64,000 bases of DNA from contig NZ_SNWA01000001.1 in NCBI RefSeq assembly GCF_004361815.1, positions 682,001 to 746,000 on the forward strand, read 5' to 3'. Below the pieces are notes generated by a model, which saw only the letters and a program-made list of their open reading frames with translations, ran no database searches and was not told where the DNA came from. A program made the position numbers and the translations under genes. This document shows, in pieces, positions 1 to 64,000 of this stretch (the first letter of the stretch is position 1; every line of letters starts with the position of its first letter). The stretch comes from Paraburkholderia sp. BL10I2N1 (lineage in GTDB: Bacteria > Pseudomonadota > Gammaproteobacteria > Burkholderiales > Burkholderiaceae).

Positions 1-367
1 CACGGTCGCGCAATGCGGCGTCATCGCGCAACGTTGCAGTGTCGCGCGCGAGCAGGCTGCTCAACTGGATCCGCACGCTGCGCCATGCGTCGCGACCCAG
101 TGAGATGAAATCGTTGAGCGCATCACGTTCGAACACGCCTTGCGCCGACGCCGGCAGGCGCAGCAAGCCAGCGTTTTCCAGAACCGGCAGATCGACGACA
201 CAATCGCCGATCGCCACACCCACGCGCTTCGCGGGATTCTTCCTGTCACTGAAGATACCGAACGGCAGGTTCTGGATCGAAAAGTCGCAGGCGGGATGGT
301 TTGCCGTCTCGACCCAGCTTTTGCGCGACGGATCGAGCGTCGCCTGAAGATCGCTCAATGCGTTCAT
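1..367 (-). CDS. fahA: Fumarylacetoacetase, N-terminal part (cut by window edge)
   Basis: Fumarylacetoacetase splits fumarylacetoacetate into fumarate and acetoacetate, the last step of tyrosine/homogentisate breakdown in the cytosol. About 122 N-terminal residues are visible, beginning [20 protein letters not shown] and including the [17 protein letters not shown] stretch typical of the family's N-terminal domain. The catalytic C-terminal domain lies beyond the left edge. The ATG overlaps the hmgA stop codon (ATGA), so the two genes are probably translationally coupled in one operon. The assignment rests on the N-terminal sequence and the hmgA neighbour. Confidence 0.93.
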
Positions 368-1689
368 CGTTGCTCCGGATTGAAGTGTTTCTTGAGACCC
401 TGCCAGCACTCGAAGTAATGCGCCTGCAGTTGCGCGGTTTCGAGCGCGAAGCGCGTCGGCCTGATCAGGTTGCGGGTTTCGAACATGAAGGCCATCGTGT
501 CGCCGACCTTGTGCGGCTTCGACGTGTCGCCGTGCGACGCCTTCTCGAACGTCTCCGCGTCGGGACCATGCCCCGACATGCAGTTGTGCAGGCTCGCGCC
601 GCCCGGCAAGAAACCTTCGGCCTTGGCGTCGTACACACCGTGCACGAGGCCCAGGAACTCGCTCGCGACATTGCGGTGAAACCAGGGTGGGCGGAACGTA
701 TCTTCGGCGGCAAGCCAGCGCGGCGGGAAGATCACGAAGTCGAGCGTATCAACGCCCGGCGTGTCGCTTTGCGCCTGCAGCACCAGGAAGATCGACGGAT
801 CAGGATGATCGAAGCTGATCGAGCCGATCGTGTTGAAGCGGCGCAGGTCGTATTTGTATGGCGCGTAGTTGCCGTGCCAGGCGACCACATCGAGCGGCGA
901 ATGGCCGATATCCGCGCGCCACAGGTGGCCGTTCATTTTCGCCACCAGTTCGAACGCGCCCTCGTGATCTTCGTAGGCAGCATGCGGCGTGAGGAAATCG
1001 CGCGGATTGGCGAGGCCGTTCGAGCCGATCGGCCCGAGATCCGGCAGGCGCAACTGCGCGCCGAAGTTCTCGCAGATATAGCCGCGCGCCGCGCCGTCCG
1101 GCAGCGCGACCGAGAAGCGCACGCCGCGCGGAATGACGGCGATCTCGAAGGGTTCGATATCGAGGCGGCCGAGTTCGGTTGCGATATGGAGACGCCCGTC
1201 CTGCGGCACGATCAGCAGTTCGCCGTCGGCCGTGTAGAAAAAGCGGTCTTTCATCGACCGGTTCGCAGCGTACAGATGAATCGCGCAGCCGTTCATCGCT
1301 TCTGCCGAGCCGTTGCCGGCCATCGTCACCCAGCCGTCGATGAAATCAGTCGGCTCCACAGGCATCGGCAACGGGTCCCAGCGCAGCTGGTTGGGCGGCG
1401 TCGGCGGCATGTCGGCGAAATTCGCCACCAGCTGGTGCGACGGTATCGGCGTGAACGGCGGATGCACGGCCGCCGGGCGGATGCGGTACAGCCACGAGCG
1501 GCGGTTGTGGCCGCGCGGCGCAGTGAACGCCGTGCCCGAGAGCTGCTCCGCATACAGCCCATAGGCCGCGCGCTGCGGCGAGTTGCGCCCGCGCGGCAAC
1601 GCGCCGGGCAGCGCCTCAGTCGCAAATTCGTTGCCGAAGCCCGACTGATAGCCGAGTTCGATTTCATGTCGCGTAGACGTGTTGTTCAT
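364..1689 (-). CDS. hmgA: Homogentisate 1,2-dioxygenase
   Basis: This non-haem Fe(II) enzyme opens the ring of homogentisate to maleylacetoacetate in tyrosine and phenylalanine catabolism. The protein has 441 residues, the usual length. The iron ligands expected for the family are visible as His338 and Glu344 in [10 protein letters not shown] and His374 in SGHGPDAET. The start at 1689 ([15 protein letters not shown]) is chosen over an in-frame ATG at 1764 because homologues begin close to [12 protein letters not shown] and a GGAG ribosome site sits just upstream. It is followed by fahA with a 4-base overlap. A hairpin and a tnpB element lie directly upstream, so the original promoter region may be altered. 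Confidence 0.97.
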
Positions 1690-1705
1690 CAGTGTCTCCG
1701 AGAAA

Positions 1706-1725
1706 CCTCGGCCTTCAGGCCGGGG
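1706..1725. repeat. Subterminal hairpin next to hmgA start
   Basis: An 8-bp stem (one G-T pair) with a TTCA loop. It lies 17 bases upstream of the hmgA start codon and just behind its ribosome site. Its layout matches the hairpin at the other end of the tnpB element in the same orientation, as expected for left and right ends of IS200/IS605 elements. If transcribed with hmgA it would form a structure in the hmgA 5' leader. Confidence 0.65.
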
Positions 1726-1802
1726 AGGTAAGGAGACGGTTTTGACGTTGCTTCCGTGCTCCATTTAACGTCTTCAAGCATGCCCATGGTATTGTGTGAA
1801 GA

Positions 1803-2936
1803 ATGGACATCAAGCGTGCATACCGATTCCGGTTCTATCCCACGCCCCAGCAGGAAGTGATTCTTGCCCGGACGTTTGGATGCGCACGCTTCGCCTATAA
1901 CCACATGCTCCGGCAACGCACCGATGCGTGGTATGAGCGGCAGGAACGCATGGGTTATCACGAGACCTCCGCGGCGTTGACGGCGCTCAAAAGGACCGAA
2001 GAACACGCGTGGCTGAACGAAGTGAGTTCGGTGCCGGTGCAGCAGGCGCTTCGGCACCTGCAAACCGCGTTCGCCAACTTTTTCGCCAGGCGTGCGAAGT
2101 ACCCCACTTTCAGGCGCAAGGATGGCCCGCAGTCGGCCGAATACACCACGAGCGCTTTCAGGTGGGACGGCACCACGCTCAAACTGGCGAAGATGGATGC
2201 GCCGCTCGCGATCCGCTGGTCACGCACGATCCCCAGGGGCGCGAAGGTAACGACGGTCACCGTGTCGAAGGACACGGCAGACCGATACCATGTCTCAATG
2301 CTTTGTGACGACGTGGTGAGCGCGCGCCCTGCCGTCGCTGGAAAGATCGGCATCGACCTCGGGCTCACGCACTTCGCGAGTCTGTCGACCGGCGAGAAGA
2401 TTGCCGCGCCGAATGTGTTCCGCAAGAACGAGGAGAAACTCGCGAAGCTGCAACGGCGCCTCGCGAAGAAGCTAAAGGGCTCGGCCAATCGCAGGAAGGC
2501 CAGGCTCAAAGTCGCACGCATGCATGCCAGGACGGCAGACGCCCGCAGGGACTTCCTGCACAAACTTTCGACCCGGTTGATCAACGAAAACCAGGTGATC
2601 GCCATCGAAAGCCTGTCCGTCAAGAACATGCAGAAGAACCGTTGCCTGTCGAAGTCGATCAGCGATGCGAGCTGGTCCGAGTTCACACGACAACTGGAGT
2701 ACAAAGCGCGGTGGTATGGGCGCACGCTGATCGGTATCGACCGCTGGTATCCATCCAGCAAGCGATGCAGCGATTGCGGGCATACCGTCGCCAAAATGTC
2801 GTTGAAGGTCCGTGCATGGACATGCCCGGAATGCGGGTCGATCCACGATCGCGACGTCAACGCTGCGCGTAATGTTCTGGCCGCCGGACTGGCGGTGTCA
2901 GCCCATGGAGAAAGCGTAAGTCCCATGTCCCTTTGA
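1803..2936 (+). CDS. tnpB: TnpB RNA-guided nuclease of an IS200/IS605-type element
   Basis: TnpB proteins are small RuvC-type, RNA-guided DNA endonucleases that promote retention of IS200/IS605 elements and are ancestors of Cas12. The 377-residue protein has an N-terminal helix-turn-helix (AYRFRFYPTPQQ), a RuvC-like core with Asp185 (GIDLGLTHFAS) and Glu269 (IAIESLSVKNM), a zinc ribbon with Cys322, Cys325, Cys341 and Cys344, and the last acidic residue Asp351 (HDRDVNAARN). All expected catalytic and zinc-binding residues are present, so it looks functional. No tnpA partner is in the window. The guide RNA would be expected to cover the 3' end of the gene and the right-end hairpin. Confidence 0.93.
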   Translation: MDIKRAYRFRFYPTPQQEVILARTFGCARFAYNHMLRQRTDAWYERQERMGYHETSAALTALKRTEEHAWLNEVSSVPVQQALRHLQTAFANFFARRAKYPTFRRKDGPQSAEYTTSAFRWDGTTLKLAKMDAPLAIRWSRTIPRGAKVTTVTVSKDTADRYHVSMLCDDVVSARPAVAGKIGIDLGLTHFASLSTGEKIAAPNVFRKNEEKLAKLQRRLAKKLKGSANRRKARLKVARMHARTADARRDFLHKLSTRLINENQVIAIESLSVKNMQKNRCLSKSISDASWSEFTRQLEYKARWYGRTLIGIDRWYPSSKRCSDCGHTVAKMSLKVRAWTCPECGSIHDRDVNAARNVLAAGLAVSAHGESVSPMSL

Positions 2937-3000
2937 GATGATGTTGGGTTGCGTTCTGTGAAGTGGGAATCCCCTTCCGTCAGGTAGGGGAGATGTCAAG
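2937..3000 (+). ncRNA. Right end / predicted 3' scaffold of the TnpB guide RNA
   Basis: In characterised TnpB systems the omega (re)RNA starts inside tnpB, folds over the right end, and its guide is the flanking DNA just past the element. Here the right end holds the hairpin at 2971-2990 followed by AGATGTCAA. The predicted guide would begin at about 3000-3001 (CAGATTCTCCATGG...). This is inferred by analogy; no promoter or transcript boundary can be seen. Confidence 0.5.
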
Positions 3001-3018
3001 CAGATTCTCCATGGATAC

Positions 3019-4374
3019 TCAGGTCGCGCGCGCTGTCGCCGCGCCACGCTGCAACGTCACACCGGCCAACGCGAGGACGAAGAGGGCCGAGCACAGCACC
3101 GGCACCGCGGCCGCGTGAAAGAGCGACGCATTCGACCAGTTGAGCGCAATCAGCTGGCCGCCGATGAGCGGCCCGATCACCGAGCCGATCCGACCGATGC
3201 CGAGGCTCCAGCCGATGCCGGTCGAGCGCAGCGAAGTCGGGTAATAGTGACCGGCAAGCGCGTTGACTGCCGGCTGGCCGCCTACGACGCAAAAGCCGCC
3301 CGCGAACACGACGACGAGGAGCCACGGCAGCGCGTGTGCAACCGTGCCGATCGCACCGACTGTCAACGCCGCGCCGACAAAGCAGACAAACAGCACGCGC
3401 ACAAATCCGAAGCGTTCGATGAACCAGCCAAGCAGCAGCGTGCCCACCACGCCGCCCGTCTGCAGCACCGTGCCGACGATCACCGCCGTGGAAGGCGAAT
3501 AGCCTGCGTCGCGCATCACCGTCGGCAGCCAGTTGGACAGAAAGTACAGGTCGATGAGGTTCATGAAGCTGATCGCCCACAGGATCAGCGTCACCCGGCC
3601 GCGCCCGGCGCGAAACAGTTCGGCGACCGGTGCGCCGTCATCTGCTTTTTCGCGCACGACGATGCGGGTGTTCCCGTCGATCGGCAGCGCTGGATCGAAC
3701 TTCGCGAGCCACCGTCTTGCGCGCCCGGTGTGCCCCTTGAGCACGAGGAACTGCAGCGATTCGGGCAACGCCACGAGCATCGCGAAAGCGAGCAGCAGCG
3801 GCACCGCGCCGCCGACCCAGAACACCGCTCGCCAGCCGTAAGACGGAATCAGCGCCGCGCTGATGAAGCCGCCGAGCGCTGCCCCCACCGTAAAGCCGCA
3901 CGACACGAGCATCATGCGCTTCACGCGATGTACGGGCGTCGAGAATTCGCCGACCAGCGCCATGGCGTTCGGCATGATGCAGCCCAGCCCGAGGCCGGTA
4001 ATGAAGCGCAAGGCAATCAGCGTGGGGATGGTCGTCACGAACGGCGTCGCCAGCATGGACAGCGCGAAAAAGAAGGTGGCGCCGATCAGTACTGGCCGGC
4101 GGCCGATGCGGTCGGCCAGCACCGACAGCCCTAGCGCGCCCAGCAGCATGCCGAACAGGCTCGCGCTGAACACCGGCCCGAGCGCGGCCTTCGACACGTG
4201 CCATTCGCCGATCACGCTCGGCGCAACATACCCCATCGCCTGGGCGTCGAAGCCGTCGATCACGAGACACAGCCCGCACAGCGCGAGCAGCAGGAAATGG
4301 AAGGCCGGATGACGCGTTTCACTGAGCACACGCTCGACTTCGATGACGGGGGAAGGCGCCGGATGGGCCGTCAT
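3019..4374 (-). CDS. MFS transporter, aromatic acid:H+ symporter type
   Basis: An inner-membrane transporter of 451 residues with about 12 hydrophobic segments. Its N-terminal LVIDGFDAQAMGYVAPSVI motif (around residues 38-56) and the loop motif ADRIGRRPVL (around 87) are characteristic of the AAHS family (PcaK, BenK, MhpT and relatives), which imports aromatic carboxylates. The location next to hmgA-fahA suggests homogentisate, a hydroxyphenyl acid or a related aromatic acid as substrate, but the sequence does not prove this. It is transcribed away from a tandem-repeat region at 4463-4505. Another acid substrate is possible. Confidence 0.88.
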   Translation of the reverse strand: MTAHPAPSPVIEVERVLSETRHPAFHFLLLALCGLCLVIDGFDAQAMGYVAPSVIGEWHVSKAALGPVFSASLFGMLLGALGLSVLADRIGRRPVLIGATFFFALSMLATPFVTTIPTLIALRFITGLGLGCIMPNAMALVGEFSTPVHRVKRMMLVSCGFTVGAALGGFISAALIPSYGWRAVFWVGGAVPLLLAFAMLVALPESLQFLVLKGHTGRARRWLAKFDPALPIDGNTRIVVREKADDGAPVAELFRAGRGRVTLILWAISFMNLIDLYFLSNWLPTVMRDAGYSPSTAVIVGTVLQTGGVVGTLLLGWFIERFGFVRVLFVCFVGAALTVGAIGTVAHALPWLLVVVFAGGFCVVGGQPAVNALAGHYYPTSLRSTGIGWSLGIGRIGSVIGPLIGGQLIALNWSNASLFHAAAVPVLCSALFVLALAGVTLQRGAATARAT

Positions 4375-4462
4375 GGGTTGTCTCCTCGTTCTCGCTGGTC
4401 GTTTGGTCGACCGGGATGCCTGGTTCGGGAAGGCTCCCTCATTCGGCAGCCGACCCTGTAAT

Positions 4463-4505
4463 TTACGTATAGTAAAACTAATTACGGATAGTGAAATTAA
4501 CGTAA
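4463..4505. promoter_or_regulatory. Tandem 19-bp operator-like repeats upstream of the MFS gene
   Basis: Two adjoining 19-bp copies, TTACGTATAGTAAAACTAA (4463-4481) and TTACGGATAGTGAAATTAA (4482-4500), match at 16 of 19 positions. They are followed by CGTAA, which makes an inverted pair with the first TTACG. The tract is strongly AT-rich against GC-rich surroundings and lies in the divergent gap between the MFS gene (minus) and the EAL gene (plus). This is the expected place for a regulator site and promoter. The regulator is not identified. Confidence 0.6.
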
Positions 4506-4587
4506 ACCCTGAACAGACTCTGCCACCGCACTATCGATATATGGATTTTGTTCATGTCGCCGGGGCACTCGCTGCTACCATCGAGGG

Positions 4588-5460
4588 ATGCGGCAACGCG
4601 CCGCGATATCGATGCGCCGCACCGGCCACCCATCCGAATCCATGATCCCGCCGACCATTCCCGAACTCGTCGCCCGTGCTGCCAGCCACCCGTTTCTCGG
4701 CGAGCATCTGGCGATGGGAACGGCTGATCAACATGACTACGCAGTCGCGCACCACGACAACATCGTCCTGGGCAGCGCCTACGAGCCGATCTTCGATATC
4801 ACCGTGCATGCGCTCGCGCAGTCGCTTTCGTCGGCGCCCGAAAGCGTCGACCGGTTCGGCGATGAACTGGGATTTCAGGCGTTCACGCAGCGCATTGACG
4901 GCGAGCCGTTCGACGCATTCGAACGCGTCGCCGACGATCAACAACTGGTGGCGCTGGACCGGATGTCACGCGCGCTGCACGCGATCAACTTCTTTGGCGC
5001 GCAGCGTCACGGGCTACTGTTTCTCAAGGTTCACGAGCGGCTTCTGAAGAGCGTGAAATACGATCACGGGCGGCACTTTTCGGATGTGCTGATCTCGTTC
5101 GGACTCAATCCGGCGCGTGTTGTCATCGAACTGCCGTCGGCGGCCGTCGCGCATCGGACCTTCCTTGGCTATCTGACCAAGAGTTATCAGCGCCACGGCT
5201 TCAAGGTGGCGGGCAACCTTCAGAACGCAGGGCAGATCCTGGCGGTGTCGGATATGGCGCGGCTCGACTTCATCAAGATGGACGCCAGCACGGCACTCAG
5301 AGATTCAACGGTGAAACCGCTCGTTGGCTATGCGGGACGGCTGAAGATTCCGCTGATCTTCGATCACGTCGCGAGCGAGCATCAGTTCGACCTTTTGCAG
5401 CAGTACGATGTGCGGTTCGTGCAAGGGACGCTGTTCGCGGCGCGCGATCAGGCGGTTTGA
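4588..5460 (+). CDS. Degenerate EAL-domain protein
   Basis: A protein of up to 290 residues that aligns by pattern to EAL (cyclic-di-GMP phosphodiesterase) domains: SAYEPIFDITVHA at the EAL position, a VHERLL segment, ARVVIELP, LDFIKMDAS and VQGTLFAARDQ near the end. The signature residues are altered. EAL reads EPI, the ELTE segment reads ELPS, and the DDFGTG loop reads AGNLQN. These changes remove most metal ligands, so it is probably not an active phosphodiesterase and may be a c-di-GMP binder or protein-interaction module. The start may be 4588 or the later ATG at 4642 (MIPPTIPELV). It converges on the IclR gene. Confidence 0.72.
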   Translation: MRQRAAISMRRTGHPSESMIPPTIPELVARAASHPFLGEHLAMGTADQHDYAVAHHDNIVLGSAYEPIFDITVHALAQSLSSAPESVDRFGDELGFQAFTQRIDGEPFDAFERVADDQQLVALDRMSRALHAINFFGAQRHGLLFLKVHERLLKSVKYDHGRHFSDVLISFGLNPARVVIELPSAAVAHRTFLGYLTKSYQRHGFKVAGNLQNAGQILAVSDMARLDFIKMDASTALRDSTVKPLVGYAGRLKIPLIFDHVASEHQFDLLQQYDVRFVQGTLFAARDQAV

Positions 5461-5574
5461 GGCGGGCAACTGGTTTTCTGCCGGTGCCTTGACTGACCGG
5501 GTTCGTCGTCTTTTTTCGGGTCTTTTCGCCAGGTGCTTTGAGCCCCTCAAAAAATGGCGCGCCGGATGCCTGGC

Positions 5575-6360
5575 TCAGGCCGTGTCGCCAAGCCGGCGCG
5601 CGAGCGTCTTCAGACGCGGCGCAACGCTCTCCCGGAACACATCCACGCCCATCGACGAAGCCGGCCCGCTGCAACTCAGTACGAGCCAGCGGCCTTCACG
5701 CGGCTCGCGAAATGGCACGGCGACCGCGTTCACGTCGTCGTGCCAGTCGCGAAACGAATAGCAGCAGCCTTGTGCCGCGAAGGTTTCGATTTCCCGCTCT
5801 GCACCGGCGACAAGCGCCGCCCCGCTCCTGCCCGCCGCCTTCTTCAGCTCGGCCAGCAAGGCCGCACGCACGTCGGGCGGCTGCACCGCCAGATATGCGC
5901 GGCCCATCGAACTGGTGAGCATCGACAGCTTCGAACCGGATGCGAGACCCAGCGTCAGCGCGGTTTCACTGCGGATCGTCTCCAGATAGATCATGTCCAT
6001 CCCGTCACGGCAGCCGAGCGACACCGCCGCGCCCACTTCACGCGCAAAGGTCCGCATGTGCGGCCGGGCCAGTTCGAGCGTGTCGGTGCCGGACAACAGC
6101 GCGAAGCCCAGCGACAGCACGCCGGCATCGAGCGCGTACTTGCCCAGCGCCTCGTCGAAGCGCAGATAGCCAAGCACTGTCAACGTATAGGCGAGACGGT
6201 TGACAGTCGCCTTCGGCAAACCCGTGCGTTCGACAAAGTCGCGATTGCCGAGCATCGACTCCCCCGGACGGAACGCGCGCAGCAGATCAAGCCCGCGAGC
6301 GAGAGCAACGACGAATTTGCGTTCATCGAGGGGATCGGAAGGGGTAGATATCGGCGTCAT
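5575..6360 (-). CDS. IclR-family transcriptional regulator
   Basis: A DNA-binding regulator of about 261 residues. It has an N-terminal winged helix-turn-helix ([34 protein letters not shown], described here by its position at about residues 20-53) and a C-terminal IclR effector domain ([18 protein letters not shown] onward). It is divergent from gcdH with about 95 bp between the start codons, so control of gcdH and itself is likely. The effector may be an acyl-CoA or dicarboxylic acid, but this is inference. The start at 6360 ([10 protein letters not shown]) is preferred to an ATG 12 bases earlier. Confidence 0.9.
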
Positions 6361-6454
6361 CGGGTGGTACACTCAAATCTCATTTGCAAAACATTGTTCC
6401 GCAGTGCGGAACTTAAGTCAAGCAGAAAAGTCAGGGAATCAGGAGAGACACATC

Positions 6455-7645
6455 ATGGCCGACGCCGCGCAGTTTCATTGGGAAGACCCGCTGCTCCTCG
6501 ATCAGCAGCTCACCGAAGACGAACGCATGGTGCGCGACGCCGCAGAGGCGTACTCGCAGGACAAGCTGGCTCCGCGCGTGCTCGAAGCCTTCCGTCACGA
6601 AAAGACCGACATCGAAATCTTTCGCGAGATGGGCGAACTCGGCCTGCTCGGCCCGACGATTCCCGAACAATACGGCGGCCCCGGCCTCAATTACGTCAGC
6701 TACGGGCTGATCGCACGCGAGGTCGAACGTGTCGATTCGGGCTATCGGTCGATGATGTCAGTGCAGTCGTCGCTCGTGATGGTGCCGATCTTCGAATTCG
6801 GCTCCGATGCGCAAAAATCGAAATACCTGCCGAAACTCGTCACCGGCGAATGGATCGGCTGCTTCGGCCTCACCGAGCCGAACCATGGCTCGGATCCGGG
6901 CAGCATGGTCACGCGGGCGAAGAAGGTCGACAGCGGCTATTCGCTGTCCGGCTCGAAGATGTGGATCACCAATTCGCCGATCGCCGATGTCTTCGTCGTA
7001 TGGGCGAAGCTGGAGGAAGACGGCAAGGATGAGATTCGCGGCTTCATCCTCGAGAAGGGCTGGAAAGGCTTGAGCGCACCGGCCATCCACAGCAAGGTCG
7101 GCCTGCGTGCATCGATCACCGGCGAGATCGTGCTCGACGAAGTGTTCGTACCCAAAGAAAACATTCTGCCGAACGTGAAAGGCCTGCGTGGGCCGTTCAC
7201 CTGCCTGAACTCGGCGCGCTACGGCATCGCCTGGGGTGCGCTCGGGGCGGCGGAATCGTGCTGGTACACGGCCCGGCAATACGTGCTCGACCGCAAGCAG
7301 TTCGGCCGGCCGCTCGCCGCCAACCAGTTGATCCAGAAGAAGCTCGCCGACATGCAGACCGAAATCACGCTCGGCCTGCAAGGCGTGCTGCGCCTCGGAC
7401 GAATGAAGGATGAAGGCACCGCCGCCGTCGAAATCACGTCGATCATGAAGCGCAACTCATGCGGCAAGGCGCTGGATATCGCGCGTCTCGCCCGCGACAT
7501 GCTTGGCGGCAATGGCATTTCCGACGAATTCGGCATCGCGCGACATCTCGTGAACCTCGAAGTGGTCAACACGTATGAAGGCACGCACGATATCCACGCG
7601 CTGATTCTCGGCCGTGCGCAGACTGGGATCCAGGCGTTTTTCTGA
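6455..7645 (+). CDS. gcdH: Glutaryl-CoA dehydrogenase (acyl-CoA dehydrogenase family)
   Basis: This FAD enzyme oxidatively decarboxylates glutaryl-CoA to crotonyl-CoA in lysine, tryptophan and benzoate breakdown. The 396-residue length fits GcdH. Family motifs include [29 protein letters not shown] and the C-terminal [21 protein letters not shown] with the catalytic base near Glu375. The start at 6455 ([12 protein letters not shown]) has an AGGAG ribosome site; an upstream in-frame extension has no family similarity. It is divergent from the IclR gene and followed by a strong hairpin terminator. Confidence 0.93.
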
Positions 7646-7673
7646 CCTTTGGCGCGAGGTCTGCGGTTAAATC

Positions 7674-7709
7674 AAAACCCCACGTTCGGAACCGAACGTG
7701 GGGTTTTTG
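7674..7709 (+). terminator. Rho-independent terminator after gcdH
   Basis: A perfect stem CCCCACGTTCGG (7678-7689) and CCGAACGTGGGG (7692-7703), extended by flanking A/T pairs and followed by TTTTT. It lies between gcdH (plus) and the convergent peroxiredoxin gene. Because A and T runs flank both sides it probably works in both directions. Confidence 0.92.
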
Positions 7710-7743
7710 TTTTTGCTTGTGCCTCCGGCATTTGCCGGCTGGC

Positions 7744-8382
7744 TTATTTGTCCGGCTGCGGCGTCATGCGCAGATAAGGACGCAACGCCTTGTAGCCCTT
7801 CGGAAACTTCTGCCGGATCACCTCTTCGTCCTTCAGTGACGGCACGATCACCACGTCGTCGCCCTGTTTCCAGTTGCCTGGCGTCGCGACGGAATGGTAG
7901 TCGGTGAGTTGGAGTGAATCGATCACACGCAGCACTTCGTCGAAGTTACGGCCCGTACTGGCCGGATAGGTGATGATGAGACGCACCTTCTTCTTCGGGT
8001 CGATCACGAAGAGCGACCGGACCGTGAACGTCTCGCTCGCGTTCGGATGGATCATGTCGTAAAGCTCTGACACCTTGCGGTCGCCATCGGCCAGAATCGG
8101 GAAGCCGACGCTCGCCGCCTGCGTCTCGTTGATATCCCTAATCCACTCCTTGTGCGACTCGGCGCTGTCAACCGACAGCGCGATCGTCTTCACATTGCGC
8201 TTTTCGAACTCGCTGGCGAGCTTCGCCGTCAGACCGAGTTCCGTCGTGCAAACCGGCGTGAAATCGGCAGGATGCGAAAACAGCACGCCCCAGCTATCGC
8301 CCAGCCATTCGTGAAACTTGATCCGGCCAATACTCGAATCCTGCTCGAAATCGGGTGCGACGTCGCCAAGACGTAGACTCAT
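7744..8382 (-). CDS. 1-Cys (Prx6-type) peroxiredoxin
   Basis: A thiol peroxidase of 212 residues that reduces hydrogen peroxide and alkyl hydroperoxides. The peroxidatic Cys45 is in HPADFTPVCTTELG, the Prx catalytic motif. The length and C-terminal extension (ending KGYKALRPYLRMTPQPDK) fit the Prx6/1-Cys group rather than AhpC. No resolving cysteine in a family position is apparent. It is a single gene with a 340-bp upstream gap, convergent with gcdH. Confidence 0.93.
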   Translation of the reverse strand: MSLRLGDVAPDFEQDSSIGRIKFHEWLGDSWGVLFSHPADFTPVCTTELGLTAKLASEFEKRNVKTIALSVDSAESHKEWIRDINETQAASVGFPILADGDRKVSELYDMIHPNASETFTVRSLFVIDPKKKVRLIITYPASTGRNFDEVLRVIDSLQLTDYHSVATPGNWKQGDDVVIVPSLKDEEVIRQKFPKGYKALRPYLRMTPQPDK

Positions 8383-8723
8383 AATCCTCTCCTTGAAGTG
8401 TTCGATTGGTCCGACCAGGATTAAACCTGCGGGATCCGCAAAATTAGAGCATACGGAATGCGGCTTGCACAGCTAACGAAGATCCCTTCACTACTTTATG
8501 AGTTTTTGTAATTTTCTCTGGTTTGAGCGAAACTTTGCGTGCCAGATCAACTCCATCAGAATACGATTAGTCGCCCGCCTCTTTGTGGCGCCGGCGATTC
8601 GATGGCAGTGCAGATTCCGGGAACGGTTTCTGCGAAAAGATTGGCAAACGACGCGCTGCGCTCGCCAGCAACCGTTTCTTTAGTTAGGATTAAACGCGTA
8701 GCGTGACACGAAGGGAGCTGTCA
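8383..8723. other. Intergenic region between divergent peroxiredoxin and DUF883 genes
   Basis: A 341-bp gap. The left part presumably holds the peroxiredoxin promoter. The right part, relatively AT-rich around 8490-8530, leads to a good ribosome site (AAGGGAG) for the DUF883 gene. I see no RNA gene, clear terminator or convincing consensus promoter. Confidence 0.5.
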
Positions 8724-9026
8724 ATGTCGGAAGTCAACAAGGAGAGATTGATGTCGGATATCAAAACAGTCCTCGCGGACGCTGAAGACCTGCTCAAGCA
8801 GGCCGCGAGCGCCACGGGCGAGCGCGCTTCGGAACTGCGTGAAACGGCGCTCACACGCCTGAAGCAGGCGAAGGAAAAGGCGGCCGACGTCCAGGTCGTC
8901 GTCGTCGAAAAGGGCAAGAAGGCCGCGCGCGCCACCGATGACTACGTGCACGAGCATCCGTGGGCGTCCATCGGCATTGCGGCTGGCGTCGGCGTACTGG
9001 TCGGCCTGCTGATCAATCGCAGGTAA
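8724..9026 (+). CDS. DUF883 (ElaB/YqjD-type) membrane-anchored protein
   Basis: A 100-residue protein with an amphipathic, Ala/Lys/Glu-rich helical body (residues 1-75) and one C-terminal membrane segment (WASIGIAAGVGVLVGLLI) ending INRR. YqjD/ElaB relatives in E. coli are tail-anchored inner-membrane proteins that associate with ribosomes in stationary phase. The ATG at 8724 follows AAGGGAG; an in-frame upstream start exists but lacks this site. It is the first gene of a DUF883-YqjE-DUF3318 set, a combination common in beta-proteobacteria. Confidence 0.9.
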   Translation: MSEVNKERLMSDIKTVLADAEDLLKQAASATGERASELRETALTRLKQAKEKAADVQVVVVEKGKKAARATDDYVHEHPWASIGIAAGVGVLVGLLINRR

Positions 9027-9156
9027 TCCAGGCTTTGCCGCCCCAAGCGCCGGTCCACGGTCCGGCGTGCTGCTGACATGGTTGACCGGTGCGCGCCTGG
9101 CCGGTCCGCTTCTTCTGGCGCATCTCCAGCATTTCCACTCGCAACGCGCTTAAGCC

Positions 9157-9543
9157 ATGACGATCGATACAAAATCGCAGCGCGCGGACCACGGGCCAGT
9201 GCGACGCATCCTCAGCTCTGTATTCGCGATCCTGCAGACGCGGCTCGAACTCATCGGCATCGAACTCGCCGAGGAGAAAGACCGTCTGCTCACCGTTCTC
9301 TTTCTCGGGATCGCGGCAATGATGCTCGCCATGTTGGCGCTCATTGCGCTGACGGCCCTTGTCGCCATTGCCTTTTGGGACACCTACCGCTGGCAGGCGC
9401 TGGCCGCCATAACAGCGGCTTATGCACTCGCCGCCGTGTTCTGTGGTGTGAAAGCGCGCAACGGATTGCACCACGCACCTGTCGTTTTCGAAGCCACGCT
9501 GAACGAGTTCGAAAAAGATCGCGAGATGTTCCGCAAGCCGTGA
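9157..9543 (+). CDS. YqjE-type 'phage holin family' membrane protein
   Basis: A 128-residue protein with a soluble N-terminus, two strong membrane helices (LLTVLFLGIAAMMLAMLALIALTALVAIAF and the following WQALAAITAAYALAAVF, residues about 45-100), and a charged C-terminus. It matches the DUF1469/phage-holin-3-6 group represented by YqjE. Despite the name there is no evidence of phage lysis function here. It lies between the DUF883 and DUF3318 genes and is probably co-expressed. Confidence 0.85.
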   Translation: MTIDTKSQRADHGPVRRILSSVFAILQTRLELIGIELAEEKDRLLTVLFLGIAAMMLAMLALIALTALVAIAFWDTYRWQALAAITAAYALAAVFCGVKARNGLHHAPVVFEATLNEFEKDREMFRKP

Positions 9544-9608
9544 CGCGTGCTCGAGCTTAGGTGTCCGCCCGTCCCGTTCTACGATCCACAGCCGCCCGCC
9601 AATCACTC

Positions 9609-10097
9609 ATGAGCCAAACCCGCCAGGACCACGCATTTCGCAGCAGCCCGCGGCCCTCGAAGAATCTGAGCGCCCCCCATCTGCGCGCACTGCGCAAGGA
9701 GCTGCTGCTCGTCCGTGCGGACGTCGAGCGTGCGGAACTCGTGCATGCAATCGTCGAAGTGCGGCGGACGGTGACACATTTCAGCTGGCTCAGATTCCTT
9801 GTGCCCGGCTTTGGCGGCATGGGCCGGGGCTCGGCAAAGAAAGGCGTGGGCGCCGTCATTGGCCGGTTGCTCAAGCAGTACCCGCTGCTGAGTTCGCTTG
9901 TTTCTATGCTGCTGGCGAAACCTCTCCGTCGGACCGTCGCCGCGAGCGCCAAGCCGGTGCTGAAATGGGGCAGCCTTGCGTTTGCCGCATGGGAGGCGTA
10001 TCGGATCTGGCAGCAGGTCAAGGAAAGCAGCGCCGATACTAAACCTGACGCCCCTGATTCGGGCGGCTCGCGCAACGGCGGCCAATCCCGGTTGTGA
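9609..10097 (+). CDS. DUF3318-like protein (YqjK position)
   Basis: A protein of about 162 residues with an Arg/Glu-rich N-terminal half (LRALRKELLLVRADVERAEL) and weakly hydrophobic segments around LLSSLVSMLLAKPL and LKWGSLAFAAWEAY. It occupies the third position of the DUF883-YqjE set, where beta-proteobacteria usually carry a DUF3318 protein. The ATG at 9609 (MSQTRQDHAF) is preferred; an in-frame start at 9561 would add 16 residues. Function is unknown, with envelope or stress roles suggested only by its partners. Confidence 0.7.
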   Translation: MSQTRQDHAFRSSPRPSKNLSAPHLRALRKELLLVRADVERAELVHAIVEVRRTVTHFSWLRFLVPGFGGMGRGSAKKGVGAVIGRLLKQYPLLSSLVSMLLAKPLRRTVAASAKPVLKWGSLAFAAWEAYRIWQQVKESSADTKPDAPDSGGSRNGGQSRL

Positions 10098-10194
10098 GCG
10101 AACGGGCGCGAGTTGCACGTGCGTATTCCCCGTTGTGGCGCCAAGGCAGGCCGTCGACAGGCGAGTCGGCCTCTCGCCGGGTTTAGCGGATAGC

Positions 10195-10623
10195 TCACCG
10201 GGTATTCCAGCAATCGTTGTCATTCTTCACAACTGCGTCATCGACCCCGCGATTTGTGCGCAAACCCGTCGCGTCGAGAACGAAGGTTCCACACGCGTCG
10301 TCACGCATAGGCCCCGTCTCCACGGGCCGGGCTTCCAGTGAATATCCTCCGTTGGTATCGTCTGCCGGGAGCGCGCGTAGCCGATAGACGGCCGTCCCGA
10401 GCGGCGGAGCCTGATCGAGACCAGGCGGTAACGCGGTCGCGTCATTGCTGACTGCTGCTTCCACGAACTGGGCCGCGCGATACAACGCCGATGCTGCATC
10501 CACCCGGCGACTTCGCGCCACGTGACTTTGATATGAGGGCACGGCAAACACCGCGAGCGTTGCTGCGATAGCGATTGCAATGACCAGTTCGAGCAGCGTA
10601 AAGGCGGTAACTCGCGAGTTCAT
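10195..10623 (-). CDS. Type IV pilin-like (PilE-type) minor pilin
   Basis: A 142-residue prepilin with the class III signal sequence AFTLLELVIAIAIAATLAVFAVPSY. The residue before the cleavage point is Ala instead of the usual Gly, while Phe+1 and Glu+5 are kept. Two cysteines near the C-terminus (DDACGTF and NDCWNTR) probably form the D-region disulfide typical of PilE/PilA. It is the last gene of the fimT-pilV-pilW-pilX-pilE operon on the minus strand, which supplies the minor pilins that prime type IV pilus assembly. Confidence 0.85.
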   Translation of the reverse strand: MNSRVTAFTLLELVIAIAIAATLAVFAVPSYQSHVARSRRVDAASALYRAAQFVEAAVSNDATALPPGLDQAPPLGTAVYRLRALPADDTNGGYSLEARPVETGPMRDDACGTFVLDATGLRTNRGVDDAVVKNDNDCWNTR

Positions 10624-10635
10624 GCTGACCTCCGT

Positions 10636-11166
10636 TCAGTACGGTCTTGCGGCGACGCGCCGCCAATGACGCTCTGTTCTCTCGCCGTCGATTACGATTT
10701 CAAGCTGCAGCCACGCCTGCGTGTCTGGGGTCGCACCGAAACCGCGCGCGGTCAGCAGAAAAGCCTGCGCTTCCGGGCGGCTTCCCAGTTGCCATGCTTC
10801 AACGAGACATTGGGGGGGCCGGCTCGAGCCGGACCATTGCGCAACGGGCGTGAAGGCGTTTGCTTCGAAAGTCGCCTGGCGCTTCCATGCAACGGGTTCC
10901 CCGACGACAGCGGGAACGACCGGTGTACTGCTTGTCGTCAAGGTTTGCCCGCATAACGTCAACGCCGAATCTGCGGCGTGAAAGGCTTGAAGATAGTCGT
11001 ATATGTTCGTCGTATTGCGCGCAGCGACGAGCGACGTCTCGAACCAGATGGCCGACGTCGTCAGCATCATTGACGAGATCAGTAGCACCAGCGGCAACGC
11101 CGCGCCGCGCAGGTGCGCGAAGTGACAGCTACGGCGCGAGATATGTCCGGTGAAGCCCCCTGTCAT
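10636..11166 (-). CDS. pilX: PilX-like minor pilin assembly protein
   Basis: A 176-residue protein with a short basic N-terminus, one hydrophobic helix (RGAALPLVLLISSMMLTTSAIWF) and the following NIYDYLQAFHAADSAL region, the usual pattern of PilX. As in other PilX proteins the FTLIE motif is relaxed; the fifth mature position is not a clear Glu. The ATG at 11166 overlaps the pilW stop (ATGA). It works with PilV, PilW and FimT at the pilus tip. No pilY1 adhesin gene follows in this window, which is unusual for such clusters. Confidence 0.82.
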   Translation of the reverse strand: MTGGFTGHISRRSCHFAHLRGAALPLVLLISSMMLTTSAIWFETSLVAARNTTNIYDYLQAFHAADSALTLCGQTLTTSSTPVVPAVVGEPVAWKRQATFEANAFTPVAQWSGSSRPPQCLVEAWQLGSRPEAQAFLLTARGFGATPDTQAWLQLEIVIDGERTERHWRRVAARPY

Positions 11167-11972
11167 TGCGACACCTCTTCGTTGTTGCGCACGGCGACGC
11201 GACGCCAGAACGTCTGCCTTGAACGCGTATCGGTGCCGAGACTGGCGACGCCGTCGCAATCGACATAGCGCATACGTCGACCGAGCGGTGCACCCTGCAC
11301 CAGCACGCAAAGGTCGACCGCCACGATCCTGGACCACTGGTTCGACGTGATTGCGGATGCGTCAAGCGGTTGCAGCGCGCCAGCAGGCCAGTACCTGATC
11401 CGCAACTGCTCAACGCCTTCGACGAGCGGCTGTCCGTAGCCCGGCCGCCCGTTACCTTCGCAGTAGAGTTCGGTCTCGCTGGTTGATCCGCTTTTGTTCG
11501 CGTAAAACCGGTTGGAGACCAATACGCCAGACGCGCCCTCGCTGGCCACCGAGCCTTCCACCGCTTGACCGAGGCAGTCGGTTGTCTGGCCGGTGGCTGA
11601 AGGCCAAGTGGATATGCTGTCGCCGACATAGCGGATGACGATCCCGTCCGAGTGGCTCGCGAGCGCCTCGCAGCCGGGACTCTCGTCGCCACCCGTGGGA
11701 CGCCCACCCGAGCAGCCGAATAGTGCCGGCGCTGCGTTCTCGGGACTGGCGTCGACTGGCGTGAATCCGGCCATCTGGATCTGCTGCCCGAGCAGTGTCA
11801 GCGACACGACGCCGGCTTCGTTGATATGCGTCGCGTCGCTCGCGCGCGTAAAAGCGTCGCGCTGCGACCGATAAAGCGACACGGCACCTGCCGTCACCAT
11901 CAGGCCAAGCGCGGTCGCGATCATCAACTCGAGCAGCGTGTGACCACGCCTCAGATATCGGCGCCGCTTCAT
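11163..11972 (-). CDS. pilW: PilW-like minor pilin
   Basis: A 269-residue minor pilin with the prepilin motif RRGHTLLELMIATALGLMVTAGAV, where His replaces the usual Phe at mature position +1 and Glu+5 is kept. The long C-terminal domain is rich in Gly/Ser and holds several Cys. Length and gene position match PilW. Start and stop overlap those of pilV and pilX by 4 bases, indicating tight coupling. It is expected in the inner membrane and in the initiating pilus-tip complex. Confidence 0.87.
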   Translation of the reverse strand: MKRRRYLRRGHTLLELMIATALGLMVTAGAVSLYRSQRDAFTRASDATHINEAGVVSLTLLGQQIQMAGFTPVDASPENAAPALFGCSGGRPTGGDESPGCEALASHSDGIVIRYVGDSISTWPSATGQTTDCLGQAVEGSVASEGASGVLVSNRFYANKSGSTSETELYCEGNGRPGYGQPLVEGVEQLRIRYWPAGALQPLDASAITSNQWSRIVAVDLCVLVQGAPLGRRMRYVDCDGVASLGTDTRSRQTFWRRVAVRNNEEVSQ

Positions 11973-12394
11973 TTCGCAAACGCTATTGCGCTGCAGGACA
12001 TGCCTGGCGCAGCCGTGATGTCACCGCACGAATCAGGCACGTCGATCACCTCGCCCGACCTGCGCGCCTCCCGCAGCGCGGTCCACGTCACGCGTGCACT
12101 CGACATTCCGGCAGCCTGCACGCTGACCGACGCTTCGCCCTTCGGTAGAATGCTCGCGACACGCGCCTGCCATTGAGTCGCGTCAAAGCCACTCGCACCA
12201 GGCGCACGCATCGCTTCAACGATCGAGTCGGCGACGAATACCGCCCGCTCGCGCGCCGCCGTCGCATTCGCATGACGCGCAATCCAAAGTTGCGTTGCGA
12301 TTAGAGCGAGCGCGGTCACGGCGGTTAGCGCCACGGCGAGCATCACTTCGATCAGCGTCCCGCCTGAACAACATCTCGCGTTCCGGCGCGTCAC
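11969..12394 (-). CDS. pilV: PilV-like minor pilin
   Basis: A 141-residue protein read from a GTG start that overlaps the fimT stop (GTGA). The prepilin motif is CCSGGTLIEVMLAVALTAVTALALIA. Gly stands where Phe is normal at mature +1, with Glu+5 kept, so the cleavage site is non-canonical. The hydrophobic helix and length match PilV. An ATG-initiated reading frame extends 22 codons further upstream, but that would place unrelated residues before the signal peptide. Confidence 0.82.
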   Translation of the reverse strand: MTRRNARCCSGGTLIEVMLAVALTAVTALALIATQLWIARHANATAARERAVFVADSIVEAMRAPGASGFDATQWQARVASILPKGEASVSVQAAGMSSARVTWTALREARRSGEVIDVPDSCGDITAAPGMSCSAIAFAK

Positions 12395-12954
12395 GACGCC
12401 GTCCCACTGCAAGGGCCCTCGGCGCTGCGTGCGCGACCGCCAGCGGCAATGCGCACACAACGTCGCCAGCGGGACCCGCCTGTTGCCGCCGATGGCGTGC
12501 GTGGCGCAATATCGAGGCTGCGAAAGCTACCGATGATCTGACCGGCCGGCGGAGTAAAAGCAATATCGGTTAATGTTCCGGTCACGCTGACCGCGGCAAG
12601 TTCTGGTTGCGCGCGCAACACCGACTGCCCTCCCGCTCGCTCGATCATCACCGCCCATCCGCATGACCAGTCCAGCGATCCATTCGCGCAGGCCTTGCTC
12701 GCTGCAAGGCATTGGCGTGCCGCATCGATACGACAAACCGTCACCCGCGCGCCGCGCCTGAGAGCCTCGTTACGCGCATAGGCGAATGTCGAGACGAGCG
12801 CCTTCGCGCGCGCATCGACCTGATCGCGTACATGCCATGCGACGAACGCCGGCGTTGCCATGACGGCGATCACCGCGAGCAACACGACAACGACCATCAA
12901 TTCGACGAGCGTGAAGCCACGTCCACCAGATCGTCTAAAGACATTCAGTTTCAT
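12391..12954 (-). CDS. fimT: FimT/GspH-type minor pseudopilin
   Basis: A protein of about 187 residues with a canonical prepilin signal, GGRGFTLVELMVVVVLLAVIAVMATPAF, followed by the GspH/FimT domain (ARAKALVSTFAYARNEALRRGARVTVC). It heads the minor pilin operon on the minus strand. The ATG at 12954 (MKLNVFRR) has an AGGA ribosome site 7 bases upstream; two earlier in-frame ATGs lack this. FimT proteins assist type IV pilus biogenesis and, in some species, DNA uptake. Confidence 0.85.
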   Translation of the reverse strand: MKLNVFRRSGGRGFTLVELMVVVVLLAVIAVMATPAFVAWHVRDQVDARAKALVSTFAYARNEALRRGARVTVCRIDAARQCLAASKACANGSLDWSCGWAVMIERAGGQSVLRAQPELAAVSVTGTLTDIAFTPPAGQIIGSFRSLDIAPRTPSAATGGSRWRRCVRIAAGGRARSAEGPCSGTAS

Positions 12955-13111
12955 CTGCATTCCTGATTGATCAAAGAATGCACACAATCTACTGAGGCCT
13001 CAACGCAACGACAATCTGCCGAACGGCCAGGTAGCGAACGGGCGCTAGGGCACGCCAGAATTCAGGCGTAACGGAAACTGGACGGGATGAAAAATGCGGA
13101 TGCGCGAAGAC

Positions 13112-13606
13112 TCAGCGCTTGCGGGAAGGTTTGCCTGGAGCCGCGGCGGGTGTGGCCATGCGGCGAAACTCCTCGATCACGTCCTCGAATTCGGACACGT
13201 CCTCGAAGCGCCGGTAGACCGATGCAAAACGGACATAGGCAATCGTGTCGAGCCCGCGCAGTTCGTTCATGACGAGCTCACCGAGCCGGTCACTACGCAC
13301 TTCGCGCTCGCCGCTGCCCAGCAACTGGTACTCGATGCGGGCGACGGCCGCGTCGATCGCGTCCGCTGCAACCGGGCGCTTGCGCAGCGCCAGTTGCATG
13401 CTCGCGACGATCTTGCGTCGATCGAATTCCGTGCGGCTGCCGTCCTTCTTGACGACCGATGGCAACGCCAGCTCGACCCGTTCATACGTCGTAAAGCGTT
13501 TGTCACAGGCCGGGCAGCGACGGCGCCGGCGAATCGCGGCGCCGTCTTCCGACACGCGGGAATCCACCACCTGTGTGTCGTCGTGCCGGCAGAAGGGGCA
13601 GCGCAT
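13112..13606 (-). CDS. nrdR: Transcriptional repressor NrdR
   Basis: NrdR represses ribonucleotide reductase genes when dATP is high. The 164-residue protein has the N-terminal zinc ribbon ([17 protein letters not shown] ... [15 protein letters not shown]) and an ATP-cone domain from about residue 49 ([19 protein letters not shown]). A basic C-terminal tail ([12 protein letters not shown]) follows. It begins 7 bases after the glyA stop, and the glyA-nrdR order is conserved in Burkholderiales. Confidence 0.97.
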
Positions 13607-13612
13607 GGCCTG

Positions 13613-14860
13613 TTAGCGATAAACCGGGAAGCGTTTCGTCAACTCGGCAACCTGCCCGCGTACGCGTTCGATCGTGGCTGCATCTTCCGGGTTGTCGAGC
13701 ACGTCTGCGATCAGGTTGCCGACCTGCTCGGCTTCCTTCGGGCCGAAGCCGCGCGTCGTCATGGCCGGCGAGCCAAGACGCACACCGCTCGTAACGAACG
13801 GCTTTTCGGGGTCGTTCGGGATCGCGTTCTTGTTGACCGTAATGTGCGCTGCGCCGAGCGCCGCTTCCGCAGCCTTGCCGGTAATCTTCTTGGCACGCAG
13901 ATCGACCAGCATCACGTGGCTTTCGGTACGGCCCGACACGATGCGCAGACCGCGCTTCACGAGAGTTTCCGCGAGCACGCGTGCGTTCTCGACGACCTTT
14001 TGCTGGTATTCCTTGAATTCCGGCGACAGCGCTTCCTTGAACGCGACGGCCTTGCCGGCTATCACGTGCATCAGCGGACCGCCCTGGATGCCCGGGAAGA
14101 TCGCCGAATTGATCTGCTTCTCGAATTCGGCCTTCATCAGGATCACGCCGCCGCGCGGGCCGCGCAGGCTCTTGTGGGTGGTCGTCGTGACGAAATCGGC
14201 GTGAGGCACCGGGTTCGGGTAGACGCCCGCGGCGATGAGGCCCGCATAGTGCGCCATATCGACCATCAGGTATGCGCCGATCGATTTCGCGATTTTCGAC
14301 AGGCGCTCAAAGTCGATGCGCAGCGAGAACGCCGACGCGCCGGCCACGATCAGCTTCGGCTTGTGTTCCTGGGCGAGCTTTTCGGCGGCGTCATAGTCGA
14401 TATCCTCCGCCTCATTCAGGCCGTAGCTCACCACGTTGAACCACTTGCCCGACATGTTGACGGGCGAGCCGTGCGTCAGGTGGCCACCGTGCGCGAGGCT
14501 CATGCCCATGATCGTGTCGCCCGGCTTCAGCATGGCGAAGAACACGCCCTGATTCGCCTGCGAACCCGAGTTCGGCTGCACGTTGGCGGCTTCGGCGCCA
14601 AAAATCTGCTTCACGCGGTCGATCGCCAACTGCTCGACGATGTCCACGTATTCGCAGCCGCCGTAGTAACGCTTGCCGGGATAACCCTCAGCGTACTTGT
14701 TGGTCAGCTGCGAACCTTGCGCGGCCATCACAGCCGGGCTCGTGTAGTTTTCCGACGCGATCAGCTCGATGTGATCTTCCTGACGGCGGTTTTCCTGCTC
14801 GATCGCCTTCCAGATTTCGGGATCGACGTTGGCGATGGTGCTTTGGGCTCTGTCAAACAT
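13613..14860 (-). CDS. glyA: Serine hydroxymethyltransferase
   Basis: A PLP enzyme that interconverts serine plus tetrahydrofolate and glycine plus methylene-tetrahydrofolate, the main one-carbon source. It is full length at 415 residues. The PLP-binding lysine is Lys230 in [15 protein letters not shown]. The motifs [13 protein letters not shown] and [14 protein letters not shown] are intact. It is the first gene of the glyA-nrdR pair. Confidence 0.98.
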
Positions 14861-15322
14861 ACGGTTTCCGTTAAGTGTTTTCAGGTTGACCGGATCGTGC
14901 GCCGAATTTCATGTAGAAAGCGTAGCGTTTACGCGGCGCTGCTGGCGACTGGGCCAGCCTTGGACGTTGCGGATGAAGAGGCGCCGCACACGCGAGGCAG
15001 GACAGCCACCGGCAGCGCAAACGACGGCGCGCGGATCTTGGCTGCCCAGGCGAACGGCAAAACGGCACCCTGCGCTTCACGGTGGGTGGCTCCACCTTGA
15101 ACCCCCGAGGGTTCTATCGCCAGTCACGCAGGGATGAGCGCGTTAGTGTATTGGAAGCGCATCGAATAGGCAACCGCCGCGGGCAACGGCTTGCGGCGGC
15201 CGCCCGGGGGGCCAAACCGGGCGGGGAGACAGCCTTTTTGGGCCATGGTCTTCCTTGCCGCAGCGCCGCATTGGAAGTAGGCTTTGCACCTTCCTTTTTT
15301 CTCCTCCGACCAGGGAACAGCA
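14861..15322. other. Intergenic region between divergent glyA and the YdfG-type gene
   Basis: A 462-bp gap that should contain promoters for both flanking genes. No tRNA is visible. A possible weak hairpin (AACCCCCGAGGGTTC, near 15098-15113) and a G/C-rich palindromic stretch near 15200-15225 are present. I cannot support a riboswitch or small-RNA call. Confidence 0.45.
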
Positions 15323-16069
15323 ATGATCGTCTTCGTTACAGGGGCGTCCGCCGGGTTCGGCGCTGCCATCGCCCGCGCTTTCGTCAAGGGTGGCCACAAG
15401 GTCGTCGCCACCGCGCGCCGCAAGGATCGCCTCGACGCGCTCGCCAGCGAGCTCGGCGACGCGCTTCTGCCGCTCGAACTCGATGTCCGCGATCGTGCTG
15501 CCGTCGAGGCCGCGCCCGCTGCACTGCCGGCAGAATTCGCCGGCATCGACGTGCTCGTCAACAACGCCGGGCTCGCGCTCGGCCTCGAGCCCGCGCAGCG
15601 CGCGGAGCTCGACGACTGGACAACCATGATCGACACCAATTGCACCGGCCTCGTGCAGGTGACCCGTGCCCTGCTGCCTGGCATGGTCGAGCGCAATCGC
15701 GGGCATGTGTTCAATCTCGGCTCGGTGGCAGGAAGCTGGCCGTATCCGGGTGGCAACGTATACGGCGCGACCAAGGCCTTCGTGCGCCAGTTCAGCCTGA
15801 ATCTGCGCGCCGACCTGGCCGGCACGGCCATCCGCGTGACGGACATCGAGCCGGGCCTGTGCGGCGGCACCGAATTCTCGAACGTGCGCTTTCGCGGCGA
15901 CGACGAAAAAGCGGCCAACGTGTACCAGAACGTTCAGCCGCTGACCGCGGAGGACATCGCCGATTCGATCTACTGGATCGCAACGCGCCCGGCGCACGTC
16001 AACATCAACACGATCGAGCTGATGCCCGTCGCGCAGTCGTTTGCCGGGCTGAGCATCCATCGCGGCTAG
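15323..16069 (+). CDS. ydfG: YdfG-type NADP-dependent 3-hydroxy acid / malonic semialdehyde reductase
   Basis: A short-chain dehydrogenase of 248 residues, the same length as E. coli YdfG. It has the Rossmann motif TGASAGFG, the NNAG motif, and the catalytic triad Ser134, Tyr147 and Lys151 at the same numbers as E. coli YdfG. YdfG oxidises serine and 3-hydroxy acids and reduces malonic semialdehyde. The ATG at 15323 follows GGGAAC; an in-frame upstream start is not supported by similarity. It is single and upstream of ybgC. Confidence 0.88.
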   Translation: MIVFVTGASAGFGAAIARAFVKGGHKVVATARRKDRLDALASELGDALLPLELDVRDRAAVEAAPAALPAEFAGIDVLVNNAGLALGLEPAQRAELDDWTTMIDTNCTGLVQVTRALLPGMVERNRGHVFNLGSVAGSWPYPGGNVYGATKAFVRQFSLNLRADLAGTAIRVTDIEPGLCGGTEFSNVRFRGDDEKAANVYQNVQPLTAEDIADSIYWIATRPAHVNINTIELMPVAQSFAGLSIHRG

Positions 16070-16135
16070 GTCACGCCAGGCGGAACGTGCCCCCGAAATC
16101 ACGGGGGTGGCGTGCGTTCCGGTAAAATGCGCGGT

Positions 16136-16606
16136 ATGGATATGTCTACCAGCCATCCCGGCACCGAAATCGGCTTCACCTGGCCGATCCGGGTGTATTA
16201 CGAAGATACCGACGCCGGCGGCATCGTGTTTTACGCGAATTACCTGAAGTTTTTCGAGCGCGCGCGCACCGAATGGCTGCGAGCGTGCGGCGTCGACCAG
16301 GCCCGGCTTACGGATGAAACCGGCACGATGTTCATTGTGCGTAGCGCTGCGCTTGATTTTCGCGCTCCAGCCCGCCTCGACGACGTCGTGACGGTCATCA
16401 GCCGGATCGAGCGCCTGGGCCGCGCGTCGGTCGATTTCGCGCAGGAAGCCTGGCGTGAAGGTACGCTACTTGCTATGGGGAGCATCCGGGTCGGTTGCGT
16501 CGATCGGACCGCGATCAAGCCCATCGCCATTCCTCCGCCGGTCCTCGCTGCGTTGCGACGCGGACCCGGGCAAACTGGAACCGGTTTGTCAACCGCAGGC
16601 GCCTGA
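16136..16606 (+). CDS. ybgC: YbgC acyl-CoA thioesterase of the Tol-Pal operon
   Basis: A hot-dog-fold thioesterase of about 156 residues with the catalytic segment YYEDTDAGGIVFYANYLKFFERARTEWL (Asp in EDTDAGG). Proteobacterial YbgC acts on short acyl-CoAs or acyl-ACP and is encoded first in the tol-pal cluster. tolQ begins about 150 bases later in the same direction. The start may be 16136 or 16142 (MDMSTS). Confidence 0.92.
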   Translation: MDMSTSHPGTEIGFTWPIRVYYEDTDAGGIVFYANYLKFFERARTEWLRACGVDQARLTDETGTMFIVRSAALDFRAPARLDDVVTVISRIERLGRASVDFAQEAWREGTLLAMGSIRVGCVDRTAIKPIAIPPPVLAALRRGPGQTGTGLSTAGA

Positions 16607-16759
16607 GTACCGTTGTTACGGGGCCAGTGAACTCGTATCGATCACGCAACACAAAGCATGGTTCGGCCAGCGCTTCGCCGAGGCTTCCGGTTTCCCCGCG
16701 GAAAGCTTCGATGAGCCCTTCAGCCGGACGCCCCTTCCGGGACGTTACAGCGAACCTAT

Positions 16760-17437
16760 ATGAACACTACACAAGATCTGTCGATCATTTCTCTCGTTCT
16801 TAATGCGAGCCTGCTGGCGCAGGCAGTGATGGCCCTGTTGCTGCTGCTGTCGGTAATGTCGTGGACTTTCATCTTCCGCAAGTGGTTTGCAATCCGGCGC
16901 GCGCGCGCGCAGACCGAGCGCTTCGAGCGCGACTTCTGGTCCGGCGGCGACCTGCAGGCGCTGTATCAAAGCGCTGCCAACAACCGTCACACGATCGGCG
17001 CGCTCGAGCGGATCTTCGAGTCCGGCATGCGTGAATTCCTGAAGGGCAAGGAGAAGCGTCTGAACGATCCGGGCGCGATTCTCGACGGCGCACGCCGCGC
17101 AATGCGCGCCGCGTTTCAGCGCGAAATGGACGTGCTCGAAGCGAATCTTGCGTTCCTCGCCTCGGTCGGCTCGGTCAGCCCGTACATTGGCCTGTTCGGC
17201 ACTGTTTGGGGGATCATGAATGCGTTTCGCGGCCTCGCGAACGTTCAGCAGGCAACGCTCGCCAATGTCGCGCCCGGTATCGCCGAAGCGCTAACCGCGA
17301 CGGCCATCGGCCTCTTCGCCGCAATTCCTGCGGTGGTCGCCTACAACCGCTACGCGCACGATATCGACCGCCTCGCGATCCGCTTCGAGACCTTCATCGA
17401 AGAGTTCTCGAACATCCTGCAGCGCCAGGCGCACTAA
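16760..17437 (+). CDS. tolQ: TolQ inner-membrane proton-channel subunit
   Basis: TolQ and TolR form the proton-driven motor that energises TolA for outer-membrane constriction at division. The 225-residue protein has three membrane segments: about residues 14-36, and a pair near 130-155 and 165-190. The conserved SVGSVSPYIGLFGTVWGIM and IAEALTATAIGLFAAIPAVVAYN motifs line the channel. tolR begins 10 bases downstream. Confidence 0.97.
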   Translation: MNTTQDLSIISLVLNASLLAQAVMALLLLLSVMSWTFIFRKWFAIRRARAQTERFERDFWSGGDLQALYQSAANNRHTIGALERIFESGMREFLKGKEKRLNDPGAILDGARRAMRAAFQREMDVLEANLAFLASVGSVSPYIGLFGTVWGIMNAFRGLANVQQATLANVAPGIAEALTATAIGLFAAIPAVVAYNRYAHDIDRLAIRFETFIEEFSNILQRQAH

Positions 17438-17447
17438 GGAGTCCACG

Positions 17448-17894
17448 ATGGCCGGTTCCTCCCGTTCAAGCATGCGTGGCGGCCGCTCACGCCGCGCCAT
17501 GGCCGATATCAACGTCGTGCCGTACATCGACGTGATGCTCGTGTTGCTCGTGATCTTCATGGTGACCGCGCCCCTTGTCGCACCATCGATCGTCAATCTG
17601 CCGACAGTCGGCGGCGCAGCACCTCAGCAGCAGACGCCGCCTGTGATCGTCAATATCCGCGCCGACGGCAAGATGAGCGTCAAGTACAAGGACGACGCCG
17701 GCACCCAGCAGCAGGAAGACATGACGAAGGCCGATCTGAACAGCTTCATCACCGACCGCGCACAGACCCATGCCGATCAGCCGGTCGTGATCGCCGCCGA
17801 CAAGACGGTCAAATATGAAGTCGTGATGAACGTGATGTCCGACCTGAAGTCTCGTGGCGTCAAACGCGTTGGATTGCTCGTCAAATCGCAATGA
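17448..17894 (+). CDS. tolR: TolR inner-membrane motor subunit
   Basis: A 148-residue ExbD/TolR protein with one membrane helix that begins at the essential Asp in DINVVPYIDVMLVLLVIFMV, and a periplasmic domain that contacts peptidoglycan. The start has an AAGGAG ribosome site. The stop overlaps the tolA start by 4 bases. Confidence 0.97.
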   Translation: MAGSSRSSMRGGRSRRAMADINVVPYIDVMLVLLVIFMVTAPLVAPSIVNLPTVGGAAPQQQTPPVIVNIRADGKMSVKYKDDAGTQQQEDMTKADLNSFITDRAQTHADQPVVIAADKTVKYEVVMNVMSDLKSRGVKRVGLLVKSQ

Positions 17895-18892
17895 CCCGGA
17901 AGAACTCCGCCTATCCGCTCCGGCCACCGCGAGAACGCGGGACGTGGCGCGCATTCGTGCTCGCGCTGCTGATGCACGTGCTGCTCGGGTTCTTCCTGTA
18001 TCACGGCATTCACTGGCAGAACAGCACACCCGCCGGCGCCGAAGCCGAGCTGTGGACCGAAGTGCCCGACACGTCGGTTCCGCGGCCCGTACCGCCTCCG
18101 CCCGCTCCGGTCGCCCCTGCCCCGCCGGTTCAGAACGAACAGGCCGATATCGCACTGCAGGAAAAGAAGCGCAGGCAACAGGAAGCTGCGCGCGAGGCCC
18201 AGCTGGCCGAACAGCAGCGTCAGAAGTTGCAGGCGCAGCAGGAAGCGGAAGCCAAACGCCAGCAACAACTGGCGCAGCAGCAGGCCGAGGACCTCGCCGC
18301 ACAGAAGGCTGCGGCAGCGAAGCAGAAGCAGCAACAGCAACTGGCCGACAAGCTGAAACAGCAGCAACTGGCCGAACAGCAGAAGCAGCAGCTAAAGCAG
18401 CAGCAGGACGAAGAGAAGCAGGCGCAGGCTGAAGCGCAGAAAAAGATCGACGCGGAGAAAGCGGCCAGGGCGAAGGCGCAAGCCCAGGCCGAAGCGCAGT
18501 CGAAGAAACTCGACGAGGAACGCCGCGCCCGTCTGGCGCAGATGCAGGGCATGGCCGGCGGCGAAGGCTCGACGGGCAATGGTCTCGCGAAGAGCGGCAC
18601 CGGCAGCGGCGCGGGCGGCACGGCGGCGTCGCCGGGCTATGCAGAGAAGGTGCAGCGCCGGGTGCGTCCGAACATCGTCTGGGCCGGCGACACGCAGGGG
18701 CTCGAAACCGTCGTCGCGGTACGCTGTGCGCCGACCGGTACACTCCTGAGCGCAACGATCACGCGCGCCAGTGGCAACGGCCAGTGGGACGACGCGGCGC
18801 TGCGCGCCGTCCAGCGCTCCGATCCAATGCCACTCGACGTCAACGGCAAGACACCGGCCAGCTTTACGATTACGTTGCGGCCGGCAGGTTGA
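17891..18892 (+). CDS. tolA: TolA periplasm-spanning protein
   Basis: TolA links the TolQR motor to TolB/Pal at the outer membrane. The 333 residues show an N-terminal membrane anchor (AFVLALLMHVLLGFFLYHGI), a Pro-rich linker (PRPVPPPPAPVAPAPP), a long Gln/Lys/Ala-rich helical domain (about residues 85-215), a Gly-rich hinge, and a C-terminal TonB-like domain (RVRPNIVWAGDTQGLETVVAVRC...). It overlaps tolR by 4 bases. Confidence 0.95.
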   Translation: MTRKNSAYPLRPPRERGTWRAFVLALLMHVLLGFFLYHGIHWQNSTPAGAEAELWTEVPDTSVPRPVPPPPAPVAPAPPVQNEQADIALQEKKRRQQEAAREAQLAEQQRQKLQAQQEAEAKRQQQLAQQQAEDLAAQKAAAAKQKQQQQLADKLKQQQLAEQQKQQLKQQQDEEKQAQAEAQKKIDAEKAARAKAQAQAEAQSKKLDEERRARLAQMQGMAGGEGSTGNGLAKSGTGSGAGGTAASPGYAEKVQRRVRPNIVWAGDTQGLETVVAVRCAPTGTLLSATITRASGNGQWDDAALRAVQRSDPMPLDVNGKTPASFTITLRPAG

Positions 18893-19006
18893 CGGCAGAT
18901 GCGGCGCCCCGCCAGGCGGGGCGCACTCGGGAACGAATCGTTCGTTTTCGGGTCTCTCTGCTGTCGTAAAGTGTTAGAAAATCTGTTTTTGGAGAATCCA
19001 TACAGC

Positions 19007-20299
19007 ATGAGTTTGATGACCAAGTCAGGCCTGAGGGTGCTCCTGGCGTCGTGCCTGATCGCGGCGGGCAGCAGTGCAAATGCGCAGCTCAATGTCCTTG
19101 TTACGGGCGTCGGGTCCACCCAGTTTCCGATCGCGACGGCGAATTTCGCCAATGAAGCGAATTCCCCTCAGCAGGTCAGCACGATCGTGCGGCAGGATCT
19201 GCAACGCAGCGGCAAATTCACCAATATCGATGCTGGCAGCGCTCCCGTTTCGGAAAACGATTCCGTCGACCTCGGCAGCTGGAAAGCCAAGGGCGCGGAC
19301 GCATTTGTCTCGGGCAGCGTGAACCGCCTGGCGAACGGCCAGTACGAAGTCCGTTTCAAGCTCTACGACACCGTCAAGCAGCAGAGCCTCGGGGGCCTCG
19401 TGCTCGTGAGCCCGGAAAGCGGCCTGCGGATGAGCGCGCACAAGGTCGCCGACTACATCTATGCAAAGCTGATGGGCACGCGCGGCGCGTTCGCTACCCG
19501 TCTCTCGTATGTCATCAAGACGGGCGGCCGGTACCAGCTGCAGGTCTCCGATTCGGACGGTCAGGACGCGCACATCGCACTGTCGAGCCCGGAGCCGATC
19601 ATCTCTCCGGCATGGTCGCCGGATGGCACGAAGGTCGCGTACGTCTCGTTCGAGAAGAAGAAGCCGATCGTCTACATCCACGATCTGCCTACGGGCCGAC
19701 GCATCATCGTGTCGGACCAGAAGGGCAACAACAGTGCGCCGGCGTGGTCGCCTGATGGCCGCACGCTCGCCGTCGCGCTCTCGCGCACCGGCAACACGCA
19801 GATTTTCGCCGTCAACGCAGACGGTAGCGGTCTGCGTCGCCTGACGCAAGGCAGCTCGATTGATACCGAACCCGCCTTCTCTCCCGACGGACAGTCGATC
19901 TACTTCACGAGCGACCGCGGCGGCGCACCGCAGATCTACAAGATGCCGGCCCAGGGCGAAAGCGCGGGTCCGGCGCAGCGCGTCACGTTCACCGGCAGCT
20001 ATAACACGAGCCCGCGCGTGAGCCCGGACGGCAAGCAACTCGCGTACATCTCGCGCACGGGCGGCGGCTTCAAGCTGTTCGTTCAGGACCTGCAGTCCGG
20101 CGCGGCAACGGGTCTTACCGACACAACACATGACGAATCGCCCAGCTTCGCGGCGAACGGTCAGTACATTCTTTACGCCACTGAGGTAAACGGCCGTGGC
20201 GTGTTGGCTGCGGTGTCGACCGACGGTCGTACCCACCAGGTCCTGTCCGTTCAGGGCGGCAGCGTTCGCGAGCCGTCCTGGGGCCCGTTTATGCAATAA
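19007..20299 (+). CDS. tolB: TolB periplasmic beta-propeller protein
   Basis: A 430-residue periplasmic protein that binds Pal and TolA. The signal peptide [20 protein letters not shown] ends with SANA before QLNVLVTG. An N-terminal TolB_N domain and a propeller of repeated (S/A)[11 protein letters not shown] blades follow ([64 protein letters not shown]). The start at 19007 gives a proper signal peptide and has GGAG upstream. Confidence 0.97.
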
Positions 20300-20332
20300 C
20301 ATTTAGGCAATAACACACAAGGAGAGTTACAA

Positions 20333-20839
20333 ATGATGTCCAAACTTCGTATCGCATTTGCCGTATTGATGGTCGCTGCGTTGGCCGCATGTCATTCGGG
20401 TGTCAAGCTGGACGAAAACGCCAACAAGGGCGCAGTCGGCACGCAACCAAACCCGAACGCGGTTGCGCAGGTGAACGTCGATCCGCTGAACGATCCGAAC
20501 AGCCCGCTCGCCAAGCGCAGCGTCTTTTTTGATTTCGACAGCTACTCGGTACGCGACGACTACCAGCCGCTGCTGCAGCAACACGCGCAATACCTGAAGA
20601 GCCATCCGGAACGCCACGTCCTGATCCAGGGCAACACCGACGAGCGCGGCACGAGCGAGTACAACCTGGCACTCGGCCAGAAGCGTGCTGAAGCCGTGCG
20701 TCGTTCGCTGTCGCTGCTGGGCGTGCCCGATTCGCAGATGGAAGCCGTGAGCCTCGGCAAGGAAAAGCCGCTGGCGACGGGTCATGACGAAGCGTCGTGG
20801 GCACAGAACCGCCGCGCCGATCTCGTCTATCAACAGTAA
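20333..20839 (+). CDS. pal: Peptidoglycan-associated lipoprotein Pal
   Basis: An outer-membrane lipoprotein that anchors to peptidoglycan through its OmpA-like domain. The 168-residue precursor has a lipobox ALAAC with the lipidated Cys near residue 21. The OmpA domain includes VFFDFDSYSV and IQGNTDERGTSEYNLALGQKRAEAV with the diaminopimelate-binding residues. It follows tolB closely, with AAGGAG upstream. Confidence 0.97.
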   Translation: MMSKLRIAFAVLMVAALAACHSGVKLDENANKGAVGTQPNPNAVAQVNVDPLNDPNSPLAKRSVFFDFDSYSVRDDYQPLLQQHAQYLKSHPERHVLIQGNTDERGTSEYNLALGQKRAEAVRRSLSLLGVPDSQMEAVSLGKEKPLATGHDEASWAQNRRADLVYQQ

Positions 20840-20845
20840 CGGATC

Positions 20846-21604
20846 ATGAGCCGAATGACGCACCGTTTCTCCTGGCTGCGGGTTGCCGCAGCGGCCTGCG
20901 TGGCGGGCTCGGCCTTGATGGCCGCACCCGCGCATGCTGGCATGTTCGACGACGATCAGGCTCGTCAGGCGATCCTTGACCTGCGCGCCAAGACCGACAG
21001 CCTGTCGAGTCAGTTGTCCGCCGCGCAACGCACAATCCTCGATCAGTCCAATCGTCTCGACCAGCTGAATCAGCAGGTCGCGACGCTGCGCGGACAGAAC
21101 GAGGACATGGCTAACCAGCTCTCCGCTCTGCAAAAGCAGCAGAAGGACTACTACACCGACCTCGACGGCAGGTTGAAGAAGTACGAGCCGCAGCAGCAGA
21201 CGGTCGACGGTGTGCAGGGGGAAGTGCAGCCGGGTGAGACGGATGCGTTCAACACCGCTTCGCAGCAGTTCCGCAGCGGTGATTTCAAAAACGCAGCAGC
21301 GTCGTTCCGCGCTTTCATCTCGAAGTATCCGCAGAGCCCTTATCAGCCGACCGCGCAGTATTGGCTCGGCAACGCACTGTATGCGCTGCGCGACTACAAG
21401 GGCTCGACGGCGACGTGGCAAGGCGTGGTGAAGAACTATCCGCAGCATCCGCGAGCACCGGAAGCGTTGCTTGCGATTGCGAACAATCAGCTCGAACAGG
21501 GACAGAAGGCAGCCGCCCGCAAGACCCTCGAGCAGATCGTGGCGCAATATGGCAATTCTGACGTCGCACAGTCAGCACAAAGCAAGCTGTCGCAGATCAA
21601 GTAA
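20846..21604 (+). CDS. cpoB: CpoB (YbgF) cell-division coordinator
   Basis: A 252-residue periplasmic protein that coordinates outer-membrane constriction with peptidoglycan synthesis through TolA and PBP1B. It shows a signal peptide ending PAHA before GMFDDD, an N-terminal coiled coil (about residues 35-110, heptad-like Leu/Gln pattern), and C-terminal TPR repeats (FNTASQQFRSGDFKNAAASFRAFI, YWLGNALYALRDYKGS). It ends the Tol-Pal operon and is followed by a terminator. Confidence 0.95.
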   Translation: MSRMTHRFSWLRVAAAACVAGSALMAAPAHAGMFDDDQARQAILDLRAKTDSLSSQLSAAQRTILDQSNRLDQLNQQVATLRGQNEDMANQLSALQKQQKDYYTDLDGRLKKYEPQQQTVDGVQGEVQPGETDAFNTASQQFRSGDFKNAAASFRAFISKYPQSPYQPTAQYWLGNALYALRDYKGSTATWQGVVKNYPQHPRAPEALLAIANNQLEQGQKAAARKTLEQIVAQYGNSDVAQSAQSKLSQIK

Positions 21605-21677
21605 GGCAGCTCTTTCGCAGCACAGCGCGTAGCACTGGCCCTGGCCTTGTTCACCGCAGCGCGCGCCTCTCGCCGGA

Positions 21678-21712
21678 AAGCCCGGAGCATTGATTGCTCC
21701 GGGCTTTCCTTC
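21678..21712 (+). terminator. Terminator after cpoB
   Basis: The stem AAAGCCCGGAGCA and TGCTCCGGGCTTT around a TTGAT loop is followed by CCTTCTTTC. It ends the ybgC-tol-pal-cpoB unit just before the tRNA promoter. Confidence 0.88.
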
Positions 21713-21734
21713 TTTCGCCGCCCCGTACGGCCTG

Positions 21735-21764
21735 TTGACAGCCACGCGATCATCTCGCTATAAT
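21735..21764 (+). promoter_or_regulatory. Consensus sigma-70 promoter of tRNA-Lys
   Basis: A -35 box TTGACA (21735-21740) and a -10 box TATAAT (21759-21764), both perfect consensus, are separated by 18 bp. The tRNA starts 14 bases after the -10 box. Confidence 0.92.
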
Positions 21765-21777
21765 TTTCGTCTCTTTT

Positions 21778-21853
21778 GGGTCGTTAGCTCAGCTGGTAGA
21801 GCAGCGGACTTTTAATCCGTTGGTCACAGGTTCGAATCCCGTACGGCCTACCA
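21778..21853 (+). tRNA. tRNA-Lys (anticodon UUU)
   Basis: A 76-nt tRNA including an encoded 3' CCA. It has a D-arm (TTAGCTCAGCTGGTAGAGC), an anticodon stem-loop CGGACTTTTAATCCG giving anticodon TTT, and a TPsiC arm (CAGGTTCGAATCCCG). The acceptor stem pairs GGGTCGT with ACGGCCT, allowing wobble pairs. An integrase pseudogene begins about 390 bp downstream, so the 3' end of this gene may have been an attachment site. Confidence 0.97.
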
Positions 21854-21867
21854 AAGATTCCTGTTGT

Positions 21868-21901
21868 AAAACAAAGGGCCTGCGCAAGCAGGCCTTTTGT
21901 T
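21868..21901 (+). terminator. Terminator after tRNA-Lys
   Basis: AAAGGGCCTGC - GCAA - GCAGGCCTTTT followed by GTTTTTG, 15 bases after the tRNA. Stem and T-run are clear. Confidence 0.88.
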
Positions 21902-22174
21902 TTTGCGCTTCAGGTGCCCCAGGGAGGCAGCAATGACTGCGGTCCATTTCGGTCGACCGCATCACGCTACCGTTGACTGCGCCCCACTGCTGCCGGATGC
22001 GGACAGTTTTTTCAGTGATCCGCGCTCCGGTCCATTGGGTCTGCGGCCAACCGACACCCGGCCCATTGCCGCCACGACGTCACGAGGTACGTGCCGTTCC
22101 GTGTTGTGACCGGTCGCGAAGCCGCGAATAAAACCCAGGGCTACACGTTGCTCCACTCACTACCGGAGCAGCCC

Positions 22175-22243
22175 ATGAGCCGTTACCACTCGTATCCCGT
22201 CCGTCGTCCGGCCGTCGTCACCGCTCCTCACAAGGAGGTGTGA
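22175..22243 (+). CDS. 22-residue leader peptide in front of the integrase
   Basis: A small open frame starts ATGAGCCGTTACCAC after a GGAG site and reads MSRYHSYPVRRPAVVTAPHK then EV-stop. Its stop (TGA) lies one base before the integrase ATG (TGACATG). Its last codons contain AAGGAGGTG, the integrase ribosome site. The arrangement would couple integrase translation to that of the leader. No homologue is recognised, and it may only be a chance frame. Confidence 0.45.
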   Translation: MSRYHSYPVRRPAVVTAPHKEV

Positions 22244-22244
22244 C

Positions 22245-23615
22245 ATGGCCAGCATCTATCGTCACCGTAACGCGTGGCAGGCCAGCGTCACCGTCGCCGG
22301 CACCAACAAAAAACAGAACTTCCGCACCCGCAAGGAGGCCGAGACCTGGGCCGCGCAACTGCACGGCGAACTCCAGCAGGCGCATGCGCCACTGCTCGGC
22401 GGGCCCGCGAAGGCAACCGTTGGCCGCACGCTCTATGAATACGCTCACCTCTATACCATCCACAAGCGCGGCGCGAAGCAGGAAATCAACCTCATCAACC
22501 GCTACCTCTTGGCAGCCGGCCTGCCGACCCTGCAGCTGCAGGTCACCGAACAGGGCGGTGTCGACCTGACCGATGCGCCGCCTGCGACGGAGCTGCCTTT
22601 CAGCTTCGCAGGCCTTCGCGCAAAGCGCGCCGCGTCGCGTGAAAAGACCAATGCCTTTCGGGCCGGGCTATCCGTTCTGCCGGTCGTACAGGTGAGCGCA
22701 CAGACGATGCTCAGGTTCATGTCCGCGATGCGCAAGGACGGACTCACTGACAGTACCATCCAGAAGGAACTGGCACTGCTCAAGCACGCGTTCAACTGTG
22801 CGCAGAAACACTGGAACTGGGCGGGATTCGAAAACCCGATGGCAAACATCGCGGTTCCAAAGGGGGGCCCGGGCCGCTGCGCTGTCCTCGACGAAGACGC
22901 TGAGCTGGCGCTGTTCGACGCGCTGGGTCGGTGCGACAACCCGTTTATCCTGCCCATCGTGCAGTTCGCGATTGAAACCACCAGCCGGCGAGGCAGTCTG
23001 CTGAGACTGCGCTGGCGCGATGTCGACCTCCCTGGGCGCACCGCGACCCTGCGGCTCACAAAGGCCGGCGAAAACCAGATAGCCCCGCTCACGCAGCGCG
23101 CAGTCGAAATCCTGTCCCGCCTTCCGCGCGACGATGACGACGCACGCGTCTTCCCGATGACCGCCGACGCGCTCGACTCCGCCTGGGACCGCGCAACCAC
23201 CGAGGCGGGACTGCCGGACCTGCGCTTTCACGACCTGCGACATGTTGGCACCACGCGTCATGCGCGGCGGCTGCGCAATCCGCAGATGCTCGCATCACCG
23301 GTCACAAGACGGACGCGATGCTCGCGCGCTACACGCACCTGTTTGTGGATGACGTGCTTGATGCACTCGATGCCACCGAGCCCTCGTTGACGCCGCCCTT
23401 GCCAACCGACCTGCGTGGGCAGTCGGCCAGCAAGGCGCGCGCGGCGACACAGGCGCGGCGGCTCAATGCGCGCCCATGCGGAAGAGGACGCATCCGTGCC
23501 CGGGACAGCCGAACCCACACCGGACGCACAACCCGCCCCGCCTTCTGTCAATACGCCTGGGACAACCGGAAGTATCGTCGCGGTCGATTTCCGAAACCGT
23601 CGGCGCGCCGACTGA
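22245..23615 (+). pseudogene. Tyrosine-recombinase integrase, frameshifted
   Basis: A site-specific integrase next to tRNA-Lys. The N-terminus (MASIYRHRNAWQASVTVAGT) has the arm-binding pattern. The core includes the first catalytic Arg (TTSRRGSLLRLRW) and the box-II FHDLRH. After QMLA (about 23290) the frame changes: the expected ITGHKTDAMLARYTHLFVDD, with the catalytic Tyr, is read in the +2 frame. A second shift near 23460 returns to the original frame, giving a C-terminus ending VAVDFRNRRRAD. In the original frame translation ends at 23390 without the active-site Tyr. At least two indels therefore separate it from a working enzyme, unless they are sequencing errors. Confidence 0.85.
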
Positions 23616-23754
23616 CACGACGCACGCGTGACATTTCAGCACGGCTCCGCAAGAGCAGGGGCCGTGCTTTTGGCGTGGTATCCGTCACGCACCTGGAGTA
23701 GACCTGACGAGCGGACTATAGTGGTCTCAATGACCTGCGACATACGGAACAGAT

Positions 23755-23952
23755 GTGAACCCGTCTCACGGCAAACTGCCTGATATCCCGATGCAGGACG
23801 CCGGGCCGCGTGCGCAGATGGAGCGGCGCAAGGCGCTACTGCAGCTTCTGGAGATGGGACAGAGAGACATCGATGCCGGCAACTTTCGCGACCTTGCCGA
23901 GTTTCTCGACGAACTGGATGGCGAGGACCCTGACCAGAGCGTGCCAGCATAA
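23755..23952 (+). CDS. Small hypothetical protein downstream of the integrase
   Basis: A possible 65-residue protein from a GTG start (MNPSHGKLPDIPMQDAG...), acidic in its C-terminal half (RDLAEFLDELDGEDPDQ). Helical and charged, it resembles small accessory proteins found next to integrases, and its C-terminal part recalls the RDL-E-L pattern of some antitoxin-like proteins. No partner gene is visible, so no function is assigned. It could be a chance frame. Confidence 0.35.
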   Translation: MNPSHGKLPDIPMQDAGPRAQMERRKALLQLLEMGQRDIDAGNFRDLAEFLDELDGEDPDQSVPA

Positions 23953-24439
23953 ACCGGGCGAAGGAAAAAATGTATGGGACGTTTTACACCGGACGCCTGT
24001 TGTCGATGATTGCAAGACTCGGTCGGAGCGCACTCGCACGCCTGCGGCGCCACTAGCCCGGCAATCAGTCCACGCGGCAACCCATGATGCCCACCCGTAC
24101 AGGCGCTAGCCCGCGCAATCAGTCCTCGTGGCAACTCATGCTACCCACCCGTCCGGGCGCAAACCATGCATCGCCCCCCTCCCAGAAACAACGGCAGTCC
24201 GCTTGAAACGCTCTGCAGTACCAGGTTTTCTGCCGACTCTTGCAGCGGTACGATTACCCCTCGAGAACAGAGCGCCCACGTTCGACCGGCCGCCTTCAAA
24301 ATGCGCGAGACGGCGCACCGCGAGCAGTTGCGGTGTCAGCACTCCAACCAGACAGTGCTTGCCGAAGCTCACCAGTGCGTCGCGAACCGGCACGTTGGTC
24401 TTGAGTCGCTCGAATGCAGCCGTACTGCTTGTTGCGCGG
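23953..24439. other. Gene-free stretch containing the tandem repeat
   Basis: Apart from the 53-bp tandem repeat I see no credible gene here. Open frames on both strands have no family features and conflict with one another. It reads as decayed DNA between two broken genes. Confidence 0.5.
24053..24159. repeat. Imperfect 53-bp tandem repeat, two copies
   Basis: Unit 1 (24053-24105) begins CTAGCCCGGCAATCAGTCC and unit 2 (24106-24159) begins CTAGCCCGCGCAATCAGTCC. Both continue through ...GGCAAC-CATG...CCCACCCGT and end in GGCG. Differences are scattered single bases and one indel. It lies between the small frame after the integrase and the aminotransferase fragment. It may be an element end or repeated protein-binding site; its role is unknown. 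Confidence 0.8.
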
Positions 24440-25023
24440 CGGCGACGCATACACGATGCTGCCGCAAGACGCGCCGATGTCGCTCGCTTCGCTTGCGCCC
24501 GAATTGACGTACTACGTGACGGGGATGTCGAAGTGTTTTGGTGCGGGTTTGCGGGTGGCGTATCTGTGCACGCCAACCGTGCGGCAAACGCAGCGGATTG
24601 CAGGCGCGTTGCGCGCAACGACCGTGATGCCTAGCCCGTACACGATGCTGCTTGCGACGCAATGGATCAACGACGGCACCGCAACCGACATGCTGCGCGC
24701 GATCCGCGCCGAAGCGAATGCGCGGCAGGAGATTGCCACGCACATGCTTGCGGACTGGCGGTACGACGCTCATCCGGACGGCTTTCATCTATGGCTACCG
24801 ATCCCACCGCAATGTGACTGGAGCGCGTCCGAGCTTGCATAGCAGTTGCGCAATCAGGGCATCGCAGCAGTCGCGGGCGCGGCGTTTTCGACCGACGGCA
24901 ATCCGCCGAATGCGATTCGCGTCTGCATGGGCGGGCCGCAGAATCGCGACGATTGCCGCGACGCGCTTCAACGGGTCGCAGATACGCTCGAAGACCCGCA
25001 TCATCTGCATATGCCGATGATGT
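24440..25023 (+). pseudogene. C-terminal fragment of a MocR-type (GntR/aminotransferase) regulator
   Basis: The translation from about 24440 (GGDAYTMLPQDAP) through APELTYYVTGMSKCFGAGLRVAYLCTP matches the fold-type I aminotransferase domain of MocR/PdxR-like regulators, with the PLP lysine in GMSKCFG. A TAG at 24840 interrupts it after WSASELA. The same frame continues with QQLRNQGIAAVAGAAFSTDG and ends at 25023. The N-terminal DNA-binding domain and the first half of the PLP domain are absent, so it is a truncated remnant. Confidence 0.8.
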
Positions 25024-25612
25024 GATTCGAACGCTGGCGCTCGCATTCGAAATACTGACGCACCTCGCGATTGGCGTTCTTCGCCAGGCCGCGATAGCGC
25101 GCCTTCGTGAAACCCCGCAACCGCTTGACCACGGCAAACACATGTTCGACGCGGGCGCGAATCTTCGACTTATTGCGTTTCTTGCGGCGCGCCACCTCAT
25201 CGACACGGCCCTTGCGCCGCGTGCGTTTGTTCGTGAAGTCGCGGGCCTTCGGGGCCTTGCCGTGGATCAGCGCTTTCTGGCCTGCATACGCGCTGTCGCC
25301 ATCGACCCGCTGCTCCTGCCCATGCAAAAGCTGTGGCAGTGGGTGCTTGTCGTGCACGTTGGCTGCCGTGACGACCGCGCTATGCGCCAGTCCGCTCTGG
25401 CTATCCACGCCGATGTGCAACTTCATGCTGAAATGAATCTGCAGCATCGTCGCAATCGGGAACGGCGGCCGACCGGTTTTGCCCGTGGGATAGTGCGGTT
25501 CGATCAGCGCAATCAGCTTCAACCAGGGCACAACGCGTCGCATCTCATCGAGAAATTCCCGCTTACGCGTGCGCTTCGTTGACAGATCCAGACCAAGACC
25601 CAGCTGCGTCAT
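25001..25612 (-). pseudogene. IS5-type transposase with internal deletion
   Basis: The N-terminus (MTQLGLGLDLSTKRTRKREFLDEM ... TGRPPFPIATMLQIHF) and the C-terminal catalytic part (MKLHIGVDSQSGLAHSAVVTAANVHDK, VDGDSAYAG, RARVEHVFAVVKRL) are typical of IS5-family (IS1182/IS5-like) enzymes. They are joined directly near 25430, so the middle third with the first catalytic Asp is missing. After GLAKNANRE the C-terminus is unlike the family, indicating loss of the 3' end near 25075. A likely 5' terminal repeat (GAAGGTCTGCAAAAGTCC on the minus strand) lies near 25676-25694. It cannot transpose by itself. Confidence 0.82.
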
Positions 25613-25707
25613 CACACCTCTCCTCAACTAATTCGCTCTGTTTCCAGGATAGCTCAGCAGCAAGGCAATGCCAGGACTTTTGCAGACCTTCTTTAACAGT
25701 ATTGCGA

Positions 25708-26850
25708 CTAGAACCGGTGTGTCACACCCATCAGCACCAGCGTCTGCGACGCGTTGGGTTCGGTCACGGTGATGCCGGGCCAGCTCGTCGTCGCGCTTCC
25801 ATTGTTCTTCATATAGCCGGCCCGCATGTACACGGACGTGCGCTTCGAAAGGCTATGGTCCGCGCCCACTTGTATTCCGGGCGTGTTGTCGTGTGAACCA
25901 CGCACATTACGTTCAATTACGGCGATCTGGATGGCATCCTGCGACGTCGCCTGAATCGTCGCCCCCACTTGAACAATGCTGACGGAATGGACCGTACCAA
26001 GACGGGCCGCGAATGAACCCGGGGCGGCGTCTTTGGGTTGCACGTACAGATAGGCGAACTGCAGGTTCACGATACCGAACCGGTAAGCAAATGCCCCCGT
26101 GTAGTGAGCCGTTCCAACCAGATCCAGGCGGCCAGGAAGTCCGGGAAAGCTCAGCTGTCCAGCATGCTGATACTGATATCCGAAACCCGCAAACAGACCA
26201 TAGTTCGAATAGGTTGCCGATACATCGAGAAAATTCCCTGACGTTGACGGCAAAGGCTGCGTGACCGTCGCAGAGAACGCGTACATCGCGTTGAACGTGA
26301 AGCCGCCCAGATTCGGCGATTGATAGTTGACCGAATTGCTGGTTCGTCCGGTGGCGTACTGCGTCGACAAGGTGTTTCGATCAATTGCGAGGACGGCCGC
26401 GGCGAGCGGCGAAATCACTTCGTTGATGCGGAAGGGGTCGACGGCATAGGCGACCTTGAAGCTCGGTTGATACTGACGACCGAAGCTCAGCGAACCGAAG
26501 TCGGCATGACTCAACCCGATCCACGCCTGACGATAGAAGAGCGCATTGCTGTCCGCGAAGAACGTCCCGTTGTTCACGTTGAAGCCGCTCTCGAGGTCGA
26601 ATTCTGCCGTCAATCCGCGGCCGAGGTCCTCACTTCCCTTAAAGCCCAAAAGGGACGCTGTGGAGCCGCCACTTCTTTCGGAAAACGAATGAGTTCCGCC
26701 GTTGTTCAGATACTGACCAAAAACGTCGACCACCCCATACAATGTCACACTCGACTGCGCTACTGCATGGCCTGCGGCAAGAACCAACGTAGCACCGCAA
26801 ATTCCCCGACTGATCGCACGCATGCTGTCTCCTATCGGCGCTTGCTTCAT
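25708..26850 (-). CDS. Gram-negative porin (Porin_4, Burkholderia/Bordetella type)
   Basis: A trimeric outer-membrane beta-barrel protein of 380 residues. It has a signal peptide with GATLVLAAGHAVAQ before SSVTLYGVVDVF, the classical porin start. Repeated beta-strand patterns follow (FKGSEDLGRGLTAEFDLESGF, SFGRQYQPSF), and it ends in GVTHRF with the C-terminal Phe needed for barrel assembly. The start at 26850 (MKQAPIGDSMRAIS) gives a normal signal peptide. It is the last gene of the minus-strand catabolic region and may admit its substrate. Confidence 0.92.
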   Translation of the reverse strand: MKQAPIGDSMRAISRGICGATLVLAAGHAVAQSSVTLYGVVDVFGQYLNNGGTHSFSERSGGSTASLLGFKGSEDLGRGLTAEFDLESGFNVNNGTFFADSNALFYRQAWIGLSHADFGSLSFGRQYQPSFKVAYAVDPFRINEVISPLAAAVLAIDRNTLSTQYATGRTSNSVNYQSPNLGGFTFNAMYAFSATVTQPLPSTSGNFLDVSATYSNYGLFAGFGYQYQHAGQLSFPGLPGRLDLVGTAHYTGAFAYRFGIVNLQFAYLYVQPKDAAPGSFAARLGTVHSVSIVQVGATIQATSQDAIQIAVIERNVRGSHDNTPGIQVGADHSLSKRTSVYMRAGYMKNNGSATTSWPGITVTEPNASQTLVLMGVTHRF

Positions 26851-27280
26851 CAATATCTCCTCGCTCCCAGTGGTCGTCTCAGCCAGGGCATCTGCATGTC
26901 GATTACATGTGCGATGTGCCGGCATCTCTAGTACCGCCTATCCGGCACGTCCCCAGCACGCCAGAGTTTTATGTCCCGCATCGACTCGACGATGGAATCC
27001 GTACCTAGCCCATCTCCAGGCGAACAATCTGGTTAGTCCAATTCACATCTGCGCTCCATGTGCGCGAATGACGAAGAGCTCGCTCGCGCTTACCGCAGTT
27101 CGAAGGCGAGGCTGGATCACACCCATCCTGGGACGCGCCGAGAAGTCGCTCGTGCCCGGCCTCAGAGCGAAGAACGACTTCTGAGATCGATCGAGAATCT
27201 GCGCGAAAAAGGACCGGGCATCTTATGGCGCGGGTCCAGTCCCCGTGTGGGCATGGACTCTCGAGCGCATCCGGTCACTT
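26851..27280. other. Intergenic region between porin and SMP-30-like gene
   Basis: A 430-bp gap. The left part should carry the porin promoter. An open frame on the plus strand at 27058-27309 (MCANDEELARAYRSS...) is Arg/Glu-rich but has no recognised family features, and I do not call it a gene. No RNA gene or terminator is clear. Confidence 0.45.
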
Positions 27281-28309
27281 CTAATAGATGCCCGGTATCC
27301 GCTTCTTGATTTTCGCGATCGTGTGGACCTTCACCTGGTGAGCCCACGGTCCATCGATTGTCCGTTCAGACTGTGAAATGACCGCGCCTAAATCGAGCGA
27401 AAGGTTGGTGACAAGAACGTCGTCACCGTGGAATACGAGGCTATTCGACCAGAGAAAACCTATGGGCGCCCCCTCGCGATCGATTCCGCCGAAATCGCCG
27501 AGCTTTGCAATCACGCGTCCCTGTGCCGGCTCGAGTACGAGAATCTCGTTGGACTGGTTGCATGCGGCCCAGATTTTGTCGTGCTCGTCAATGATCAGGC
27601 CGTCGGGTCCGCCGCCGACGCGATTGACGAAGACCTCAGGCGTGCCAGGTTCAAGTTTCGAGCCAGTCACCGGTATTTTGACAATCGTGTCGCTCGCTGT
27701 GTTGGCGACGAACAACGCTGTCCGCTCGTTGTTGAACGCCAGACCATTCGCGCCGATGCGCGGTGCTGGCCTTGCCGGACTGAGCAGTGGGCTTTTGACC
27801 CACGCCAATGCTTCGCCGCCGCCTGGTCCAGTTTTCCAGATGATGCCCTGGTGAGAGTCGGTCACGTACACGTTGCCGGCAGCGTCGAACGTCATCCCGT
27901 CGAGGCCGGGACTATTACCCGTGACCGTCATGAAAACGGATGCGGCACCCGTGTTGGGATCGACGACCCAGACCTTCCCGGCCTGGTAATCGACCACAAG
28001 CAACTTGCCGGTCTGCGGATTGAAACCAAGATCAAGCAATAGCCTGCTTGAGCCTTTGACTCGAACAGTCCGAAGGTGCTTGCCGTGTGGGTCGAACACA
28101 ATGAGCGTTCCCTCACTCGTCTCAGGTTTGTTCGCCGCCACTGTGGCGACGTAGACGTTCCCCTGACGGTCGATGGTGATCCCCTCGGGATGCGCCTCAC
28201 CCCGCGGCAACGTGGCAAAGCGCTCGACCTTGCCGCGCTCCCAGGCGTTCGTGGTGAGCGGCGTCGCCAACAACGCCAGCAGTATCAGCATCGCTATGTT
28301 CGTTCTCAT
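27281..28309 (-). CDS. Exported SMP-30/gluconolactonase-like beta-propeller protein
   Basis: A 342-residue protein with a signal peptide (MRTNIAMLILLALLATPLTT, NAW) and repeated propeller blades of the NHL/SMP-30 type: HPEGITIDRQGNVYVATV, GLDGMTFDAAGNVYVTDS, IGANGLAFNNERTALFVAN, GPDGLIIDEHDKIWAAC. SMP-30 relatives hydrolyse lactones or bind metals, but the periplasmic NHL-like members often have no known activity. A 9-bp-arm palindrome lies 43 bases upstream. Confidence 0.82.
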   Translation of the reverse strand: MRTNIAMLILLALLATPLTTNAWERGKVERFATLPRGEAHPEGITIDRQGNVYVATVAANKPETSEGTLIVFDPHGKHLRTVRVKGSSRLLLDLGFNPQTGKLLVVDYQAGKVWVVDPNTGAASVFMTVTGNSPGLDGMTFDAAGNVYVTDSHQGIIWKTGPGGGEALAWVKSPLLSPARPAPRIGANGLAFNNERTALFVANTASDTIVKIPVTGSKLEPGTPEVFVNRVGGGPDGLIIDEHDKIWAACNQSNEILVLEPAQGRVIAKLGDFGGIDREGAPIGFLWSNSLVFHGDDVLVTNLSLDLGAVISQSERTIDGPWAHQVKVHTIAKIKKRIPGIY

Positions 28310-28352
28310 CTTGCAGTCTCCAAAGTTGGGGGGAGCTGTAATGCGTCGGATT

Positions 28353-28379
28353 ATTCAATGGTGTCCGCCCCCATTGAAT
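28353..28379. promoter_or_regulatory. Perfect palindrome (operator-like) upstream of the SMP-30-like gene
   Basis: ATTCAATGG (28353-28361) and CCATTGAAT (28371-28379) form perfect 9-bp arms around TGTCCGCCC. A close relative of the whole segment recurs at 29127-29152 upstream of the next gene. It is a candidate dimeric regulator site; the regulator is unknown. Confidence 0.6.
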
Positions 28380-28481
28380 CCACTAGCGCTCCCACCACCG
28401 GCACCAGGAACGCCGCACGCCCGCGCCGAGCCTGGCCTTGGGGCTGGCGAGCGGTTCAAACAGTCGCAGCAAGGCGCACCC

Positions 28482-28976
28482 TCAGCGGTTGTAGAGGCCG
28501 GTTAGGGTGGCCGTGGCGAGCGTGTTCTGGTAGATCACGAAGCGCACCACCGCGTTGGGCGCGTTGACCGGCGGCTCCAGCTTGCGCACACCCAGCGCGT
28601 GCACGGTGAAGATATAGCGGTGCGCCGGCAATCCCTTGGGCGGGCAGGGACCGCCGTAGCCGGTGGCGCCGTAGTCGTTGGTGGCCTGAGTGCCGCTGGC
28701 GCCCAGGTCAGTGGCGTCGGCGGAGCCTACGCCTGCGGCGAGTTGGGTGACAGACGAATCGATATCGAACAGGATCCAGTGCCAGAAGCCGCTGCCGGTC
28801 GGTGCGTCCGGGTCGTACAGCGTCAGCGCGAAGCTCCTGGTGCCTGCCGGCGCGCCGTGCCATTGCAGCGCGGGCGAACGGTTCTGGCCGGTCCCGTCGA
28901 AGCCATCGAATTCATGCACCAGTTGCAGCCGTTCCTGATCCTTGAATTCAGGCGATATCACTGTGAAGATGCTCAC
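28482..28976 (-). CDS. YbhB/YbcL family (PEBP, Raf-kinase-inhibitor-like) protein
   Basis: A 164-residue phosphatidylethanolamine-binding-protein fold. The signature SPALQWHGAPAGTRSFALTLYDPDAPTGSGFWHWILFDI and the later GYGGPCPPKGLPAHRYIFTVHAL match YbhB/YbcL proteins, whose biochemical role is unsettled. No signal peptide is evident. It is on the minus strand between the SDR and SMP-30-like genes, with a palindrome-like element about 150 bases upstream. Confidence 0.92.
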   Translation of the reverse strand: MSIFTVISPEFKDQERLQLVHEFDGFDGTGQNRSPALQWHGAPAGTRSFALTLYDPDAPTGSGFWHWILFDIDSSVTQLAAGVGSADATDLGASGTQATNDYGATGYGGPCPPKGLPAHRYIFTVHALGVRKLEPPVNAPNAVVRFVIYQNTLATATLTGLYNR

Positions 28977-29126
28977 GCCATTTCCTTTGATTTACTTAAT
29001 TTGATAACCAGGAAAGCTGCATCGCCTGGATGTGCCCCAGAACCGATGCACTTATTTGTCATGGCGCCGCTTCCTCTAGCTGCGCCACGGGCTCCCCTCG
29101 CACGACACGTTCGGAGGCGGACGATT

Positions 29127-29152
29127 ATTCAATCGTGTCTGCCCCATTGATC
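29127..29152. promoter_or_regulatory. Second, imperfect copy of the ATTCAAT palindrome
   Basis: ATTCAATCG-TGTCTGCC-CCATTGATC matches the element at 28353-28379 except for a few bases and one missing spacer base. Both copies share GATTATTCAAT and the GTGTC-GCCCC core. It lies between the SDR stop and the PEBP gene. Confidence 0.55.
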
Positions 29153-29155
29153 CCG

Positions 29156-29965
29156 TCATGCGGACAGGTCCGCGATAACCCGGGCATAGGCGGCACCCAT
29201 TTCCGTCACTGTCGGATTGCGGCGCAGCGTCAGGCCGCCATTGACCTGCAGGTTCTGTCCCGTCATGAAGCACACGTCGCTTGCCAACCACAGAGCCGCT
29301 TCGGCGACGTCGTCCACAGTGCCAATACGTCCGAGCGGATAGCCGGCCTCGAAGGCCCCCAATATCTCGGGGATGTTCAGGGCATCACCCGACATCGGCG
29401 TGCGGGTGATGCCAGGAGAGATCGAATTGGCGCGAATTCCGAGATGGCCAAAGTCGTTGGCCACACAGCGCACGACGTGGTCGGTGCCAGCCTTGGTGCC
29501 CATATAGGCGGCATGGTTCTCAAGCATGATCGTCGCGGTCGCGGACGAGATCATGATGATCGAGCCCCCCGGCGTCGGATTTTGGCTCATCGCTTTCACG
29601 AGCGCCTGCATGAACTGAAAGGGCCCCTTGAACTGGAGATCCATCATCGCCTGCAGTTCTTCCTCACTCGTGTCTTCGAACGGCCGGAGAAGTCCCCAGC
29701 CCGTGGCGTTGATGCCGACATCGACGTGGCCGTAGCGCTCGCGCGCGAAGGCGACGAGGGCGTCGACGTCTTCCTTGCGCGTGAAATCGCAAAGCCGGCT
29801 GGCGCCTCCGATTTCGCTTGCCAGCTGATCCAACGGCTCCGCGCGTCGTCCAGCCACAATCACGCCGGCGCCTTCGCCGGCGAAGCGTCGGGCAATGCAC
29901 TGCCCCATGTTGCCGTTGCCGGAGGCGCCGACGACGATTACGACCTTACCCTCAAACCTCTTCAT
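29156..29965 (-). CDS. Short-chain dehydrogenase/reductase
   Basis: A 269-residue classical SDR. The cofactor motif VVGASGNGNMGQ departs slightly from TGxxxGxG. The family NNAG motif reads NATG (GINATGWGLL). The active site has Ser in MISSATATI and Tyr/Lys in AAYMGTKAG, and ends in the usual C-terminal MTGQNLQVNGGLTL. The ATG at 29965 has a GGAGGA site; an earlier in-frame start does not. It lies downstream of the acyl-CoA dehydrogenase gene, after a 140-bp gap. The substrate is unknown, perhaps a 3-hydroxyacyl-CoA or alcohol of the local pathway. Confidence 0.88.
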   Translation of the reverse strand: MKRFEGKVVIVVGASGNGNMGQCIARRFAGEGAGVIVAGRRAEPLDQLASEIGGASRLCDFTRKEDVDALVAFARERYGHVDVGINATGWGLLRPFEDTSEEELQAMMDLQFKGPFQFMQALVKAMSQNPTPGGSIIMISSATATIMLENHAAYMGTKAGTDHVVRCVANDFGHLGIRANSISPGITRTPMSGDALNIPEILGAFEAGYPLGRIGTVDDVAEAALWLASDVCFMTGQNLQVNGGLTLRRNPTVTEMGAAYARVIADLSA

Positions 29966-30106
29966 GAAACTGTCCTCCCGCAAGGTTCATCCTCATTTCG
30001 CAGTCTCCAGGCTCGGGTTTATCGAGCGTTGCTGATTGATCCGGTTGGTGTCGTCGGACCTGCCTTTGCCGCGCCCTGGATGCGATTTGTCTCGCGCTGC
30101 GCGGGG

Positions 30107-31267
30107 TCAGTACGACTTCGGCAATCCGAGCGCCTGCTCGGCGACGTAGCACAGCGCGAGCTCCTGCGTCACCGGTGCGAGCAGTGACAGCACGCTTTCG
30201 CGCAGGCCGCGCTCGACGTGGTACTCCTTCGCGTAGCCGTAGCCGCCGTGCGTGCGCACTGCACGCAACGACGTCTCGAAACTGGCCTCCGCCGCCAGGT
30301 ACTTGGCCGCCGTGGCCTCGACACCGCAGGGCTTGCCGGCGTCGTAGAGCGCCGCCGCCTTCCACATCAGCAGTTCGGCCGATTGCAGGCGCATCCAGCA
30401 TTCCGCCAGCGGATGCTGGATCGCCTGGTTCTTGCCGATCGGCCGGCCGAACACGACGCGTTCCCTGGCGTAATCGGTTGCCCGCGTCAACGCTGTCTCA
30501 GCGGCGCCTAGCGCGGCAGCCGCGACGAGGATGCGCTCCGGATTCAGGCCGTGCAGCAGGTACCTGAAGCCCTGGCCTTCGTCGCCGATGCGATCCTCGA
30601 CGGGGATCTCCAGCCCGTCGATGAACAGTTCGTTCGAGTCCACTGCCTTGCGCGCCATCTTCTCAATTTCGCTGATACGCACATGCGAACGGTCGAGGTC
30701 GGTGTAGAACAGCGTGACGCCGTCCATCGGCCGCGCGCATGCCTCGATCGCCGTCGTGCGGGCCACGAGCAGTATCTTGTTCGCTTGCTGGGCGGTCGAG
30801 GTCCAGACTTTCTGGCCGTGGACGATGTAGCGGTCGCCCGCGCGGCGGGCGAAGGTTCTGACGCGTGTGGTGTCGGAACCGACGTTGGGCTCGGTCACGC
30901 CGAAGCAGGCGCGATCCGAACCGTCGATCAACGGCGGCAGCATGCGCCGCTTTTGCGCCTCGCTGCCGAACACGACCACCGGCTGCGGGCCGAACAGGTT
31001 CAGGTGTACCGACGACACCGCCGCCGAGCCGAGCTTGCCGATCGTGCGCATCACCATCGCGGCCGCCGAGATGCCGAGGCCGGCGCCGCCGTGTTCCTTG
31101 GGCATGGTCACGCCGAACCACCCGCCGCGGGCAACGGCGTCGCAGAACTCGTTGGGCCAGCGCCCATCGCGGTCCCGCTCGAGCCAGTAATCGGCGCCGA
31201 AGTCGGCGCAGCGGGCCTCGACGGCGTCGCGGATTGCAAGCTGGTCGTCGGAGAAGTCGAAATTCAT
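30107..31267 (-). CDS. Acyl-CoA dehydrogenase of the GntR-linked catabolic operon
   Basis: A 386-residue FAD-dependent acyl-CoA dehydrogenase. It has family motifs ACFGVTEPNVGSDTTRV, KVWTSTAQQANK, the dimer/ETF region YARERVVFGRPIGKNQAIQHPLAE, and the C-terminal VRTHGGYGYAKEYHVERGLRE. In the C-terminal position where many members carry the base Glu, the motif here is GGYGYAKEY, like isovaleryl/short-branched types. The start at 31267 overlaps the AtuA-like stop (ATGA). It presumably makes the enoyl-CoA used by the adjacent hydratase. Confidence 0.9.
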   Translation of the reverse strand: MNFDFSDDQLAIRDAVEARCADFGADYWLERDRDGRWPNEFCDAVARGGWFGVTMPKEHGGAGLGISAAAMVMRTIGKLGSAAVSSVHLNLFGPQPVVVFGSEAQKRRMLPPLIDGSDRACFGVTEPNVGSDTTRVRTFARRAGDRYIVHGQKVWTSTAQQANKILLVARTTAIEACARPMDGVTLFYTDLDRSHVRISEIEKMARKAVDSNELFIDGLEIPVEDRIGDEGQGFRYLLHGLNPERILVAAAALGAAETALTRATDYARERVVFGRPIGKNQAIQHPLAECWMRLQSAELLMWKAAALYDAGKPCGVEATAAKYLAAEASFETSLRAVRTHGGYGYAKEYHVERGLRESVLSLLAPVTQELALCYVAEQALGLPKSY

Positions 31268-33060
31268 GCGGGGAGCTCCTGCAACATGCCTGCGGGGACG
31301 TCGACCGGCATGTCGAGCAGCATCTGCGCCATGCCCTTGCCGAGCGGGTCGTTGCGCAGCGACGCCATGCCGCCGCCGCCCAATGCACGCGCGCAGACGA
31401 GGTTGATGGCATGGATGCCGGGCAGCTCGTAACGTTGGACCGGCCCCTGCACCAGATGGCCGAGGTACGTCGCGACCCGTTCTGACGTCACCTGGTCTCT
31501 TAGCACCGGCAGCAGGGCCGGATGCCGCGCGATGAGACCAATGTTGGAAGTGTCGCCCTTGTCGCCGCTGCGTCCGAGCGCGATTCTCAACAGCGGCACC
31601 GTCTGGCGTGGGCCGGCAGGCAGCGCACCCCCGGTGGGCACCAGCGGTTCCAGCGCGCCCTGCGGCTGCGGTGGCGGCAGCGTCACGGTGAATGTCGTCT
31701 CGCCGAGCGTGACCGTCGGCGTCACCTGCGCCTTCGGCATGAGCCAGGCGAACTGCCGCAGCACCGGCGACACCGGGGGACGCCCACCAGCACCGGTCGT
31801 GCCGGGTGACCAGGATGTGCCGGGTGCGGCCAACTCGCGGCTGAACATCTCCAGTGCACGCCGGTCGGCATGCGTCACCGTCAGGCGCAACACGACTTCG
31901 CGCGTCGGCAACGGGCGCGCATGGGGCCCGTAGGCCGACTCCGTGCCGAGCAGCTCGATATGGGTGCCCAGGAAATCCGTGAACCCGCACTCACGCAGCA
32001 GCCGGCGGCCGCGCTCGAGCAACGCCTCGCCTGTGCGCTGCGCCTTCGCTGCGGCGTCGATTCCGACGATGGTAAGCTGTCCGGACACCTTGAAGCCCGC
32101 CGGCGCGGTGGCGCTGACCTTGTAGGTGCCGGTCGGCGGCCGGCCGCGCGCGCCGGTCACGAGCACGCGATGCGGCCCGGTCTGTTCCATGCGCACCTGT
32201 CGAAAGTCGCAGGTCACGTCCGGAAGCAGATAACTGGCCGGATCGCCTATCTCGTACAGCAGTTGCTCCCCGACGGTTGCGGGCGTGACGAGGCCGCCAG
32301 TGTCCGCGGGCTTGGTGACTTCAAAGCTGCCATCTTCGTGGCACTCGACGATCGGATAGCCGATGTTCGCCCAGTCCGGCACGCTGGCCCAGTCGGTGTG
32401 CAGGCCGCCCGTCGCCTGGCAGCCGCATTCGATGATGTGGCCGGCCAGGCTGCCGGCGGCGAGCCGGTCGAAGTCGTCGGCCGCCCAGCCGAACTCGTGC
32501 ATCAGCACGCCGAGGGTGACGGCACTGTCGACGCAGCGGCCGGTGATGACGATGTCGGCGCCCGCGGCCAGGGCGCGCGCGATGGGCAGTGCGCCGAGAT
32601 AGGCATTGGCCGTCACCAGCCGCTCCGGCATCGGTTCGCCGCTGGACATTTCGACCGTGCCGGCCGCTCGCATCGCGGCGGCGAGCGGGAGCACGTCGTC
32701 GCCTTCGACGATCGCGACGCGCACCGGGACGCCGAGTTCGTCGGCCAGAGCCTGCACCGCCGCGGCGCAGCCCTTCGGATTCACGCCGCCGGCGTTGCTG
32801 ACGATGCGGATGCGCTGCTCGACGGCCTGCTTCAGCACCGAGCGCAGCGCCACCGTGACGAAGTCGATGGCGTAGCCTTCCTCCGGCCGCTTCGCCCGCG
32901 CGCCCGCGAGGATCGACATGGTGAGCTCGGCGAGATAGTCAAACACCAGGTAATCGATGCCCCCGCAGCGCACCAGTTGCACCGGCCCGAGGCTGCTGTC
33001 GCCCCAGAAGCCCGAGGCGCCGCCGATCCGCACGACCTTGCCCGGCGTCGAGAATGTCAT
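31264..33060 (-). CDS. AtuA-like (DUF1446) acyclic-terpene-utilisation family protein
   Basis: A 598-residue protein with the N-terminal DUF1446 domain (VRIGGASGFWGDSSLGPVQLV, DYLAELTMSILAGAR, VSNAGGVNPKGCA, TGRCVDSAVTLGVLMHEFGW) and a C-terminal AtuA ferredoxin-like domain (IALGRSGDKGDTSNIGLIAR). In Pseudomonas, AtuA belongs to the citronellol/geraniol pathway and its reaction is not established. Here it sits among CoA-transferase, hydratase and dehydrogenase genes without the biotin carboxylase genes (atuC/F) of the terpene pathway. That suggests another branched or cyclic acid as substrate. The start at 33060 (MTFSTPGK) overlaps the hydratase stop. Confidence 0.88.
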   Translation of the reverse strand: MTFSTPGKVVRIGGASGFWGDSSLGPVQLVRCGGIDYLVFDYLAELTMSILAGARAKRPEEGYAIDFVTVALRSVLKQAVEQRIRIVSNAGGVNPKGCAAAVQALADELGVPVRVAIVEGDDVLPLAAAMRAAGTVEMSSGEPMPERLVTANAYLGALPIARALAAGADIVITGRCVDSAVTLGVLMHEFGWAADDFDRLAAGSLAGHIIECGCQATGGLHTDWASVPDWANIGYPIVECHEDGSFEVTKPADTGGLVTPATVGEQLLYEIGDPASYLLPDVTCDFRQVRMEQTGPHRVLVTGARGRPPTGTYKVSATAPAGFKVSGQLTIVGIDAAAKAQRTGEALLERGRRLLRECGFTDFLGTHIELLGTESAYGPHARPLPTREVVLRLTVTHADRRALEMFSRELAAPGTSWSPGTTGAGGRPPVSPVLRQFAWLMPKAQVTPTVTLGETTFTVTLPPPQPQGALEPLVPTGGALPAGPRQTVPLLRIALGRSGDKGDTSNIGLIARHPALLPVLRDQVTSERVATYLGHLVQGPVQRYELPGIHAINLVCARALGGGGMASLRNDPLGKGMAQMLLDMPVDVPAGMLQELPA

Positions 33061-33821
33061 TTGCCCGTCCATTGCGGTCTCCTTTTTTCCTTGAATGCAG
33101 CCACGCCCTCGCGCGCGTCGTGGGTCAGGGCCAGCAGGCCGAGCTGCCCTTCGCCGAAGGCGATCGCCTCGTCGAAGGACATCGAACGCATCGCCTTCAT
33201 CGCATACATGCCGCGCCGCAGCGCGGTGGGCGAGTTGGCGAGCAGCCGCGACAGCAGGCGCTCGAGCGCAGCGTCGAGGTCGTCAGCCACCTCATTCACC
33301 AGACCGATCTCGCGTGCCCGCGCCGCGTCGATGGGCTCGCCCGTCAGACACAGCTGCGCCAGGCAGCGCTGCGGCAACTGGGCCTGCAGCACGGCGAGCA
33401 CCTGCATCGGGAACACGCCCACCTTCACCTCGGGCAGGCCGAATGTGGCATGCCGGGCGGTGATCGCGAGATCGCACATGGCAAGCAGGCCCATGCCGCC
33501 GGCCATGCAGGCGCCGTTGACGCGCGCGACGAGCGGCACGTTCAGCGTGCGCGCCGTGCGCAGCAGGTCGGCATAGGCGCTGGTCGGCGTGGCGTAGTCG
33601 AACGCGAAGGCATCTCCGCCCAGGTCGGCGCCGGCGCAGAACGCCTCGTCGCCCGCACCAGTGAGCACCACGGCGCGATTCGTCTCGTCAGACCGGGCGC
33701 GGTGCAGCGCTTCCTGCAACGTGCCAATCACTTCCGCGTTGAGCGCATTCCGGCGCTCCGGGCGGTCGATGGTGAGAATCAGCCGCCCGTCCTGCCGGCT
33801 GGCGTGCACGACCTCGCTCAT
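33057..33821 (-). CDS. Enoyl-CoA hydratase/isomerase family protein
   Basis: A 254-residue crotonase-fold enzyme. It has the CoA-binding/oxyanion segments AFCAGADLGG and NGACMAGGMGLLAMCDLAIT. The position of the first catalytic Glu reads Ala/Gly in MAGGMGLL, so activity may differ from classic hydratases, whereas the second acidic residue (FGLPEVKVGVFP) is kept. The start at 33821 overlaps the CoA-transferase stop by 4 bases, and its own stop overlaps the AtuA-like start. Confidence 0.9.
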   Translation of the reverse strand: MSEVVHASRQDGRLILTIDRPERRNALNAEVIGTLQEALHRARSDETNRAVVLTGAGDEAFCAGADLGGDAFAFDYATPTSAYADLLRTARTLNVPLVARVNGACMAGGMGLLAMCDLAITARHATFGLPEVKVGVFPMQVLAVLQAQLPQRCLAQLCLTGEPIDAARAREIGLVNEVADDLDAALERLLSRLLANSPTALRRGMYAMKAMRSMSFDEAIAFGEGQLGLLALTHDAREGVAAFKEKRRPQWTGK

Positions 33822-35065
33822 GCTTCGACTCCCGTTGACTCGCTGCACGCCGCCACTTGCGTCACGCCCGCCTGCGCCATCTCGCGGATCTGCTGCGGCG
33901 AGTAGCCGGCCTCGGCCAGCACTTGCGCGCTGTGCTCACCCAGCAGCGGCGGCGGGCGCAACGGCGGCAGCGGCGTTTGCGGCCATTCGCTCGGCACCGC
34001 CATGGTTCGCAGCACGCCCTCGGTGGGATGCTCGAATTGCTGGAAGAACCCGATGTCCTGCAGGTGCGGGTCGTCGAGCAGTGACTCGAAGGTGTGCGCC
34101 GCCATCACCGGGATGCCGAGCGGCTCCAGCAGCTGGCGCCATTGCTGCGTGGTCTGCGCTTTCAGCTTGTCGGCGAGGATCGCGTACAGCGCCTCGACAT
34201 GCTGCGTGCGCGATTCGCCGTCGGCAAACCGCGGGTCGCTGTTGAACCGCTCCGCCTCGCCGACCACGCCCATGAAGGCCTGCCACTGTTCATCGGTGTA
34301 GACGACGAGACAAACCAGGCCGTCCCGCGTGGCGTACGGCCGCCGCTGCGGGTTGAGCAGCCGCGGATAGCCGAAGCCGCCGCGCGGCGGGATGAACGTG
34401 TGGCCGTACAGATGATCGCCCAGCATCATCTGCGCGGTAGTCTCGAACATCGGCACGTCCACCGCCTGCCCGCAGCCCGTGCGCTCGCGCGCGAGCAGGG
34501 CCGCGCAGATCACGCCGAACGCGTACAGGCCCGTGGCCCGGTCCGAGAGGTTGAGCGGGGCATAGCGCGGCACGTCGGAACCGGCCCGCACGCTGGCCTC
34601 GGGGATGGCGACTGCCGCCTGGATCAGGTCGTCGAAGGCGCGCAAGTCCGCATAGCGGCCGCGCTGGCTGAAGCCGAAGGTGCCGACATAGATCAGACGG
34701 GGGTTGACCTGCCGCAGCGCGTCGTAGTCGAGCCCGAGGCGCTTCATCGCGTGTGGCCGCACGTTGTAGACCAGCGCGTCGGCCGTCTGCACCAGCTTCA
34801 ACAGCGCCTCCTTGCCTTCGGGATGCTTCAGGTCCAGCACGATGCTGCGCTTGTTGCGGTTCAGGTTGAGGAACAGCGGGCCGGCACCCGCGCGCCCGCC
34901 GGGACCGACGGCGCGCAGCATGTCGCCGCCGGGCGGCTCCACCTTGATCACGTCGGCCCCCAGGTCGGCCAGCATCTGCGTGGCCGAAGGTCCCATGACG
35001 ACCTCGGTGATGTCGATGATGCGCAGGCCGGCCAGCGGCCCACCCTGGTTCGAGTCGTTGCTCAT
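33818..35065 (-). CDS. CaiB/BaiF-type (class III) CoA-transferase
   Basis: A 415-residue family III CoA-transferase with LAGLRIIDITEVVMGPSATQMLADLGADVIKVEPPGGD at the start and the catalytic Asp expected near residue 170 (in the region ASVRAGSDVPRYAPLNLSDRATGLYA). These enzymes move CoA between acids without a classic thioester glutamate ping-pong. It is the likely activating step that feeds the acyl-CoA dehydrogenase and hydratase encoded next. A 23-bp gap separates it from the upstream cupin. Confidence 0.92.
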   Translation of the reverse strand: MSNDSNQGGPLAGLRIIDITEVVMGPSATQMLADLGADVIKVEPPGGDMLRAVGPGGRAGAGPLFLNLNRNKRSIVLDLKHPEGKEALLKLVQTADALVYNVRPHAMKRLGLDYDALRQVNPRLIYVGTFGFSQRGRYADLRAFDDLIQAAVAIPEASVRAGSDVPRYAPLNLSDRATGLYAFGVICAALLARERTGCGQAVDVPMFETTAQMMLGDHLYGHTFIPPRGGFGYPRLLNPQRRPYATRDGLVCLVVYTDEQWQAFMGVVGEAERFNSDPRFADGESRTQHVEALYAILADKLKAQTTQQWRQLLEPLGIPVMAAHTFESLLDDPHLQDIGFFQQFEHPTEGVLRTMAVPSEWPQTPLPPLRPPPLLGEHSAQVLAEAGYSPQQIREMAQAGVTQVAACSESTGVEA

Positions 35066-35088
35066 TGTGTCCGTGCTCCTCTTTCCGG

Positions 35089-35637
35089 TCAGGAACCGGC
35101 TACGTCGGCGCCATTGCCGCGGATGTAGGGCACCGGTCCGATGTCGCGCGCTGCCGCGAGGGCCTCGATCGCGTACCGGATCGAGACCGCGTCATTGAGC
35201 GAGTGGAACGTGCCGTCCTCGTTGAAGCTCACTTGCGCGCCTTCGATCCACGCGATGGTGATGGTGTCCTCGGTGTTGTCCTCGGGGGTGTAGAAGGTGT
35301 GCACCGAGCCGGCGGGCTCGTACAGGTAGGAGCCTGCCGTCTGCCGCTGCTCGGGGTACTCGCGATACGCCCAGCAGCCCTGGATCGTCCACACCTGCGC
35401 CGTACCGGTGTGGTAGTGAATCGGCAGCGAGCAACCGGGTTCCAGGATGGCCATGAAGACCCACTCGCCGCGCTCCAGATCAAGGCGCAGCGGCTTGATG
35501 TGGATGCCCGGAAAGACATCCCTGATCAGCGGGATCTGCTCGATGTTGACGGACAGGAGCTTGTCCTGTGGCAGAGCGGGCAGCGGCAGCGGGGCGCCGG
35601 TGGACGTGGTGGGCTGCGCGAGCATTCTTGCGTTCAT
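35089..35637 (-). CDS. Cupin, 2,4'-dihydroxyacetophenone dioxygenase family
   Basis: A 182-residue single-domain cupin. The metal-binding motif includes SLPIHYHTGTAQVWTIQGCW (two His) and GSVHTFYTPEDNTEDT (His). This pattern, with the QTAGSYLYEP stretch, resembles proteins annotated as 2,4'-dihydroxyacetophenone dioxygenase-like, which cleave the C-C bond of an aromatic hydroxyketone. The specific activity is not proven here. It overlaps the bicupin gene by 4 bases and precedes the CoA-transferase. Confidence 0.75.
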   Translation of the reverse strand: MNARMLAQPTTSTGAPLPLPALPQDKLLSVNIEQIPLIRDVFPGIHIKPLRLDLERGEWVFMAILEPGCSLPIHYHTGTAQVWTIQGCWAYREYPEQRQTAGSYLYEPAGSVHTFYTPEDNTEDTITIAWIEGAQVSFNEDGTFHSLNDAVSIRYAIEALAAARDIGPVPYIRGNGADVAGS

Positions 35638-36404
35638 GAATTGTCTCCCGTTGTTACTGGATTTGAAGCAGTGGATGGAAGCCGCCCCATGATAAGGAAG
35701 CCGGATGCAGGCTGCTCCGGCAAACAGCGCAGGGAGGCGGCGACCCCGCGCGGAAGAAACAGGAAGTCGCCCGGGGCGAGACCGAAGTCCTGCCCGTCGA
35801 CACGTGCGTCGATCCGTCCGTCTTCGACGTAGAGAACCTGCTCGACGTCAGGCTCCGCGGTGCAGACCGATGGGCTGCCGGCAGGCATGCGCAGCGCCGC
35901 AATGTCGACCCAGCGCGCGCCAGCGGTCTCGCGGTCGATGAGGGGAACTGTGCCGGTGGCGGCGTCGCCGGCGGCAAGCACGCGCACCTTGCCGTGAGCG
36001 GGCGCGGCGGCAGCGCCGTCGGGCTCCGTGATCGTGTGCGCCGGGTTCTCGCCATACGGCGGCGTATAGACGACCAGCACACGCCCGGGCTGGTCGCTGG
36101 TCACGCGAAACGAATGGAACACGCCTGCCGGCACGTAGGCCCAGGTCCCGGGCTCCATCGCTTCCACGCGGCCTTCCGCCCCCGACTCGCCGGTTCCCTC
36201 GATCATGTAGGCGCATTGCTCCAGGTGCGGATGCGCGTGCGGCCGCGCGCCGTGCGATTTCACGATCGTGCCGACCAGCACTTCGAGCGCCGTCGCGCCA
36301 ACAGTCTCGGGACCGATCACGCGCACGTTGGAGGTGCCGGTGTGGTTGGCCGGCGCGTAGGCGGCAAGATCGGCCGCCCGGATCACGGTAGGTACGGGCT
36401 TCAT
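35634..36404 (-). CDS. Two-domain cupin (bicupin) protein
   Basis: A 256-residue protein with two cupin domains. The first has metal-type residues in SHGARPHAHPHLEQCAYMIEG and VPAGVFHSFRV. The second (GSPSVCTAEPDVEQVLYVEDGRIDARVDG ... LAPGDFLFLPRGVAASL) has lost the metal-binding histidines and may be structural or regulatory. The start at 36404 (MKPVPTVIRAAD) overlaps the stop of the Bug-type remnant, and its stop overlaps the next cupin's start. It could be a dioxygenase, isomerase or ligand binder. Confidence 0.82.
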   Translation of the reverse strand: MKPVPTVIRAADLAAYAPANHTGTSNVRVIGPETVGATALEVLVGTIVKSHGARPHAHPHLEQCAYMIEGTGESGAEGRVEAMEPGTWAYVPAGVFHSFRVTSDQPGRVLVVYTPPYGENPAHTITEPDGAAAAPAHGKVRVLAAGDAATGTVPLIDRETAGARWVDIAALRMPAGSPSVCTAEPDVEQVLYVEDGRIDARVDGQDFGLAPGDFLFLPRGVAASLRCLPEQPASGFLIMGRLPSTASNPVTTGDNS

Positions 36405-36673
36405 TCGGGCTGGCTCCATGCGGTCTTGACCGCCGGGGCGGCGGCCTGCGCCGCCATGAAGCCGGACGCGTTCGGACGGTTTTCCACGATGACGGGCTGG
36501 CCCTTGCTGGCGGGCAGCGATTGGTCGAGCACGCGCGCCCCGGCGTCCGTTCCGCTTCCGACCGGAAAGGAAACGATGATCTTGATGGGGTTGGCCGGAT
36601 AACGGGCCGCCGCCATCGCTTGCGACGCGAACAGGGGGGCAGCCAGGAGGAAGAGAAGGTTCCGCATGCGCAT
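36401..36673 (-). pseudogene. Bug-type tripartite tricarboxylate transporter receptor, internally deleted
   Basis: The N-terminus (signal peptide LLFLLAAPLFASQAMAA, then RYPANPIKIIVSFPVGSGTD ... GQPVIVENRPNASGFMAA) is classic for Bug periplasmic solute-binding proteins of about 320 residues. After about residue 75 it jumps to AVKTAWSQPE-stop, which looks like a Bug C-terminus. About 230 internal residues are therefore missing, while the frame and the 4-base overlap with the bicupin start are kept. It cannot bind a ligand as a receptor. The intact ancestor indicates the operon once imported a carboxylic acid. Confidence 0.8.
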
Positions 36674-36709
36674 CGCACTCCAAGGAGAACTCAACTTCGG
36701 GGAGTTAAA

Positions 36710-36737
36710 CCTAAATGACTAATGTTAGTAGTTTAGG
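36710..36737. promoter_or_regulatory. Nested palindromic operator ahead of the catabolic operon
   Basis: CCTAAA (36710-36715) and TTTAGG (36732-36737) form outer arms. Inside them ACTAA-TG-TTAGT (36718-36729) forms an inner palindrome. It lies 37 bases upstream of the first operon start and 28 bases past the gntR stop. The similar CCTAAATAACCAACATT occurs upstream of gntR, so the GntR-family protein is the probable binder. Confidence 0.7.
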
Positions 36738-36765
36738 CATGCGCAAAGCGGCGTCAAGTACGGGC

Positions 36766-37578
36766 TTACCCGACCGCCCGTCGCTGGGGCTCGGTGATCC
36801 CGGGCACGGTTTTCAGGGCGGACGCGGGGAGGTCGATCTCGGAGACGTAGCGGTCGCCCCGATACCAGGTAGCGCCGGCGTACAGCACGTTGCCTTTGCC
36901 GTCAACCAGGCGCCGCGACATCTTCGCGACGGGAGAGGCAAACGGGATCTTCAGCATGTCGCACAGAGGGAAATCCGCGGGTATCACGGTCACGCGTTGC
37001 CGCAAGCGTTTGCAGCGCGCGCCCAGTTCGTCGAGCACCGCGGCGAGCAGCTTCCGCTTCATGGCGATGTCCGTGGGCAGCGATTCGAAAACCGGCGTGG
37101 GCACATAGATTTCGGCGTAGCAGAACGGCTCGCCGGAATAGGTATGCAGTTTGCGGACGCACACGTATTCGCCAGCCGACCGGTCATCCGGCGCGAGCAG
37201 CTCCTGCGGCAACAGGGTGCGGCGCCCGACTTCGAGTATCTCGAAGGCAAGCGCCTGCGGCGCGGCGAAGGGGTTGTTGATCACTTGTTCGAGGTCGCCC
37301 GTGGCGGCGGGCAGCGCTGCAACGTGGGTCCCAACGCCCCGCTGGCTGCGGAGCAGCCCTTCCTTGGAAAGCAGATCGTATGCTTGCCGGACGGTGACGA
37401 CGGCGACGCCCAGGTCGTCCGCGAGTTGCGTGATCGGCGGCAGCTGCGTGCCGAGCGGGTACTCGCCCTTCGCAATTCGGTGCCGCAACAGGGACGCCAG
37501 CCGCTGATATTGCGCAACGCCGCGCTCGACCCGCAACTCCGTCCGCTCGGTCCCAAGGGGTCTCTTACCCGCCATCAT
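36766..37578 (-). CDS. GntR-family (HutC/UTRA) transcriptional regulator
   Basis: A 270-residue regulator with an N-terminal winged helix (QYQRLASLLRHRIAKGEYPLGTQLPPITQLADDLGVAVVTVRQAYDLLSKEG, about residues 23-75) and a C-terminal UTRA effector domain (EILEVGRRTLLPQELLAP ... GEPFCYAEIYVPTPVFESL ... ADFPLCDMLKIPFASPV). It is encoded just upstream of, and in the same direction as, the cupin/CoA operon. The effector is probably the pathway substrate or its CoA ester. Start is 37578 or the next ATG at 37575. Confidence 0.92.
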   Translation of the reverse strand: MMAGKRPLGTERTELRVERGVAQYQRLASLLRHRIAKGEYPLGTQLPPITQLADDLGVAVVTVRQAYDLLSKEGLLRSQRGVGTHVAALPAATGDLEQVINNPFAAPQALAFEILEVGRRTLLPQELLAPDDRSAGEYVCVRKLHTYSGEPFCYAEIYVPTPVFESLPTDIAMKRKLLAAVLDELGARCKRLRQRVTVIPADFPLCDMLKIPFASPVAKMSRRLVDGKGNVLYAGATWYRGDRYVSEIDLPASALKTVPGITEPQRRAVG

Positions 37579-37582
37579 ATAA

Positions 37583-37610
37583 ATCCTAAATAACCAACAT
37601 TCGAATTATA
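37583..37610. promoter_or_regulatory. CCTAAAT motif upstream of gntR
   Basis: CCTAAATAACCAACATTCGAAT lies 10-30 bases upstream of the gntR start. It shares CCTAAAT-AC-AA--TT with the operator at 36710-36737. This suggests autoregulation by the GntR-family protein. Confidence 0.5.
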
Positions 37611-37756
37611 TGTCAGCGATGGGCGACCAGACGTTCGCGTTCCTGGCACACCCCAACAACTTCCCTTGCGGCTCATGCTGCAAACGACGTGATGCCGCTT
37701 GAGCAAGGCTGATGCTCGTTGCTTGGATATTGGCTGCCACTGCCCATCGAAGCTCC

Positions 37757-38584
37757 CTACGCCGCCGTTGACAACTCCATCACGTGAAGTGCTGCAATCA
37801 CCTTGCTTACGTCTTGAGTAATGTATGCCTCAGGCTTCCTCATATCCTCGATCACCTTCTTGGCATCGCCGAACACCATCATTGTCTTGTCCATGTAGAA
37901 GAGATCGTTGTCGAGACCGGCGTAGCCCGCCGCCCTCGAACGCTTGTTGACGATCACCGTGCGCGCCTTATATGCCTCGATGATCGGCATGCCCGCGATC
38001 GGCGACTTCGGATCGTTCTTCGCGGCCGGGTTCACCACGTCGTTCGCGCCGAGCACCAGCACCACGTCGACCTGACCAAACTCGCCGTTGATGCCCTCCA
38101 TTTCGAACACCATGTCGTACGGCACCTCGGCTTCGGCGAGCAGCACGTTCATGTGCCCCGGCATCCGTCCGGCCACCGGGTGAATCGCGTACTTCACCTC
38201 GATGCCCTTCTCGACCAGCTTGTCGGTCAGCTCCTTCAACGCATGCTGCGCACGCGCCACCGCCAGCCCATAACCCCGCACGATCACCACGGTTTCGGCG
38301 TTGCCGAGCATGAACGACGCGTCGTCGGCCGAACCGGATTTCACCAGACGCTGCTCCGCCGGGCCGCCCGCCGGCGCGCCAGGTTCATTGCCGAAGCCGC
38401 CGAGAATCACGTTGAAGAACGAGCGGTTCATTGCGCGGCACATGATGTACGACAGAGTCGCACCCGACGAGCCGACGAGCGAGCCCGCGATGATCAGCAT
38501 TGGATTATTCAGCGAGAAACCGATGCCGCCGCCGCCCAGCCCGATTACCCCCGCTAACGCTGACGCGAAAGCGGTGGGGATAAA
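37757..38584 (-). pseudogene. pntB: NAD(P) transhydrogenase beta subunit, C-terminal remnant
   Basis: The frame from about 38584 ([20 protein letters not shown]) through [35 protein letters not shown] and the whole NADP-binding domain III ([71 protein letters not shown]) matches PntB. Roughly the N-terminal 40% with most membrane helices is missing, and a stop precedes the remaining frame. pntA is absent. Full PntB is about 460-480 residues; about 248 follow the only ATG. It is likely inactive, truncated next to the group II intron. Confidence 0.85.
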
Positions 38585-38722
38585 TCATTCTTCCCTTCAT
38601 TTTTCCAGCTAGAGAACGAATGATCGCGAGCATCCAGAAAAGCTTCCGCAAAAAAACGCATCGCCAAACGACGCTATTAAGAGGTGAGTAGACCCGGGGA
38701 GTTGCGCCCCGAGTCTCTCGCA

Positions 38723-38756
38723 GAACCGAACGTGAGTCTCTCGACTCATTCGGCTC
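38723..38756 (-). ncRNA. Group II intron domain V
   Basis: A 34-nt hairpin on the minus strand, beginning GAGCCGAATGAGTC, with a GAGA tetraloop, and ending GACTCACGTTCGGTTC. Size, tetraloop type and the two-part stem with a bulge match the catalytic domain V. A GC-rich domain VI-like hairpin (CTCGGGGCGCAACTCCCCGGG) follows. Confidence 0.85.
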
Positions 38757-39099
38757 CCGTTATCCAACCGCTACCGCAACGACACGCCAGTGGACAAACA
38801 ACCGCGGGTGGACGCGCTTCATCTTACGTAGCCATTCCGCACTACGTCGCTTGTGCTGCCGCAACCCCTTGTACTTTCGTCGAGCCCACCGCATAAGCCG
38901 TAGGTCGATGTAGCCGAAGAGGCTGTGCATCGCCGTCCGATAGAACGCCCCATAGTAGTTCCACCACCCTTGTATCGTCGTGTTGCATTGCTGCGCAAGT
39001 TCATCCAGCGTCGTCGGTGTTCGTCGATGCATGCGCCAACTCCGCACGACCTGTCTCATCCGCTTTAAGGCATCATTGCTCGCCGCCGGCAGAAAACTA

Positions 39100-40346
39100 G
39101 TAGATCGTTGCATCAAAGTCGTTACATATTAAGCCACGCCGAGGTCGACCTTTTTCCAGCGGAAGACAACCGGTGAGGCATTGAATTCCTCGATGCCCCT
39201 CAGAATGCGCTCCTTCAGTTCATCGATCGATTTGACCCGGATGTGGCGAAGGAAAGTGCGGGCCATTTTGGAGAAGGTGCATTCGACCAGATTAAGCCAG
39301 GAGCCATGCTTGGGTGTGTGAACGTACTCGAAGCGCCCGGGGCGCGAGGCGAGATAGGCCATGGTCTGCCTGGAGATGTGGGCCGAATGGTTGTCCAGCA
39401 CCACGCGGATGATGGCCTCGCTCGGATAGTACTCGTCCAGGCGCTTGAGCAGCGCGATGAACTCCACACTGCGGTGGCGGTCCTCGACGTTGGCGAAGAT
39501 GTGACCCGAGTGCAAGTCGATTCCGGCGAGAATCGATACCGTGCCCCGACGCACATACTCGTAGTCGCGCCCGACGGTTGATGCCTTGCCCGGTACCGGG
39601 GGCAGATCCGGCGCGGTCAATCCGATCGCCTGAATACCCGGCTTCTCGTCGACGCTGACGGTATAGATGGGGTTGGGTCGCGCATCATGAACGGCGCCCT
39701 CCCGGTAGATCGAGACATCCCGGTAGACCATCAGGACTTCCTGCATCTTGCGGTCAAACTCCGGGTCCCGTTTTTCCAGGTAGTAGCGAATCTTGTGGGG
39801 CTTGATCTCGTTCTCGTTGAGGATGCGCCACACGGTGCTCTTGCCAGCGTTGGCCAGGCGAGCGAATCCAGCGGCCTCGGCTCCTTCAGATACAAACCGC
39901 GCCAGTGCGGAGATGCTCCACAACTCGGCCGCCAGGCCCTGATCCTTGGGCTTGGTGCACGCGATGCTCACCACCCAGGCTTTGGCTTCATCGCTGATCT
40001 CGGGTTCATGCGGCCGGTGGTACCTGTCTTTCAAACCCGCTTGCACACCTGCTGCCAGCGCCTTGTCAACGCTGCGATAGATCATCGGACGACTGAACCC
40101 GAGCTGGCGTTGCAGCTCCGTGATCGAAGTGCCCGCGGCGTAGCCCAACAGCACCTTCGCCCGTTCGACTTCGCGCGCGGGCGCTGTCCTCGATCCAGCA
40201 AGTTCCTTGAGCGTCGTCGTCTGCTCCGGTGTAAGCACCAGCGCCGCACGTTTGGACTTCCTCGCCATCGTCACCTCCGTCAAGAGTTGCGAACGAAACG
40301 AGGCTATTATCGCTTATTTAGTAACTGTATTGATGGAACGAACTAC
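39100..40346 (-). mobile_element. IS630-family insertion sequence (complete, 1,247 bp)
   Basis: Terminal inverted repeats GTAGATCGTTGCATCAA (left, 39100 inward) and GTAGTTCGTTCCATCAA (right, read inward from 40346) match at 15 of 17 positions. The element is flanked by a TA duplication (39098-39099 and 40347-40348), the hallmark of IS630/Tc1 elements. It carries one intact transposase gene. The target was CTAG within the intron RT gene. Confidence 0.93.
39129..40283 (-). CDS. IS630-family transposase
   Basis: A 384-residue transposase. It has N-terminal helix-turn-helix domains (ITELQRQLGFSRPMIYRSVDKALAAG) and a DDE catalytic domain with the first Asp in TVSVDEKPGIQAIG, the second in VVLDNHSAHIS and the Glu in WLNLVECTFSKMART. 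It is full length and uninterrupted, so the element could still move. Homologues are sometimes a single ORF, as here, and sometimes two frameshifted ORFs. Confidence 0.94.
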   Translation of the reverse strand: MTEVTMARKSKRAALVLTPEQTTTLKELAGSRTAPAREVERAKVLLGYAAGTSITELQRQLGFSRPMIYRSVDKALAAGVQAGLKDRYHRPHEPEISDEAKAWVVSIACTKPKDQGLAAELWSISALARFVSEGAEAAGFARLANAGKSTVWRILNENEIKPHKIRYYLEKRDPEFDRKMQEVLMVYRDVSIYREGAVHDARPNPIYTVSVDEKPGIQAIGLTAPDLPPVPGKASTVGRDYEYVRRGTVSILAGIDLHSGHIFANVEDRHRSVEFIALLKRLDEYYPSEAIIRVVLDNHSAHISRQTMAYLASRPGRFEYVHTPKHGSWLNLVECTFSKMARTFLRHIRVKSIDELKERILRGIEEFNASPVVFRWKKVDLGVA

Positions 40347-41787
40347 TAGTAAATAACCGTCGATGTTTGCTCAATGCCCGTCTCGGTCTGAACGTAAAAC
40401 CGAGGAACGTAAACTGCACGTTCGGATAAGTGCCAGTGCGCTTACCGTCCTTGCAATACACGATCTTAGACTTCTCCGGATGCATCGTCAGACCACACTC
40501 TGCCAGCCGCACTTCAATCGCTTGCATCACGGCTTGTGCCTGCGCCAGACTGCGGCAGTGAACCACCGCGTCGTCGGCGTAGCGCGCAAAGGGAGACTGC
40601 GGCCATGTCCGCTGCATCCAGCTATCGAACGCATAGTGCATAAACAGATTCATCAAGATCGGGCTGACCACACCGCCCTGGGGTGTACCCCGCATCCGGG
40701 GCAGACTCGCCCCCTCCGCAGTTTCGAACGGAGCAGTCAGCCACCGCTCGATGTACAGCAGGATCCAGCCTTCCTTGATGTGGTGTCGCACCGCCTTTAA
40801 CAACAACGCATGATCAATCTGGTCGAATGCCGCCTTGATGTCAAACTCAACAACCCAGTCGTATTTCCAGCAACGCGTACGCGTCACGGCAATCGCCTGT
40901 TTCGCCGACTTGCCCGGCCGATAACCATAAGAATCTTCATGGAATATCGGGTCGAGTGTCGGCTCGATCATCAGTTTGACCACACTTTGCGCCACGCGAT
41001 CAGATACGGTGGGAACCCCCAGTTTTCTCGTGCCGCCCTTGGCTTTCGGAATCTCAACCTGCTTCACCGGCGGCGGGAAGTACGACCCCGACGACATCCT
41101 GTTCCATAGCTTGGACAGATTTCCCGAAAGGTTCTGCTCGAACATGGCGATGGTTTCATCATCCACGCCCGCAGCGCCGCGATTGGCCCTCACCAACTGG
41201 TACGCTTCCCACACGACCCGCTTCGCAATGCTGTACGGTTTCGTTGATGTCATGTCACTCATCCCCACAGCGCAGGTTGGTGACCTTCGTCAACAGGATA
41301 ACGCCGCCCCTTCGCTCCACCTTCATTACAAAGGCTTCAGCACTACTACGGGCGGCTCCGCCCCTCACTCCGGCATCGGTATTCATCCTCATGGTGTCTG
41401 CCATTTGTCTTTTCCCTTTACATCCGAAGCAAGGTTCTCACGTTCCATACCGAAGCCTGTATTGAGTTCATGCCGCCTTTACACCGGCTGCCATCGGGTC
41501 CGTAATCAGGTGTCGTCCCGACTGATCCTGGAGCAAACTTACGACCCCAGTTTTGACAGCGCCTTTAAATAAGTAACGATGCGTCATCGGACGGTTCGCT
41601 TTCGCTCATCTGCTCAACACGTACCTGCCACCCTCGACGGGTGACTTTTCCACAGTCGCTCACCACCACGCCTTTTGGACGCAGCAGCACCGGGCGGTTT
41701 GAAGCCTGCTCCTGAAAGCCGACTTCGGGAGGCCTACTCCCATCTTCAGTACAGCACCGCAGGCTCTCGCCTACGTTCGTGACACAC

Positions 41788-42012
41788 TAAGTTTTCCTGT
41801 CTTAATATCTCCCTATGCAAGCAACTCCTGGTCTTCGCGAAGGGGGGCTGCCATTCCGCCCGGACAACCGACTCGTGCCGGACCCAACACAGAAGCTTTG
41901 ACTGCCGCAACGACCTCCTATGAGGTACAACGGCCGGCTAGGTTAGGCTTGCAAAATAAATCAGGAAACCTATCGCCCCTCCAGCTAATACAACAATTGC
42001 TGACGACACGAC
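41788..42012. other. Gap between intron 5' side and helicase fragment
   Basis: No gene is seen. The sequence just upstream of the intron 5' end (minus strand ...CAGGAAAACTTA) is the expected 5' exon and would contain the intron-binding sites. Confidence 0.4.
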
Positions 42013-42486
42013 CTAGACGTGATGTAGCTCTGCGGGACAATTGGCTGCTGTAAGCATTGCGTGAGGACGCGGAGCTTGACTTTTAGGAATGGCAATGGCG
42101 AGGAGACCCTTTGCACGCGACGCCGCAACGTAGATCTTTCGCGCCTCCTCATCCAAGCCAGAAGGGCTCTTTCCTTCAAGCAGGTCAAGAATTCCGCCAG
42201 CGGTCTTGGTCGTCATTACAACGCGGACGGCGGGAAACTCCAGACCTTTAACGGAGTGAATAGTGCGCGCCGGCGGCGCATCAGTGGGGCAGCGAGCTAA
42301 CGCCTTGGGCAAGGCTTCGACAGTCTTGAGGCGCATTTTGATGGTTGATTTTCCAATGCACCACGGTGCCAAAAGCTCCCGCGCTTTCTCCAACCACTGA
42401 TCGACGGACGGTATCGCCGTAGCAAATTCGTCGCCTCTCTTTGTCTGCTGCAAGCCGATTGAATGCGTTGTCTCACTATGTATCAC
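42013..42486 (-). pseudogene. C-terminal fragment of a UvrD-like (superfamily 1) helicase
   Basis: The 157-residue frame carries the SF1 motifs V and VI region: ARTIHSVKGLEFPAVRVVMTT (motif V, HSVKGLEF) and EEARKIYVAASRAKGLLAIAIP (motif VI, YVAASRAK). The ATPase motifs I-IV and the 1A/2A N-terminal half are absent. Such C-termini occur in UvrD/PcrA and in defence helicases such as GajB (Gabija). With only this fragment the type cannot be told. It borders the intron and probably marks a lost gene. Confidence 0.72.
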
Positions 42487-42836
42487 GCGCGTTGTTCTGG
42501 CGTGGCTACGGCGAGTCTATTCGAACTGAGGTCGTATTTTCACGCCAAAATCGAGCAAAACCGAGTGACCCCGTCTGCGGAAAAATCTGTCCCTCGCAAG
42601 ACTCCAGGCGGATCAGCTTTGGCTGAGGTGTATTCAAGGATGGTGCTATCCAGGCAGGGTGCCTCTGGCGTATGTCAAGGCGGGCCCGAATCGACAGATA
42701 GCCTCTTAAGGCCGAAGCAAACAGCCGTGCCGGATCGGTTCGCGCTCATGATGGTAGAGAGTATGCACAGGCTGTGCGCGAACGAACTGCGCGGTGAGAT
42801 CCGTCGCATGGTCGCCTTTCGCGCGGCGCGCAGCCT
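42487..42836. other. Gene-free junction between mobile-element debris and the polysaccharide locus
   Basis: A plus-strand open frame at 42463-42861 has no recognised family features and starts inside the helicase remnant, so I do not call it a gene. No tRNA, terminator or clear repeat is seen. The stretch probably contains the recombination junction between the debris and rfbC. Confidence 0.4.
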
Positions 42837-43388
42837 TCATGGGAAACACTCAGCCTCATAGAGGCGCTTGCCCGTCTCATCTCGAGAAGCCAGGATCGGC
42901 ATAAAGTCGATCTGCCAGTCGATGCCGATACCCGGATCGCTCCACAGAATGCTCCGCTCAAGCTCAGGAAACCAGTAATCCGTCGTCTTGCATAGAAGCT
43001 CTGCGGACCTGGATAACACGACGAACCCGTGCGCAAATCCTGGAGGCGCCCAAAGCTGCAGGTAATTTTCCGCGCTCAGATGCACACCGACCCACTTGCC
43101 GAAGCTCGGCGAACTGAGGCGTATATCCACTGCAACATCGAACACGTCGCCCACCACCACACGCACCAGCTTACCTTGAGGATGCTGAATCTGATAATGC
43201 AGTCCACGCAATACGCCGCCTGCGCAGACGGAATGATTATCCTGCACAAACTCAACGCCACCTGCCACGCGATCTGCAAAATCGCGTGCATTAAAGGCTT
43301 CGAATGAGCAGCCGAATCCGTCGCCGAACACATCAGGCTCCACTATTTTGACTTCCTGGAGGGCAGTTGCCGTCACCTTGATGCTCAT
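42837..43388 (-). CDS. rfbC: dTDP-4-dehydrorhamnose 3,5-epimerase
   Basis: A cupin-fold epimerase of 183 residues that makes dTDP-4-keto-L-rhamnose for surface polysaccharides. It has the family core FVQDNHSVCAGGVLRGLHYQIQHPQGKLVRVV, with the active-site His64 in GLHYQ, and the later AVDIRLSSPSFGKWVGVHLSAENYLQLWAPPGFAHGF. The start at 43388 (MSIKVTATALQEVK) has a proper family N-terminus; upstream in-frame codons do not. rfbA, rfbB and rfbD are not in the window, so they lie elsewhere. Confidence 0.95.
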   Translation of the reverse strand: MSIKVTATALQEVKIVEPDVFGDGFGCSFEAFNARDFADRVAGGVEFVQDNHSVCAGGVLRGLHYQIQHPQGKLVRVVVGDVFDVAVDIRLSSPSFGKWVGVHLSAENYLQLWAPPGFAHGFVVLSRSAELLCKTTDYWFPELERSILWSDPGIGIDWQIDFMPILASRDETGKRLYEAECFP

Positions 43389-43517
43389 GGCACTTCTTCC
43401 GTAAAAAGATTGTGCCGCAGGGGGATGCAGAACCCCAGCGAAGATTGCTGTTTCAACTGCCGGGTTGTCCGTGACACCCCCATTCGAGCCCCCTGCCAAC
43501 CGTAGAACTGAACAAGC

Positions 43518-44585
43518 TCATGCTCCGGCGCACGCAACCCTGCGCGCGATCGCCAGATACTGCTCGGCCGTGTCATTCAGCGTGAGCCCCTTCAGTGCCC
43601 GCTCGACGCGCGGCTGCCGCAGCGCGTTCAGGAAGGCCTGCGCATAGGCGCTCGTATCGGCGGTATCGACCAGTTGCACGCCCGGAAAGTCGCGCGCGAA
43701 CGCAAATGCCTCGATGGTGCTCGCAACAACCGGAATCCCCGTCGCCAGCGCTTCGAGAAACGCAATACTGTGCCCCTCAGAGAGCGAAGGCATCGCGAAC
43801 ACACTTGAGTCGCTCAGGAGCCGCGAAATGTCGGACCGCGGCCCATCCACGATGGCACGGTCTTCGAGTCCGAGCTCCCGTACAAGATCCTGTACCTGTG
43901 CGAAATAGGCGGAATCTTCAATCACGCCGATCAACAGCAGGCGCACGTCGGCAATCCTTTTGGTTACCTCGGCAAACGCACGCACTGTCTGGAGCTGGTT
44001 CTTGATCGCGTTATAGCGTCCGATCTGCACGATCTGCGGCGCCCTGCTCCAGTTTTCGGCACTTGTCGTGCAAACGAAGCGCGTCGTGTCGACACCGTTC
44101 GGGATCACCTGCATCAGCGGATGCCTGCCGATCGTCGCCACGTACTCTTTCACGCTGGTCTCGGAAACGCCAATCACCGCTCTGGCACGGCGCGACAACA
44201 ACCTCTCGACGCAGCGAAACAGCGATCGTTCAAAGTCATTCACGGCCGAGTGCATCACGTAGATGACCGGCACACGAGTGGGCAACGCACGCGCGTAAAA
44301 CGCGGGGATCGTCGCGTGCGCGATCAGCACGTCCGGTTTGAACTGACGAATCACCTTATACAGGTGCCACAACTTGCCGACGTTGCTGGGCATCCGCTCG
44401 GGAAACACGCAAGCAATTTCGTGGGTCTCGAGCTCAGCCCGCAGCTGGGCAAAATCGTCCTGCTGTGGCAGCAACGACGTCAGGCCCACCGTGTCGCCGT
44501 GATTGCGCTGATGAATGGCAAGATCCTTTGCCAACACTTCGGCGCCCGAGAGACGGGGCGCCCATACCAGATGAAGAATTCGCAT
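43518..44585 (-). CDS. GT4-family glycosyltransferase
   Basis: A 355-residue GT-B fold glycosyltransferase. The N-terminal MRILHLVWAPRLSGAEVLAKDLAIH is typical of the acceptor domain. The donor domain contains VIPNGVDTTRF, QIGRYNAIKNQLQTVRAFAE, and the EX7E-type signature PSLSEGHSIAFLEALATGIPVVAS. It would add a sugar to a lipid-linked repeat unit. The start at 44585 overlaps the flippase stop (TGATG). Confidence 0.92.
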   Translation of the reverse strand: MRILHLVWAPRLSGAEVLAKDLAIHQRNHGDTVGLTSLLPQQDDFAQLRAELETHEIACVFPERMPSNVGKLWHLYKVIRQFKPDVLIAHATIPAFYARALPTRVPVIYVMHSAVNDFERSLFRCVERLLSRRARAVIGVSETSVKEYVATIGRHPLMQVIPNGVDTTRFVCTTSAENWSRAPQIVQIGRYNAIKNQLQTVRAFAEVTKRIADVRLLLIGVIEDSAYFAQVQDLVRELGLEDRAIVDGPRSDISRLLSDSSVFAMPSLSEGHSIAFLEALATGIPVVASTIEAFAFARDFPGVQLVDTADTSAYAQAFLNALRQPRVERALKGLTLNDTAEQYLAIARRVACAGA

Positions 44586-45832
44586 CACAGCCTCGTCACG
44601 ATTCGATAGATCATCCAGCCGGCGCTGGCGGCGAGGCCTGCAGTCATGGCCCACGCCACACCCGTCACGCCCCACCAGTGCGTGGCTGGCGGCACCACGA
44701 TGACAAGCACGATGACCTGCAGTACCGACGCCTGTGTGGCCGCCTTCGGCACGCCGGTCGCGCGCAGATAGGCCACCAGCATCGCGATCAGCGCACCAAT
44801 GGCCATATTGATGACAAGTATCCTGAATAGCGGCACCGCTGACGTCCACGCCGGTCCCAGCACCAGCATGAAGAGCGGCAGAGCCGTCATTCGCAGCACC
44901 AGTACGATGACGACGAGCCCGATGGAGACCAGGGCGAAATACCACGCAAAGAGTTTCGCCGCCGAGCCATCTTCCCTGCGATGATGCTCGGAGAACGTCG
45001 GAAAGAGGTATTGGGACAGGGCGATCGCCCCGTCCGCGAGTAACATCTGCGCGAATTTGGACGACATCTGATAGGCACCGAGCGCCGCGGTGCCTATCAG
45101 CTTCGCCACCAGTACCTTGTCGAACTGGTTCAGCAGCAGATTCACGACACTGCCCGCCCAGATCCAGCGGCTAAAGTTGACGTAGTGCCCGATGCCGTGC
45201 CATGCAAAACGCACGGGCGGCCTCGGGCCCATCGACAGCCACGTCAACGCCGTCTTCAGTGTCTCGCCGATAACCAGCCCGATCAGCACTGCATAGGCAC
45301 CCGCGCCGCTCCATGCGCACACGAGGCCAACCGCACAATCCGCAAAAGCAGCCGAAGTCTCGACGCCGGCAAGTTGCTGAAAACGCCTCTCACGCTGGAT
45401 CATGAAATAGGCGGGTGAAGCAAGACCGCGTATCAGCGGCAGCGCGGCGGCCAGTTGCAACAGCGCCAGCGATCCGCCGAGATGGAATTGCGCGTTCATC
45501 AGCGGCGCAAGCGCGACTATCAGCAGCGCGATCAGGATGCCGCGCCCAGTCAGCATGGTCCAGACCGCCCCCAGTTCGGAGCGGGTCGGTATGCTCTTCG
45601 CCTGGACCACGGCCTGAGCGAGGCCTGTGTCGCTCAACGCTTCCGCGATCGCCACCGCGAGCAAGGCCACGCTGACGTTGCCAATCGCCTCCGGGCCCAG
45701 CATGCGGCCAATCGCGAGAAATTTCACGGCCGCCAGCCCGCGCACGACCGCCTGCTGGAGCAGCACCCAGGTCGCTGCACTGCCATGGAAGGCTGGCCTT
45801 ATCGCCACAAGCGGAACCCTGATCGATCTCAC
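44585..45832 (-). CDS. Wzx-like oligosaccharide flippase
   Basis: An integral membrane protein of 415 residues with about 12-14 hydrophobic helices and the MATE/MVF pattern of polysaccharide exporters (LLQQAVVRGLAAVKFLAIGRMLGPEAIGNVSVALLAVAIAEAL; KVLVAKLIGTAALGAYQMSSKFAQML). It would move the lipid-linked repeat unit across the inner membrane. The GTG at 45832 is chosen because a GGAGG site sits 6 bases upstream; no ATG is near. It overlaps the downstream glycosyltransferase start. Confidence 0.85.
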   Translation of the reverse strand: MRSIRVPLVAIRPAFHGSAATWVLLQQAVVRGLAAVKFLAIGRMLGPEAIGNVSVALLAVAIAEALSDTGLAQAVVQAKSIPTRSELGAVWTMLTGRGILIALLIVALAPLMNAQFHLGGSLALLQLAAALPLIRGLASPAYFMIQRERRFQQLAGVETSAAFADCAVGLVCAWSGAGAYAVLIGLVIGETLKTALTWLSMGPRPPVRFAWHGIGHYVNFSRWIWAGSVVNLLLNQFDKVLVAKLIGTAALGAYQMSSKFAQMLLADGAIALSQYLFPTFSEHHRREDGSAAKLFAWYFALVSIGLVVIVLVLRMTALPLFMLVLGPAWTSAVPLFRILVINMAIGALIAMLVAYLRATGVPKAATQASVLQVIVLVIVVPPATHWWGVTGVAWAMTAGLAASAGWMIYRIVTRL

Positions 45833-45964
45833 CGATGCCCTCCGTTGCGCTGCACCACCCAATGCTCGAAACGGTAACGCGGCCAGTTATGCCAGGACAG
45901 CCATCACATAGCCGATATCGGCCCAACACGGCACCGCGAAAATTTTTTTCGCTACCTTGGGACC

Positions 45965-47152
45965 ATGGCACAAGACACTCTCCTGATCGTCGAACCCGAC
46001 TTCTCCGGACATCGGTGGCGCTACGCCGAATGGGCCGCGCACGCGTGCATCGAAGCGGGATACCCCTGTCTGCTTGTCACCGCGTCGGAGAATGCGGCGC
46101 ATCCTCTGGCGCGACGCATTAACGCGGCCAACCTGCCGCGCCTGAAGATAGCGTTTGTCGATCCGCCCGCGAAGATGATTTGCACCGGTCGCGGCGCGCT
46201 CAGCTATCTGCGCTTCTTCCAGTATTTCCGGCATGTCCATCAAACAATCAGCCGGGAGCGCGGTGTGGCGTTTATCGTCATCCCGTACGTCGATTATTTC
46301 TTTTACGTCCTGCCTTTTCTCGGCTCGCCTTTCGGCGCAACGCCATGGGTCGGCATTACGATGCGCGCGTTGTTCCATCATCATCAGATGGGCGTCCGGG
46401 CACCGCGCCGCCCGCTCGTCAACGCCGTCAAGGCAGAGCTGTTTCGTCGCGCGCTCAGGTCTTCCGGAATGAAGACGCTGTTATCGATCGACCCAACCCT
46501 GTGCGACTGGTGCGCCCGCGCGACGGTGCGCCACGGCACGGCGATCGACTATCTGCCTGACCCCTCCCCCGACGTCATTGCCCGCGACCCGAGCGAGGCT
46601 CGCCGCCGGTTGCAGCTCACCGCTGGTAAGCACCTGCTGGTCTACGGCGCCATCACCGATAAAAAAGGCATTCGCGAACTGTTCGACGCGCTATCGCGAC
46701 GACGCGACGCACCCACCGTCATCGTTGCGGGCGAGCAGGACGCGGATATGCGCGCCTACATCGAAGGCGCCGCTGCGCGTTTGACACCCGGTCCCGCGAT
46801 CGTCGACCGCTTCATCACCGAAGACTTCGAACAGGATCTGTTCGCGGCCTGCGACGCGATCTGGCTCGGATACAAGGGCCACTATGGAATGAGCGGCGTA
46901 CTGGTACAGGCCTACCGGTTCAAAAAACCTGTCATCGCCACCGCCGACGGCCTGATTGGCTGGTTCTGCAGGAACGGCGAAATGGGCCCGGTCATCGCCG
47001 ACCTTTCCAGCGACACAATCAACCATGCTGTGGATCAACTGTTCCCGCACGGACCGGCGACGCCTTCTATCGCTGCCGTGTCCGCCACCCATCTGCTGGC
47101 GCAAAACACGCTGAGCCAATTCAAGAAGACCTTGCAGCTCGCGATCGCCTAG
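45965..47152 (+). CDS. Glycosyltransferase (GT4-like)
   Basis: A 395-residue protein with GT-B features: LLIVEPDFSGHRWRYAEWAA at the N-terminus, and LLVYGAITDKKGIRELFDALSRR plus FITEDFEQDLFAACDAIWLGYKGHYGMSGVLVQAYRFKKPVIAT at the donor domain. In the donor domain the usual EGF-ALE-like signature reads YKGHYGMSGVLVQA, so it is divergent. It is divergent from the flippase gene and starts a rightward pair with the polymerase/ligase. Confidence 0.86.
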   Translation: MAQDTLLIVEPDFSGHRWRYAEWAAHACIEAGYPCLLVTASENAAHPLARRINAANLPRLKIAFVDPPAKMICTGRGALSYLRFFQYFRHVHQTISRERGVAFIVIPYVDYFFYVLPFLGSPFGATPWVGITMRALFHHHQMGVRAPRRPLVNAVKAELFRRALRSSGMKTLLSIDPTLCDWCARATVRHGTAIDYLPDPSPDVIARDPSEARRRLQLTAGKHLLVYGAITDKKGIRELFDALSRRRDAPTVIVAGEQDADMRAYIEGAAARLTPGPAIVDRFITEDFEQDLFAACDAIWLGYKGHYGMSGVLVQAYRFKKPVIATADGLIGWFCRNGEMGPVIADLSSDTINHAVDQLFPHGPATPSIAAVSATHLLAQNTLSQFKKTLQLAIA

Positions 47153-47178
47153 CCCCTGAAGAAAAGAGATAGACGCTC

Positions 47179-48537
47179 ATGCGCAATCGTTACGCGATCA
47201 TCTGGGTATGGCTGTTCCTGATTCCCCTGGCGGTCGACTACAAGGGCGAGGAGTCCGCCAGCCATCTTGCGCAGGTCCTGCTGGCGGTGCCGGCAATATT
47301 TGCCGGAATGGTGCTGGTGCTGATCGGCCCGCGCTTCACCGGCCACTCCCGCGTGCGCACGGTAGTCACCGCAGCGCTATGTCTGACCCTATTCGGCAGC
47401 CTCGTGCCAGAGCTGGTGCAACACAACGACCCCGGCAACTACATGCGCGTGCTGCTGCCATTCGTGCTGTTCCTGCTCGGCTATCGGGTCGCCTGCAGTG
47501 CATGGGATGCAAAGCGGATCGGGCAAATCGAACGCGTCCTCTACTATGCAATGTCGATCTCGCTGGTCTACAGCTTCGTCAACGGCATGCTCGGAAGCGG
47601 CGACCTGGAGACCGTGAGGTTTCGCATCGTGTCGGCGACCCTGCTCGGTCTGCAAGCCATGTTGCTACACGAATTCGTGCTCTCCAGACGAGTCACCAAA
47701 ATGACGCTGATGCTATTCATCGGCACCGTCATGGTGGAGTTGTTAAGCGTGACGCGCAGTCTCGTGGTTGGCACGGTCCTGCTCTTTTGTTATGCGACCT
47801 GGCTGGGTGCCCCGTCAGTCCGGCATCTCATCAAGGCGGGTGTGCGAGCGGTGATCGTCGCAGCGATGATAGGCAGCACGGCGGTCGCCGTTTCGATGAT
47901 GTTTCCGGAGGTCGCTGCACATTGGACGCAACGTGTGTTCGCGGCGAAGATGACCCGCTCCGGCATGGACCCGACCACCGTCACACGTCTCGCGGAACTG
48001 AAGGACCAGTATGACCAGGTGACGTCGTCGACGACCTCACTGCTGCTCGGCATGGGCTATGGACACTATTATCGCTACTCTCCCGTCTATCTTTGGGCGC
48101 TCGAGGGACAGATAACCAAACGCGATTTCTATGCGATCCACGACTGGGGAGCGGGCCACAACTTCTGGGGGTACCAGTTGTTCGCCGGGGGCCTGATGTT
48201 CGGCCTTGGGCTGCCTGTCGCGGTCCTTTATGCGACCTGGTGTGGCACCGTGTCCTATCGACGCTGGCGTCGTCTGGCCCCCGACATGCCCTTCCTGCCG
48301 GTCATGGGACGCTCGCTGCTGATGGTTGCGAGCCTGCTGGCCATGTCCATCGGAGGCAATCCGTTAGGGCCGCGTTTCTCCGGGCTGGTCTTTGGCGTGG
48401 CCCTCGGCTTGCTGGTCGGCAGCCACGCCCGACTGTCACAGCAAGCCCCTGCGAAAGCAATCCGTTCCATCGCCCCGGCGACGCCGGCCGCTGCGCAGCC
48501 AATGCTGCTCCCCGGTACGCGGATCAAGGGCGCCTGA
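47179..48537 (+). CDS. O-antigen polymerase/ligase-like membrane protein (Wzy/WaaL type)
   Basis: A 452-residue protein with about 10-12 membrane helices and a large periplasmic loop in the C-terminal half (about residues 255-315; LKDQYDQVTSSTTSLLLGMGYGHYYRYSPVY). The motif HNFWGYQLFAGGLMFGLGL matches the Wzy_C/ligase domain. It probably polymerises the repeat units or attaches the polymer. Sequence alone does not separate polymerase from ligase. Confidence 0.82.
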   Translation: MRNRYAIIWVWLFLIPLAVDYKGEESASHLAQVLLAVPAIFAGMVLVLIGPRFTGHSRVRTVVTAALCLTLFGSLVPELVQHNDPGNYMRVLLPFVLFLLGYRVACSAWDAKRIGQIERVLYYAMSISLVYSFVNGMLGSGDLETVRFRIVSATLLGLQAMLLHEFVLSRRVTKMTLMLFIGTVMVELLSVTRSLVVGTVLLFCYATWLGAPSVRHLIKAGVRAVIVAAMIGSTAVAVSMMFPEVAAHWTQRVFAAKMTRSGMDPTTVTRLAELKDQYDQVTSSTTSLLLGMGYGHYYRYSPVYLWALEGQITKRDFYAIHDWGAGHNFWGYQLFAGGLMFGLGLPVAVLYATWCGTVSYRRWRRLAPDMPFLPVMGRSLLMVASLLAMSIGGNPLGPRFSGLVFGVALGLLVGSHARLSQQAPAKAIRSIAPATPAAAQPMLLPGTRIKGA

Positions 48538-48555
48538 TGACGCGAGGCTCGCCAG

Positions 48556-49680
48556 TCAGGGGACAGCCAGCTTGTGCCGCTGCGACACGATGGCCTTCGC
48601 CAGTGCCATGAAAGGCCGCTCGATCAGGTGGAAGCTGAGCGTCGCCACCACGATGGAGCCGCAGAGCGCGATCAGCATCACCCACGCAAGCGGCAGCGAG
48701 GCGTTGAGCAATTTGATCGCCGCAATCAGAATCGGTATGTGCCACAGGTAAAGGCTGTACGAGATGTCGCCAAAGAAGCGCGCGACGTTGATTCTGAGCA
48801 GACGTCCAGCGTTCGCTGAGTTGATCGCGGCGAGCATCAGCACGGTGGCGGCGAAACCTTGCAGACATTCGACGACGCTGCCGATCCAGAAGGGCGTCGT
48901 TGGGCTGGTTCGCAGATAGTAGATGGTGAGGAAAGCTGCCACCGCTACGGCGCGTCTGAACGCGACGCGCTTTGCAAGAAACCACTCGCTTAGCACTTGA
49001 CGGTGCGTCGCCAGGAGAATGCCAAAGACAAACACGGGCACATATTCGACCGTGCCGGCAATGCTCGGCGCGATGCCATCCAGCAGTATCGCCAGTGGCA
49101 CCATCGTCAGGGTGACGGGGATCACGAGCGGAAGCGCCCGTCTCGACGCAAATGCGACCAGCAGCGGAAAAATGATCGAGATGCGCATCTCGTGAACCAG
49201 CGACCAGACCACCGGATTCACGCGCTCGGTATCGAATGACCCGATCAGTAACAGATGGCTCATCACCACATCGAGAGTCGGCGCGGGTTGTTGCGCCGAC
49301 TCGTGATACCAGACGCTCAGGCCAGCATCGTTGAAGCCGGGCAATGCACTTGCCATCACACAGGCCGTGACGATAGCCAACCAGTAGGCTGGCAGGATGC
49401 GCAGGATTCGCCTGACCAGATAGTTGCCGTAGGACATCCTGCGCCCCCCCAGGAACGCCTGTGAGAGGACGAATCCGCTGAGCGCAAAGAACAGGAGAAC
49501 GGACCCGTGTCCCCCGAGGAGCACGTGCAACGGCGTGTATTTCAGCAAGACAGAAAGCCAGCCGCTGTGCAACGTGACACCGCTGTAGAACTGCGGCAGG
49601 ACAATCAGAAAATGCGTACTGACCACGATCAGTGCGGCGATGCCACGAAGCGAATGCAGCTCGGCGTAATTGGTCTTCAC
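48556..49680 (-). CDS. Acyltransferase 3 family membrane protein (polysaccharide O-acyltransferase)
   Basis: A 374-residue protein with about 10 membrane helices. The N-terminal ELHSLRGIAALIVVSTHFLIVLP contains the RG and conserved His of acyltransferase 3 (OafA-like) enzymes. LVRRILRILPAYWLAIV carries the Arg/Pro motif. It ends in SFHLIERPFMALAKAI, also conserved. It would acetylate or otherwise acylate the polymer in the inner membrane. It is convergent with the polymerase gene. Confidence 0.9.
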   Translation of the reverse strand: MKTNYAELHSLRGIAALIVVSTHFLIVLPQFYSGVTLHSGWLSVLLKYTPLHVLLGGHGSVLLFFALSGFVLSQAFLGGRRMSYGNYLVRRILRILPAYWLAIVTACVMASALPGFNDAGLSVWYHESAQQPAPTLDVVMSHLLLIGSFDTERVNPVVWSLVHEMRISIIFPLLVAFASRRALPLVIPVTLTMVPLAILLDGIAPSIAGTVEYVPVFVFGILLATHRQVLSEWFLAKRVAFRRAVAVAAFLTIYYLRTSPTTPFWIGSVVECLQGFAATVLMLAAINSANAGRLLRINVARFFGDISYSLYLWHIPILIAAIKLLNASLPLAWVMLIALCGSIVVATLSFHLIERPFMALAKAIVSQRHKLAVP

Positions 49681-50076
49681 GTTGCCCCCTCCCCGTTAAA
49701 TCGATATTACGGGCGGGGATCCGGCGTCTCCTGCACGCGGCGGTTACAAGCTAAGGTTCGTCGGCAGGATGCTTGCACGGTTCGCCGTTCTTCATCCAGC
49801 AGTCTTTCCATCGTCTGCTGCAGGGTCTATCGTTGTAGATAAATTTGCGTGACTTCCCGATACGCTGTTCGCTCCGCAAGCCGCTGCACATGCAATGAAT
49901 CGACGCTGGTCGCCCAGCTGGTCTGTCCATCGCCGCCCAGGACGGTGCCGGGTTGCCCTGGCTCGCGACCACCTTTAGAAGGTGAGTCGTGTCAGGGTGT
50001 TCGTGCCTGCCAGGACATCGCGCCAGGCGTTGCCCTCGACCTTGTCTTCTGATGTCCTCCACTTCAGCCAGCCGCC
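49681..50076. other. Gap between divergent acyltransferase and glycoside hydrolase genes
   Basis: A 396-bp divergent gap likely containing both promoters. A relatively AT-rich segment (TTGTAGATAAATTTGCG, near 49834-49850) is the best place for one. I see no gene, RNA or clear palindrome. Confidence 0.45.
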
Positions 50077-52125
50077 ATGAGAAACCATGCGCCCCCACAC
50101 CGAGACGACGCAGCACCTGAGACGCTCCTCGAGCAAACCGCCCGCGCACTGGTAGCAATCGTGCTTCAACTGACGCTTGTGATCACAGCGGCCGCCAGCC
50201 CACCCGGCGGCGACGGCAACAGCGGCAGCACATCGGTTTCGTCCCCCACATCCGGCCGTTCCATGGCCGTCGCAACGGCAATGACGACGGCGAGCGGGGC
50301 CGCCTCGTCCGCCCACGCGCTCCTCTGCGGCAGCCCTTCAGCGCCCGCGAGTACGGCGGCACCCGGCGATCCGATCGAAGCGGATACCCCCGGCAGCGAC
50401 GGAACGCGCATGTTCCCGGCCGGCCAGCCGTTCATGCTGACGTTCACGACGCGCGCGAGAGCGAACGATACGCTCGTCTGGCAAATCGCCGACGCGTGGA
50501 GCAACGTGCAGGCATCCGGACAGTTCGCCGTGTCGGGCGGTGCGCAGGCCGTGTCGCTCCGTTGCGTATCGACGCTGGCCGGTTACTTCGCGATTTCGGC
50601 CACCTTGCGTTCGGCCGGCGGAACCCTTCCGTCGCGCGGCACACGGCCCGCAGACATCGCCACTTTCGGAGTGCTGCCTGATCTGGCCGGCACGCTGCCA
50701 GCGCCCAGCTATCCGCACCAGGATCTGCACCGTTTTGGTGGGCAAGGTGCCGCTTTCCTGCTCCCCGGAGAGCACTGCTGCCCGGGCGATGGCTACCGGC
50801 CCCTCTATACGGACCTCGGCCTGACATGGGTCAACGACAACCGCAACTGGTATCTGATGGAGCCCAATGGCCCGAACACCTTCGACCCGGCCACATACCC
50901 ACTCGCGCGATATTTCAGGCAAGGCGACCTGCTCCGCCTGATCCAGCTCGACGGCATCCCTGCATGGGCGAGTCCCACCGGCACCGCGACCCACAGTTAT
51001 GCCCCGACTTCGCTGTCCCGTTACCAGGACTTCATGAGACGCGTCGGCCAGGAATCCAGCAAGACGCGCAACCGGTACTTCCCCGCCCAGTCGAGGAATT
51101 ACTACCAGGTGACGTGGGAGCCAGACTACGGCAGCGGTCTACCCTGGCGCGATAGTGATGCCAGTTTCGTCGCAATGTATCGGGCGACGTGGCAAGGGAT
51201 TCATGCCGGCGACCCCAACGCACTGGTGATGGGAACGACCAATGCGACAGTCTCCGCGAATACCCAGTGGCTGCAGCGCCTCGCGCAACTCGGCATCGCG
51301 CAGTATCTCGATGGCGTAACGGTTCATGGCTACTACGACGTGGGCACTTCGCCGTCGCATCCGCCCGAGCGACTCGTCGGCAATAGCGCCCCAGGCATGG
51401 CCGCGCTGGCGCTACCGGCGTCGATGCGCGCATTGCGTCGGCAGATCACCGACATGCTCAAGCCCGGTGCGCGGCTCTTCGTGACCGAAACCGGAATCAG
51501 CTACGACCTCGGCTCGGCTTACGGCTCGACCTATCCGACGGCCAACGTTCTGTACGCGCATGGCGCAGTCGTCGTCCGCACGCACCTGATCCTGCTCGGA
51601 GAAGGTGCGGACGTGACCTATCTGTTCTTCGCGGCTGACTTTCCGGTGCAGGTCGGCTACGGACTCTTCTTCGATCTCGTCGGCCCTCAAGGCGGCGCGG
51701 CCGGGTCGACGTCGGTCAGTCCCAAGCCCGCGGCGCTCGCGGCTGCGGCGATGACGCGTATCATCGACGGCACGAATACGCTAGGCCCCGTCAATGCCAC
51801 GCCAGCGGGCGTCTATGCCTATGCGTTCCAGCAGTTGAACGGCGGCAAGGTAATCACCGCGGCCTGGGCGCATAGCAATGCGGTATGGAACGCGAGCGCA
51901 GGCTTCAGCGCTGCCTACCAGGTGGGATACAAGCTGCAAGTCGATGCGCCCGGCACCTCCGGCCAGGTCAGCGTGCTTGACATAATGGGCAATGCGTCGA
52001 GCGTCGGTTACAGCAATGGCGTCGTCGCGCTGACGCTGAGCGAAACGCCGATCTACGTGATCTCGAGAAACGCGGCGGTTGTCAAGGCGAACGTCACAAC
52101 ACCCACTGGGTACGTTGCCCAGTAA
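50077..52125 (+). CDS. Exported GH39/PslG-like glycoside hydrolase
   Basis: A 682-residue protein. The N-terminal 100 residues hold a hydrophobic export segment (LVAIVLQLTLVITAAAS) and a Ser/Thr/Ala/Gly-rich linker. A beta-sandwich-like region and a TIM-barrel catalytic domain follow (about residues 220-580). Probable catalytic residues are the acid/base Glu348 (VTWEPDYGS) and the nucleophile Glu471 (LFVTETGISYDL). The overall arrangement recalls PslG, an endoglycosidase of exopolysaccharide synthesis. It probably trims the polymer made by the neighbouring enzymes. The N-terminal start could be later because the linker is poorly conserved in composition. Confidence 0.82.
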   Translation: MRNHAPPHRDDAAPETLLEQTARALVAIVLQLTLVITAAASPPGGDGNSGSTSVSSPTSGRSMAVATAMTTASGAASSAHALLCGSPSAPASTAAPGDPIEADTPGSDGTRMFPAGQPFMLTFTTRARANDTLVWQIADAWSNVQASGQFAVSGGAQAVSLRCVSTLAGYFAISATLRSAGGTLPSRGTRPADIATFGVLPDLAGTLPAPSYPHQDLHRFGGQGAAFLLPGEHCCPGDGYRPLYTDLGLTWVNDNRNWYLMEPNGPNTFDPATYPLARYFRQGDLLRLIQLDGIPAWASPTGTATHSYAPTSLSRYQDFMRRVGQESSKTRNRYFPAQSRNYYQVTWEPDYGSGLPWRDSDASFVAMYRATWQGIHAGDPNALVMGTTNATVSANTQWLQRLAQLGIAQYLDGVTVHGYYDVGTSPSHPPERLVGNSAPGMAALALPASMRALRRQITDMLKPGARLFVTETGISYDLGSAYGSTYPTANVLYAHGAVVVRTHLILLGEGADVTYLFFAADFPVQVGYGLFFDLVGPQGGAAGSTSVSPKPAALAAAAMTRIIDGTNTLGPVNATPAGVYAYAFQQLNGGKVITAAWAHSNAVWNASAGFSAAYQVGYKLQVDAPGTSGQVSVLDIMGNASSVGYSNGVVALTLSETPIYVISRNAAVVKANVTTPTGYVAQ

Positions 52126-52426
52126 CCTTGTCCTGATGCGCACAGAGTCAGGCGCAAATTTCCCGGCGCAACTGTGAACCACCACCGCTTGCGGACATGT
52201 CACGCCCAAACTGTCCTGGCGCTGAATGACGCCCGGCGGCATGCCTCGCGGTTCCGCCGGCACATTTCTGCTTGAGATATGGTTGGCTCATCGACCATTG
52301 CGTGATGCTGTCCTACCCGGCCACCTATAGTCCCGAACCGAATCTGATCGCAATCATCTGGAGCCTGTCAGATACCTCTGGCGACGCTTCGTCACACGGC
52401 CCCAGGAAACCATCGACACCAAAATT
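52126..52426. other. Gap between convergent glycoside hydrolase and methyltransferase genes
   Basis: A 301-bp gap with no gene or RNA that I can support, and no obvious terminator hairpin with a T-run. Confidence 0.45.
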
Positions 52427-53116
52427 CTAGGCGGCCTTCACCTCATCGAATTTCAGATCAACTTCCCGCAAATAGTGAGTGCGATGTTCGCCCGGCTTCC
52501 AGCATTCGACACCGAGGCTGTTACCCCACCTCTCCTCATTCTCTACTTCTCGAAACCTGGAGTCGGGAGAGTCGCCCAAAAAAGCCCTTCTGATACCTAC
52601 GAACCCCGCTCGTTCAAGCTCCGGTTCGATCGATTTGTAGTCCCACATCCAGAGATGCTGGGAGTTCCCGAGCCACGAAGCGATGAAACCCTTCAGGCTA
52701 CGAGCGCGCCCCTCGTGACCGAGGAAAGTTTCACGCATAAATACCAGAGCTGCATCGTTTGACGGACTACTGACGTACTGTTTTGCGAGGTACTCCAGAT
52801 CCGGCAGTACGAGGCGGAATGTCCCACCATGTCGCAATACTGCATACGTGTTTTTCAAGGCCGCCCTGAAGCCATCAAGCGGCAGATGTTCCAGAACATG
52901 CGAACAATAGACTCCATCGCATGATTCCGGTTCGATCGGGAGGCCCTTCACGATGTCGCCATACTCCACGTTCTCCGGGAAGCGCATCGCATTTCTCGTA
53001 TACAGCGAGCCAACGAGTGGCAAGCGCTCAAAGCGCAACGTAGGCGAAGCATCAAAATTTCGCCATCCATGTGGTGCGGACCAACCGCAGCCATATTGAA
53101 TATACTGATTTTTCAT
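52427..53116 (-). CDS. Class I SAM-dependent methyltransferase
   Basis: A 229-residue protein of the Methyltransf_11 type with the motif IQYGCGWSAPHGWRNFDASP (a shortened SAM motif I in YGCG) and GVYCSHVLEHLPLDGFRAALKNTYAVLRHGGTFRLVLPDLEYL (motifs II-III). It is similar in style to methyltransferases in lipopolysaccharide and exopolysaccharide loci that methylate sugars. The substrate is unknown. No close partner gene lies immediately next to it. Confidence 0.88.
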   Translation of the reverse strand: MKNQYIQYGCGWSAPHGWRNFDASPTLRFERLPLVGSLYTRNAMRFPENVEYGDIVKGLPIEPESCDGVYCSHVLEHLPLDGFRAALKNTYAVLRHGGTFRLVLPDLEYLAKQYVSSPSNDAALVFMRETFLGHEGRARSLKGFIASWLGNSQHLWMWDYKSIEPELERAGFVGIRRAFLGDSPDSRFREVENEERWGNSLGVECWKPGEHRTHYLREVDLKFDEVKAA

Positions 53117-53643
53117 CTTGATGATCGTGATCGTGAGCTTAAGTAAAGTTGCGACACATGGACGTCTCCCTGGATGGTTGTGACAGCCGCTCCATTGCCG
53201 GATGTCACAACATCGGGCACGATCAAGCCAGCACCGATGTGGGCATTGGCCGCGCGCATCGCATCGCTTCCCGCGTGTTCAATGCGGGCTCGTATCCCCT
53301 CCTCTGGAAATATCCCCGATGTGGCTTCTCAAGTCTCTTGCGTTTGATCATACAGCCGCAGACGTTTTCCGAAGGCCATCCGACCGAATAGAGCGACACA
53401 CTGACGGAAAGTGACCCTATCACCACAGTGTGGGCAACCCGCAGGTGGTCTCACCCCGGTTCAGTAAACCCTCGTTCTGCTGCATGTTTCGATCGGAACC
53501 GGTGGCGTGCTCGACCGACATACCGCCGATGCCGAATCCATCCAGGCAACAAGAGCGTTCCTTGAAGCAGACGGTCGTAATGGCAAGCGTATCGATCGAT
53601 CGCAACACACGTGAGCGCCGCAAACGCCTCGCAAACAGGGCTC
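53117..53643. other. 527-bp gap upstream of the methyltransferase gene
   Basis: The region is AT-richer than average and contains several short frames without family features. It should hold the methyltransferase promoter (minus strand). No RNA or repeat is evident. Confidence 0.45.
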
Positions 53644-54790
53644 CTATGCCGTGATGGCCGGGCTGTGTTCAGCAGTCGCGCGATGCGTGAAGCGTCGCAC
53701 AAGGGTCGCCCGCACCGGCCGCTCGATCACGCAAAACACGAGCACGCTCGACAACACCAGGCCGAACAACAGCGGCAGCCCACTGTTGTGATCCATGCCG
53801 GAAATCGCGGCGAGATGCATGAGTGGTACGTGAATCAGATAGAGGGAGAAGCTCGCCTCTCCCAGCAATACCAGCGGCCGCATACTGAGCAAACCCCACA
53901 CAGGTCGCTTCTGGACGGCAAGCCCCCCAATCAGCAGCGCAAAGCATGGCGACAGCAGGTAGTACGCCGGTTCTACGGGACGCCCTACGAGCAGCAGGCC
54001 GATTACGACCAAAGCGATCGCCGCTGCGACCCTCCCCTTGTGATCCGCCTGGCTGGAGCCAGCCAGCGACGCCCGGCAATATCGCTCGGCAGCAATCCCA
54101 AGTACGAACTCGAACAAATGCGTTAGCGGCCATTGCGAGATTAAGAATCCGCTGCGCGACGGCGCCAGCAGCTCGTGCGCCGCGACGACCCACAGGCCCT
54201 GCGCACAGAATCCCGCGATAAGCAGCAGGGCCCGCTGCGGCCAGGTCAGTCGCGCGATGAACCGCACCAGCAGCGGAAACATCAGATAGAAAAAAACCTC
54301 GCATGAAATGCTCCACGCCGGTCCGTTCCACGGCTGATTGACCGTTGCAAACGGCAGCCACGCGGTCAGACAGAGCAGTTGCGCGAGCAGACTGGTGATC
54401 AACGGCAGCGTCGGATTGCCCGGTATTCCATACCATTCGAACAGATGTGTCTTGTCGTCCGAAATCAACAGGACCGCGGTCACGGGCGCCGCCAGCGTGA
54501 GCGAAACCAGCAGCATCGGATAGATCCGCGCGAAGCGCGCCACGTAAAAGCGGCGCAGCGCGTCGCGATTGAAGTCGTCGCTGTAGTTGTGCGCAAGGAT
54601 AAAGCCCGACAGGACAAAAAAGAACGTCACCGCAGGCCGGCTGTCACCGGCGACCCAAAGCACTGGCGCCGGGAAATGCATGAAGCCCATGACCACCAGA
54701 TGCGAGGTCACCACCCACAGCGCCGCAAAAAAAACGGACGCAGGTCAGCGCGGGCAGTGCGCTGCGAGACTCGCGTGACGTCGATCTCAT
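53644..54790 (-). pseudogene. Acyltransferase 3 family gene, out of frame at a T8 tract (possibly phase-variable)
   Basis: The main frame (53644-54714 and upstream) encodes an OafA-like O-acyltransferase: VVTSHLVVMGFMHF (conserved His), FFFVLSGFILAHNY, VARFARIYPMLL, and CVIERPVRA near the end. Its N-terminus is in a different frame. From the ATG at 54790, with an AAAGG site upstream, MRSTSRESRSALPALTCVRFF reads normally into a run of eight T (A8 on the plus strand, 54727-54734). Seven T would continue as RFFAALWVVTSH, the expected family N-terminus. In the main frame a TGA lies just upstream of the tract (54747-54745). The gene is therefore off in this sequence and could switch on by loss of one T. 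Confidence 0.85.
54727..54734. repeat. Eight-base homopolymer at the frameshift point
   Basis: A8 on the plus strand (T8 in the acyltransferase coding direction) at codon 19-21. Seven bases would restore the reading frame. Homopolymers of this length are prone to slippage during replication or transcription. Confidence 0.92.
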
Positions 54791-54866
54791 GCTGTGGACC
54801 TTTGTCGATCAAGTGGGCGGCGGCCGCCATTCTCGCGTTTGAACAGGCCGCTGCACAAAACGCGTT

Positions 54867-56048
54867 TCAGGGGCCCGCAGCCAGGGCAAACGACTCGCCT
54901 TCCAGAACGCGCAGCAAGTCACGCGACATCGCATCGACGGTGAATCGCGCCTTGAACAGATCGCGTGCCCGCGCGCTCATTTGTGCGTGGCACTCAGTAT
55001 CCAGAGTCAGCCAACGGCGCAGATTCTTCTCGGTGCCCTCCACCGTGTCGGCGGCAACGAAGCCAGCCCCATCCGCGTCGACCTCGCGCCAGATGTTCAC
55101 CTTGTTCGAAATGAGCGCCGGGACGCCGCAGCCTAACGCCTCGGCCACCGCTACGCCGAAGTTCTCCTGGTGCGAAGGCAGCACGAACGCCTCGCTCGCA
55201 TAAAAGGCGCCCCACTTGAGCGGGCCCTGCAACATGCCAGTCCACGTGATGCGCTGCGCGACGCCGAGTCTCTCCGCCTGCTCGTGCAACGTCGAGCGCC
55301 ACCCGGCACTGTCCGGGCCGGCGATCACGAGGTGGGCGTCGCCATCCAGCCCGGCGACGTTTGCAAAGGCACTGATCAGCAGATCGCAGCCCTTCTTCTC
55401 GTGGATCCGGCCGAGAAACAGGATCACGCGCTTGCCCCGCAACTGCGGATATTCCAACAGGAAACTCTCCCGCAATTCCACGTCGTTCTGCGGTGGCGCG
55501 CTGGTGCCGTAGGTCGATACCGCTTCTGTGGCGCGATACAGCCAGAACGACTGACGCGCCAGCAGGCGCTCGTCTTCTGTCGTGAACAGCACCGCGCGCG
55601 CATCGCGCAACACCCGATATTCGGCCCACGGCCAGTACAGCCATTTCTTCAGGTGCTTCAGCGCATACGCCCGCTTGAACCAGGGATCCAGCATCCCGTG
55701 CGGGTAGACGTAATACGGCACGTCGACCTCTCGCAGGGCACGCCACGCACCGAAGCTGTGGTATTGCCAGAGGCCGTTGACAATGACTGCGTCGAATTGC
55801 GATGCGTGAGACTGCAGCCATGGCACGAGGCGCGGACAATACCGGTAGTTGCCGCGCGATGGTCCCAGCGCATGAACCGGAAGCGGGAAGTCCTGCAGAA
55901 ATGTCGCACCGGGGTCGTCGAGCGTCACCACTTCGACTTCGTGCCCCATCTCCATCAAGGTCACGCCGCCCTGGCGCACGCCTTCCGCCGGGCCACCCGC
56001 CTTCGGATCAAGCGACGCGAGTAAATGGAGAATTCTCATCGCCGTCAT
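54867..56048 (-). CDS. GT4-family glycosyltransferase
   Basis: A 393-residue GT-B enzyme. It starts MTAMRILHLLASLDPKAGGPAEG, a WcaI/WcaL-like acceptor-domain N-terminus. The donor domain contains RVILFLGRIHEKKGCDLLISAFA, the WTGMLQG stretch and the signature AFVLPSHQENFGVAVAEALGCGVPALIS (EX7E type). The start at 56048 overlaps the GMC oxidoreductase stop (ATGA), so the two genes are coupled. Confidence 0.93.
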   Translation of the reverse strand: MTAMRILHLLASLDPKAGGPAEGVRQGGVTLMEMGHEVEVVTLDDPGATFLQDFPLPVHALGPSRGNYRYCPRLVPWLQSHASQFDAVIVNGLWQYHSFGAWRALREVDVPYYVYPHGMLDPWFKRAYALKHLKKWLYWPWAEYRVLRDARAVLFTTEDERLLARQSFWLYRATEAVSTYGTSAPPQNDVELRESFLLEYPQLRGKRVILFLGRIHEKKGCDLLISAFANVAGLDGDAHLVIAGPDSAGWRSTLHEQAERLGVAQRITWTGMLQGPLKWGAFYASEAFVLPSHQENFGVAVAEALGCGVPALISNKVNIWREVDADGAGFVAADTVEGTEKNLRRWLTLDTECHAQMSARARDLFKARFTVDAMSRDLLRVLEGESFALAAGP

Positions 56049-57790
56049 TTCTTGCCGAATGGCAGCAGCGTGCGGCTGGAATCGAGCGACATCGCTGCCC
56101 ACGTCAGTTCGTCGTCCGCCGGCACCCGCGGGCCATCGTGCCCGTCGCTGATCCGGTGTTGCCCCCCCATGCCTGCCTGCGAAATTCCCAGCTCACTGGC
56201 GATTCGTCCAGCGAGGCGCAGTGCCAGTGCAACAATCGTGATGGTCGGAAAATTCGAACCCACCGTGGGGAAAACCGAACTGCCAGCGATATACAGGTTC
56301 GTCATCCCGTGCACTCTGCAGTTTCGATCGACGACACCCTCTCTGGGCGAGTCGTGCATGCGCGTCGTGCCCATATGATGCCAGGTGCCTTCGAGTTCCG
56401 CTGGCCAGGAACCGCCCTCGATCGGCGGATCCAGCGTAACCTGGGCCACGCCGCTGCGCTCTAGCTCCTCGCCGACAAGTGCGAAAGTGCGATCGAAGGT
56501 ACGCTGCACATTCGACGTCAGATGCCACGCGACGCGCACCCGGTTCATGCCGAGCCGGTCTTTCTGCGTCGAGAGCGTCACGCGGCTATCCGGATTCGGC
56601 TCCGCTTCGGCGATGGCTTGCATCTTGACCTGCCTGATCAATGGGCGGGGATGCAGGATGCGGGTCACGCCGAAGCCTAGCGTGTCGACCGGATGCGCAA
56701 CCATCGTCGCGAGATCGCGCGCTGGACGCCAGCCGGGCTGATCCTTGTGCAGCAGCGCCTGCTTGCAGCGAATCAACGCTTCGGCCGCGTTGCTGCCCTC
56801 GCCGCTAAACAACGAGAAGAACCAGACACGCGCATTCAGCAAACGCTCCCGCTTGAGCAGTTCAGGGGTTAGCGCGAATTGTGACGCAATGCGCGTACCG
56901 TGCGCTGACACCGCGTTGTTCTGGTAGTGGTACTTGATGTCGTACAACTTGTCGCGCGACCATGCCCGGTTGAAGCGAACGGTCGCCGACATCAGCCGCG
57001 GGTGATCCATATAGAAGCGACCGACGAGATCGTTGCCGTTGCCAAGACCGGCCGGCTGGACCTTGTTCGAAGCCAGCAGCAGGCGCGCATTCTCGATGCC
57101 GCCCGTGGCCAGCACGAAAATCTTCGCGCGTACGCTGATGCGACGACCGCTCAACGTCGCAACCTGCACCTTCGACACTGTGTGTGCCTCATCCGGGGTC
57201 TCGATGTTGACCACGTTTGCATACAGGTACACGCAGACCCGCCGCGATTGCCCGAGATCCTTCCGATAGAGCTTGCCAAAGCGCGCTGGCGGGCTGAACT
57301 GGGAGATCATATCGCGCACATTGCCGGTGACAAGCGGCACGCGGCGCACATCGCGCCGCCCGATCGAGGTTTCCCAGAACTGCGGATCGAAGTTGTTGGG
57401 GCCAAGCCTCAGCACCGCATGGGTGCGCGCGTAATACGGTGCGAGCTCGTCCAGACCGAACGGCCAGCCGCTATGCGCGACCCAATCGCGCTTTTCGAAA
57501 TCGAACGGGTCGAGCGGGCGGCACCACCCACCCCAGCAATTGCTGCTACCGCCCAGATAGCGGCTGCGACTACCGTCCGCGAATTGATAGGGCAAGCCCG
57601 CGTTCTCACCACGGTACAGATCGCGGGTCTGCTCATCCGGCTTGAAGCCGCCGCTCTCGAGCACGCACGTGTCGATCCCGAGCTTTTCCATTTCCAGCGC
57701 AAGTGTAATGCCTGCGGCACCGGCGCCAATGATGCACACTGCGCTCTCGACGCAGGAGCCTTCCTCGATAGTGCGGGTATCAATGAACAT
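56045..57790 (-). CDS. GMC-family FAD oxidoreductase in the polysaccharide locus
   Basis: A 581-residue flavoprotein with the FAD motif VCIIGAGAAGITLALEME, GGSSNCWGGWCRPLD, the C-terminal ELEGTWHHMGTTRMHD (catalytic His) and NLYIAGSSVFPTVGSNFPTITIVALALRLA. GMC oxidases/dehydrogenases act on alcohols and sugars. No signal peptide is evident. Here it may oxidise a hydroxyl of a sugar or of an acyl decoration. The start at 57790 (MFIDTRTIEEGS) gives a normal N-terminus. It precedes a glycosyltransferase with a 4-base overlap. Confidence 0.9.
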   Translation of the reverse strand: MFIDTRTIEEGSCVESAVCIIGAGAAGITLALEMEKLGIDTCVLESGGFKPDEQTRDLYRGENAGLPYQFADGSRSRYLGGSSNCWGGWCRPLDPFDFEKRDWVAHSGWPFGLDELAPYYARTHAVLRLGPNNFDPQFWETSIGRRDVRRVPLVTGNVRDMISQFSPPARFGKLYRKDLGQSRRVCVYLYANVVNIETPDEAHTVSKVQVATLSGRRISVRAKIFVLATGGIENARLLLASNKVQPAGLGNGNDLVGRFYMDHPRLMSATVRFNRAWSRDKLYDIKYHYQNNAVSAHGTRIASQFALTPELLKRERLLNARVWFFSLFSGEGSNAAEALIRCKQALLHKDQPGWRPARDLATMVAHPVDTLGFGVTRILHPRPLIRQVKMQAIAEAEPNPDSRVTLSTQKDRLGMNRVRVAWHLTSNVQRTFDRTFALVGEELERSGVAQVTLDPPIEGGSWPAELEGTWHHMGTTRMHDSPREGVVDRNCRVHGMTNLYIAGSSVFPTVGSNFPTITIVALALRLAGRIASELGISQAGMGGQHRISDGHDGPRVPADDELTWAAMSLDSSRTLLPFGKK

Positions 57791-58095
57791 CCCGATCGCT
57801 CCTCGATGGATTCCGTCGCGGCTCCATCCGCGACGCTCTCCAATCATCGGTCACGCAAACAGTCGTGATCCGACAAGAACGCCGCGTGACCCGCCACACT
57901 GCGCACGCCAATCTGAGGAAACGACATGCTTCCTGACCGGGCGCATCGGACTGATCCGTCCTAAGGTGCCGCAGACAATGCCGTTTGATCCCGCCAAGAT
58001 GGGGTGCTGACGCGCCAGGTTGCGACACCGGGATTTGAGGTCTCTTAGACTTTGCGCTGAGATCGCTCAACTCTGAACGATATGCCGAGGCAAGC

Positions 58096-59079
58096 ATGCA
58101 CAAGATCCTTAGTCCAATCGGGACGGAAATTGAGATCCCAGAGGTTGCCGCCGAAAACGGGACGCTGTTCGACCTGACGGACCTCGCGGGCGCGAGTCGT
58201 TACTATGAGGAAAACGGGTACGTCGTCGTTCGCGGCGTGGTCACCACGGGTATGTGCGATGCCATCCGCCACGCATTCGACCAGACCGTCAAGCGCTATC
58301 CGGGTTACATCTATCGACAGGCCACCGCAAACCCTGAAAAGAACCGGATGAACGAGCATGGATTCGTGATGAATCCGCTGCTCAATCTTCAGTCTCTCAG
58401 TGATGCGGACTTTGCGTCGCTTAAAGGACGTGCAGTGAAGGTGTTTGCGAGCGAGCCCATCAAGGCCATCAATAGAGCGTTGTTTGGCGAAGAAGGCAAG
58501 CTGGTCCAGAGCATGTATTTCGAAGGAAACTCCGAGACATGGCCGCATCAGGACACGTATTACCTCGACAGCGAGAACATTGGCACCATGTCGGCATGCT
58601 GGTATGCGCTTGAAGACATCGATGCGGGAGCCGGTCGCTTCTTCGTGATCCCTGGCAGCCACCGCATCGACATGGCGAAGAACGGCAAGGACTTCGACGT
58701 GGCGTTCAATCACGGACGTTACAAGGAACTGATCCTGAAGGTCATTGCCAGACACCAGCTTGAATTCCGGGCACCCTTCCTGAAAAAAGGCGATGTCCTG
58801 TTTTGGAACGCCAAAACCATCCACGGCAGTCTGCGGACGACGCGACCGCAATTCTCGCGTAGTTCGCTGACCTCGCATTTCATTCCGGCATCTCATCGGT
58901 TTCTCCAGTTCCAGTCGAAGATCAAGCCGCTCAATCTTCGCGAATTCAACGGAATGGCATTTCACTGCCCGAAGGACATGGACCGTCTGTCAAGCCGGGT
59001 CGTGCTGGGTGTCGAAACGATGTTCCCGAAGACGTTTCAAATGACGAAGAAGCTGGCGATCAAGGCGCTGGTGAAGTGA
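58096..59079 (+). CDS. Phytanoyl-CoA dioxygenase (PhyH) family protein
   Basis: An Fe(II)/2-oxoglutarate-dependent oxygenase fold of 327 residues. The metal triad is visible as His151 and Asp153 (WPHQDTYY) and His243 (TIHGSLRTTRP), with the 2-oxoglutarate-binding Arg in the latter segment. PhyH members hydroxylate acyl chains or small molecules. In a polysaccharide locus it may modify a sugar or acyl group. It starts a rightward run with the WcaF-like and acyltransferase genes, and its stop overlaps a possible GTG start of the next gene. Confidence 0.9.
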   Translation: MHKILSPIGTEIEIPEVAAENGTLFDLTDLAGASRYYEENGYVVVRGVVTTGMCDAIRHAFDQTVKRYPGYIYRQATANPEKNRMNEHGFVMNPLLNLQSLSDADFASLKGRAVKVFASEPIKAINRALFGEEGKLVQSMYFEGNSETWPHQDTYYLDSENIGTMSACWYALEDIDAGAGRFFVIPGSHRIDMAKNGKDFDVAFNHGRYKELILKVIARHQLEFRAPFLKKGDVLFWNAKTIHGSLRTTRPQFSRSSLTSHFIPASHRFLQFQSKIKPLNLREFNGMAFHCPKDMDRLSSRVVLGVETMFPKTFQMTKKLAIKALVK

Positions 59080-59087
59080 ACAGGCAA

Positions 59088-59639
59088 ATGACCAAAGTCG
59101 TCGATCTGAGTCTCGCTGGCCGCGGCAACTACGTGTCGAACCGGGGAGCGTTCACGCTGCTCGCCTGGTTTGTGATTGAAGCGTGCATCGTCAATAACCG
59201 GCTCATGCCCGTATCGCGCTTGCGCGCGGCGTTGCTCAGACTATTCGGCGCCCGGATCGGCAAAAACTGTCGATTCCTTCATGCCATTCGCGTGAAGTCG
59301 CCGTGGAATCTGGAAGTCGGCGACAACTCGTGGTTCGGTGAGGATGTATGGATCTACAACCAGGCGATGATTCGCATCGGCTCTAACGTCTGCATATCGC
59401 AAGGCACGTTCCTGACTTCGGGCTCCCACGACCTCGATGAAGACATGGACCTTCGTGTTTCGCCTATCGTCATCGAAGACGGTGTATGGATCACGTCGAA
59501 GTGTGTGATCCAGAAGGGCGTGACGATAGGGAGGTCCACTGTCGTGACCCCACTGTCCGTGGTGCATCGATCGCTGCCTGCGGAAGGAATCTACGGCGGC
59601 AATCCCTGTCGTTTCATCCGGAAACGCTTTGCATCCTGA
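59088..59639 (+). CDS. WcaF-like hexapeptide-repeat acetyltransferase
   Basis: A 183-residue left-handed beta-helix acetyltransferase of the colanic-acid WcaF type. It starts MTKVVDLSLAGRGNYVSNRG and has isoleucine-rich hexapeptide repeats (GARIGKNCRFLHAIRVKSPWNLEVGDNSWFGEDVWIYNQAMIRIGSNVCISQGTFLTSGSHD described here by position, about residues 49-110) and a terminal ...GIYGGNPCRFIRKRF. It transfers acetyl from acetyl-CoA to a sugar. An alternative GTG start at 59076 overlaps the PhyH stop. Confidence 0.93.
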   Translation: MTKVVDLSLAGRGNYVSNRGAFTLLAWFVIEACIVNNRLMPVSRLRAALLRLFGARIGKNCRFLHAIRVKSPWNLEVGDNSWFGEDVWIYNQAMIRIGSNVCISQGTFLTSGSHDLDEDMDLRVSPIVIEDGVWITSKCVIQKGVTIGRSTVVTPLSVVHRSLPAEGIYGGNPCRFIRKRFAS

Positions 59640-59719
59640 AGGTTGACGCTCAAGGCAAGACAACCGTTAGCCTTGTCGGGGCCTTTCCGCCCTGAAGACT
59701 GTCCATATGGTGAGCGCCA

Positions 59720-60895
59720 GTGACCCAAGACGACCGGCTAGTTGTACTGGACCTGGGTAGAGCAGTGGCGATACTTGGGGTAGTTGCCGTCCATCTCTGC
59801 TCATGGGTGCCGGCGTTACCGTCCTGGCTGTCGCTGCTGGCCGGGAGTGGCCAATATGGGGTTCAGCTCTTTTTTGTCATCAGCGCGTTCACGATCTGCA
59901 AGACCCTCGCCGATGACCGGAAAAAAGGTCTGGACACAGCCCCCCTGATCCGACGGTTCTATCTGAAGCGCTTCGCCCGGATTGCCCCGCTGTACTACCT
60001 TGGCATTGTGATCTATGGCGTGCTCGATCGGGTTGCGATCAGAATCAGCCATGTGCACGTGCTGAGCGCGCACGGCACGTGGGACGTGCTGGCGAACGCG
60101 CTGTTCGTTCATCAATTCGTCCCGGGTGCGATCAACAGCGTCGTGCCAGGGGGCTGGTCTATCGGCGTTGAAATGGCGTTCTATGTCGTAGCGCCCGCGC
60201 TGTTCCTGATGTCCAGAACGCGGCGGGGCCTGTGGCTTGTCGCTGCAACCACGCTTGCGGTCTGCTACGGGACTGTCTGGTTCGCCCTACGCGGTGCCAG
60301 TACCAACGCTGTCATCAACAATACGTTTCTGTACTACTGGCCACCCACCCAGTTCCCGTGTTTCATACCCGGCATCATGCTGTGGAGCTATTGCAGAGAA
60401 AAATTCCAGCACGAGCGTCCGGACCTCCACATGGTGGTTCTCGCCGGCGTCGGCGTGACAGCCGGTTATGCGGCCTTGCTGGCCACAGGCGCCGGGCTGA
60501 ATCTATCGTACGCTATCACTCCGTTGATAGCCGCAGCAACGGGTGCCTCCTTGCTGCTGCTATTCGCGGCCTCTCGCGAAGCGTTGACGAAAATTCGGAT
60601 CGCGCAAAAACTTGGGGAAAGAAGCTATGGCGTGTACATCTGGCATTTCCTGGGCATTTTCATCTTCCGGCTCATTGGAAAGACGTTCGGCGCCCAGTTG
60701 CAAGTGATTCCGCCCGTCTTGCTGTTCGCGCTTGGCGTGACGCTTGTTACGCTCCTTGCGTACGCGCTGTCTACCTGTTCGGAACGCCTTGTAGAAAGGC
60801 CGGCATCGCGATGGATGCGCGAAAAGCTGTCGGGCGGTCCAGCCCCAAAGACGCCAGCAGGCAGTCGCCCGGCTACGTCGCCAGCCACCGATTGA
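59720..60895 (+). CDS. Acyltransferase 3 family membrane protein
   Basis: A 391-residue protein with about 10 membrane helices and the OafA-type pattern: LVVLDLGRAVAILGVVAVHLCSW (conserved His), LFFVISAFTICKTLADD, YLKRFARIAPLYYLG, and SERLVERPASRWMREKL at the end. The start is a GTG (59720); a nearby ATG at 59707 is out of frame. It is a third candidate O-acyltransferase of the locus. Confidence 0.9.
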   Translation: MTQDDRLVVLDLGRAVAILGVVAVHLCSWVPALPSWLSLLAGSGQYGVQLFFVISAFTICKTLADDRKKGLDTAPLIRRFYLKRFARIAPLYYLGIVIYGVLDRVAIRISHVHVLSAHGTWDVLANALFVHQFVPGAINSVVPGGWSIGVEMAFYVVAPALFLMSRTRRGLWLVAATTLAVCYGTVWFALRGASTNAVINNTFLYYWPPTQFPCFIPGIMLWSYCREKFQHERPDLHMVVLAGVGVTAGYAALLATGAGLNLSYAITPLIAAATGASLLLLFAASREALTKIRIAQKLGERSYGVYIWHFLGIFIFRLIGKTFGAQLQVIPPVLLFALGVTLVTLLAYALSTCSERLVERPASRWMREKLSGGPAPKTPAGSRPATSPATD

Positions 60896-61060
60896 GACGC
60901 GTCGAGGCGCCCGGATGATTCCTTCAAGCTCACGGGTTTGGTTGCCCGCATCATCGCTCAATAGAAGTGAGTTTATGCCCCAAGGCTACCCGGCCTCGGG
61001 CGCCATCGTCTGCAGCGGGCGCTGTTTCGAAGCATCACGATCGAGTTCGGGACGACGCTG

Positions 61061-62497
61061 TCAGAACGTCTTGTAGACGATGTCGGGCGCAGGAGCGCTG
61101 GAGATCACGAGCGTTAACACCGTGATCACCGCCAGCGCTGTGCTCCACGCAGTCCGTGTGTAACGCGACAACACCAACGGGTGCGCGGACGGCCCGACCA
61201 GTAGTGCGCCGGCATGTGCCCAATGCAGCAGCGCCAGCAAAAGCGACGCGCCTGCGAACACCAGCAGCCACACCAGCGCGACCGTGCCCCAGCCGAGCGC
61301 GGCGACAATCGCGTTCATCTGCGCCCAGGTTGACCAGAACCAGAACAGGCTGAACGCGAAGAACGTGAAGGTCAACCCACGCGTGCACGCCGAATAGAAC
61401 CCGTTGTCGCACAGCGCGATATAGCGCTTCTTGCCGAGCCGCACGGTCATCAATATCTGGTAGAGCTTGTTGACGCTGACGCCGCCGCCTTGAAGCAGGC
61501 CGAAGAACAGGAACATCGAGGTCTGCCCGTGCCACGCGCCCACCAGAAAGAACGTTACGAAGAACGCGAACACGCCGAGATACGGCTCCGCCTTGCGCGA
61601 CGGAAAGCGCTTCATCAGCGTGATCAGCAGCGGGTTGTAGACGTAGGTCTTCAGCCAGGTCGACAGCGTGATATGCCAGCGCGCCCAGAAATTGATGAAG
61701 TTGGTCGACGAGAACGGCCGGTTGAAGTTTGGCGGCAGTGCGATTCCGAAAAAGCGCGCGACACCCATCACAACGTCGGTGTAGCCCGAGAAATTGAAGT
61801 ACAGATAGAGCGGATATACGGCAGCGATCACGACGCCGTTCAGCAGGCGGTCCGCAACCGGTTGCGCAGGCGACAGCGCCCCGAGCGCCTGGTGCTGCAC
61901 GCGCGACAACACCATCGACACGATCGCAACCTTGAAGAAGCCGAACACGATCCGCTCGAGCGCGCGGCCATAGTCGATCACGTCTGGAAGGAGACGCTCG
62001 TCGGTCTGCGTCGCGTAGTAGTCCTGGAAGCGCTGGATGGGGCCGGACACCAGAGACGTGAAGTTCAGCACGTAGTTGAGGTAGACGACTGGCGAGATAC
62101 GCACCAGCAAGCCTGGGCTGCGTGCATCGATGATCAGGTGCAGCATGCGGAAAAATACGTACGACACGCCGATCGTCACATACGGATGGTCCAGCAGAAG
62201 GACCGACGGCACGAAGGCGTATCGCTTCAACCAGAAGAACATGACGATCATCAGCGCAAGCAGCGGCACGAAGACTGGCAGCCCAGGCTTTGCCTGCATT
62301 GCCCGTGCGCCCGCGAAGCCCACCCCAAGGAACGCGGCGAACGGCACCAGCGCGGCCGGGTCATGCGAAAACGTCGACAGGAACGAGAGGTTCACCAGCA
62401 CCAATACGAGGTTCTGCCACCTGACGGAGCGCGACAGGTTGAAGACCAGCGCCGCCACCGCCGCGAACGCGAGGAACTGGAATGATGGAACAATCAC
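61061..62497 (-). CDS. MBOAT-family O-acyltransferase (AlgI-like)
   Basis: A 478-residue membrane-bound O-acyltransferase with about 10-12 helices. It has the AlgI-type core: SGPIQRFQDYYA, YFNFSGYTDVVMGVARFFGIALPPNFNRPF, INFWARWHITLSTWLKTYVYNPLL and the catalytic His in FLVGAWHGQTSMFLFFG. AlgI-like enzymes carry an acyl group across the inner membrane to a periplasmic partner. It lies 13 bases after the SGNH gene stop in the same direction, with an FkbH-type gene upstream of both. Confidence 0.95.
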   Translation of the reverse strand: MIVPSFQFLAFAAVAALVFNLSRSVRWQNLVLVLVNLSFLSTFSHDPAALVPFAAFLGVGFAGARAMQAKPGLPVFVPLLALMIVMFFWLKRYAFVPSVLLLDHPYVTIGVSYVFFRMLHLIIDARSPGLLVRISPVVYLNYVLNFTSLVSGPIQRFQDYYATQTDERLLPDVIDYGRALERIVFGFFKVAIVSMVLSRVQHQALGALSPAQPVADRLLNGVVIAAVYPLYLYFNFSGYTDVVMGVARFFGIALPPNFNRPFSSTNFINFWARWHITLSTWLKTYVYNPLLITLMKRFPSRKAEPYLGVFAFFVTFFLVGAWHGQTSMFLFFGLLQGGGVSVNKLYQILMTVRLGKKRYIALCDNGFYSACTRGLTFTFFAFSLFWFWSTWAQMNAIVAALGWGTVALVWLLVFAGASLLLALLHWAHAGALLVGPSAHPLVLSRYTRTAWSTALAVITVLTLVISSAPAPDIVYKTF

Positions 62498-62510
62498 GAT
62501 GCTCCCCCGG

Positions 62511-63671
62511 CTACGGCGTATTGCATGAGTCGAAAGCGGCGATGCCGCTGTGCGACAGACTGGCGATGATCCCGTGGGCCACCGCCTGCGACCCGTCTTC
62601 GTTCAGGTGGTTGTCGACCGGGTAATAGAATCGTGCGGGATGTGTCTCGTGGCTGAAGGCTGTGAACAGGTCGACGTAACGGACCCCGTGCCGCTGCGCG
62701 ATCACGCTCATCGCACGGCCGAGCGCAAACGGATCGACTCCTGATGGCAACGGCTGCGTCGTCAGCAACTCGGCCTGCGCGCGCTGAGGAATGACGACCA
62801 GCAGCAGCGGCACACCCGCCATGCGAAACCGGTCGGCGACATCGCCGAGCAACTGGTCGAACGCCGCGAGCCGTTGCTGCCACGCGCGCGAAAAGGGCTG
62901 GCGCAGGAAGTCCGCCTTGTCCCCGTAGCGCAGATACATCGAGACCTGTATCTCCGGATTCTCGAACATGAAATGTTCCGCCACCGAGATCGCGCGACTG
63001 TCCTGCACCATTCCCCTGGCCACGCCCAGCAGGTCTGGGTGTGCCCTGGGTACGCCGGCGGTCCCGGTCGGCGCGGTCGCCGCGACCCGCTTCAGACCGG
63101 CCATCTCCCCGTCGGGCAGAGTCAGCTTCTCGAGGTCGAAGGGCGCAACGACCAGCATCGCGGCGTCCGGCCGAAGGCGCAGCGCCGGGCCGACGCGGGT
63201 CTGGAATTTTGCGAGTGGCAAGCCGGTGGTCCCGAGGTTTTGAAATTCGACCGGCCGGCTGCATATGCGCGACATTTGCGCCTCGCTGAGCGCTCCAAAC
63301 GAGTCCGCGTAAGCGACGCCACTGCCCTCCGCAAACGAGGAACCCAGGATCGCCACGCGCTGCGCCCCAGCCGGCTTCGGCCCGCACGCATCGGTGCTGC
63401 GGAAGCCGCATTCGTTGTAGTGATAGGTGATCCAGCCGGTTTCCGGAACCTTGACGCGCATCGTGCAGTTCGGCACGTTGGCAACGCCGAGCGCGTTGTC
63501 GCTGACGTGACACTCGCCGCCGGCGTGAGCTTCTGACCATGCCAGCCGTGTGCCCATTTCGGACACGAAGAACAGCAGCAGAACCGTCAGCACGACGATT
63601 GCCGGCAGCAGCACGTAGTCGCGCCGCGACAGCGTACATCCTGGTTGTTCGTGACGGCTGGCCATCCGCAT
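62511..63671 (-). CDS. Membrane-anchored SGNH/GDSL hydrolase-like protein (AlgJ/AlgX type role)
   Basis: A 386-residue protein with one N-terminal membrane segment (LLPAIVVLTVLLLFFVSEMGTRLA) and a periplasmic SGNH domain. The nucleophile Ser is in VAILGSSFAEGSGVAYADSF, and the Asp/His pair is in RFYYPVDNHLNEDGSQAVAHGI. AlgJ, AlgX and PatB-like SGNH proteins pair with an MBOAT protein to move an acyl group to a polymer. The 3-base spacing to the FkbH-like stop and 13-base spacing to the MBOAT start indicate an operon. Confidence 0.88.
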   Translation of the reverse strand: MRMASRHEQPGCTLSRRDYVLLPAIVVLTVLLLFFVSEMGTRLAWSEAHAGGECHVSDNALGVANVPNCTMRVKVPETGWITYHYNECGFRSTDACGPKPAGAQRVAILGSSFAEGSGVAYADSFGALSEAQMSRICSRPVEFQNLGTTGLPLAKFQTRVGPALRLRPDAAMLVVAPFDLEKLTLPDGEMAGLKRVAATAPTGTAGVPRAHPDLLGVARGMVQDSRAISVAEHFMFENPEIQVSMYLRYGDKADFLRQPFSRAWQQRLAAFDQLLGDVADRFRMAGVPLLLVVIPQRAQAELLTTQPLPSGVDPFALGRAMSVIAQRHGVRYVDLFTAFSHETHPARFYYPVDNHLNEDGSQAVAHGIIASLSHSGIAAFDSCNTP

Positions 63672-63674
63672 TCC

Positions 63675-64000
63675 TTAAGCTGGCAGTGCCACATCGAAGC
63701 CGGTCCGATGCACGACGAAATGCTCGACCGGACGACTGCGCGCGTCCGTCGAGATCTCCCAGACTGTCGTGCCGTCGTCGTGCTCGCCAATCGGAGTGAA
63801 GCCGAGCGCTGCGTAGTGATCCTTGACCAGCGCGTTACGCCCGGTCGGCACGTAGCGTCCAGTCACTCGCGCAATGCCACGCTGCGCCGCGTGCGTGAGT
63901 ATCTCGTTGAGCACCATCTGCTCGACCTTGCGGCCCAGCACCCGGCAACTCATCAGCCAGGTGTCGATATCCCACGTATCGGCCTCGCCGCTGTCGTTGA
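63675..64000 (-). CDS. FkbH-like (HAD-IIIC) protein, C-terminal part (cut by window edge)
   Basis: The visible 108 C-terminal residues read ...NDSGEADTWDIDTWLMSCRVLGRKVE and VTGRYVPTGRNALVKDHYAALGFTPIGE, characteristic of the GNAT-like C-terminal part of FkbH proteins. Characterised FkbH-type enzymes load a glyceryl group from 1,3-bisphosphoglycerate onto an acyl carrier protein. The HAD domain lies off the right edge. It is the first visible gene of the SGNH-MBOAT unit. Confidence 0.88.
   Translation of the reverse strand, partial: NDSGEADTWDIDTWLMSCRVLGRKVEQMVLNEILTHAAQRGIARVTGRYVPTGRNALVKDHYAALGFTPIGEHDDGTTVWEISTDARSRPVEHFVVHRTGFDVALPA

Follow-up and report, generated by a model that had tools for sequence, protein, structure and literature searches.

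The closest described systems are surface-glycan acyltransferases and genes that are interrupted at homopolymers. OafA and OafB of Salmonella are AT3-SGNH O-antigen acetyltransferases with R-X10-H and RXXR motifs, and both R14 and H25 of R-X10-H and the RXXR motif of helix 3 are reported to be essential in OafA (PMC7448272). Switching of Salmonella oafB is described as epigenetic, rather than as a result of slippage (PMC9558356). Haemophilus influenzae oafA contains a frameshift in the original Rd sequence, and on/off switching of this gene among isolates is reported (PMC9558356). Listeria monocytogenes inlA is reported to be silenced by a change in the length of an A/T tract (PMC2831843), whereas rescue of a broken frame is described for Citrobacter rodentium tssM1 (PMC4256274). 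Here we describe an acyltransferase gene that shares features with each of these systems.

An AT3 gene in two frames

The window, that is, the whole stretch of 64 kb that was analysed, corresponds to C1:682001-746000 of a four-contig genome of 9.2 Mb and has a GC content of 62%. A previous interpretation of this DNA (the sequence-only reading) had placed the junction of two acyltransferase frames exactly at a homopolymer. This observation is confirmed: the two frames of a split AT3 gene meet at T8, at 54734-54727 on the minus strand (Table 1). The short frame is preceded by AAAGG, with 8 bases between this sequence and ATG 54790. It encodes 21 residues of the family sequence, MRSTSRESRSALPALTCVRFF, then leaves the family sequence, runs on out of register after T8 and ends after 48 codons with a stop at 54646-54644 (-). 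The first common start in the long frame is GTG 54714 (-). P0001 (381 aa, JGI source, encoded on a 2.3-kb contig), which is 94% identical and is the closest protein among the matches listed, spans both pieces. Its identity with the short frame supports the earlier view that a correct acyltransferase N-terminus is read from ATG 54790, and 336 of the 356 residues of the long frame are also identical, in agreement with the view that the remaining 350+ residues are intact in the other frame. The glycosyltransferase of the window is present in the protein database as P0121. The window's own version of the acyltransferase is not found among the matches listed in this database, which fits an annotation without a protein call for the split gene.

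T8 is the sole run of at least eight bases within the window. In the whole genome it gives 194 overlapping matches on both strands. Because approximately one T8 per 64 kb is expected from this number, such runs are not rare. The unusual feature is the coincidence of T8 with the frame break, not the tract itself.

The long frame alone matches PF01757 with 101.7 bits (curated cut-off, 31) over positions 33-324 of the 326 positions of the profile. PF01757 is the sole family matched, and a fused SGNH domain is not found in the long frame. Judged from this match, the gene encodes an AT3 (PF01757) acyltransferase, so that its earlier designation as an O-acyltransferase gene holds. Arg 19 and His 30, which constitute R-X10-H, are invariant in a 13-protein alignment of intact relatives (alignment A1). 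These two residues of helix 1 are not located within one protein here: Arg belongs to the short frame, His to the long one. The RXXR motif is present in the long frame (ARFARIYP), and R85 and R88 are invariant in alignment A1. A second copy of the gene within the genome was considered and rejected, as the second-best match shares only 35% identity.

The acyltransferase gene is the third of a GMC oxidoreductase-glycosyltransferase-AT3 series, and this order is kept in G065 and G126, the latter of which encodes P0004 (NCBI name, Paraburkholderia sp. BCC1885). Because G126 belongs to the same genus as the window, we assign the window to Paraburkholderia. Nearby genes encode a methyltransferase, a hexapeptide transferase, an MBOAT protein, an AlgX/GDSL-type protein, two further AT3 proteins and a MOP-type flippase-like protein that scores below the curated cut-offs. 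This gene set fits an exported polysaccharide, and we infer that an exported sugar polymer may be the substrate of the acyltransferase.

Other genes of the region were noted as well. A 682-aa protein encoded at 50077-52125 matches neither Pfam nor NCBIfam families at 0.001, and two adjacent homologues of this protein (~50% identity each) are encoded in locus L068 of Trinickia dabaoshanensis. A PhyH (phytanoyl-CoA dioxygenase-like) gene at 58096-59079 lies between the hexapeptide and GMC genes; at a threshold of 1e-10, neither the G065 nor the G126 stretch of 20 kb contains a match to it. At 39129-41268, some kb from the polysaccharide locus, transposase-like and reverse-transcriptase-like open frames are recognised by eye.

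Table 1. Positions within the window of the split gene, its parts and the associated genes
Feature	Position	Strand	Remark
N-terminal piece of AT3 acyltransferase, 21 codons from ATG 54790	54727..54790	-	19/21 residues identical to P0001
T8 homopolymer, junction of both frames	54727..54734	-	
Remainder of AT3 acyltransferase, second open frame, 366 codons (356 from GTG 54714)	53644..54744	-	PF01757
Codons 17-18, Cys-Val here, Ser-Ile in relatives	54737..54742	-	comparison with relatives
Predicted transcript stem after the tract, weak	54640..54740	-	z about -2.7
GMC oxidoreductase, first in series	56045..57847	-	
Upstream glycosyltransferase, family 4 / group 1 domains, intact	54867..56102	-	76 bases before ATG 54790
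Second AT3 acyltransferase in the locus, intact	48556..49680	-	possible redundancy
Third AT3 acyltransferase in the locus, intact	59720..60895	+	possible redundancy

The tract in relatives and the age of the break

Homologues of the gene were searched for in 144 genomes of the genus with a match threshold of 1e-40, and 28 genomes match, the own genome included. The gene forms an open frame of 390-582 aa in all of the other 27 matched genomes, as compared with 366 aa here. A scan with the 13-protein alignment was also carried out, in which 80 named loci of 495 were kept; 9 of them were used for analysis of the tract and 8 for that of the gene order. The 36 homologous loci compared below consist of the 27 from the genus search and these 9 of the 80 named loci, and some of them may represent the same genome in two collections. 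Within codons 17-24, the maximum length of a single-base run is 2 in 9 loci, 3 in 18 loci, 4 in 6 loci, and 5, 6 and 7 in one locus each, and a run longer than 7 is not found at the tract position in any of the 36 loci. From this comparison, the T-run is a product of the chance spelling of Arg-Phe-Phe codons in a few members, not a conserved device. A scan of genome contigs with a single protein confirmed no relative. When DNA was searched across 25 relatives as well as the own genome, the only matches beyond the own genome were 35-37 bases long and came from two genomes.

The long frame contains neither stops nor indels, and its replacement rate is not clearly raised. When the changes in this frame are polarised by seven relatives, the counts for the window and P0001 are 4 to 3 by the strict rule and 5 to 5 by the majority rule. 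With BCC1885 as the sole outgroup, the counts, all of which are small, are 6 to 4 in the acyltransferase and 6 to 5 in the neighbouring glycosyltransferase, a slight tilt against a recent break. The acyltransferase differs from that of the JGI relative at 20/356 sites and the glycosyltransferase at 20/393, provided that both JGI proteins are from one organism; the corresponding values for BCC1885 are 113/356 and 86/390. Judged from these values, the acyltransferase does not appear to be accelerated. A long-dead pseudogene was rejected on the basis of the replacement rate in the long frame, and the gene is probably not an old dead one.

The short frame differs from P0001 at two residues, Ser17, which is replaced by Cys, and Ile18, which is replaced by Val, and both are located at most 8 bases from T8. 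Ser17 is kept in all of the 36 homologous loci and Ile18 in 35 of them. The frequency of replacements is 2/21 in the short frame, where both lie beside T8, as compared with 4/356 in the long frame (Fisher p 0.04, post hoc). The sequence-only reading had seen no decay elsewhere in the gene; this holds for the long frame, in which no clear decay is found, but the replacements at residues 17 and 18 were overlooked. Simple slippage does not account for these two replacements. They would be explicable by a complex local mutation, by a local sequence error or by early decay.

Explanations for the frame break

Frame changes were surveyed with a seven-state codon model in 824 kb of the 9.2-Mb genome, consisting of 38 stretches of 20 kb and the window. 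Artificial single-base indels are detected by the survey criterion in 108 of 200 cases, by its gapped form in 110 of 200 and by a looser criterion in 119 of 150. Of the 129 direct frame changes on the same strand, 126 lie at most 45 bases from the stop of the upstream gene, as ordinary junctions do, and the other three have no homopolymer longer than 4 nearby. Short-gap frame changes add 59, two of which also satisfy the filter and likewise lack a nearby run longer than 4. The five candidate frame changes without long homopolymers are at L169:19417, L150:16116, L150:8538, L152:7059 and L170:16258. Of the 83 homopolymers of at least 7 bases in the 824 kb, 20 are intragenic in a single frame, 20 lie at gene edges, which are beyond the screen, and 43 are intergenic; a frame change is detected across none of the 83. 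The screen is blind within ~40 codons of a start and near gene ends, and T8 at 54734-54727 itself is scored as an edge, because the model misses the 21-codon piece. Among 27 distinct tracts of T8 or longer (first 1.4 Mb of C1; 30 loci of the 194 matches), three are intragenic with an unbroken frame, and no same-strand frame change is found at any of the 27. The lack of a homopolymer-linked frame change in the 824 kb suggests that the sequence is generally clean, and makes a systematic homopolymer error of the assembly unlikely.

The explanation we prefer, to which we give an even chance, is that a real indel of one base, recent in evolutionary terms, arose at a chance T-run and detached the beginning of the AT3 gene from the remainder. 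This explanation builds on the split, the family of the protein, the conservation of the lost residues and the absence of other disruption. Such an indel would remove the beginning of transmembrane helix 1 and, with it, the essential Arg. Translation from ATG 54790 would follow the family sequence for 21 residues only and end after 48 codons, and a product started at the internal GTG, before which no ribosome-binding site is evident, would be devoid of the essential Arg and roughly the N-terminal half of predicted helix 1. The split gene would therefore give no active enzyme. The polymer would then be short of one acyl decoration, as a strain-specific loss, unless its enzyme is replaced by one of the other two AT3 proteins encoded in the locus. 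The base that makes the run T8 is known from one assembly of one strain, and an artefact, or a gene that is still in use, would account equally well for the clean long frame.

Homopolymers are a usual site of sequencing and assembly errors, and a one-off error of this kind at T8 would mean that the organism itself carries an intact gene. Such an error is rather unlikely. It is consistent with the intactness of the matched relatives and with the long frame, which shows no clear relaxation, and the two replacements beside T8 could belong to a poor stretch of sequence; however, none of the 83 runs mentioned above is associated with a frame change, though the rate near gene starts is beyond the screen, and the candidate frame changes (three direct, five with the gapped form) have no run longer than 4 nearby. 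The proposal of the sequence-only reading, a true phase-variable contingency locus in which the tract length switches at a high rate and turns polymer acylation on and off, is very unlikely, because it is supported neither by the 36 homologous loci, which have no run longer than 7 at the tract position, nor by the 824-kb sample, in which no off-phase tract is found outside the 20 runs at gene edges. Tracts longer than 7 are also described as generally not over-represented (PMC2831843). The location of the tract and the clean long frame fit such a locus, and AT3 surface acyltransferases are reported to be phase variable elsewhere, as in H. influenzae oafA and, by an epigenetic mechanism, Salmonella oafB (PMC9558356). 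Homopolymer switching in Paraburkholderia was not found in the titles and abstract starts of the literature on phase variation in this genus, and no such locus was found in a listing of the literature on Burkholderia phase variation, homopolymeric tracts and exopolysaccharide.

Some full-length enzyme could also be made without any change in DNA, if the polymerase slips on T8 or tRNA-Phe shifts by +1 on UUUU, so that the gene is rescued at a low level. This rescue is distinctly unlikely. The long frame, which is not clearly accelerated, agrees with it, a precedent is reported for C. rodentium tssM1 with a run of 11 A (PMC4256274), and the stem predicted just 3' of the tract offers a weak lead (z -2.67, with 1 of 200 shuffles as good; -2.76 on repeat). 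However, the longer fold at 54650-54790 has a z of -0.27, and when this gene and three neighbours were scanned in 198 sliding stretches, z -2.5 was reached only once, in another gene. The stem is absent from the four relatives in which it was sought (z 0.26, 0.54, -0.47 and 0.64), and a conserved frameshift stimulator was rejected for this reason. Neither the tract nor the stem is conserved, and a Shine-Dalgarno-like sequence is not seen by eye directly 5' of the tract. For a large share of bacterial genomes, A/T runs are reported to be evidently avoided at a length of nine (PMC1088944), whereas the run is eight here. Programmed transcriptional slippage is characterised by an A/T run of ~9 or more in a conserved context, and this run is shorter and unconserved. 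There is a small chance that T8 and the strain-specific stem together represent leaky recoding or a slow reversible switch. In that case only some of the cells or transcripts would give rise to the acyltransferase, and acylated chains would be interspersed with unacylated ones in a mosaic polymer. It is extremely unlikely that a start at GTG 54714 or 54711 yields a working, N-terminally shortened enzyme. An open frame of 356 codons with GTG exists, but its product would lack the Arg that is reported to be essential in OafA (PMC7448272) and, according to hydropathy, roughly the N-terminal half of predicted helix 1. In addition, no purine-rich sequence is seen by eye directly before GTG, and the match to PF01757 starts only at profile position 33.

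Significance and comparison with known systems

If the indel is real, the gene would represent a clean natural loss of a probable polysaccharide-decorating enzyme, and its intact relatives would allow the role of the acyl group to be asked. A single homopolymer break in a single assembly is not a switch. If the gene is rescued by slippage, a Paraburkholderia surface-glycan enzyme, encoded in a window of 62% GC, would join the recoded genes.

This locus resembles C. rodentium tssM1 in that a homopolymer is located at the frame break, but the tssM1 tract is A11 with rescue demonstrated (PMC4256274), whereas the tract here has eight T's and shows no sign of rescue. It resembles L. monocytogenes inlA in the putative silencing by a change in the length of an A/T tract (PMC2831843), although the poly(A) frameshifts of inlA are repeated natural events in a population and the event described here is seen in one genome. 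Unlike Salmonella OafA and OafB, the protein has no SGNH fusion that we could find, and its Arg and His are in different frames; like them, it has an AT3 domain and the R-X10-H and RXXR motifs (PMC7448272). On/off switching among isolates is reported for H. influenzae oafA, whereas the tract here is not conserved and is known from one genome. Nevertheless, as is reported for oafA, a gene for an AT3 acyltransferase, probably of a surface glycan, is frameshifted in one sequenced strain and intact elsewhere (PMC9558356).
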